Shown in pieces: positions 1 to 64,000 of a stretch of DNA of 64,000 nucleotides; the first letter of the stretch is position 1, and the number at the start of each line of letters is the position of its first letter. The notes under the pieces are model-generated. The model was not told the origin of the DNA. It searched no databases and worked only from the letters and a program-made list of their open reading frames with translations. The stretch is from Apostichopus japonicus (taxonomy: Eukaryota; Echinodermata; Holothuroidea; Aspidochirotida; Stichopodidae). A program made the position numbers and the translations under genes. The stretch spans positions 36,634,898-36,698,897 of the forward strand of contig NC_092577.1 of assembly GCF_037975245.1 (NCBI RefSeq). The letters run 5' to 3'.

Positions 1-634
1 TATAGAATTCCACTTCCCATTCTGAATATTCTTCAATTTTTTTTTTGCCTAGCCATGTTAAAAAAGTGAGTGTTATTCTTTTTGGCCTTCCCCCATCTTT
101 GTGTTTGCATTGCAACAAGGTGTAGTTTTCTCTACTAAAAAAAACAAATCAAATCAAATAAAACTTAAATAAAAGATGATAACAGCACACCCAGGAGAAG
201 AGTGAGAGCCCTCCCAAATACTACCGGCTTATGTATACAAAAGACCTCACGGACGCAGATTAAGGGTAAAGGAGTTACACCAATTTGAAGTTCCAAATAA
301 CCTGGACTAACCCATTTGACCTGACGTGTGTCATTCCTGTGGTCTTATGATGGATGTTTATGAAATGTGATATATCAATCTGTGGGTGCCTCACCTGAAT
401 GTACCCAGAACCACGACATGCAATACATGCAGATATAATCATGAAACTGTATAATGCCAACACATACATACTGTAACAATGAAGACCAAAGAAGAGAGTA
501 AAAAAAGAAAAATAACATGGTTGGTAAAAGATATCACTCCTATTCGCCTGCTGACATTCCCACTGGGGATCGCATTTGATCCCAGAGAGACGCGATCTTT
601 TGATCCTTTTTCCGACATCTTGGCAAATCTAGAG
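1..634. other. 3' flank of SRP68, no gene
   Basis: This stretch lies downstream of the SRP68 stop codon on the minus strand, so its high-coordinate part is probably 3' untranslated sequence. It is AT-rich. I saw no canonical minus-strand AATAAA in it and no coding exon; the open frames here are short and lack splice context or recognisable motifs. Confidence 0.5.
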
Positions 635-2201
635 TTACTTTTCACCCCCACTCCACCATCCATGCAGGAACCCACCCAAACCCCCCTGCGCGGCCGATTT
701 ATTCTGTTTCAGTTTCTCGTCCAAGGAGGGAAACTCTATATGGTTCAGCACTATGTCAAAGAAGAGCGGTTTGCACGGTGACAGCTTTAAGTCCGGTGGG
801 AATGCCGTGAAGTTGGGCTTGGCGGCAAGGTCCGGCTGGTTGGCGTTGTACCGGTCCAGCCTTTCCACCAGCGGTTGATTGTCCTTCAGACCGAGTTGCG
901 CCATTCCTTTGCTGATGGAAGGTTCACTGGAATCTGAAAATTAACGCAAAGAGTTTCTTGGTAAGCCATGGCCTTTTTTTTAAAGTATTCTTGGGTGGAG
1001 GGTATTTTCTATGGGTGAGAGTAGTCGGAGGGTGGGGGAAGTCAATTCAATTAATTGTGAGAAATGTCATTCAATTAGGAACCACATAAGGCCTATTCTC
1101 ATCTTTGTAGTAAGTTTGTCAGCTTGAGCTACCTGACAGTTCATAAGTAGGGGGGTATATTGGAGTGGAATTTGAGATTTGAATCCCTGAATAGAGAAAG
1201 TTTACAAAACTTGATAATTTGCAGTCATTTTTTGTTGTTGCTGTCACAAACAGAAATGGATACCCACTTTCTATTATTTGGAGAAGACAGAAACTGGTTC
1301 ATTCGAAGTCTACAAGGCCAGATACACTCTTTTTATTTTGGCTTTCAATTTCTTTATTCTGACAAATTTCGATAGTACAAAAAAACAGCATTTTTGATAG
1401 GGCTTTTGATACTTCCTTGTGATCCCTGGACATCATACATTCAGCTACGAGCAAAAATAACTGTTGTCTGTCCTGTCCACTACAATACTCCTATTGTAAT
1501 ATTTTCACACCCTAAGGGCTAATAGGTCTCTCCACCCCCCCCCCCCAAAAAAAGGGGTGAAAAGGGGCGGTGCTGCTTCCAACTGAATTAATCTTTTCAC
1601 TCATTGTTTAACAAAAGAGAAAAATTTGGGAAAGAAAACAACAGATTATTAATATAAATGCCATGTTTCTCTGAATCATTGTCTATGCTCTGATGGAAAA
1701 CATTTGTTCCAGTAGCAGGGTCAATTCCCAGGTTCCAAATGGACTCGGCAGTTTAATCTAGTGCATTTTCCTGACGATCAGACCCAAAAGAGAACATCGA
1801 TATGTCTCTCCACCGTTATCCCAAAGAAGAAACCTTTCAGAAACTCAAGGGTACTAAAGGAATTTCAAACTAACCAGGGTCCTGCACAAAAGTAACAGGG
1901 TAGTAGCATGATGGTCTCTGCCTGATTCCCCCTCCCCCAACCCTATTTCTTTTCTTAATTTTTTGGTATTCATCCTTTCATATATAGTCCATCTTGCATT
2001 TTGCCTTTTGAAAAACAAGAATCCTTAATCTTCATCCAAAGCAGCAAAAAGTTTATTTCCAAACACAGTAAATTGATTATTATTATTATTATAATTATTA
2101 TTATATTATTATAAGTACATACCTAGAATGGAGGCCACCTGAGCAGAGTACTTCAAGCCGTTGATATCTTGTGCAAGAGTGTCCAATTCCTCTACCTCCA
2201 C
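635..2201 (-). CDS. SRP68: SRP68, last two coding exons (partial gene)
   Basis: Two exons encode the C-terminus of the 68-kDa signal recognition particle subunit, which binds SRP RNA with SRP72 in the cytosolic particle that targets ribosomes to the ER. Exon 2123-2201 starts after an AG and ends at a GTATGT donor; it encodes 26 codons beginning VEVEEL and ending QVASIL. Its last base joins exon 635-933 to make an Asp codon. The terminal exon carries the family landmarks PLVERLD, FPP, CKPLFFD and LNHIEFPSLDEKL, then a Gly-rich tail and TAA at 635-637. These match what I recall of the vertebrate SRP68 C-terminus. The intron (934-2122) holds an ATT-type microsatellite near 2077-2115 and nothing else recognised. 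Upstream exons should lie at higher coordinates but none was seen, so this is either a gene with a very long intron or a detached 3' fragment. Confidence 0.87.
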
Positions 2202-2845
2202 CTATCGATTAAATGAAACCAAAATCTAATCATGATGTCTTCCACATTAAGTTTTTTAAGGGAGTGTCACTACCCGACAAGCCCTATAGGGTTTTTTAGT
2301 ACACTTCCTTTCACAAGTTTTGTTTATCTCCTTCTATGTCATACGTCATACTTATGTTAAGATAGAACAAAAATAAATAAATGAAATGAAATAAATGAAT
2401 TAGTTACCTTTTTTTTTAATTCGAGTAAAAGTTTTGTTTTTGTTGTTGTTGATCTCGAATCAAAAGGAGTTTAACCCCTGGTCGACCTGGCGAGAGGTCC
2501 TACGGGGGGGGGGGGGGGGGATAATAAGTTTGTTTTTATAGAATAGACATTTTTTTTTTCTTGGAAAAGTTGTCTATGTTCAGTCAGGGAATTGCTGGTA
2601 AATGAAGTCTTATATATTTACATTGGACAGGATAGCCATAATCATACCCGAGGTCGGAGTCGAAGAGCCAATTAGGGAGGGATTTCTAAAGGAGAGGAAT
2701 TTCTAAGTACTGAGGATTGTGGAGATGGAGTGTTTTCTATTGTTTGGGTAGGGAGTGGTTGTGGTTTCTATTGTTTGGTAAGGGAGTGGTTGCTACTTTA
2801 TGTTTTAATCAATCGGTCATTGTTGGAGTTGTTTGTTTTGTTCTG
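2202..2845. repeat. G-run and duplicated LINE 3' segment
   Basis: A long G homopolymer sits near 2503-2520. From about 2645 to 2835 the sequence resembles 3175-3350, sharing in order GTCGGAG or GTCGGGG, GGATTT, GTAGGGAGTGGTTG-like text, TCAATCA and GAGTTGTT. It is therefore probably a second, divergent copy of the 3' region of the LINE next to it. No gene was seen. Confidence 0.5.
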
Positions 2846-5800
2846 TATATGTAAATGTAAATAAAATCTTATATAGCGCACTACGCGTGATGATGCATCT
2901 GTGCGCTTTACAATCGAGAAAATACAATGCCATAAAACAATAAAAAAGAAAAAAAAAACAGAAAATACATATTACCATCTACAGAAATATACAGGAATAT
3001 GAGATCAAAAAACTATTAAAAGTACTGGTGAAGCGAAAAGCGATAAAACAGATTGACTACAAAATCTACAATTTGAATGCTAAAAAGTGAAAAATCCAAT
3101 TGAAGTTAGAACCTAAAAACCAACACGACAGAACAATATAAAGCAGATATAAACAGGAATATATAGTATACTTGGAGTCGGGGCCTAGACCCATTTAGGA
3201 AAGGATTTTTTTAATGGAATGAGACTTAAAGTAGTAACAATTGTGAATACAGAAAGGGTTTGGTTTTTGAGTAGTGAGTTGTTGCGACTTTGTATTTCAG
3301 GGGGAGGTCTTCAATCAACAGGTCGTTCTCGAGGTTGTTTTTGTATAACTTGGTGATGAATTCTTCAAGTCAGGTGAAAGTAGATTTTGTGTTTCCTGCA
3401 CGGAGAACGTACAAAGTAGCAATATAGGTAGGGATTTTGAGTGCGAGTCGATAAGCTGTGGTGTGGATTCTGTTTAAAATTTGTTTATTGGGATTAGAGA
3501 TGGTAAGCAGGGAGATGCTCCCGTAACTGAGAATCGGTTTTACTTTGGATTTATAGATTTGGATAATGGTTTTCAGAGGGAAGTTATATTTGTGTGAGAG
3601 GATTTGAATGGATTTAAGTTGGGACCAGCAGCGTCCTGCAGTTCTGTTACAATGTGGAATTAAACAATAATTTGCTATCGAAAGTGGTACCGAGGAAGGT
3701 TGCATTAGGAGTATCAGTGATTGAGGTGTTGAAAGATTTATTTTGGAAATATGGTGTTGGTATTTAGAGTTTATTATGGAGAAATTGGCTAAGTTAGATT
3801 CTGAGGGATTTATTTTTTGTTCTCTACATCGAGCACCAATTTTCGAGATGTGTAATTGCTTTTTTAATATTTAGTTCCGTCATAAAGATATTTTTACTGG
3901 TGCTCCAAATGGCTATGTCGTCAGTGTAGTGACTATAGTTGCATTTAGATAGGGGGATGTTCAAATCATTAACAAATAGGGTGTAGGGGAGGGGGCTGAG
4001 AACAGTGCCCTGTGGAGTACCTGCACGAAGTGGAATAGGTTTTGATTGTTGGTTTTTGTAGCATAATTTTGCATTGAGCTCTCTATGGAAAGAGGAAAGA
4101 AGTCTGGTGTTATTGGAGGGGAGATTAAAGTTAAGTAGTTAAATTCTTATGCCGTTGTACCAAGTTTTGTCGAACGCCTTTTCGGCATCAAGGAAGAGGG
4201 CAGTGGTATCATGTTTTTTATGAAGCCGATGCGAATTTCTTCGGAAAAGCGGAAAGTTTGGTTTATTGTAGATTTGTGTGCACGGAATTAGCCTGATTGA
4301 TACGGGCAAAGTGATTATTTTGCTCTAGGTGGGTTCTGGTGCAGCTGTCTATAATTCTTTCGAAAATCTTACCTAAGGCTGGCAGGCGACTTATTGGTCG
4401 ATAGTTTTGAATTTTGGTGTGTCTTTACTTAGTTTCGGTATTAAAATCATTTTGGCAGATTTCCACAGGGTTTGGAAATAAGGAGTTTGTTTAATAATGG
4501 GAAAATATGAGAATTAATGAATATCGGAGGCCGACGGAGGGGAATCTTTTAGCACTAGGTCATTTATGTTGTCAAGACCAGGGGAGGAGGCATTTTTGCA
4601 TACTTAGTGGCACTATACCAATTGTTTATATCTATTTCTTTGAGTAGAGGGATGTTTATTGAGACATCCTTAGAAGTCGGGGATAAAGCTGGTTGCATTA
4701 CAGATAATTGTACGGTCTATTTCGTGTTGGGATCTGTTATCGTATGGAGGGCCGTCTAAGATATTGAATATAGTTTTCAAGTACGATTCAATAAGCTTTA
4801 TTTGGTCTTAAGTTTTTGTGATCAGGTTACCTACTTTATCTCTAAGGCATTGGTCTGTATTACCTGTGTTTGGGGTTGTTATGGGTTTATGATATTTTTT
4901 TAGTTTTTTCCAAAAGTGTTTTGGGTTTTTGTCATTAAAGATTGAATCGCATTTTTTTTTGGACTCGGTTTTGGTCAACTGCCGATATTTGTCTATTTAT
5001 TTGCTTTTTAAGTTGGTTAATTCAGGTTTTTAGAGTTGGATCTGGGGAGATCATATAGGTTCTATGTAGGCGACGTCTGAGTTAATTAGTGTAAGAATAT
5101 TCCTATTTAGTTTTTGGTTTCTGTTTTGTTTTTAAGGGGCAGTGTTTTTTGAAGGTATTGAAGATATGTTGGGCAATGCTGTCACAATATATGCCGATGT
5201 AATTTAGCTTGTTGTTGTTTTAATTGGGTATAGTGTTGTTTGTTACGAGTTCCTCTTTAAATGATGTCCAGTCTGTTTTATTGTAATTATACGTTAATTC
5301 GTTATTTTGGATGCGACTGAGGTTTATGACTAGCTCAAAAAGGAGTGGAAAATGGTCACTGATTAGGTCATCTTCTAGGATTTGAATCGAATGAGTTTTA
5401 GTTGCAGGTGGTTTGAGGTTATGGCGTAGTCAAGTAGTTCAGTATTATTGTTTATTGGGTTTTATCCTAGTTTGGTATTTTGGTTAATTATTGTTAAGTT
5501 GTGTTTATCACATATTTCTAAGAGGGATATGCCTTTTTCAGATATTTTGGTGCTACCAAAAAATGATGAGGTGGGCATTTAGATCTCCTAGTAGTATTGT
5601 ATTTTTATTAGAACTTTTTTTTGTGGATATGGGCTCATTTGGGGACTATAATAGCTAATAATGTGGAGAGGTTTATTGTCTCTTTCGAGTACAATTTCTA
5701 TTGTTTGTTTGGGTTGGGTGTGGGAGGAGGGTGGCTTTGAGGTTGTTTTTTTCAGCAATAAGTACTCCTCCCATAGAGCGAGAGATATCGTGTCTGAAAG

Positions 5801-7127
5801 TTTGGTAACCAGGGAAGCTAAGGTGGGAATCTGTATTTAGTTTAGTTTCGTTTAACGAAATGATATCCGGGGAGTGGTTGGTGAATATACTAAGTAGGAG
5901 GCTTAATTTTGGAAGGATACTGTTGATGTTTAGGTGGAGCAACTTGACCGAAGGAGGGAGTGTGCTTGTGGTGTAGGTGATTGAGTAGGGCTAAATATTG
6001 AAGGTTGGTGGAGATGTTCCATAATTACAGTTTTGGGGATATTTAAGTTTAGGTGTTTTAGTGTTAACACGGTGGCATAGCTGGCAAGGTCGTCGGATTT
6101 AATATTAATGTCGGCTTTTTGGAAGGTGTTTTGTACTAATTCAATTACAAAGGTTGCGATATTAAGTTTTTCTTCAGTGGCGATTTTATTTCTTATTTCA
6201 ATTTTAGGGGTGGATTTGGTTACATCCGCTTAGGTTTTTTGTTGTTGCTGTTGTTTGTTATTAGCTTCAGTTTTAGCTTGTTTAAATTTTGGGCATCCTT
6301 TGTAAAGGGCGGCATGAGTCCCTGAGCAATTGGCACATTGTGTTTTCTTTTGGTTTGGGACAGTCTTCAACTCTGTGGTTTTTTGCCACATCTGAGACAT
6401 CTGGTTTAATTTTTGCAAGTATGGTAGGTGTGTCCAAAAAGTTGACATTTGAAACATTGAGTGATTTGGGGGGGGGGGTGGTTCGTGGTATTCTTCTATT
6501 TTGTGTTTATAGTATCCTAAGTAGAAACCTTGTTTGATTAGGGATTGTTGAGGTCCTTGTTCTTCAAACGTTATTTTTACTTTCCAAGTTGGATTGTTTG
6601 TGGCATGACTAATGAGTCTTTAAGTTGTATTGGGGGTGTATTCTTGGTCTTGGAGTTCTTGTTCAATATCTTTGATTTGAATTTCAGGGTTTATGCCACA
6701 GGGTACTATGGAGAAGTTTCTTTGTCTTACTTTTTGGGGGATTCTTGGTTTGGGGTTGCCTAGTTTAGTCCATGGTTTCAGGAGGATATTTGCAGATTTA
6801 GGGTCATGGGGATGATTAGGATGTTGGTACTACAAAGACGCTTTACATTTGAGATCATAGCATTTGGTTTTTCTTCATTGATTAGTTTAGCAAGTGTTAT
6901 TGGGTTTTTTGATAGTACTGGTAAAATTCCTGATACAATGATTGTTTGAGCGGACTTTTTTGGTGGTTGGTTTGGAGTTAGGAGATGGGTTTATTTCAAG
7001 GGAGTTTTGACTTTGTCTTTTTCTGCTATTTTTGTACAGGGATTCAGTCATTAATGTCTATGCCAAAATCAGAGAGGTTTAGGTTTTCGGCTAGGGGGGC
7101 GGTTATAGGTGGGTAAGGGGTTGTCAT
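2846..7127 (-). mobile_element. Decayed jockey-like non-LTR retrotransposon (LINE)
   Basis: On the minus strand the order is ORF1, endonuclease, reverse transcriptase, 3' tail. ORF1 opens at 7127 (MTTPYPPITAPLAENL, soon stopped) and reappears at 6457-6230 with a gag-type zinc knuckle, CANCSGTHAALYKGCPKFK. At 5942-5673 an AP-endonuclease start reads LNINSILPKL with SLNETKL downstream. Reverse-transcriptase motifs follow: FLDAEKAFDKTWYNG near 4155-4205, GTPQGTVLSP near 4000-4025 and YTDD at 3917-3928 (usual form YADD). The thumb region (KPILSYG) lies in 3705-3370. The 3' end has a hairpin with GCGCAC/GTGCGC arms near 2875-2910 and ends near 2846. Several stops and frame changes show it is inactive. 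The jockey-type assignment rests on the zinc knuckle and motif A only. Confidence 0.85.
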
Positions 7128-7187
7128 ATTGGCAAAACAGCCCCTCCCTATGGGTTTTAAATGGCTTCTTTACAATGAAATTGATCA

Positions 7188-7456
7188 TAGACTTCACTTA
7201 CCAGAAAGAATTAGTCTCCAGCCTAAGACGGCAGACGGAAAGAATAGGAACTCCTTTTGAAGAGACACACTATGAATCGAAAGTGTAGCATTGTGTTGGT
7301 ATCCAAGGAGGCGTATGTTTTGTTAATGGCAAGTAATAGAGTGAAGGATGATGGGGTGGCGCTTTGTCGAAAAGCTAACTGTTGACCAACATAATCCTCA
7401 GATCCCTAAGGAAAGGAGAGGAATGCAAAAGAAATTAGCCAATTGTCTTCAAAGTA
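7188..7456 (-). pseudogene. Decayed ABCC exon copy 1
   Basis: About 78 bases (7379-7456) match the 5' edge and flanking intron of the ABCC-type exon at 8143-8413: an acceptor-like AG, GATCTG, TATGTTG and TCAACA in the same order, then a shared flank (AAGGAGAGGAAT, CTTCAAAGTAA). Downstream in the minus direction the similarity is lost, although the frame stays open for a while and a GTAAGT follows near 7200. It cannot encode a working nucleotide-binding domain and is best read as a duplicated, decayed exon. Confidence 0.5.
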
Positions 7457-7689
7457 AGTCTCGTACATTTAGCACAAAACATTAAACACTAATAAGCAAC
7501 TAATTCCAACAAAGTTAAGGCTGTGATTGAAACTTTACTGATGGAAACATAAGTAAATATATATTACATTTTTAGGCACTTTTCTTTCTTATCACTAACC
7601 TTGACTGTAATATATTGCAGCTTTCCAGCTTAGCTGGTGTTTTTTCATCAAATCAGCACATCTTTGAGTTTTCTGATCTTGACAACAAT

Positions 7690-9620
<1,931 letters not shown>

Positions 9621-9621
9621 T

Positions 9622-9835
9622 GGCAACAATCAACTGTTGAGAGGACAAGACTGATGTTCATGATACTGGCTCACACTGATGTTTCCCTTGAATCTTACTT
9701 TTTCTCCAATTTCTGTTAAATCACCTCGAGATAACACTTCCAGATCACTCTGTAGAGGACAGGCTTGAAGGATCTTCTCGTATTTGGTGGAGTTAATGAT
9801 CTTTTCAACCACTTGTTCTAAACCTGATCCAGCTT
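9622..9835 (-). pseudogene. ABCC exon, copy 3 (decayed)
   Basis: The 9622-9806 segment matches 8105-8275 closely, including the non-coding flank (CAACTGTTGAGAGGACAAGA). Its minus translation keeps [21 protein letters not shown] and LTEIGEK, but the [11 protein letters not shown] half is replaced by unrelated sequence and the ABC signature is again absent. It is a truncated duplicate of the same exon. Confidence 0.65.
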
Positions 9836-9850
9836 CATTATAGACATCCA

Positions 9851-12800
9851 AGACTCACAAATTTCCTGACATTTCCTGACAGTACTGTAAAAGATAAAAA
9901 GATTTCATATATTGGAAAGCAGATACTGTAGACATTGCAACTAGGCTCATTTTTATCCACTCCCTTCCTTCCTCCCTTTCCTCCCTCCCCCTGACTACCT
10001 AAACAACCCTGACTGCTGCCTCATTGATATAACTATGTATAAACAAATGTACATCATTGTGGTTTAACGGCAGAAATAAACGAAACGAATACCAGAGCTT
10101 AAATATTTCTGTGTTACTATAGTAAACTGCATACCCAAACGGAAGCATTACAGAATCTTCAATGTCTCAGACCTCCAGCAGGATGTTAGTCAGTTCATGG
10201 AGTCTTCTTGTGAATCAGTGTGGCCTGCACTGGCCAATGCAATGCTGTTAAGACAAATATAAAAGCAATATGTATATATTGTATATGTATATGTATATAT
10301 GTATATATATATATGTATATATGTATATGTATATATGTATATGTATATATGTATATAATATGTATATATGTATATATACCTATGGTGAAATAAAGTTTAG
10401 TAGATTTTAGTAGTTTTACATAAGATCATCTTCCAGTTTGCGTATGCAGATACCTTTTCGATGAATGTTTACAAACATGAATAAACTGTACCTCTTTTTG
10501 TTACTAAGTGCCTGTTTATTTTTAATACTTGCAATATATGACTTATGAACCTTACTAGACATTGCTATCATACCTACATTTGGAGTACTTCACAAAATGC
10601 CAAAACTTCCTCTGATGTACTGCACATTGTTCACTATAATGGTCAAGCCAATAGTAAGGAATGAATTGAACACAATTTTGAGAACATTTCATCAGCCAAA
10701 CAAATTTTGAGAGCATGTACTAGTTTAAACAAACTAATTAGCTAGCACATTCATGAAGAACTGGAAAATTGAAAAATTTCTGAAATAAACATCATTCTTG
10801 AAACGAGAAACTTGACAAGTGAAATAAAGACCGACACTTAAGCTACAACATGTACACTTAGCAATGATGAAAACTGGCTTTTCGGCCTTACACAAGTACC
10901 AACAACATATTGGTATATTCATGGTAAACCCTCATGTGCTTCCATGACTTCTAGCACCTGCGTAATAATATTCTATATCACTGAACAAGGACAGAGATAC
11001 TATATATTGTACTTATATCTCTCAATACTCTTAATATGTGTTTACCATGAGTTGTGTTCCTCACAACTTAATCAATGTTTTCAAATTAAAAACCAAATTA
11101 AAGACAATTACTCAACAATGAGAGGTCGACTTAGCAAAGTTTGAATTCGGTTTAATAATAATCAAAGTTTCAGTGAAACAGTTCTGCTGACTATAAAATC
11201 ATGCCTTAGGCATCAAAAGATGTCTATGATCTGATAAAGATATGCCGAGAGTTGGACCAATACTGTTAAGCCTAGCTTCAGGTCAAAATTATGCTAGTTG
11301 ATCAAATTAATACATGTATATCAATTTAGTTGCCTACGCTAGGTAACATCAGCTTGCATAGAGTTTTCTCCATACTTGAACCATCACCAACATCAATTAG
11401 ACCACAGTTAGGCATAATTGCTTGAGAATTTCATTTTACAAAGTACCGTTGCTTGTATAACAAGCCTAGGATAAGCTAGTTTGTCCTGATCTCTATCTAG
11501 CCTCCGCTTTGGTAGGCTAGCCTAGGTTTTCATTCCCATTTTCATTTGGTGGTAGGCCTAGCCTGGGGCCATTTGTTCCCTCCCCTAACAACGTTATTTT
11601 CCTCCCACTATAAAGTTGAGTAACTTACTTTCCCTACATCATACTGGGCTAGGGGAGTCAAGTACGTTTCCATGGGAAATTAACATTTTCAGGGGAGTTA
11701 GCTAAGGTTTTTCATGGGAGGCATATTGGCTAGACTATGTGGAAAGAATAGATGTTGTAACTGTAAGTGGAATAACTGTAGGGAAAGATTTAAGGGAGAA
11801 AGGTAACGTTAAGGGGGAAAAATAACATGGTTAAGGAAACTAACATACTATTTTCATTGGAGGAGACTGTTGTTCTGTAGGCTCTGACGGCATATTTTCT
11901 TTGTAGAGTAAGCTAAACAAAGTTGTGATAATATGAAGGAAACTAGAAAATGTGACCAGGTAACTTACTGTACTTGTGTAACTGTTCAGTGATTGAAAGA
12001 TGATAAGTGTTTGTGAATAGGCCCATTTGTTTGTATGCCAACATGGGGTAATTAACATGCGAGGAATCCATAGTGGTTATGGGTTGTATGGCATTCATTG
12101 TGGGAATGAAATAACAGAAACTTTTAGCTAGTATAGGTATATGCCTTCCTTGGTTCCTCCCCTAAAATTGTTGTTTCCCATTTAACAATACCAGTTTCTT
12201 CAATTACTACAAGTGTCTCTTTGAAATATGTTCCTTTCTTTCACCAAACTCTCTTAAATCACAAGACACATTTACTACGTACAATTGCTTCATTACCTAA
12301 ATTAATTCTTTCCACAGCCAAACCGTCTTTCTTTCCTCCCCTGAAAAACGTTTGCTTCAACCCTATAAAAAATAATTAAATATCTAACAGGAGCCGGCCT
12401 GTCATGATGGAAAAAAAAAGCAATGAGAGAGAGCTTTCATCCTAAGCTAATTTGTCCGGTTGCGAGTTACGTAGTGTCTTGAGAATGTGTTACTGTTAAG
12501 TGCTAGATGGCATAGCCTAGGCTATGGTAGGCTACTCTGGTAGGAATTTAAAGACAATTAATTAAGTTAGGCCTACCCTAACTGTATAGCCTTAACCAGA
12601 AAGTAATAAGGCCCAACCAGCTAGGTCTAGAATTTTGTCGGAAGATATAAAGTGACTTACTTTACTTACGTGAATTGTCTAGTGAATATCATATTAGGCC
12701 TAGGTTAGCATTCCATCTTACTATAGACGCCAGTGCCTACGTGAGCTAGCCTATCGTTAGGCCTAAGCGATACTATTATATGATAGGCTAGCCTAATTTC

Positions 12801-13190
12801 TCACGCTCGCTGACTCAAACAATGTGAAGTACTAACTTGCTCCACAAAACTAATGAACAACCTTCGCCATTCAAATTCTTTGACAGTTACTACCCGTTAC
12901 AGAATAGGCTACAAATTACAATTACGTATGAATTGTTAGCTAACGGCTGCCAGGAAGCGAACTGCTCGTGCAAACTTTCGTGAGCTTTATGATACAGATC
13001 ATAATTCGCGCTCCTTAGCTTAAACTTTGACCGGTGTGAAGTTAGATACTTATTCCACGTTCCTCATTCGATATTCGCGAATGAGTAACTGCTACCTATT
13101 CAGTTACGTATTCGACAATGGTATCGACGTAACACCTCTGGCAAGACAAAAGCTTGCTGACAAGAAGTTCAACATTTGGTCGTGGAAAGA
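9851..13190. other. Intergenic, TATG microsatellite and CTAGGC-rich DNA
   Basis: No exon is recognised. A TATATG/TATA microsatellite spans about 10268-10378. From about 11240 to 12800 the motifs GCCTAG, CTAGGC and TAGGCCTA recur many times. 12890-13180 is richer in CpG and has short inverted repeats such as CTCATTCG/CGAATGAG near 13065. Its sequence style resembles the neighbourhoods of the ADAT2 and E2F 5' ends, so a promoter could lie here, but no gene start could be attached to it. Confidence 0.45.
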
Positions 13191-14340
13191 GGTTTAGTCA
13201 TATGAACTTTAATGACTATGTAGAAGGGTACTATAATGCATCTTGCTCGGTCCAAATAGTTCTTGACCAACTAATATGACCACTGAAAAAAAATCACTTT
13301 AGGCCCTAATCAAGACTAGCACGCCTTGGACCACCTAACCAATGGGTCATATGAATTCTTAACACATTGTAGAAGGATACTATAATGCGTCTTGCCCGGT
13401 CCAAAGAGTGCTTGACCAATTAAAATGACCACTAAATTAACAACTTTTTAAATGAATGTAACAGGAACTGAAATAAAAACATTTGGGCCCTAATCAAAAC
13501 CAGCACGCCTTCGACCACCCAACCAATGGGTCATAGGAACCTAAAGACATTGTAGAAGGGTACCATAATGGGCCATGCCCGGTCCAAAGAGTGCTTGACC
13601 AATTTAAATGACCATTAAATCATTACTTCTCTAATGAGTGTAACGGGACCACGAAAAAGCTTTGGGCCCTTATCCATGCAGCACGCCTTGGAACACCAAA
13701 CCGATGGTTAACATGAACTCTAAAGACATTGTAGAAGAGTACCATAATGCGTCTTGCCCGGTCCAAAGAGTGCTTAACCAGTTTAAATGACCATTAAATC
13801 ATTACTTCTTTAATGAGTGTAACAGGACCACGAAAAAGCTTTGGGCCCTAATCCATGCAGCACGCCTTAGACCACCTAACAAATGGGTAATATGAACTCT
13901 AATGACAATGTAGAAGGGTACCATAATGCGTCTTGCCCTGTCCAAAGAGTGCTTGACCAATTAAACTGACCACTAAATCATCACTTCGTTAATGAATGTA
14001 AATGGACCTGCAAAAATCTTTAGGCCCCAGTCAAGACCAGCAGCACGCCCTGGACCACCCAACCAATGGGTCATATAAATTCTAAAGACATTGTAGAAGG
14101 GTACCATAATGCGTCTTGCCCGGTCCAAAGAGTGCTTAACCAATTAAACTGACCACTAAATCATCACTTCATAAATTAATGTAACGGGACCTAACAGAAA
14201 AACCGTAAGGCCATAATTAAAACCAGCACGCCTCGGACCACCCAACCAATAGGTCATATGAATTCTAAGGACATAATTGAAGAGTCCCATAGTCATGCAG
14301 TCTTATACGGTCCAAAGAGTATTTGACCAATACAAATGAA
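13190..14340. repeat. Satellite of about 181 bp, six to seven units
   Basis: Units share TTGTAGAAGGGTACCATAAT, GCGTCTTGCCCGGTCCAAAG, AGTGCTTGACCAAT, a T-rich spacer, CAGCACGCCT and ACCAATGGGTCAT. Starts fall near 13197, 13345, 13528, 13709, 13888, 14069 and 14251; the first interval is short (about 148 bp) and the rest are about 180 bp. Units differ by substitutions and small indels. No coding potential was seen. Confidence 0.9.
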
Positions 14341-14509
14341 TAATGCACAATCATTATCCAGCAGATTTATCAAAACGAGAGCCTAAGTGATATTGTTCAA
14401 TGCTTGGACGTTATTGCATGTGCCATTAATGCATGGTAGGCCTAGGGGATGGTTTATTATTTTGATTGTTTGTCCGGCTGTAAGCTTCAGTTGAGCTTTT
14501 ATGACAGTG

Positions 14510-14752
14510 CCTGCTACATGCCTGCTACATGCCTGCTACATGCCTGCTACATGCCTGCTACATGCCTGCTACATGCCTGCTACATGCCTGCTACATGCCT
14601 GCTACATGCCTGCTACATGCCTGCTACATGCCTGCTACATGCCTGCTACATGCCTGCTACATGCCTGCTACATGCCTGCTACATGCCTGCTACATGCCTG
14701 CTACATGCCTGCTACATGCCTGCTACATGCCTGCTACATGCCTGCTACATGC
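14510..14752. repeat. 11-bp minisatellite (CCTGCTACATG)n
   Basis: About 22 almost perfect copies of CCTGCTACATG in tandem. Because 11 is not a multiple of three and the unit has no stop in any plus-strand phase, all three plus frames stay open through it; those frames are not genes. Confidence 0.97.
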
Positions 14753-15369
14753 CCTGGAAAGATGCTGTCGCTTTATACAATTGTGTTCAAATAACTGCCA
14801 CATTGCAAATTTCCCCTTAGGCTAAAATTTCGTAAATGATTTGCGCAAGTTAAAGTGTTAAATAGGCTTACATATCAATGAGTTCGGAAGTCATTTAGAG
14901 GTAACTTTCTAAAATTGTAAAAACATTCCTACAGAATTTGGCCATGGACATGCGGCCATTAATTGGAATGCACTTTAATATATATATACTTCAATATCTT
15001 TTTTTTTCATTCCTTGAGGGTCCAAAGTGCAATTTGAAATGCTACCGGTTGACACTAAACGTACAATACATAACATACGAGATAGGGGTGAGTCACACGC
15101 CCCTTACGAAATCATTGATCCGTCACTGGCTAACCTGTGTAGGCCTATGTAATAGGGATCAGCGCTGTAATGATGTCACTGTTCCCATTTCTCTTCCTGG
15201 TGTCTTGGCGTTTAACTTTTACTCCCTCCTTTTCTCCTTTTTCTCTTTTTCTTCTCCCTTCCTTCCTCTCCTCCTCCTCCTACTGCTCCTCCTCCTCCTC
15301 TTTTTTTCCTCTCTTTTTTTCTCTCCTCTTTTACTTACCTGGGGGGCGCGCGCCCCCAACGCCCCCCCT

Positions 15370-15405
<36 letters not shown>

Positions 15406-17660
15406 CAGCATATACAGAAAACTGTTCAAAGTCGCAAAATATAGTGCACCATTTTGCATCAAAGCACCCTTCATGTTTACATAAACTTATCTCTTCAAGG
15501 GGCAATCTAAACTCTTGCCCTCCCATCTACACAATGCTGTGACTTCAAAGTCACCATAATACAGCCATTAATTATAACTCAAATTCTCACTCTTAAAATG
15601 GGGACAAAAATTTCATGGCGATGTTCCCCTGTTTTTGACCAAAAACAGGGGAGATTGAATATCTAGTTGGTAATGCTAGCGATACTGAACGCCCATCTGC
15701 ACAATGCAAATTCAAGATTAAACACACAGTGTATTATATTAGTGGTCAAGCCAAACTTGTCTTCACAAACAAAAGTACTGCCCATTAAAGCCTGTTCCCA
15801 TGAACGCGGGCTTGCTTCACTCTTGATCGACCTATTGAGGGGAGGGCAAGTTGATCACTTGTGTTTACAATCATACAGGTGACTGGTCAATTAATTAGGT
15901 GCGCTCAAGGATGAATCCTAATGGCAGTATTTGGGGTAGTTTATGCTATCAAGTAACAAATTATTAATGCTTGAGTGAATTTGAGTAGGATTGTTTGCTA
16001 CAGGCAGGTTTCACCGTTATGTTGGCTTTCCCCTCACACCAGACGGCTGACTGTGGGCTTGGCTTCCAAACATTATATTTGCATCAATATAGGTATAGTA
16101 TGCGCAAGTTGGTACGTGCTGTCAGTACTTTGAATCTAGTACAAAGCCATCATACCTGTTCAGTATTCTGAATGGTGAACCATCTTTTGGATTTTAGTAA
16201 CCCTGTTGTTGATGCTGCCTATGACACCAGCTTAGGATTTGGGAAAACAGCTGACCTCTTGTAAAACCTCAAAGGGTTTGGTTTGGGTTTTAATAATAGT
16301 TGCACTACAAAATACTTTGCTGTGCGAATCAGGCCAACATAAAGTAGTGTTCTGTGCTTAGAATACACATTTAGCTGTTTTCTGTTCCCTGAAGTATTCA
16401 GGCATTTTTAGTCTATTCAGCAAGCTCTGCTAGCTACGAAACTTTGTTGTTCTGATGTTGATCAGTGAAAACATGATACAGCGTTCTCATAAATATACTA
16501 TATTAATGAATTTGTACAATAAATCTCAATTTATTAATACAATAGACATCTCATACAAACAATATAGAAAGAACTCAATAATATATGGAGTATATTCAGT
16601 CTCTGCTGTAAAAAGCCCCTAAATACATAAAATGTAAAGGAATGCTTGAAAAGTGGGCTTTAACACTACTATTCCACAAATGTTACTTTACCTCAGTTAT
16701 TCAAGGTTAAGTCATGCATAGAACTTGTTTTAAGCTATTTATTGTTTTATTATAATAACTTAGTTTTCTATCTAAAATCATACATTCATTCATTGATCAA
16801 TAGCTTTATTTGATTTTCCTGCTTGAAAAAGACATTTTACATGTTTCATGTGTAAAGGGGGACACCAAAGTTATATTCCCAAATTATTTCAAATTCTGAA
16901 AGAAGTTGCCCAAAACTAGTGAATGTTCGTTAAAAACCCTTGCTCTAATTAAATCGGGGAAATATGGACAATGTAACCATAAAGGTTTCAACACGTACAT
17001 ATTTAATGGGTCACCAAAGTGCAGGGTCTGTCAATATTGAGACTGACCTTTCTGGTATGTTTCTATTTGATCCCTACAACCAGTGGGTTGTAAGGTTATT
17101 GCGTTAGGGTTAGCTCAGGATGATACTCTGTCATCCTTTAAAATACTGTATAGGCTGTTTAAACAGTAAGGAAAAATTTAAATATAATTACAACTCCTGT
17201 GGATGAATCACTACATACAATACGTTCTGCATGGACGTGATTCGGTGAGACACCCAAGTTTACTAGTTGAACCTCTATTTGATGGCCGGTCTTGTCGGGA
17301 TAAACATAAATTTGTTATTAAGTATTAGTTTAATAGTGGAAGTTAGTCGGTTACCAATCATTTTAATTTCTTAATAACCAAGTAAGCTATTTATAAATAA
17401 GGAGAATATCTAATAATTAACAATAGAGTTGTCACAGATTTTTTTTTCTTCTACAAAGTGACAAACTTTTGTAAAATTTTAATCAAATTTAAGACACTAC
17501 ATTTGTCATATGTAAAGAAAACAATTAAGTAAACTAGACACATGATCCCCTAATATACACACAGATACATAATTTATAAAGGAAACAAGCCAGTAAACTA
17601 GAAACATGATCATGTGGAAGAAGCATGCCTCTCAGTGGAACTAAACATAAAAACAAATAA
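14753..17660. other. Gene-free stretch with pyrimidine tract and TA repeat
   Basis: A C/T-rich tract covers about 15215-15340. A GC-rich block (15338-15371) containing GGGGGGCGCGCGCCCCC follows, and then a TA microsatellite (15372-15402). The GC-rich block resembles the end of the hAT-like element at 25990-26030. From 15400 to 17660 the DNA is AT-rich with no exon, RNA gene or clear repeat that I could identify. Confidence 0.5.
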
Positions 17661-17661
17661 A

Positions 17662-17997
17662 CTACAAATAGTTAAACAAATATTTATTAAAGTTACACTG
17701 GAAAGAGGTAATAGAAGGAAAGCTTTTTATAGTATTTGTAATAGCATTCCAGGTAGCAGGCCCAGCATACCTGATACTTTGTTGAGAAAGGTTTAGCCGG
17801 TACAAAGGTTTTGTATGGTCAGAACTATGTCTAGTACTGTAAGCATGTAAAGGTCTATTGGTATCAGACAAGGAACTTGGCAGAATATTATGAGAAGCCT
17901 GGAACATAACATCAGCACCTGAATGTTTGATATTATCAGAACCACCTGCCTTTCTAAAGACACAAAACATGCTCACAGAAAATGCTCCCAGACCCAC
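17662..17997 (-). mobile_element. LINE reverse-transcriptase C-terminal fragment
   Basis: The minus frame contains HAYSTRHSSDHTKPLYRLN, then QSIRYAGPATWNAI, IKSFPSITSF and FNKYL. This is the conserved tail after the reverse transcriptase in several animal LINE clades (pattern YSTR, SIRY-GP-WN-I, IK-S-S-F). It is a different family from the element at 2846-7127. No endonuclease or polymerase motifs remain nearby, so this is a 5'-truncated copy; its 3' end lies near 17660. Confidence 0.75.
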
Positions 17998-18485
17998 CTA
18001 AACCTAGGACATTTCCATTGATCATGGGAAAGTTGTTAAAAATATGAATTTAAAGAATTCTTTTATTAAAGCTACCCTCCTTTGCCATGTTTGTGTTATG
18101 CTGTCTATACTATATTAAAATGTAGCACTTTTCCTTTCATCTACACATATTATTTCATAATTAATAAAATAGGTTGATGTTAAAACCACTGTGTCATACA
18201 GTCAGTATGATATGAAATTATAGGATTGTAATTGTATTTTGGTTAAGTTCCCTGGTATTTATTATATCTGCAGTTAGGTACATTTCTTGATATTTCATAC
18301 CCTGGACCTATTATTGCATACTTTCGGAAAAATTTAATTGCAACATCGCAACAGAAATTAAGCCAACCTCGAAGTGTACTAGAAAATTTTCCCAGTGTTT
18401 CTTATAAAAAGGGACATCAAACAATGACGTAAATTTCATCGAAACGTCCAAATCATCACTATCAAAGTTACTTCCTTTGTTTAAA

Positions 18486-18975
18486 CTCACTTAAATCTGC
18501 TAGACTGTTATTTGTTCTCACTTAAATCTGCTAGACTGTTATTTGTTCTTACTTAAATCTGCTAGACTGTTATTTGTTCTTACTTAAATCTGCTAGACTG
18601 TTATTTGTTCTCACTTAAATCTGCTAGACTGTTATTTGTTCTTACTTAAATCTGCTAGACTGTTATTTGTTCTTACTTAAATCTGCTAGACTGTTATTTT
18701 TTATTACTTAAATCTGCTAGATTTTTATTTGTTCCATTGTGTAAGCTTACTTAAATCTGCTAAACTGTTATTTGATACTTAAATCTGCTAGATTTTAATT
18801 TGTTCCTTTGTGTAAGCTTACTTAAATCTGCTAGACTGTTATTTGTTCTTACTTAAATCTGTTAGACTGTTATTTGTACTTCTGTGTAAGCTTACTTAAA
18901 TCTGCTAGACTGTTATTTGTTCTATTTAAGTCTGCTAGCCTGTTATTTGTTCCTTTGTTAAGCTTACTGTGAGTG
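18486..18975. repeat. 31-bp tandem repeat
   Basis: The unit is ACTTAAATCTGCTAGACTG followed by TTATTTGTTCTT; starts near 18490 and 18521 give the 31-bp period. Later units gain an insert, TTTGTGTAAGCTT. A trace of the array resumes near 19093 after the SINE, so the SINE seems to have landed inside it. Confidence 0.9.
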
Positions 18976-19092
18976 TTATTGTCAAGTGGCTTAGACAGTA
19001 GACTTGTCATCTAAGGTTTGCAGGTTCGAGTCTTGGCCAGATCATTCTGTTGTGTCCTGGGCACAGCACTTCATCTCCTTTGCCTCTCTTCC
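18976..19092 (+). mobile_element. tRNA-derived SINE
   Basis: A polymerase III promoter is visible: box A-like GTGGCTTAGACAGTAG at about 18987, and box B GGTTCGAGTCT at 19023-19033, 25 bp downstream. The following GTGTCCTGGGCACAGCACTT resembles the conserved central part of many invertebrate SINEs. The tRNA part lacks a complete cloverleaf, so it is not called as a tRNA gene. Target duplications cannot be separated from the surrounding 31-bp array. Confidence 0.65.
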
Positions 19093-20067
19093 TTTGTGTA
19101 AGCTTACTTAAATTTGTCCAATCTCAAGAATGAAAGAAATTTTCCCATATTATTATTTCTAGAACTATTTTATTACACTTGTTATATTAAGATTCAAATA
19201 AAGGATAGTATTCTATTCATTTAGAATCATCCAAGGAATTCGGGATGCATTCCACTCTTTTAAAAGTAGACCGTGCCATAGTAGGGTACAGTAACATGTT
19301 TTTGTAGACTGCGTACAGCGCCATTTTTTATAAAGATACTGCTACATAAAATTGCCCATAGTTTGGCCAAAATGTAGTTTTTTTAAGAATTACATGATTT
19401 CTACATAAAGTTAAGAAAGGTAGAGAGATAAGGCAAGATGTTACAGTGAAATAAATATACAGATATGTTTCATATAACTGAGCAAATAATAAATAAATGC
19501 ATTGAAGTGTCTCTTAATTCTTATGAAAACCTCTAAAGTGAACTAAATGTATCAATGTTATTGGTATCTTATGCATAATCCGAAAAATAGGCCCAAAAAA
19601 CTGTAAATTAAAACCCGAAACAAATTTTCAAAAAGATGCCAATAGAAACATCTTTCATGTGGAGATTACCTTAAGTTGTCTGAATTTGTTGTTCCTCATT
19701 TCCATCCAGAATATAAAGGGTGGTGCTTGCCAACCTTTCTTGCAACCCAAAATGCCCATTTAACCCTGGCCAATTACCTCCTATGTGCTACCTATCAATC
19801 ATACCAGCCTAAACCAGCCAATCTACCTTCAGCTTCAACAATAATTCTTTTGTTATCTGCAGTGCCATGACCCCCAGAAAATCTGCTTATTGCCTCTGGC
19901 CCCTCCCCCTGCCCCTCCCTGCCCCTCCCCCTGCCCCATCTACAGTTTGGGAACCACTGACATACTATTTCAATAATATTTGGCTTCAATTCTCTTTACA
20001 ATGGAATGGTTTTTCCAATCTTTCCCCAGTATGGTCCCTAACTACCAATGGCATGAGAGATACATGC
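19093..20067. other. 3' flank of the amidase gene; possible hAT end
   Basis: No exon is seen. A minus-strand AATAAA (TTTATT at 19169-19174) could serve the amidase mRNA, about 0.9 kb past the stop. At 19940-19959 the minus strand reads CAGTGGTTCCCAAACTGTAG, a typical hAT terminal inverted repeat, preceded by a CCCCTGCC-rich stretch. The other end could be near 19718 (GGTGGTGCTTGCCAAC) but the match is poor and no target duplication was found. Confidence 0.4.
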
Positions 20068-23000
20068 TTATACCTGAGTCATCATTTCAAAAACCTTTGC
20101 TACTTTGAGAAGTGTCACTTCATCAAACTTCTTTGCAGTAAACATGGCACCAACTGGGAGGCCGTCAATAAATCCAGCATTGACTGTAATAGATGGCATT
20201 CCTGTGAGATTGGTTGCCATGGTGTTAACTGGGTTCTCAAAAGCTTTGTGAACATACTCTGAAAGAGAAATTGGAATAATGATTAACCCGTATTACTGTA
20301 TAGTAGAAAATAACATTATAACAAGAGTAAACCAAGGCTAGTGACCAAAGAAAGATATTACAAAACTAAGAGAGTAAAAGGGTTACTAGTCTGATACATT
20401 CTTGACTAACCTGTCACAGAGAGGCCCTGGGCTGGCAGTTTATGAGCTGTGAAAGGAATCGTAGGCATGGCAACCACATCATACTCCTTCAGAGCTTCTT
20501 GATATTCTGCTATGAGTAGCCTTCGGCAATTCTGACCTTTGGAGTAGAACTGGCCTGGATATTTGGATTTAAGGTACTCACCAAACATAAATATCAACTG
20601 CAGAGAGGACCAAGAACAAAATAAAAATGAGATATAACAGCATGAAATTGGTTATGTTTTGCTTTTCCTTTATTAACGTGACTAAAGAATTGACTGTGAG
20701 TTAAACATTCAATTTTTTCTACAGCCGTTCAGAACAATACGAACAAAAGACAAGGCTTACCTTTGTCACAGTAATGGAAACATTTCTTAGTATACTGTAC
20801 ATTACAGGAAAATATTATTCACATGTGTAAGCTAGTTTTGTGTAATAACATTCAGAATTAATAATATTATTCACACATGAGTAAAGCTATTTATGTGTAA
20901 TGACATTCAGACTAAATATTATTCACATGAGTAAAGCTAGTTATGTAAATGAGTAATTATAGTCAATTAGTTACACACAACAGAACTAGTTATTATGAGT
21001 ATATTTCTTTGCAATACTCACAGCATGTAAAACTTTACTACATGTATGTAATACCTTTATCATCAAAATGTCCACTTTGTAAAGTAATCCCAGCAAGTAA
21101 TTCATGTAGCAAAGGGTAATCATATTCTAAAGACCCTACAAACCTTGCAGACGTGAGAAGAATCGTTCATCCTTGCCCGCATTGATTTAGCCGCAAAGGA
21201 AGTAAAGCTAGTAGGATAGAATCCATAATGGCCACTGCCAATCCCTGAAAAGAAAATTTTGAACAAGATACTTACAGAATTTCATGATACATAATTGGAG
21301 AAACAGCCCTATAGCAGCAAATTGGCAGACCAAAATATCTTCTTTCCTCAATCTTGCAAAGTGCAACTATAATCAATCACGAGGGAACAGGGTTTGACTA
21401 TTTAACCAGCAGTGCAATTGATATTACAATGTAAATAGAGCCGTAGCTAGAAGAAAACTTGTATAGTATACAATCATAATGTTTTGTGTGCAAGTATAAA
21501 CAGTTGTGAGGTACTAGTGAAATGGTCTATAAATGGTTCTGGGTTGTAGCCAGCTTGGGTGGTTACCTGCAGGCCAGTGCAATGGTCTATAAATGGTTCT
21601 GAGTTGTAGCTAGCTTGTGTGGTTACCTGCAGGCCAGTGCAATGGTCTATAAATGGTTCTGGGTTGTAGCAAGCTTTGGTGGTTACCTGCAGGCCAGTGC
21701 AATGGTCTATAAATGGTTCTGGGTTGTAGCAAGCTTTGGTGGTTACCTGCAGGCCAGTGCAATGGTCTATAAATGGTTCTGGGTTGTAGCAAGCTTTGGT
21801 GGTTACCTGCAGGCCAGTGCAATGGTCTATAAATGGTTCTGGGTTGTAGCTAGCTTGGGTGGTTACCTGCAGGCCAGTGCAATGGTCTATAAATGGTTCT
21901 GGGTTGTAGCTAGCTTGGGTGGTTACCTGTAGGCCAGTGCAATGGTCTATAAATGGTTCTGGGTTGTAGCTAGCTTGGGTGGTTACCTGCAGGCCATTGC
22001 AATGGTCTATAAATGGTTCTGGGTTGTAGCTAGCTTGGGTGGTTACCTGCAGGCCATTGCAATGGTCTATGAATGGTTCTTGGTTGTAGCTAGCTTGGGT
22101 GGTTACCCAGGCCAGACCATGCTCTTTTCTGTCACCCACCACATAACTCAAATCAGAATATGCTTACAGCACTCATTCAATGCAACAATGATTATTATCT
22201 TATAACTGGCTACTTGTAGATTCAAAACACTTTTCCTGAAGTAATTTTTGGTTAATAGCATCATCTTTACCACTTGACCAATTTATATTTATCATTCAAA
22301 TTCCTTGAATGTCCAGGTATGTATGGTGTAACATACATGTATGTTAATATATAGCAGACTATTGCACTAAATGGCCACACATACCATACTGTTCAAATAA
22401 GCCTTAGCTTGCAGTAAATATCTTTCACACCGACTTCCCCTCTGCCACACCTTGTTTAACCACACAACGCTAACTGAATTCTTATAAATGCTTACCTCCG
22501 TACTGCAAGGCAGTATCAGTAAATCCTTCTATACCAATAGCATTCCAAATGACTGGTGCTGTACCAAAAATGAATAAAAACAATTGGTCATCACTGCATG
22601 ACAATCTAGTCTCATTATGTGATGTCATTGTCTATATGTGATAGCTTAAAAACTAAAAATCTTGAGCATAGGACAAACTTGATATTGAGTAACCGAGACC
22701 AAATAGGGTTATTTACTGACTAGTGCATCAAGTTTGTGTGCATCGTAATTCTTTATAATGTCATATCTTTTCCTATCATGATGCAATAGTATGTCACATT
22801 ACAGGCCTAGCAATGTCATAAGAAAAGCAAATGCTTAAAAATTCTACTGACTAAAATGAATAATAGCAGAAATTAGTTAGAATAATCATATCTTGACAAT
22901 AAGCTGTAAGCACCACAATTAGATTTGCTGATCATGAGTAGCAGTTATGCGGGGCTCATGTTAGGTACAGTAGTCATGGCGATTCTTTTGACTGATGACT

Positions 23001-26000
23001 GTCACTTACTTATATTGTGTTTATGTTCTTAATGTCTATTTGTAAAATAATGCCAGTATCTTTTATTGCTCTACAGTCGAACAGCCAAATCATGTGGATT
23101 TAAGCCATTAAATAGCTTAAATTTACAGGTGCCTGCATTAGTATAAAGTGAAGCTGGTTAAATTAAACTTCTTACTTTACCTAGAGTACTTAAGGAATAA
23201 TTAAACTTCTAACTTTACTTAAGTTTGTAAAGGAAAAATTAAACATCCTGCTTTACCAAGAGAATGTAGAGGAATAGACACATCTTCAACAATAGCTCCC
23301 CGTCTCATCAGATTGGTGACAGCTCCTCTTACCATTTTGTTGACCTTCGGGTCAGCATTATCATGAGCAAAGCCTTCCTTGACGATGCCAATCTTCATAC
23401 CAGTAAGATCATTAATTTGAATCTTCAAGAAAGAAACTTGCAAAGTTTAGAGGTCGAATGGGGCATTCTGAGGCATATGGCTATGAATTAAGTTTAAAAT
23501 TAGGTAAAAATTCAAAATTGTGCTAATAAACACTTTTGAAGTTTAACCAGAGTGCAAAAATGCATTGTGGTTTCGATGATGTAACATGACCAGTTTCGTC
23601 ATGAATCTGACCTAATGTATAGTGAGGGTGTACATGTTTACAAGGATTTCACGATTTGACCTCTGATGACCTCAAATGACCTTTGACCTAATCCAAGAAC
23701 AATAGGCTTCTTTAACTCAATATGGCACTTCTGCACACTACATTAGAGCCAAGCTTCCAGTATTGAGATATTGTGATTACAAGGTTTTCAAAATTTTGAC
23801 CCTGGTGACCCCAAATGACCTTTGCCCTCTACCAAAAACAGTAGGCTTCTTTTAAACAATGTGGTACTCCTACACACCAAATATGAGGTCTACCCATGAT
23901 TCCCTTCTTGAGATATCACGTTTACAAGGTTTTCACAATTTGACCCCAAATGACCTTTGAATTTGGTACTTCTACACACTAAATATGAGGTCCTCTCAAG
24001 CTTTCCTTCTTGAGATATCATGTTTACAAGGTTTTCACAATTTGAACCCTGGTGACTCCAAATGAACTTTGACCTCTACCAAAAATCAATAGGATTCTTG
24101 CACTCAATGTGGTACTTCTACACACTAAATATGAAATTGGTCCCTTCTGGAGATATCATGTTTAAAAGCTGGGCGTCACAAACGCACTCACACACACACA
24201 TGCACCCACGCACACATACCCCATCATGAATGCATAGTTTACGATTATCATCAAAACCAAAAACACAAGAATATTTGGACTGCCATTTACATTCTCAAAG
24301 GCAAAATTATATTGAAAAAAAAGACAAATATTAGTTAAACATTGTACAGTGGGATACAAAGTTTGCAAAGGTTATTTAATGGTATATAAACATTTCCCTA
24401 AATTTGCTAAACTTTGAATTTCATCTTTTCCTGTTCTCTATCAGACAACTCAGAAATCAAATACATACTCAGAAATAGTTTATGTGCATTAATACATCAA
24501 ATGCATATTCAGTTTTAACAACTAGGTAAAACCTCAGTCACCTCTGTCATCACATATCTTTGTAAGGAATAAAATGATATTATGCATATTAATGTATCAA
24601 ATTTACATGAATTTACATGAGTGCATAATCAGTAACAATAGCACACTTCACTGACCTCCTTGGAATATTCTGGGATTTTAAGGTCTGGTGGTTGTCTGTG
24701 ATCTAGTCCGTCAGTTCCAGCCACCACCTATCAAGAAGTAAAAATATGAGATTTAACTTTTTTCTTCACAAGTAACCATCAATAGCTACAGTACAAACTG
24801 CTATAAATTCCTTAAGATTAAAAGTGATATGATGTCATGCTTCTGAGCTCAGCTGTATGAATTGTTTCTGAAAAAGCAGATTCCTACAAAATTATGTTTG
24901 TTGCCAGGGGCTGTACTAGCTGTACTTGGAAGACTCCAAATCATGTAAACTTTTACAGTTTGAGGAAGTGCAGCAACATGTCCCTAGTAACCATCGTCTC
25001 ATAGTAACCATCCAAGTTACACCTGTATCATTTACAAAATCATTGAAAGGGGGTATATATCAAGTCATCAATTCTAGATATTCATATGGCCATAGATCTG
25101 CAAATTTCTGTTAATTATTCGTATCATTTTAAATCAAATTATGAAGGTGCACCAGTTTACACTTTAAGGATGACTTTGAGCACAACAGATATATAGCTGC
25201 ATTTTCGCAGGCTCTGTGTTTATAAGAGAAGCTGCAGCAGTAATCCCATACAGCATGGCTGCATAAATACCAAACACTAGAGATTATCTCTGCAGACAGG
25301 GCTAGGGTGTTAAACTACAGTCCACAAAAATCATGTCAAATGCAGGACACTCAGAACAAGCCTAAATTATGTGCCTGGATCTGAGGCAAAGTAAATCATA
25401 CTTTCTGAATCCTAGCCCTAACCATGGTGAGGTCAGGTGAGGTTATTTATAAGGTGAGGTTATTGGTGAGGTGAGTTTATTGGTGAGGTGTGGTGAGGTG
25501 AGGTGTGGTGGGATGTGGTGGGTGAGATGTGGTGAGGTGTGATGAGGTGTGGTGTGATGAGGTGTGGTGAGGTGAGGTGTGGTGAGGTAAGGTGTGTTGC
25601 AGTGAGGTTATTGGTGAGGTGTGGTGAGGGCATTGGTGAGGTGTTGTGAGATTATTGGTGAGGTGTTGTGAGCAGTGGCATAGGAAGGCACTTTTGAGTG
25701 GGGGGGCTGAAGACTGATGGCCGGCCTGGGGGAGGGGTCTAAGGGGAGGGGGGTCCCCCTCCCTTTTGGAAATTTTTGCATTTCCAGGTGGCCTCAGATG
25801 CAATTTGGTGCAATATAGCACACTTCAACACGCACTCCATTTTGTAAACTTAATTTTGTATTTTCACCTGGCCTTAAATGCAATTTGGTGCTCCAAATGA
25901 GATTTTTTATCTCATTTGGAAATGAAAAAGGGGTTTTCTGACTTGCGAAGCGGGGGGGGGGGGCGGAATGATACTTCCGCCCCTCCACATTTTTCACTGG

Positions 26001-29000
26001 GGGGCTGGCGCCCCCCAGCCCCCTGGTTCCTACGCCCTTGGTTGTGAGGTTATTGGTGACGTGAGGTTATTGGTGAGGTGAGGTGTGGTGAAGTGTTGTG
26101 AGGTGTGGTGAATGTGGTGAGGTGAGTTGTGGTGAGGTTATTGGTAAGGTGAAGTTATTGGTGAGGTGTGGTGTGGTGTGGTGAGGTGAGGTGTGGTGGT
26201 GTGAGGTCTGGTGAGGGGAGGTGTGGTGTGGTGCGGTTATTGGTGAGGTGAGGTGTGGAGAGTTGTGGTGAGGTGTGGTGAGGTAAGGTGTGTTGAGATG
26301 AGGTGAGGTGTGGTGTGATGAGGTGTGGTTATAGGTGAGGTGAGTTGTGGTTAGGTGAGTTGAGGTGTGGTGAGGTTATTGATGATACTCCCAATACCTG
26401 ATGGTCTGTTTCTTCAATGTTTCTAAGAGTCTCCCTAAGGAAAGAAAGATTGAAAACAGTGTGAATCACACTCACCTCTAAAAGCAATGCACAATCTTCC
26501 ACTGTTTTAGTCAAGGTTCCTACATGGTCAATAGATGGTTCAAGTCCTACAACCCCAGTGTAAGGAACCAAACCAAAGGTGGGTTTAAGACCGACTACCC
26601 CACACCAAGCGGCCGGAAGACGGACTGATCCACCCTGATCCGAACCGATGGCTAATCTGACATCACCAGATGCAACCTAATGTATAAAGAATCAAAGATT
26701 ATACCATCATAAAGAACGTTGGTGCTTGCTGTATATCTTAGTATGTTTGTAGCAAGTCTAAGCAAGTCAAAAAGAGACAAATTCTGGTTTCCTGGGAAAC
26801 CTACAAAACAACTTTCCAAAGAGAGATGTAGATTTATTGGAACGGAACCCTTGGGTGTCATACTTTCAAATTATATCAGAAAGCCATGATTTCTGGCAAA
26901 GGCCAAAAGGCACAGAGAAGATTACTTAACATTCCGTCGTTCCCTCGACCTTAGGAAATATGATTGGTAGGTAACATAAATGTCAAACTTCCCAGGAAAA
27001 GAAAAAATATTGAAACGAAACAAGACAAAGGACTGAAAATACTTTGAACTACTGAGATTTGTTAAATTGGTCATTGTCAATCGAATTGATCATAAATGTT
27101 CTCGAAACTTGCTTTGATGTAATGTACAAATCATTGTAGTTAAAATTGGAATTTTCATAGGTGAAACATGGTGGGAAAAATGCCCAAAACTTCATTTTCA
27201 GAAGTGGCAACATTATTTTAGGTCTGGCATTTTCCGTTGATGACTGCCATGAAACTTATGAACAGTCCTGTTGATTGAATTTATTATGTATTTATGAATA
27301 ACATAGTTTTTGTTAATTTCTTTACGCCAGCTACCATGCATCCTGGCCAATCTGCACGTTATGTCCAAAATATATACAGCATATGGAAATCAAACTGAAC
27401 ACAAGTGGCGAAGTGAGCTTATGTAATATATAATGATAAGAAATCATAATAATGAATGAAACTCCCTCAGTTAAATACTTTTAGCAGGTTTCATTTCCAA
27501 ATCCCAGCACTCTCTCAGATTGTAAGTGTGGACAATTGGCCTACCTACAATTTCTGCAACACCTGATTATCACACTTAAATTTATGCCAAGGATGAAAGA
27601 ACACATTTCCTTCGCATATATCTCTCAACATGTCCTACTGTATGTGTATTTGCGAGAGAAACCAGCTTCTGTCACGGTAACAATTTGTACAAGCTTATGC
27701 ATCTTTCTACAATTTGATTGGGGTATTGATTTTACTGCTAAGGAAAATAGAAAACGTGAATGTTTGCAGACATTGGTTTAGGCTGTTACTATGGCAACCA
27801 AATATATGTTTTATTAATATACAATATATATTAATATTGTGAAGCAAAATGGACAACTGACAACTACGTATTCAAGGACTTGCAATTTACTCTAAATTAA
27901 CATTTAAGCAGTTTTTGCAGTTTGGTCACAAACTTTGTCAAACCTACCCAAAGTTACTCAAGATATTAAAGATAGTTTAAGAATGTAATAAGACAGGAAG
28001 CTTCATTTGACTCTTAATATTTTGCTGACCATGCACTTTTTCATAATAATGTTAATAACATGTGTAAAAATGAAATTAAAAGATTTAAAAAGATTCACTG
28101 TTTATTTCATTTCAATATATGAAATGATAACGATCACCTTTATTGTTATCAAATTTTAGCATTGGAGTCACTCCCAAGGAAGTATGTTTAGCAAAACATA
28201 ATAGCAGGGAACTTTCAATCAGTCATTAGTTATCAAAAATAATAAGAAAAAAGTTTGTTTTTGCCTCAAAAATGTTAGTGAATGTAAATTGCCTTGGTAG
28301 TAAGTAGAGAGTGTAGCAACACAACATTAGGTATTTGTATCTGTTCTTTTACCATTACCTTTTGTTTTCTCTATTTTGCGCCTTGAGTACCCCGCAGGAG
28401 GGATATGTGTGCATTATGAATCGTTATATTTATTATTATTATTATTTTGAGATACTGACCTACATTACAACAGGGCTTTGTAATATATGAACTTTTACCA
28501 GAGTTGCACTGCCACTGCTTGAACCACCAGCACTATGAAGAGGATTATGAAAGTTTAGGGTAGGTCCACTATGACTGGTGAAACTGGACCCTGAGACGCA
28601 AAGATTTTCACATGATGTCTTGCCTATGATGTGGCCACCTTTGACATGAAAGGAGAAAAAAGGAGAAAAAATCTGAACTGGGAAAAAACTCCTTCTTGAA
28701 TACCAAAATTCAAGAAAATTTTTTTCTCATCATGTACTGTTCAACATAACATGGTTCTGTGTAAAATGTTACTCAGAGAGTTCACATAATTTGGGTGTCA
28801 GTTTGTTATACTGTACAGTTGTTTTATAATACATGATACTGCAATTACTTGTGTGTAGTTAACAAAAACTCAATTCCTCATTGAATTCTATTAAAGTCTC
28901 AATACGTGTTTGAACATTGAGGAATTTCAGAAAACAAGCTTCCGAAGAAGATTCATTGTTTCTTACTCTAAATGCACTCCGACCAGGTTGGTTTAATGGA

Positions 29001-32000
29001 GAAAAGTTGTCCCAATCGAAAGAAAGAAATTTATTTTCTTTTGCCCTTACGGTGCTAATGATTTACCGTCAAAACACTGCGACCTATCATATCAGCATGT
29101 TCATTACACAAATGTAACCTATCTATACTTGTATCGTCCACTTTTTGTACCAATTTCACGGAGGAAAGTCTGAAAACACCTGTTAATTCCTTGCAATGGA
29201 AGGAAATGACACAATTTCGGAAGCTACATCCCAAAGAACGGAAGAAAGATACTATTCAAGAGAAGGGACCTAACACAGGCTAGCCATGAGAGTGAAAGTA
29301 AGTCCTAAGCGTTAACAAATCTTTACAAAAAGTTTAAGGACAGATAACTCAATACAAATAATGATTATTGATATGAAAATTGCAAAGAACGGTGTTATTT
29401 TTACTGAGCATTTAGGGCAGTAAGCTGGAAAGGTCAAAGTTACAATTTGGCAAACACACATTGAAAATTTAAGTTCTACCAATTCCATTTAATTACCATC
29501 TGAGCTGGAAAATTAAAGAGTATTATTGAAGTTATTCTAATGCTGAGGATATAAAGGGTAAGGCATCCATCAAATGCCAATTCTATTGATTCCAAGATGC
29601 AATATGACATAAATTATCGAATACCCTCAGGTTGACAGGCCATATCTTGTTGTCTGTTTCTATCTGAGTATATTGCTAGATGTCACATCCAGGGCTAGTC
29701 GCCCATGTCATCTTCGTACCTGCATCAAGAATAGACGTGACAACGGTGGCATCATACTCTGGGTAGTAACCTTCTAAAGCAGCACATCCAACCGTCATAG
29801 GTGCTCCCGCTACGCCAACATTATCTTTAATGCCTACTGTCATGCCAGCCAACTTTCCCTGTTTGGAACCTTTGATATCAACTCTCCAGCACCTGCGAAA
29901 GATGATGTTACACTGTAGAGCTCTGTTCATTGTCAATATTAAAGAAGACAGATAAATATCACATTCCTCTCCCCTCCACACACACCCTCGGCATCACACT
30001 CCCAATTCATATAATAGGCTCCCACACACACCCTCGGCACCACACTCCCAATTCATAAAATAGGCTCATAAAGTTCTGTTGATAAATATTAGAAAGGAAC
30101 TAGTTTTCCCTATGCTTTCACTTTTTTTTACCATCTTTAACATGTGTTTTAAACTTACCGATGGCAAGTAAAGATTTTGTTCTCCATAACATTATACTAT
30201 CATTATAATAATTCACACTGGGGAATGTCGAATAACTCCAACACTGGTAAACTAAAGAACATAAAATGATATATTGTGGCTTACTTTGTAGTATGCTGGA
30301 ACAGTTTTTGTAGTAAATTTTAAGACTTTAAAATTTCGGGCCAAACTGAAGATCTTTAGAAGGATTTTCTGGTGACTGAAGTTGCTTGCCAAAATTTTCA
30401 GCATCGTTATGCCAAAACCACATCTTCATGCCACGAAAGTGTCCATTAGCTATAGGTTGCATCTAAAAACCCGCAGTTTGTGCTGAATGGCAGGTTTTTC
30501 CAGTTGGTTTAGCTGAGTGATCAGTCCCATCTTTTCACACCTCAGTTGAGCTGCCTATTCGCCTATTATGCAACTCTTCACACAGCTAGTAGCCAAATCA
30601 CTATCAAGTCAAGGCAGACATGGCAAGGTGTGAACAAATCAACTCTTCCAAACTAATCAGTCTGTTTGCAGAAGAGATAAAGTTTTCAAATTTGCTTTTA
30701 TTCTGATGTGTTAGCCATACACAGTAAATTGGCATCATTTCCTCAAAACTTTCTTCCCCACAACAACACCCCCCCCCCCCTTGTTCCCCTTTCTTGCCTC
30801 CTTTCCTCCATATTTGACAATACCCTAGTTCAATTCCCAGGTTGGCATCAACTTCCATTTGTAGTTCATTCTCTCAATACAACCAAACTCACATTTGATT
30901 GCTGCCGACATTAGAAACTTTCATAATATGTAACTTATTGTGTACTCAGCTGGCAAATCAATTAATTTACAGCTTAGCTCGCCTAGGTCAACACTAGTCT
31001 GTGCAGTTGGCTATAATTAGTCTTATTAATGGTCATACCTTTCACTTGTGATGTATCATGTAAATTATTTCTATTGTTCTACGAAAGTCTTGCCTTTCAC
31101 CCTTCTTGAATATTCATTATTTCATAGCTTGTTGCCAAAAAAGTACTGTCTTGATAATGAAAGGTGGCCTTTGTTTACAAATCATGCGTAATGGTAGTGT
31201 TCTACCTCTTGCATAACTTTCTTGCCTTAACCACAAATCCACGCCACTTGCTATAGAATCTGCAGAGAGGAAAGGTCCATTCAAAAATTCTCGCTGTTTT
31301 TATCATTATTTTAACCAAGAATTAACTAGTGTCTTGATCAATTAGCCATCGAGATGTGAGTGAACACTGTTCCACATTGTTGCTGTTTCCTCCACCGCCC
31401 TTATTCTTATAAATACTTAATCCTTGAACTGATTTGAAAGCACTAATCACTGGCCATTAAACCTAGTGATATTCTGGAACCACAATAGAGAGACGAAAGA
31501 TAAATTTTGCTTGTTTATTTCATTTTGTTCGAGTCTCCACACACTGTTAACTCACCATCCATTCAGTTTGTTATTCTCCTTTTTAGGTCGATAACCTGGA
31601 GTACGAGGAAACTTCACAGGCAGACCAGGCTCTGGTAATTTATCAATAATGGAAAATCCATCGCAAAGCGACTGCATCAGTGCTTGGTATTCTTTCAATT
31701 CATCCTCCTTAACGTCAACATCAAGATTTCTTGCTATTTCTTGAAGCTGAGGGAGGGATGGCAACTTCACTGATGCCTCAGAGTATAACTTCTCTGACAA
31801 ATCAAAACAAAAGGCCAAGTAAAGTTGATTTTGTTACTTTTTATGCTAGAGGATATTAAGATCTCTTAACGATACACTTCATTTCCAAACAGAAACCGGA
31901 AAAAATGTGGGGCAAGGCTATTTAATTTGCTTTAAGATAATACTAACATGTAAGAATTTCTGGGAGACAAAATATTTAGAAACAATTTTCAGTGTAATCA

Positions 32001-32848
32001 GAATATTGTACATAATTCTATGAATTCATAATCATCTCATGTTAGCTGAAACTTAGTTTTACTTCAGAGGTTGTATCATAGTGTTGGTATTATGTAACTG
32101 CATGGTTAATTCCCTCAACTTACAAGGAATGTTACAACACTTGAAACACCTAAACATCACATTCTTATTGCATTGCAATCTTCAAATTAAAATATTTGTC
32201 TGATGCATAATTAAACCCACTGATCCTAGGCTTTAGAACAGCACAAGTAACATACTGTAGGCCATTGATACAGATCAAGAAAATAGTTCCATTCATTAAA
32301 AAAAACTAGACTATGCCCTAGAAAAAAATGCAATCCTTCCAAATGTAAAAATGTGCTAGTTTCTAGTACAACATTGGCAAACATTCATGTTGCCTAGACC
32401 CAAATTTCATATTTTCCAAGGTAAAGAATTGCTAGGCCTCTAGGAAGTTCCAACCACCTATATGTCTGTCACGGTGGTCTACACATGCAGTGCCCGTATA
32501 AGTAGTCCTTCCTGCAACTAGTCTAGCTAGAACCAATCAACCCCTTCAATGCTTCCGATGTTTTCTACACAAAGTTACCTTTAGAAAGCTGCAAAGTGCA
32601 AGAGGGAACATTATACTGCGTTAGGCCTAATGTCGTGTAGCAAAATGCAACATTGACCAGTACACACTGTACCTGTGGAAATCCCAGTTAATATGACTTA
32701 GCTATGCTAATAAGTAATATATCCCTACGATTTGTCTAGTTTGTAGTGTAACCTAGAAGTAGTAATGTCTGACTCCCAACGTATGCCGCACTGCATTGAT
32801 ATATTAACAAGTCAACCTTCTTATTCAATTAAGTTCCATACCTGACAT
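20068..32848 (-). CDS. Amidase-signature family hydrolase (11 exons, 512 aa)
   Basis: Coding exons, 5' to 3': 32848-32842, 31793-31556, 29892-29720, 28638-28499, 26676-26476, 24727-24656, 23422-23257, 22558-22496, 21244-21144, 20597-20411, 20258-20068; total 1539 nt. The product should hydrolyse an amide bond, probably in the cytosol as no signal peptide is seen; the substrate is unknown. Residues 1-80 look helical, as in the Rhodococcus/Pseudomonas amidases. The Ser-cisSer-Lys triad is intact: K104 in GIKDN, S179 in GGSSSGSA, S203 in GSDQGGSVR. The spacings (75 and 24) equal those of FAAH (K142/S217/S241). [32 protein letters not shown] and a late TGMPSITV are also typical. The last exon ends MTQV then TAA, but GTATAAG could also be a donor to an unseen short exon. 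Introns carry the 21.5-kb, 23.6-kb and 25.4-kb repeats; others, including 26677-28498, 29893-31555 and 31794-32841, show nothing else notable. Confidence 0.92.
21500..22115. repeat. 60-bp minisatellite in an amidase intron
   Basis: About ten nearly identical 60-bp units, each with GCAATGGTCTATAAATGGTT, CTGGGTTGTAGC, a short variable AGCTTGGGT/AAGCTTTGGT segment and GGTTACCTGCAGGCC. The array lies in the intron between the exons at 22558-22496 and 21244-21144. Since 60 is divisible by three, long frames stay open on both strands; these are artefacts. The units contain no splice junction in use. Confidence 0.97.
23560..24215. repeat. Diverged repeat family carrying DR1-like motifs
   Basis: About four diverged copies of a unit of roughly 130-150 bp: AATGACCTTTGACC, an AC-rich link, CAATAGGCTTCTT, CTCAATGTGGTACTTCTACA, CACTAAATATGAGGTC, TTCTTGAGATATCATGTTTA and CAAGGTTTTCACAATTTGAC. 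It ends in a CA-rich tail near 24180-24220, as interspersed elements often do. It sits in the amidase intron between 24656 and 23422. Confidence 0.75.
25430..26395. repeat. GGTGAGGTGTGGTGA simple-sequence array
   Basis: Degenerate tandem repeats built from GGTGAG, GTGTGGTGA and GAGGTTATTGGTGAG fill an amidase intron and reach to within about 80 bp of the exon at 26476. They contain many GGTGAG strings that look like 5' splice sites on the plus strand, but the gene is transcribed from the minus strand. The array is interrupted by a hAT-like element. Confidence 0.93.
25673..26040. mobile_element. hAT-like MITE (368 bp) inside the GGTGA array
   Basis: The element starts CAGTGGCATAGGAA and its other end read inward is CAAGGGCGTAGGAA, a terminal inverted repeat starting CA and sharing the GGCRTAGGAA core. 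Both sides are bordered by GTTGTGAG (25665-25672 and 26041-26048), an 8-bp duplication as hAT transposases make. GTTGTGAG is also a common word of the host array, so the duplication alone is weak evidence. Inside, two related segments (CAATTTGGTG at 25801 and 25881) suggest an internal duplication. No transposase is encoded. Confidence 0.7.
29983..30062. repeat. Two-copy direct repeat (about 48 bp)
   Basis: CACACACCCTCGGCATCACA, then CTCCCAATTCAT and AATAGGCTC, occurs twice in tandem with a few substitutions. It lies in the amidase intron 29893-31555, just upstream of the exon 29892-29720, and has no coding role that I can see. Confidence 0.85.
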
Positions 32849-33167
32849 GATGATGATCAAGAATAAATATGGTGTTTCGCAATAGAACTTTGATTCAGCT
32901 GGTCCAGGTCAACTGAACACAATGAAATTATATTCGTTATAAGAAAACAAAAATAAAGTTATCTGACCAGTTTCGTAGTACGATGTTATGCCAAAAATAT
33001 CCCGAGTTCAAGTCACTCCAAGATTAATGTATGTCGTCCAGTTACAACCCTTATCTGTACTAGGAAGAAAAATAACGGTACGGTTCTGTGATTTTGTGTT
33101 GTGAAGACGCATAGAAATTGATCAATTTCTATGGGTTGACGTCGATGACAAATAAACATAAGCAAAC
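32849..33167. promoter_or_regulatory. Divergent promoter between amidase and ADAT2
   Basis: The two start codons lie 319 bp apart in head-to-head orientation, so both 5' untranslated regions and any core promoter elements must fit here or overlap. A CRE-like TGACGTCG is at 33137-33144, only 24 bp before the ADAT2 ATG. No clear TATA box was recognised. Shared control of the two genes is inference from spacing only. Confidence 0.6.
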
Positions 33168-45313
<12,146 letters not shown>

Positions 45314-45344
45314 TCAACAAATTTGCTAAATCAGCTGATGTGAA

Positions 45345-47145
45345 GTAGAAGCTAAGTTGTGAGTTAATGTATAGTGGCTGTTCACATACATCAAGCTGAT
45401 ACAGCTAAGTGGTGAGTCAATGCATAGTGGCTGTTCACATACATCAAGCTGATACAGCGAAGTTGTGAGTTAGTGCATAGTGACTGTTCACATACATCAA
45501 GCTGATACAGCTAAGTGGTGAGTCAATGCATAGTGGCTGTTCACATACATCAAGCTGATACAGCTAAGTGGTGAGTCAATGCATAGTGGCTGTTCACATA
45601 CATCAAGCTGATACAGCGAAGTTGTGAGTTAGTGCATAGTGACTGTTCACATACATCAAGCTGATACAGCTAAGTGGTGAGTCAATGCATAGTGGCTGTT
45701 CACATACATCAAGCTGATACAGCGAAGTTGTGAGTTAGTGCATAGTGACTGTTCACATACATCAAGCTGATACAGCTAAGTGGTGAGTCAATGCATAGTG
45801 GCTGTTCACATACATCAAGCTGATACAGCGAAGTTGTGAGTTAGTGCATAGTGACTGTTCACATACATCAGGCTGATACAGCTAAGTGGTGAGTCAATGC
45901 ATAGTGGCTGTTCACATACATCAAGCTGATACAGCTAAGTTGTGAGTTAGTGCATAGTGACTGTTCACATACATCAGGCTGATACAGCTAAGTTGTGAGT
46001 TAGTGCATAGTGGCTGTTCACATACATCAAGCTGATACAGCTAAGTTGTGAGTTAGTGCATAGTGACTGTTCACATACATCAGGCTGATACAGCTAAGTG
46101 GTGAGTCAATGCATAGTGGCTGTTCACATACATCAAGCTGATACAGCGAAGTTGTGAGTTAGTGCATAGTGACTGTTCACATACATCAAGCTGATACAGC
46201 TAAGTGGTGAGTCAATGCATAGTGGCTGTTCACATACATCAAGCTGATACAGCGAAGTTGTGAGTTAGTGCATAGTGACTGTTCACATACATCAAGCTGA
46301 TACAGCTAAGTGGTGAGTCAATGCATAGTGGCTGTTCACATACATCAAGCTGATACAGCGAAGTTGTGAGTTAGTGCATAGTGACTGTTCACATACATCA
46401 GGCTGATACAGCTAAGTGGTGAGTCAATGCATAGTGGCTGTTCACATACATCAAGCTGATACAGCTAAGTTGTGAGTTAGTGCATAGTGACTGTTCACAT
46501 ACATCAGGCTGATACAGCTAAGTTGTGAGTTAGTGCATAGTGGCTGTTCACATACATCAAGCTGATACAGCTAAGTTGTGAGTTAGTGCATAGTGACTGT
46601 TCACATACATCAGGCTGATACAGCTAAGTGGTGAGTCAATGCATAGTGGCTGTTCACATACATCAAGCTGATACATCTAAGTTGTGAGTTAATGCATAGT
46701 GGCTCTCCACATACATCAGGCTGATACAGCTAAGTGGTGAGTCAATGCATAGTGGCTGTTCACATACATCAAGCTGATACAGCGAAGTGGTGAGTCAATG
46801 CATAGTGGCTGTTCACATACATCAAGCTGATACATCTAAGTTGTGAGTTAATGCATAGTGGCTGTTCACATACATCAAGCTGATACAGCGAAGTGGTGAG
46901 TTAATGCATAGTGGCTGTTCACATACATCAAGCTGATACATCTAAGTTGTGAGTTAATGCATAGTGGCTGTTCACATACATCAAGCTGATACAGCTAAGT
47001 TGTGAGTTAATGCATAGTGGCTGTTCACATACACAAAGCTGATACAGCTAAGAGGTGAGTCAATGCATAGTGGCTGTTCACATACATCAAGCTGATACTG
47101 CAAAGTGGTGAGTTAATGCATAGTGGCTGTTCACATACATCAAGT
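45345..47145. repeat. 53-bp satellite after the ADAT2 stop
   Basis: About 34 units of 53 bp, for example GTGAGTTAGTGCATAGTGAC, TGTTCACATACATCAAGCTG, ATACAGCGAAGTT. The 53-bp phase is exact at 45361, 45414 and 45467. Two unit types (GAGTCAATGCATAGTGGCTG and GAGTTAGTGCATAGTGACTG) alternate, making a 106-bp dimer, and a larger block recurs 530 bp apart (ten units). The array begins 32 bp past the stop, so it probably lies in the 3' untranslated region unless the mRNA ends very early. Confidence 0.97.
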
Positions 47146-49020
47146 TTAATGCTATACCAAACCAAACTGTGCATTGCTTAAATCACATGAAAACTCAAGC
47201 AGACACTTTACCAGAATTATTGACTACTGAAACCTGTTATCTGTTGAAATGTCACTGATTTAACATTGAAGTAATTCATTTGTAACAAAGAAAATTTTGG
47301 ATCTAATATATGCTGAGATCTAATATATGCTGGGATCAGGTACATAGCCAGGGGGGAGCGGGGGTGCGACTGCTCTACCCCCCCTTTCAGTGTCAAAAAA
47401 AATGTTTGAAAAACTTTTTTTAGCATGGTATTTTGTCAGTGCTCTTTTGATCTTTAATACTCGTCAGCTCCGTTAACTCGATAATAATCTTAGTAACATT
47501 CAGGCATACTGATTCAGCTACTTAGTTTGGCAGATGCAATTAGCTAAATTTAGCCTGTAGCCTATCACAAGCCTTCCTATAAATAATTATTACACTGCTA
47601 ATACACTGCGATAACGATATTTGTTTTTAGGCCACTGCACATGTGGCTGTCTTACAAATTATGAAAGTTTATATTGTCCATCAGTTAAGTTCATCAAATG
47701 TATTCAAGGCCAGACATTGGACAATAAACAAGAATCATCCTGCTGGAAAAACTGTAAATGAGCACTGTTTTGTCTTTCTGATATATTATGTAAAAGAACA
47801 TGTAAAAGCATTCAAACAGGAAACAAAATCTGCTGATAATATGATATGATGAAACTGGCAAAACATTGCACCAGATCACATCTAAGGACCTTCAATTTTT
47901 ACCTTGCTAACATTTTTGAGACCATACTGTTAACTTTAAAACAATTGGTATTAGCGACTTGTTTCAATCTAAGCTTAGGCAACATTTTGCCATGTGCCGC
48001 CCACCAAATTTGCCCAAGTTAAATCTAAATGAATTGTGTTGTGAAAATATGAAGTAAATATTGTTTTCCAGGCCCAATTGGCCAGTTGGAGGATAAGGCA
48101 AGGGAGGTACCACCGTATTAACTCCAGGAAGAAATTCTTTTTAGTGGGGGCATTATTTTGTGTAGTAAAGTGATCAGAGTCCAAAATATGAATGGCAACG
48201 ACATGAAGTTTATGAAGCTGAGAATCACAAACAGCCCAGAGTCTGAATTCCAAATATCTGTGGTTTCTACAGTGGTACACATGTAAGACTTTCATACCTA
48301 ATTTTCAAAGAGTTGTCCATTTTGTAAGAAATAGCTCTGAATTTTAATGTCAGGTCAGACTGATGGCCACCTATGTCTGGGGAGAGAGTAGAAATTCAGG
48401 GTTGACACAAGCTAGGACTGTTGGAGTTAGACCAACACGTTTGGACTTTGTAAGTTTTTCGTACAATTATATTCTTCACATTTTATTCTGCAATTATATT
48501 TTGCACATAGTAGTGAAAGACAGTGCATATTTAAGATGCTTGATAACAACTTTTGTTAGAAACAATCCTAAAGACATGAAATAAACACAGAAACTAAAAG
48601 TTTTCCTTTTTATTATTTCAAAATTCATTGTAAAAGAAAATGGCAGTTCTGTCTAGAACAGATGACATTACTGTTTCCATGAAAAGATTATGAAAATTGT
48701 ATAAAGTCAAAAAAAAAAAAATCGATTTGTCTCAGAACTGCATGAATTTCACCATCCTCCCAAAATGTTGGGTCTGAAATTTTACACCTCTGATGGTGTA
48801 TTTTGAGACATTGTTAAACCAGGTCTATAATTTGCAAGGGTGTGTGGTAAATCTCATCTTATAGCTAGGAGTAAAACAGCTGACAATTTGACCTGTGGGT
48901 GGTCAGTTTCGAGTCTCCCTAGCAGATTTGAGGACAGCAACGATCCACTGCAGGTCAAAAACTATATGAAGAATGATGTAGCAATAGGTCCCAGAGTTAA
49001 ATTCCCAGATTTGCTACGTC
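47146..49020. other. Convergent ADAT2/E2F intergenic region
   Basis: No coding exon was recognised. A truncated GC-rich element fragment (TAGCCAGGGGGGAG) is near 47346. The last 400 bp before the E2F stop should be E2F 3' untranslated sequence on the minus strand. Candidate poly(A) signals for both genes sit close together at 48580-48614. Confidence 0.5.
48580..48614. terminator. Facing poly(A) signals of ADAT2 and E2F
   Basis: Plus-strand AATAAA at 48580-48585 would suit ADAT2 (3.3 kb after its stop), and minus-strand AATAAA (TTTATT at 48609-48614) would suit E2F (about 410 bp after its stop). The E2F signal is well placed; the ADAT2 signal is less certain because plus-strand AATAAA also occurs earlier, near 47720. 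Confidence 0.4.
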
Positions 49021-52000
49021 TCAAAAAATGGTGTCAAAGAGGTCACTGATGCCCTCATTTTCTGCTAGTGCGAAGAGATAATCATCAACCGCTGGAGGTG
49101 AGAGAGGAACAAAGTCTTCGTGAAGAGAATGCTGGTCTTCAGTTAGCAGGAGATTTCTCTCTAAGGTAGCTAGGTCATCGTCTTCTAGCGTGTTCACTTT
49201 CATGGCCCGGTCATTTTCTGTGATTCGGAGGGAAAAGAAAATATACATAAAATGTCTTTATGTTTACATTATAAGCTTTGACGTGTGTTTTTGAAAGAAT
49301 TGCAATCTATCAAAATGAAAAGACAAAAAATTATAAAATCAGCAGTTTTCAACCCACAGGTCTTTCTTTGAGATTTAAAGGTTGGTAGCCCATTCAGGAC
49401 ACAATATTACTGTAGGCTATACCCTACTCCCCCCTTCAGGCCGCAATTCCAAGATGCAGTATTAAACCCTTTTCCCCTCCAGGCAGCCATTTCAGAGTGC
49501 AGTATTACACCCTATTCCCCTGCAGGCAGTCGTTTCAGGACGCAGTATTAAACCATGCTCCCCACCCCCTCCAGGCAGCCGTTTCAGGACAGTGTTGCAC
49601 CCTATTCCCCTCCAGGCCGCCATTGCAAGACGCAGTATTGCACCCTACTCCCTCCTTCAGGCCGCCATTCCAAGACGCATTATTACACCCTACTCCGCCC
49701 ACCAGGCCGCCATTCCAAGATGCAGTATTACACCCTACTCCCCCCTCCAGGCCGCCATTCCAAGACACAGTATTACAAACAAACTAAGTCACAGATGTTC
49801 AAGACTGACATAACATTTCTTAGATGAAAACGACACAAACTTTGCCTTAGAGCTTAATTCAAATTTATTGTATCGCAAAGATCTGGCTGTTAAAGGGTTA
49901 TGGGCTACAAATGTTGCAATGACTTAGTTTGAAGGAGATGTTGACCTTTGAATGAGAAGTTGACCTTTGCAGGAAAATTTCAAATGGTGCACCTCAGTTT
50001 TGATAAAATAAATCTTGTTAGATTTGTGGATGAAATTATTTACTATTGAGAATTTTTAAGTCTATATGACACATTGTACTGTATATAAGATATTACAGTC
50101 TTACCTTTTGGGGGAGAAGAGCCCTCTGAACTGGGAGAACTGTCACCTTCCTTTCTGCACTCCTCAGGACACAGATAGACCTCTATTTGACCTCTTGAAC
50201 TCTTGAGCCAAATTTGTATACCCTGTTGGACAGATAATTAATACAAATCCAGCATGACAAAACCATAGGTTAGCAACTTGGCATGATATTTCAATATATT
50301 AAAATCTTCTGTCACCACTCTTGGTTGATCTCATCTGGTAAAACAACAATTTTAGTCACAAATCACTCCAGTGGGAAAAGCAACCTACATATTCAGATTT
50401 CTCCAGGTAGACAACATTATTTAAACTGGTTAAATCTTGACCAGCAATGTTCTAAAGCCAACATGACTTACACTGCCAAAATCTTGACCAGCCATATTCT
50501 AAAGCCAACATGACTTACACTGCCAAAATCATAGCCAGCCATATTCTAAAGCCAACATGACTTACACTGGTAAAATCTTGACCAGCCATATTCTAAAGCC
50601 AACATGACTTACACTGGTAAAATCTTGACCAGCCATATTCTAAAGCCAACATGACCTACACAGGCAAAATCTTGACCAGCCATATTCTAAAGCCAACATG
50701 ACTTACACTGGTAAAATCTTGACCAGCCATGATCTAAAGCCAACATGACTTAAACTGGTAAAATCTTGACCAGCCATATTCTAAAGCCAACATGACTTAC
50801 ACTGGTAAAATCTTGACCAGCCATATTTTAAGCCAACATGACTTACACTGGTAAAATCTTGACCAGCCATATTCTAAAGCAACCATGACTTACACTGGTA
50901 AAATCTTGACCAGCCATATTCTAAAGCCAACATGACTTACACTGCCAAAATCTTGACCAGCCATATTCTAAAGCCAACATGACTTACACAGACAAAATCT
51001 TGACCAGCCATATTCTAAAGCCAATATGACTTACACTGGCAAAATCTTGACCAGCCATATTCTAAAAGCCAACATGACTTACACTGGTAAAATCTTGACC
51101 AGCCATATTCTTAAGCAGGGTTGTCCAACCTTTTGCAGAGGAGGGCCACATGGAATGATTATGATGAAGGAGGGGGCCGCATGAACCCTACGCTCGATTT
51201 TTTGCGCGAAGCCCAAGGCAACAAAATGTGAGCACTACGCGCGGAGCGCACTGATTTATTTCCCTTCCTGATAAAACAGATGAATAAAGTCCAGCCGGCA
51301 CCCCCCCTCCCCCTCCGCTGAGAGAGTGTCACACAAACTGACCAGTATGCAGTTTTTTTGGACCCAGAAGGTTCGAATGATTGATTATATAGCTTCAAAT
51401 TGTTATCAATAAATCTGCTCACTAAATTTCACACCGTAGAGCATCTCTGGCGGGACGGACGCAACCCTGCCGCGGGCCAGACTGTGGCCCGCAGGCCGTA
51501 GGTTGGACAACCATGTTCTAAAGCCAACATGACTTACACTGGTAAAATCTTGACCAACCATATTCTAAAGCCAACATGATTTACACGAGCAAAGTCTTGA
51601 CCAGCCATATTCTAAAGCACACACACATTGCTTCACCATCCAGGATTTTCCACTTAATGGTGTTGATTTGAGATGTGATCTCTCAGCAGTGTGTTGCTGG
51701 CTTTAAATCACTAACAACACTGCTGTTGTAATCTGACCATCAAACCTGAACATGCAGACATATAAAGTGATATAAAACAACTTACCTCTCTTGGATCTGG
51801 AACCTCTAACTTTGTCTCTGGTGGCGCCTTTATTGCAATCACTGTTTGGTCTTCAAAACTTTTAATACTTCTAATATCGTGGTAAGTCACATATGCATAC
51901 GTGAGTGTATCGTTAAGGAAACTTACTACCCAGTATGGAAGCAGACACTGACTAGTTTAGCAACAAATTCTCAATTGTAAAGGTTTTTTATCAAATTTAC

Positions 52001-55000
52001 AAAGTATTGATTGAAATATGATAACAGTTGATCAAAGAATGCAATCCTTTTGCAGTTTATCTTTCTTTCTAACTTCAAGAGAGTTACTGTACAGTAAGTT
52101 ACCAGCAGAGCACTCTATTCAGTTCTGTCAACCAGACACTAAACTTATAATATTCTTAAATATTGAATGAAAGCTTGTGTGACATTAACACCCCTTCACC
52201 ATTGCCTCAAACCATTAATCTTGCAGAATGCCATCTCCAACTCAGGAGTTCACAACATCTCAGTAAAGTTGTATGAGTTTACAATGAATCGCAAACATTC
52301 AGTGATACAATGTACAGTAGAACTAACCTGAACACAACCAATTTGTCAACACTTTCTGACTTTGTTGAAAAGTTGTGTGGCTATTTCAGCACAGTTGAAA
52401 CCATGGATAGTATCACACATTTTTAAATTATGGAAATTTGTTTAAAAAAATACAAAATACAATGCATATCAAACCAGGGAATAATTATCTGGTATCACAA
52501 AGCAACTTGATAGAAAATGGAAGAATTGTTTGTCACTGGTGTGTGAATTTCATTTAAGAAAAGGATATCTCTTATTCCCAGGATCTTCTGTAAGCATTTT
52601 AAGCTGTAACGATGCGTTTCTAATTAGCTCGTCTAATCTATTTTCTTGAAGATCTAGGTCAGCAACATCTGGAAAGAGAAATAAGCAGATATTCAGTCAT
52701 TGTTTAATTCGTGTCTTGCATTTACCATTTGCTGAAGTATTTATTGTAAGCAATCGTTTCATTGTCATTATTACTCAAAGCATCCACGATTTTAATCATT
52801 GGTGGAAAACTGCCATGCACTTCTAACATATACAGTATGTTAGAGCGTTTCTGTTCCCTTTTGAATATAGTGTTCTCATGCACAATCCCATCCCATTTAA
52901 ATTAAATAAAAAATTGTGTTAAACATACTGTACGTATATTACCTAATTTTGTTAGGACTAAACTACCCCTTTAATCCTAACTATGAAGATACAGTTTGCC
53001 TATCCAAATCCAAACTACTTGATAAGTTGATAACAAAACACCACTTCTTTAATTAATTTGATACCACAAGTTATGTTTATCTACCGAAATTCAAAACAAA
53101 AAAAAAAGACTGAAATACTTGGCTTGAGTGAAGGACACATTGACATGAACCACTAAACCTGAGATACATCGTCCAACAACTGTTTGTAATTTGTCATTAA
53201 CTTAGTATCCATTCATCTATGCAGTTGTTTATTACATTGATTAACCCTTTTTGTTTTAAAGGTTTCTTCTGACAGAAAATAAATTGGTATCTCAGTCAAA
53301 CTAACCGTCTGTCTTTAAGTCTGTTTTATTGAGAGGATTCATGATAAATTAATCACTCAATCGTAAATGAGATGTTGTATGAAGTCAATTCATATTCAAT
53401 TATATCAAATACAGCATTATTAGGTCTGCTTATTATCCCTCAAACAAGACGGCTGAGAACAACTGCTTGTAAATTTGGTTGGCAGAGATAAAACAGGTAC
53501 GGTATACCTCTAGAGAGGAAGATAATTGAATATTGGGACGAGGGGTAATAATACAAGCTGGCCCATTAACGCTAAACAGATGGATATCATGCAATCTTCT
53601 GAGGAGAGTATGTTTATACTGTTGGCTTGATTAACAACAAATAATAAAATAACTTTTAACTTACATCGTTAGTTTTACTAATTTAACAATTATTTAAAGA
53701 CACTGGGTCTGTTTGATTGGCTGTCATGGAGGTATAAATATTGCTTAAGTTTAAGACAACCCAGTTTATCAAGGGAGGTCTCTGCTAAAAGGTGAATTAC
53801 CTAAGTTACACTACTGGTACAAGTAAGCTGATCAATGCAAAGTCTGTGAGAATTTGGCAGAAAAACATTTTGAAAATGAAAGGCCATCATCCAGGGCTAA
53901 ATGCATGTAGGAGAAGATATAAGTACCTGAATGCAGATTGACAGCTTCTGCACTGATGGAGTTGCCAGAGAAGTCTTGGGCCGACACACAACTACTTGCA
54001 CCTCTGCAAGAAAACAGCAAAAACATTGCATTCAGTTCTGATCCAACTTTTTGCTGAATTGTGGTAAGCACATGAGGCTCTTTGATATCAATTTTAGACT
54101 TTAGTCATACAGTATATGATGGAACATGATATCTCATATGTGGAGACCATATTATTATTTTTTATTCCATAAAAAAGTTGCTACTACTCACTTCCATTCA
54201 ATGTTGTTTTTATGTCGTTTAGAGATGAGCTTGATTCCTTCTAATACGTTTGTTATGTCGTAGATTCTCCTCTTTTGAACACTGAGTTGCTCGGCTGCCT
54301 GGTTCAAGTCTAACACACCGTCAGGTGCTGCTCGTAGTAAGCTGACGAAGCGTTTTGTTAACAGACCTAGCGACGTCTCATACCTGGATTTCTCTAATGG
54401 TGATTTAGCGGCTGGTGGTGTGAAAGTAAAATTACATTATTTTAGGATGAAAAGTAGCATATTTGACAAAATTTAAATATACTAAATACCTTAATGTGTC
54501 CATATGATAATTGTGAACAATAACTAACTGTACAGTGCAGAGGTTAATGCAGGTAACAAAAGTAGTTTCCAAATTTTGTGAAGTAGTTTTGAAATGCTCT
54601 GAGGTTTGTCTTTAATATGTGGTTCCTGCGTACATCTTTGGAGTTCTATTACAGTTTCATCATTTTCATAGTATGATTCTACAGGATACACTATTCCATC
54701 AAGTGTCCATAAGGGATTCTCCCTTACAAAGCTTGTTGCTACTTTTTGTCACAGTATCACTGTACCCAAGGCTTTAGCTAGTTGTTAGCTAGACATCCTA
54801 ACAAATCAACATTATTTTGTAATGTACTTAAAAGACAATTCTGAAATGGGAGGCAGAATTATCTTCTTTGAAAAAATTACAACCAGCCAACATTTTGCAT
54901 AAGTAGGAAACCTCTACCCTTATAAACTGTACTCCCTGTATGCCACAGTTGCTATGCAAAAGATCCACAATTTTCCGAGGGACCACCAATCCCTGTGACC

Positions 55001-57678
55001 TAGTTTTTGATAGATGTAGTGAAGATCCCAGTGGGCCCAGTCTAATACTTGACCCCAGATACCAAACACCGATGCTTTCTGCTAACGACTGGTGCTCGTT
55101 TAGATAAGAGCAACATAATTTTTCTGAGATTGGTTACATTTTTTGAGGCTGGACAGTACTTTTCGTGGACTGCCGCTCACTGTCTACTGCCAGGTGGGAA
55201 AAACGCTACATGTTCATTTTTCTCGACTGACACAACTTAAAACTGTCAAAATCATGATCAGTACAACTTTAAGGTGGTCAAGTTTGATAATGTTGTGATT
55301 AGCTTGATATCAGCCTGATGCTGATTGGGTACATTCCTCTGTTAATCAGACAAAATTAAGCTACCTTTAGGACTATTTCGTACAACTTTCTTTCTCTGCT
55401 TTGGAGGACTTGGCGTTTTAAAGTCCAAAACGTTTTCACTATTTCTGCCCCTGGAGGGATTTACATCCATGTGGAGTTTCCGTTTGGCCTGAAAATGAAA
55501 AGATGACAAATAGATTCATTGGTCAAAGCAATACCGACATGTCAAAGAGCTATGGTCTTCAGGTACTAACACATGTGTTCAATGGTTTTTTTGTGCTGGA
55601 ACTTGCATTTTTTTTTCTAATAAATCGTGTAGACAGTTTAAAATAAATTAGTAAGGCAAAATACATGTTTGTAGTTTTGTGGAAGGAAAAGGAAGTTTCA
55701 TAAATGATAAATAGGTAGTGAGGTTTACCTACAGTGTGTCCATACCAATGCAGGGATGAAGATAACAGAATAACCAGGTAAAAATTTTGTTTAGCAGCTT
55801 TTGAGGCTCTGAATTTATTTGCTTATAAATACTGTACTGTCTGATACTGCTCCAACTCCCATGGTGAAGTTGATTTTGTAGTTGATTCTGTGCCTCCTAG
55901 ACCCTGTCACCACTGCTACTGCACCTCCAGAACAGAGACTCAGAGTATAAAGTACTGTATGTCATATAATTTAGTAATGAACAACTGTTGTACGGTCTAG
56001 CGACAAACTCCTTTCGCGTTCCATACGCATATGTTGCCATAGTAGCACCATACCATGCATGTGATACTTGATCTTTTACGAAGCACTGTTATGGGTATAA
56101 TGGTATAATAATGACTCAGATCGTATCTCGAAAAGGTTGGGGGTTCGTGGACAACTGAAATCCACAGGGGGTTAGTGGGGGATAAAGTTAGGGAAACCCT
56201 AGTTTATAGGCTCTATCCACCCAAGAGTGCCAGCTCAGTGGACTGTCATTTTTATGAAAACTCCCACCAAACTATAATTGAGTCGATCTCAAAAGGACTA
56301 ACTGCTACAGTACACTGAGAGCTAACTTCCTCGTTTCAAGTGTTTTCTATACGTACATTTGTCCAGGGTATTCTTACCTAGTTATACCTAGAGAATGTAA
56401 CAAATACACTGCTGGACTGTGTAGCCTACAGAAGGAAGTTAGTAAGCTATGAACAGAAGGCCTACGTGCTTTAATGATAATAAAAAACACAGTGGTGCAA
56501 TGAATTTGAAAACATACAGACGATTCCCAGGTTAGCCTAAATATTCCTAGCCCAACATCAACTCCAGCAAGTTCCAATGTGGTCAGTAGTACTAGGCTAG
56601 AAGTAGAAGATACATTATTGGCAATTCTGAAGTAAGCTTATCAAGGCCATGACACATGCAGTAGGCCAAGGCCAAGTACTGTACAGTAGGCCAAGGAGTA
56701 GGAGCTGTGGGGCCATACTCCATAGCCACCCCAGTAATCCATGACAGGATGAGGTCACGCAGGCATGGGTGCTATCATACATATTTTAAAGCTGAAAACA
56801 TCACTGAAAGTTAGTCAGACCCCCGCCTCCAACCTCCCCCCCCCTGACCCATTTCCAACTTGTCAGGGTCTCTGACCTGACTGAACCAAGGCCTACTAGT
56901 ACTGGCTGCAATATTTGTGTTATTCTTAGGCGCAATATATATTTTAAGACCCGTAACTGTACTGTAGCACAACTTTGGGCTAACAATAATAACAAGAACC
57001 AGGACTTATCCTAGCAGAATATCAGAGATCATTTTTTGCCCTTGTGGCTATAGCCTAGGCCAGTTTTTATTATTTAAACAATAATGGGCAAACTCATTTG
57101 GTGTAGAGCTTAACTCCTTAAGCCTAAGGCTCTCAAAAAATAAATTGAAGTAGCCTAGCCTTGGCCAGGTAGGCCAATGTCCGTTTTGAAATTATTCTCC
57201 CCCTCCCCCACACCCCATTGTCATCACAATTTGATATGACATTTCCCATGTCAGTACAGTACTAGGAGTAGGACTTCAGCCAGAACATGACTAGGTCAAG
57301 GGTAGGCCTAGCCTAGTTAGGGAACTCAGTGTAGGCCTAGGCCCTAGGGCCTAGCCTAAGTAACGTTAGGCCAAAGGGCCCTGGCCTGTCTTCGGCTAAA
57401 ACCATGGGAACACAAAAGGAAATGTTTAAAGTTACCGGTGGTCTTCCAAGAAGAGTTCTGCTTGTTTTTGTTTGAACATTTTCAGGAGTGTAACCAACAA
57501 CATCAATAACATCGAAATCTTGTTCTTGGGGCTGTCCGCCTGCGTATATTCTGGTCATGGCAGTCGGCAATGGAGAAGAAGCTCTTTGTGAAAGATCGAC
57601 GTCAAATATGGACGCTGACTGGGCCAAAGCGAACTGACTTTCCAAAGTAAAGCTGCCATGCTGAAATTCTTTTTCCAT
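49021..57678 (-). CDS. E2F: E2F transcription factor, E2F1/2/3 subfamily (8 exons, 397 aa)
   Basis: Exons: 57678-57436, 55488-55365, 54411-54192, 54003-53927, 52668-52569, 51900-51786, 50222-50105, 49217-49021; total 1194 nt. It binds TTTSSCGC sites with a DP partner and drives G1/S genes in the nucleus. Domains: a cyclin A/CDK2 RxL motif, AKRKL (82-86); winged-helix DNA-binding domain, about 131-196, with [23 protein letters not shown] and the [13 protein letters not shown] element; leucine-rich and marked-box dimer regions, about 222-325 ([45 protein letters not shown]); and a C-terminal pocket-protein (RB) binding motif, [17 protein letters not shown] (378-394). RxL plus RB motif place it with activator E2Fs. 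Start: M at 57678; an in-frame ATG 69 nt upstream is less likely. Intron 5 is U12-type AT-AC. Introns 6 and 7 hold tandem arrays. Confidence 0.95.
49395..49785. repeat. 45-bp tandem repeat in E2F intron 7
   Basis: About eight imperfect units: CAGGCCGCCATTCCAAGACG, CAGTATTACACCCTACTCCC, CCCTC. It lies between the exons ending at 50105 and starting at 49217. All three plus-strand frames are partly open, which is an artefact. Confidence 0.93.
50440..51622. repeat. 47-bp tandem repeat in E2F intron 6
   Basis: About 16 units of AAATCTTGACCAGCCATATT, CTAAAGCCAACATGACTTAC, ACTGGTA. Variants change CTGGTA to CTGCCA or CAGACA. The array is split at 51116-51515 by a hAT-like element and resumes for two more units. 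Confidence 0.96.
51116..51515. mobile_element. hAT-like MITE (400 bp) inside the 47-bp array
   Basis: Left end CAGGGTTGTCCAACCT; right end read inward CATGGTTGTCCAACCT: a 16-bp inverted repeat with one mismatch. The flanks TTCTTAAG (51108-51115) and TTCTAAAG (51516-51523) form an 8-bp duplication with one change, and in the undisturbed array this site is a single TTCTAAAG. GGCCCGC and GGGCC words near the ends are common in hAT non-autonomous elements. No transposase is encoded. Confidence 0.78.
51901..52568 (-). other. U12-type AT-AC intron in E2F
   Basis: The exon ends AATAAGAG and the intron starts ATATCCTTTTC, matching the minor-spliceosome donor ATATCCTT. Near the 3' end is TTCCTTAAC (51920-51912), the U12 branch-site consensus, and the intron ends in AC at 51902-51901, about 12 nt after the branch adenosine. 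There is no usable GT at the donor or AG near the acceptor. The join restores the conserved reading [11 protein letters not shown]. Length 668 bp. E2F genes are established hosts of minor introns in vertebrates. Confidence 0.93.
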
Positions 57679-58098
57679 CTTATATTGATGTTTAATGTAA
57701 TACCACCACAAGTTCTTACGAAAATATCCGAACAGTAGACCCCACAAGCCTTAGTTTCAGACTGTCACTGTGGAAATGCTACTGTGAACTGAATACGACC
57801 CGTACAGTACACAACAAATAGAGCCAATCATCAGTAACCACAAAGGCGATTGAAGGACGCAAACTGAAGCTCAAATTATCTTCAATTATCAGCTTTGCAT
57901 TTTACTATACAGTCGAAATAAGCCTCGAAATAAACCTCCTGGTGATTTAGCTTCTCAAAGAATCGAAAACACAAGCACGATGATTCTAAACGTGCAAGAA
58001 ATTAGAAGATGGAAAAACTATAGGAGCTTGAGTCCTCTGGGGGTGACTCTTGTGAACTTCGGGACTTCGGCTTGTAGCAACCTATAAAATTCAAGTAG
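57679..58098. other. E2F 5' untranslated region and proximal promoter
   Basis: This is upstream of the chosen E2F start codon on the minus strand. An in-frame ATG at 57747 would extend the protein by 23 residues that do not resemble E2F. No clear TATA box was identified. No other gene was seen. Confidence 0.45.
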
Positions 58099-58147
58099 TG
58101 GCGCGAATTATACTTGGCGCTGTGTATATCATGTGACCTTTTCGCGC
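58099..58147. promoter_or_regulatory. Cluster of E2F-like sites upstream of E2F
   Basis: Within 49 bp are TGGCGCGAA (58099-58107), TTGGCGC (58114-58120) and TTTTCGCGC (58139-58147); the last fits TTTSSCGC exactly. A TCATGTGAC E-box-like word lies between them (58129-58137). They are about 420-470 bp upstream of the E2F start codon in DNA that is otherwise CpG-poor. Autoregulation by E2F, as known for mammalian E2F1, is a reasonable inference. Confidence 0.5.
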
Positions 58148-59099
58148 ATCGCCTGTACGAGGTCTCACATACATGTTAGCAATCCTGTCCTCTCTGAAAT
58201 TGTGTTGACAAAATTGATAGCAAAAGGCCGAATATTTTCAATAAGTACAATCTAGAATGAGCTGTACTTATACTCTCCTCTATATTCCTAGATCATCAAT
58301 TAAACTAGATAGGTTTCTGTTCATGAACATCAATTATGTTCGGGTAAATCTCGCGTTAAAGAAGAAAACCAATTGTATATTGAAGTCCGAACTCTTCGAA
58401 ATTTTTCGGACATTCACAAGGATATATAGCTACTTAACTCGCAAAGAACAAACGACTTTTACGGATTTTGCTTCAAATGAACTGGATCAACGTGCACAGG
58501 TTGGGGACTGGGGAGTTGGGGTGGGGAGTGCGCAAAACATTATTTTCACTGATCTAGGTGATGGATGAAATGAACCTTACTGGAAGGGCGTCCTGAACTC
58601 AGAGGAGAGGTCGAATTCTTCCCCGACTTTAGGGAAGTTTTACCACGGACTCATGTTGAATGTGAGGACCATGCCTGCCCACACCATGGCACTACGGCAC
58701 CGTGTATAATTACAATACTTTACGATTACACTTACATGAAAACTTGTATATACTGCAAAACCGATTAAATTTGACAAAATGTTTGGGAACAAGGAAACAA
58801 ACATTGAATATATATAGGAGATGTATGTATATATAGGTCGAAATAATGCGTTGCATAGGGTAAAAATATATGGTGGTCGAAAACATGTTGATACTATGCA
58901 AAAGTATACAACGATTCGGGTATAAACACCTCAACAAGGTAACAAAAACACTACTAACAAGACACGTACAAACACACAGTCTGGATACGCTCAAATGAAC
59001 AAGGGAACCACACACTGACTGGAAGGGAGAAGAGCACAATGAACTGAGGATAAGGACAAGGGGATTAGCTGAGAGAACTAAAGTAAATCGAACTTGGAA

Positions 59100-59100
<1 letters not shown>
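58148..59100. other. Intergenic, nothing recognised
   Basis: Short open frames here have no splice context or recognisable motif. No RNA gene or strong repeat was noticed apart from short TATA-rich patches near 58800-58870. Confidence 0.45.
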
Positions 59101-59578
<478 letters not shown>

Positions 59579-60277
59579 AATAAATATAATGATTAGAGTA
59601 CACAGTTTTCAAATAGGGGAAAATAATGGTAGTTTAATTCTTTACCAGGAAGGTATACTATAAACTCGACACCATCACCATATATGAGTAGCCATGAATA
59701 ATATCTTATGTGGATACAGGGACACATTCGATTATGTGTAAATATATACATGAAACATGGAGCCGCCTGCACTGACTGATGCAGGCCTGTTCAGAATAAC
59801 CCGACTTTTATGGTTAACTATAACGCAAGACACCATTATTCTGTTTCGGAAGATGAAATGAATAACACTTTAGTGGTTATTCTAAGCTTTAAAGTATGAT
59901 ACATCCCAGCTTGGAAACTTTGATATGTGTCTTGTGTCTGCTATATAAAGAACAAAAGAAGTTTAATATTTAACATAAATTTTCAAACAACTTTGACATT
60001 TAAAATCTATATATCAAACCCGATTTTATTTGAAAGTTGATTTTGTTTTCGATTGTCATCAAAATCACATAACTAACCTTGCATGACAAAACCTCATATA
60101 TAATAGATTGGGGAATCGTGTTATTTTATCCTTATTTCATAGATGTCACTTATCAATAATTCTGAAAAAAATTAATAGCGCTTGCTTGATTTCGTGATTC
60201 ATCATTAACTATATGACTCCAATCTCTTTAAACATTTACAACAATGCATAGTGAAAGTGAGAAGATCACAAAACACA

Positions 60278-60318
<41 letters not shown>

Positions 60319-60875
60319 TTATATAACACCGCGTATATAGTATATAATATCGTTTGTTAGGGAAAGTCAAAAGTGTCAAATTTAACCTTCCCGACGACGA
60401 TCAAGGCCACCTTGCCTATAATACATATGAAGAAATAATGAAACATCAATGATCATGATTGTGTTAACAATTTTGATCACGAGATTAATAGAAACTATTA
60501 TCACACAACTGAATGAATTTAACTTCGAATTATTTTACAGCAATCTTTATGTTTTTGTTTTATGCTGATGAAATGTCATTCATGTTTTCGCATAAACTTG
60601 TCATAGCTTGATGGCCTAGTTAATATTGATGTCATTTTCTAGGAATTAAACTCCCTCTTTCATCTCCTGCTTTAACTAAACCAACAGCGGAATTTTATAA
60701 ATAACATTTTTTAAATAAAAGTAGGCCGGTATCAAATACCTTTTTTTTGAGGCAACTGTCTGTGAGCGAAAAGTAAGAAAACAAAGCACTAAATCTTCAA
60801 GAAATTGGTGTATACTTCCCCCTTTGAAAATAGTATCGTCCATATCGGTTGGTTCAGAATTGAACCTTGAAATGG
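59579..60875. other. Intergenic, AT-rich
   Basis: It contains a second TA microsatellite at about 60281-60314. No exon, RNA gene or other repeat was recognised. Confidence 0.5.
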
Positions 60876-61325
60876 CCTAACTCTGTGACATGCGTATCAT
60901 ATGAAATGTGATTGCGACATGTGCATCTTATATTTTAGGTTATATGTGATTGTGGCATGCATTTCTTGAATTTTGAATTATATGTGTTTGTGACATGCAT
61001 GCGTATCACATATTTTATGTAATACTGTGATTGTGACATGTGTATCTTATATTTTATGATATATAGATTGTGGCATGCGTTTCTTGAATTTTGTATTATA
61101 TGTGATTCTGTGACATGCGTTTCTTCGACGTATTTTATGTTATATGTGACACTGTGCCGTGTCTTTAATATGTGATTGTGACATGCATATTGCATATTAT
61201 GTTATGTGTGATACTGTGCCATATACTAAGTCATGTGATTATGTGACATTCATATGGCCTATACTTTATGTGATTTTGTGACATGTGTATCTTATTATGT
61301 TTCACGTGATTCTGTGAAGGTGACG
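60876..61325. repeat. Degenerate repeat of TGTGATTGTGACATGC units
   Basis: Irregular repeats, about 55-65 bp apart, combine ATGTGATTGTGACATGC, GTATCTTATATTTTATG and TTATATGTGAT. The spacing drifts, so the array is old or was never regular. Confidence 0.75.
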
Positions 61326-62330
61326 TCGCTGAATTAAACTGCAATAAATGAGCCTCAGGGCAAAAACTCCAAAAACCCAATGAACTGAAGTGTTAGTTTC
61401 TACGCATATGGTTGGCAAGGTAACTACAATGATCAAGTAACCGTGTTCTTATTAACTCTTAAAATGTCATGCCTGATCAAAAATATATATTTTAAGGTAT
61501 ATGCTATACGTAGATATTTTTATGCAAGGGCGGCTAAATGAGGGAAAAGCACATATCTGTTCTTGCTTCATTCATATTTTATGCACAGTGTGTCTGTTCG
61601 TAAGCATTTAATTTGATCAAAAGACATGCAAAAGACACCGAAGAGATTTCTTTACCTCCCAAAATAGTCAGCATTTAACACATTGAAACTTGTCTAAACC
61701 ACTGTGACCATGTTAGAAACCATTGCTAAAATGACGAATATCACATTTATAATATATATGCATTACTTATCAAGAAGAATATCACATTTATAATATATAG
61801 GCAAGTATTTCATTCACGCAAATAGAAAGAAAGAATCTAACAGTTGATAACGCATGGGGTGTATTTGCCTTAGAGATAAACATGTACACCGTACCACGTT
61901 GTACAGTTATGTATATGTAGCGATACTGGAAAGGTAAAACATTGCTTGGGGTGGTGGGGGATGTCCTAATGGAGTGAAAAAAGGCACGGCTGCTCAGACC
62001 TCTATTACGTAAGTATGGTGGGTTTACTTATGCCACATTTAAGAATTTGAACGACGCATTTTACTTTATTGAATAAATATCTCTAATTTCTACATATGTT
62101 TATATATGGTAGCTTTCGATATTTGTTAATATCATGTATATATACATTTTACGTATTTTGACAAACTTTTAGAGACACTCTGGGCAATAGCTAATTGAGT
62201 ATAATGCGGCCCCCTCACAAGTACTTATTATATCGCAATCTACTTAAAGGGTGTGAAGACTCGCACACAAAGAAACGTCTCAAGCCGGTAATCTGACCTA
62301 GTTTCGAATGAGGTGTAACAGAAGTGTTAG
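61326..62330. other. Intergenic, nothing recognised
   Basis: AT-rich sequence. A 26-bp direct repeat (AATATCACATTTATAATATA plus TAT or TAG) occurs at about 61738 and 61775. No coding or RNA feature was seen. Confidence 0.45.
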
Positions 62331-62363
62331 ACCAGGGAGTTGTTATGATAACAACTCCCTGGT
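62331..62363. repeat. Perfect 33-bp palindrome
   Basis: ACCAGGGAGTTGTTAT, a single G, and then the exact reverse complement of the 16-base arm. It can form a hairpin with a nearly closed loop. No flanking tRNA, histone 3'-end box or gene gives it a clear role. Confidence 0.95.
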
Positions 62364-63417
62364 TAGACACCACCATCGATCCCAGAAAATACACACACAG
62401 CTTGCTACCGTCGGTAATTAGACACTTGTGTACATTCAATACATACAGTTATGGTCAATACCCACAACACAGTGCACATATCAGCGGTGGACATCTCAGG
62501 TCTAGATAAAAGATAACAAGGTACCACGTTTCATTACTGTCTGCATTTTGTAGCGACAAGAAGAAAGCTTCACTTGCAAGCAACGGAAAGTTAACTTTTT
62601 TTCAGAGCGCGACACGCTGTTTGGGACGAGTCTTCAATGCATGAGTGGATGACCTTGATTGAGTAAAGAATATTATCCTTTGTTTAACTGCAAATATAAA
62701 AGTACAATAAGAAATGTATAGAAAGAATCATTTGTGGATTTTTCTTCATTCTTTTCATTGCAAAGAAACAAATAACAGTTTTAAGCTGATATAAGTAAGT
62801 TAACACAATAGCAGTTGCTATACTTGATAGTGATGTATTGACACACCATCTTTCCATATTTAACATCGTTGTTCGACTTCATTTGAAAAACACCAGGACC
62901 GTAGCCTGGGTGAAGTCCCTAGAGGAAAGCGGCCCTGCCCCCCCCCCCCCCCACCAGCAGGCTTCAGCTTTGAAACCCTTGTTCCAACTTCATGTTTGGC
63001 TTTACGTTGCTAAGGTAAGATCATGAAAATTTACGAAAGTGCGACATATTAGAAACTCATCAACACAGGTCCCTCGACTGTACACAACGTACGTGCTAAA
63101 CAACCAATTATGGTGTACATTTGACATTTTGACAAATATTTGATTTAAGTAAAGCAAAATGCATTTAGTTGTGTTCGCAACTGCATGTTTGCCATGCATG
63201 GAAGCTTTAATATCAAACGTCAGATTAGAAAAAAATCAAAGTATCTTATGAACCTGTAAATTATAAGGACAGCATAGTAAATTAGCAACCAGAATTAATA
63301 ATGAGGACAAGACAAGAGTCCGGGAGAAGCAGATTTAATATATGATAAATAAATATTATATCTTAAAAAGATATCGTCATGGTATGGCATCTATAGACAC
63401 AGACAGTTACACACGTG
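62364..63417. other. Intergenic with a C-run element fragment
   Basis: A segment near 62897-62975 (ACCGTAGCCTGGG through a C homopolymer) resembles the GC-rich ends of the hAT-like elements elsewhere in the window. A minus-strand ATTAAA near 63332 could be the poly(A) signal of the exon at 63418-63540. Nothing else was recognised. Confidence 0.4.
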
Positions 63418-63540
63418 TCACTGGAGGTGTGCGTATCGAGCACGAAGTTTGGCCACAATTGACGGTAGCAGAGGATGTGTCTTGACGTCACTAGAATAGT
63501 CCATTACACGGTAGGGAATAAATTCCGTCTCATCTACATT
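63418..63540 (-). CDS. Terminal coding exon of an unidentified gene
   Basis: After a pyrimidine tract and TAACCAG acceptor (intron side above 63540), the minus strand encodes 40 residues and TGA: NVDETEFIPYRVMDYSSD, then VKTHPLLPSIVAKLRARYAH and LQ. The good acceptor, balanced composition and Arg/Leu-rich helix-like end look like a genuine C-terminus rather than chance. I do not recognise the family. Earlier exons should lie beyond 63541, mostly outside the window. The exon is short, so a fortuitous open frame remains possible. Confidence 0.5.
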   Translation of the reverse strand, partial: NVDETEFIPYRVMDYSSDVKTHPLLPSIVAKLRARYAHLQ

Positions 63541-64000
63541 CTGGTTATTTAAAAGAGGTGAAAAGAAAACTCATTGCAAACAAAATATGTAATATGGCAT
63601 TTATAAGTTGCGGAACATAGGTTACTACACCAAACGAGATTGCATCATGAGTCCGTATCCCATCAGGTTTTGAAAGAGACGGACTGAGCATTCATTGCTA
63701 CCGTCTCAGGGATCGAACAAACCGGGCGCGATTTTTTTCGTAGTACAGTAAGGGAAGAACATGAATTATTCATCTATATTGCACAATTAAACTAAAATGA
63801 ATAATGGATTTTTTAAACTGGATATGATGGAGAGCGTTATTCGCAGAACCGGAATGCTCCAGTGACTATGGACCTGCTCTGGTTACTGATTGGCATACAG
63901 TATTATGTATATACAGACATCAATGTAAAAGTACACAGTTCAGGGGGGAAACGACATGAAAGTATTGAATCAAGTTTATGTGTGTTATTACAGTCTACAT
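63541..64000. other. Probable intron upstream of the terminal exon
   Basis: If the exon at 63418-63540 is real, this is its preceding intron. No further exon was recognised before the window edge. Confidence 0.35.

Follow-up and report, generated by a model that had tools for sequence, protein, structure and literature searches.

U12-type introns share the consensus donor RTATCCTTT and the consensus branch site TTCCTTAAC, and the minor intron of human E2F1 is described as AT-AC. The donor printed for a U12-type maize intron is GTATCCTTTT. Minor introns are already known in E2F genes: E2f1, E2f2, E2f3, E2f5 and E2f6 are listed in U12DB, with E2f4 added later (PMC6717393), and the minor-intron-containing share of E2F genes is given as 75% (PMC6865273). 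An antisense oligo against U12 disturbed the minor-intron splicing of human E2F1-3 (PMC12332006), and in human cells p38 MAPK activation increased both the mRNA of E2F2 and the splicing of its minor intron, as well as E2F6 expression (PMC3728624). The AT-AC subclass accounts for 24% of minor introns, and minor AT-AC splice sites were outcompeted by GT-AG sites when the two competed directly (PMC8280824).

The intron described here belongs to an E2F gene of the sea cucumber Apostichopus japonicus and lies in a window of 64,000 nucleotides (C17:36634898-36698897), by which we mean the whole stretch of DNA that was analysed. It has the AT and AC ends, the donor and the branch site of the AT-AC U12-type subclass, differs from that subclass in nothing essential and is a strong example of it. 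With the minor introns of mammalian E2F1-6, which bear out the statement of a first-pass annotation that such introns are known in vertebrate E2F genes, it has in common that an E2F gene carries a minor intron (PMC6717393), whereas in the present genome the codon and the subtype could be taken straight from the sequence of two genes, one E2F1-3-like and the other E2F4/5-like. Arabidopsis E2FB is likewise an E2F gene with a U12 intron, but a plant gene (PMC5853960). The intron is therefore less unusual than was first supposed. Our literature search found no paper describing, in the parts available, an AT-AC position common to both E2F types, nor did the available portions of the main texts state at which codon a minor intron of a vertebrate E2F gene lies or which subtype it has. 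Nothing was found joining E2F with the donor string ATATCCTT, nor on an AT-AC intron 4 of E2F1 or the position of a U12 intron in E2F, and E2F is mentioned nowhere in the main text of PMC2831892 or PMC2426677.

Results

Gene Model and Splice Signals

Exons were assigned by reading frame and splice signals, giving a gene model on the minus strand (57678-49021) with eight exons and seven introns that encodes 397 aa with no internal stop (Table 1). GT-AG ends were found in six of the seven introns and AT-AC ends in the remaining one, intron 5. Pfam analysis of the 397-aa protein identified E2F_TDP (PF02319; 1.2e-27) and E2F_CC-MB (1.5e-34; residues 220-312). Compared with solved structures, the CC-MB region scored highest against human E2F1 (2aze_B; 79.9 bits), followed by E2F5 (5tuv_B; 41 bits) and E2F4 (5tuu_B; 39.7 bits), and the gene was named E2F1-3-like on account of this best match. 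The top structure match overall was the E2F4 DNA-binding domain (1cf7_A; 85.5 bits); the seven structure matches did not include a DNA-binding domain from E2F1-3. As judged from its sequence, the gene is a predicted E2F transcription factor, E2F1-3-like by the CC-MB bit scores. A stretch of 17 residues encoded by exon H resembles the RB-binding, transactivating C-terminal tail of E2F.

Intron 5 starts with ATATCCTTTTCT and ends with TTCCTTAACGATACACTCAC, the final letters of which are CTCAC. Its donor, ATATCCTTTTC, agrees with the U12-type consensus RTATCCTTT, and its branch site, TTCCTTAAC, is the U12-type one and lies near the 3' end, 11 nt from the end of the intron, a normal spacing. The codons at the junction of exons E and F read AAT AAG AG/G TAT GCA (the slash marks the junction) and give NKR-YAYV. 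The first-pass annotation had called the gene an E2F and had placed an intron with a U12-type donor, and a branch site about 12 nt from its AC, at 51901..52568. Both Pfam domains and the alignment with human E2F1 agree with that identity, the coordinates proved exact for a gene on the minus strand, and the two signals are both present, at the spacing of 11 nt.

Table 1. Features of the E2F gene in the window (positions are those of the window).
Feature	Position	Strand	Basis
AT-AC U12-type intron, 668 nt, phase 2	51901..52568	-	splice signals, gene model, join enumeration
5' splice site ATATCCTTTTC	52558..52568	-	sequence; pairs with the genome's own U11 and U6atac
Branch site TTCCTTAAC	51912..51920	-	sequence; pairs with the genome's own U12
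3' splice site, terminal AC	51901..51902	-	sequence, enumeration, ungapped join against 2aze_B
Coding exon A (start codon from the model)	57436..57678	-	gene model
Coding exon B, KRKL stretch	55365..55488	-	gene model
Coding exon C, DNA-binding domain	54192..54411	-	gene model, Pfam, structure-chain alignment
Coding exon D	53927..54003	-	gene model
Coding exon E, CC-MB (first part), to NKR	52569..52668	-	gene model, Pfam, structure-chain alignment
Coding exon F, CC-MB from YAYVTYHD	51786..51900	-	gene model, Pfam, structure-chain alignment
Coding exon G, end of CC-MB	50105..50222	-	gene model, structure-chain alignment
Coding exon H, last exon with stop codon	49021..49217	-	gene model

Splice Ends That Fit the Frame

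The possible joins of exon E to exon F were enumerated for four combinations of splice ends. Of 1520 GT-AG pairs, 6 were in frame and open, and of 679 GC-AG pairs, 28 were, with no pair of either kind retaining both coding flanks (0/1520 and 0/679), and both kinds of join were rejected on this ground. AT-AC ends gave 2092 pairs, 44 of them in frame and open and 7 keeping both flanks, and exactly one of these seven yields the reference E2F sequence, its AT and AC ends restoring the reading frame. AT-AG ends gave 2374 pairs, with 62-66 in frame and open depending on the bounds; the five that keep both flanks each add at least 7 residues. The AT-AG joins 21, 25 and 51 nt upstream, which keep both flanks, were rejected because of these additions of at least 7 residues and because their introns would stop short of the branch site.

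The junction aligns with the chains of human E2F1 (2aze_B), E2F5 and E2F4 with no gap, which favours the downstream AC. A second AC, 6 nt upstream, likewise keeps the frame and would insert Leu-Thr, so the 3' end given here is the probable one. The earlier claim that no GT-AG alternative preserves the protein thus stands, while its companion, that the join works only with AT-AC ends, holds against GT-AG and GC-AG ends and carries the caveat that the upstream AC would serve the frame as well.

Minor Spliceosome snRNAs and Chance Expectation of the Motifs

The genome search (671.6 Mb; 35 contigs) identified genes for U12 on C17 (115.9 bits), U6atac on C21 (104.2 bits), U11 on C14 (88.7 bits) and U4atac, also on C14 (72.2 bits), each above the Rfam gathering score and with the whole model covered; these counts are lower bounds of at least one gene each, the best 40-49 candidates having been scored per search. 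At the snRNA level the minor spliceosome is represented, with U11, U12, U4atac and U6atac all encoded. The donor ATATCCTTTTC could form 9 contiguous pairs with the genome's U6atac and 7 with its U11, one of them G-U, and the branch site TTCCTTAAC could form 8 pairs with its U12 with one A bulged, all three being counts given without a shuffled control.

In the window, RTATCCTTT occurs twice against a shuffle mean of 1.77 and TTCCTTAAC occurs twice against a shuffle mean of 0.83. The counts of donor and branch motifs are at chance level and neither alone is therefore evidence; the sole telling point is their joint placement at the exon borders, at normal spacing and where the frame needs a junction. 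The chance of this joint placement was estimated from the shuffle rates, with the donor required exactly at one border and the branch site free to fall at any of about 14 positions ahead of the matching border, at ~1e-9 for one given intron and ~1e-8 across seven introns. Other U12-like motifs in the window were donor-like ones at 36895, 58425, 13380 and 5920 and a branch-like one at 11838; on inspection those at 36895, 58425, 13380 and 11838 showed no clear exon border. An Rfam search and a tRNA search of the window each returned no matches, and a 192-aa piece compared with viral_contigs gave four pattern stretches and no relatives.

A Second E2F Gene With the Same Intron Position

Three matches to E2F_CC-MB were obtained across the genome, one in an exon of the C17 gene and two in two exons of a single gene on C3, and five matches to E2F_TDP, on C17, C3, C1 (two) and C10. 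The pair on C1 may represent an E2F7/8-like gene and the match on C10 may be a DP gene. Besides the C17 gene, an E2F CC-MB domain was found in this genome in the C3 gene alone (Pfam E2F_CC-MB, 4e-25). The C3 gene is E2F4/5-like, its CC-MB region matching E2F5 at 2.6e-28 and E2F4 at 3e-27, far better than E2F1 at 9e-6.

The C3 gene has a 720-nt AT-AC U12-type intron, flanked by exon borders at C3:29352158 and C3:29351437, that begins with ATATCCTTTG and ends with TTCTTTAACTTGATGCTTTTCTAC. Its branch site, TTCTTTAAC, differs from TTCCTTAAC at one position, and 15 nt separate the branch motif and the intron end. The junction reads GAG AAC AGT AG/A TTA GCG TAT and gives ENSR-LAYV. Enumeration of GT-AG joins at this site produced 1500 pairs, 24 in frame and open and none keeping both flanks, and enumeration of AT-AC joins produced 2432 pairs, two keeping both flanks and one of these exactly. 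When the C17 and C3 proteins are aligned, the junction arginine falls in one column and the phase of the intron is identical. Both of the CC-MB-bearing E2F genes found thus carry AT-AC introns that, from their signals, are of the U12 type and occupy one homologous site.

Discussion

We consider it very probable that intron 5 is a genuine AT-AC minor intron, one that the minor spliceosome excises and that descends from an AT-AC intron at this codon of the E2F gene ancestral to the split of the two types. On this reading U11 and then U6atac would pair with the donor ATATCCTTTTC, while U12 would pair with TTCCTTAAC so that a branch adenosine bulges out. Joining at the AC 11 nt past the branch site would then make the interrupted CC-MB codon whole again and give NKR-YAYV. 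The signals and the snRNA genes are observed, and splicing in vivo is what we infer from them.

Three other accounts of the splice event were weighed. A U12-type intron that mainly ended at the upstream AC, 6 nt earlier, would give NKR-LT-YAYV, in frame and open. This AC, however, is only 5 nt past the branch site, and using it would insert two residues at a point where the alignment with human E2F1, E2F5 and E2F4 needs no insertion; we regard its main use as very unlikely. Removal by the major spliceosome as a U2-type AT-AC intron has precedents in sodium channel genes, but those examples have G at +5 (PMC2831892), where C stands here, and in this intron the donor and the branch site are both fully of the U12 type; this account has hardly any probability. 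The same must be said of a pseudogene or a chance pair of motifs with no splicing at all: each motif singly is indeed at chance frequency, yet 397 codons are open over eight exons with the domains intact, and the motifs lie exactly at the borders that the frame requires.

As to the age of the intron, the C3 paralog has a U12-type AT-AC intron that coincides with it in codon and phase. This makes an origin before the split of the E2F1-3 and E2F4/5 types most likely, in line with the first-pass idea of an ancient position, and suggests that the AT-AC subtype, like the intron, is older than that split. The forward primer for the mouse E2f1 U12 intron (PMC12332006) translates to QLQESE, a string present in the stretch of human E2F1 aligned with exon E, just upstream of the junction, and so gives a hint of the position in mammals. 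The matching introns might instead have arisen separately, or GT-AG minor introns might have switched to AT-AC independently in the two genes. Such switching is on record: of the nearly one thousand clusters in U12DB, 36 contain both subtypes (PMC2831892), so a common AT-AC subtype is no proof of descent. According to the same source, AT-AC minor introns convert to the U2 type less often than GT-AG ones do. Separate origin or switching would, however, need several coincidences to bring the same codon, phase and subtype to both genes, and we think it unlikely. We infer inheritance, rather than parallel origin, of the AT-AC minor intron.

If the intron were retained, the protein would read NKRYPFLK and reach a stop at codon 261. 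This stop falls within CC-MB (residues 220-312), and the C-terminal portion would be missing. Because a retained intron would truncate the protein at this point, a control role for intron retention is plausible, as the published effects of p38 MAPK on E2F2 and E2F6 and the weakness of AT-AC sites in competition also suggest, and minor splicing could in this way be linked to G1/S control. A more specific proposal, that the ancestral AT-AC intron was kept in both E2F types because slow AT-AC splicing acts, through this truncation, as a common brake on E2F output, is rather doubtful.

The E2F AT-AC intron reveals no new mechanism; the intron on C17 is probably old, yet it belongs to a known class and is ordinary within it. 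The AT-AC site common to two E2F genes offers a simple place to test whether minor splicing limits E2F outside mammals.

E2F Paralog and Sequence Context of the AT-AC Intron

The AT-AC U12-type intron of the E2F4/5-like paralog is identical in codon and phase to the AT-AC intron of the E2F1-3-like gene in the window. Elsewhere in the genome, two other contigs hold further matches to the E2F_TDP domain, which may belong to E2F7/8-like and DP genes.

Within the next E2F intron, a stretch of about 400 bp has inverted ends of 16 nt that are 94% complementary, and a 47-bp minisatellite flanks it with one block on each side. This stretch resembles a non-autonomous DNA transposon.

Features of the window and related loci
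Feature	Location	Strand	Details
AC acceptors, two	window 51901-51908	minus	in frame, spaced 6 nt, 3' of branch site
U12-type donor motif	window 36886-36895	minus	ATATCCTTTT, perfect
AT-AC U12-type intron, E2F4/5-like paralog	L005 4439-5158 = G000:C3:29351438-29352157	minus	
U6atac gene	L006, C21		
E2F_TDP matches, two	L011, L013, C1		near each other
E2F_TDP match, single	L012, C10		
Stretch with inverted ends	window 51116-51515		~400 bp, within next E2F intron
Large minisatellite	window 50412-51116		47-bp x15
Large minisatellite	window 45350-47144		53-bp x33.9
Large minisatellite	window 44073-44432		28-bp x12.9
Large minisatellite	window 40038-43798		60-bp x61.8
Large minisatellite	window 14508-14753		11-bp x22.4, 100% match
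Amidase gene, partial	window 26332-26676	minus	PF01425, 2.3e-27

Splice Sites and U6atac Pairing

The perfect U12-type donor motif at 36886-36895 is probably a chance match, and inspection of the sequence around it revealed no evident exon border. The donor-pairing stretch of the U6atac gene carries one A more than the Rfam consensus (AGAaAAGGAGAG), and this extra A extends the predicted pairing with the donor of the window intron to 9. At the opposite end of the intron, use of the upstream AC would add Leu-Thr to the protein.
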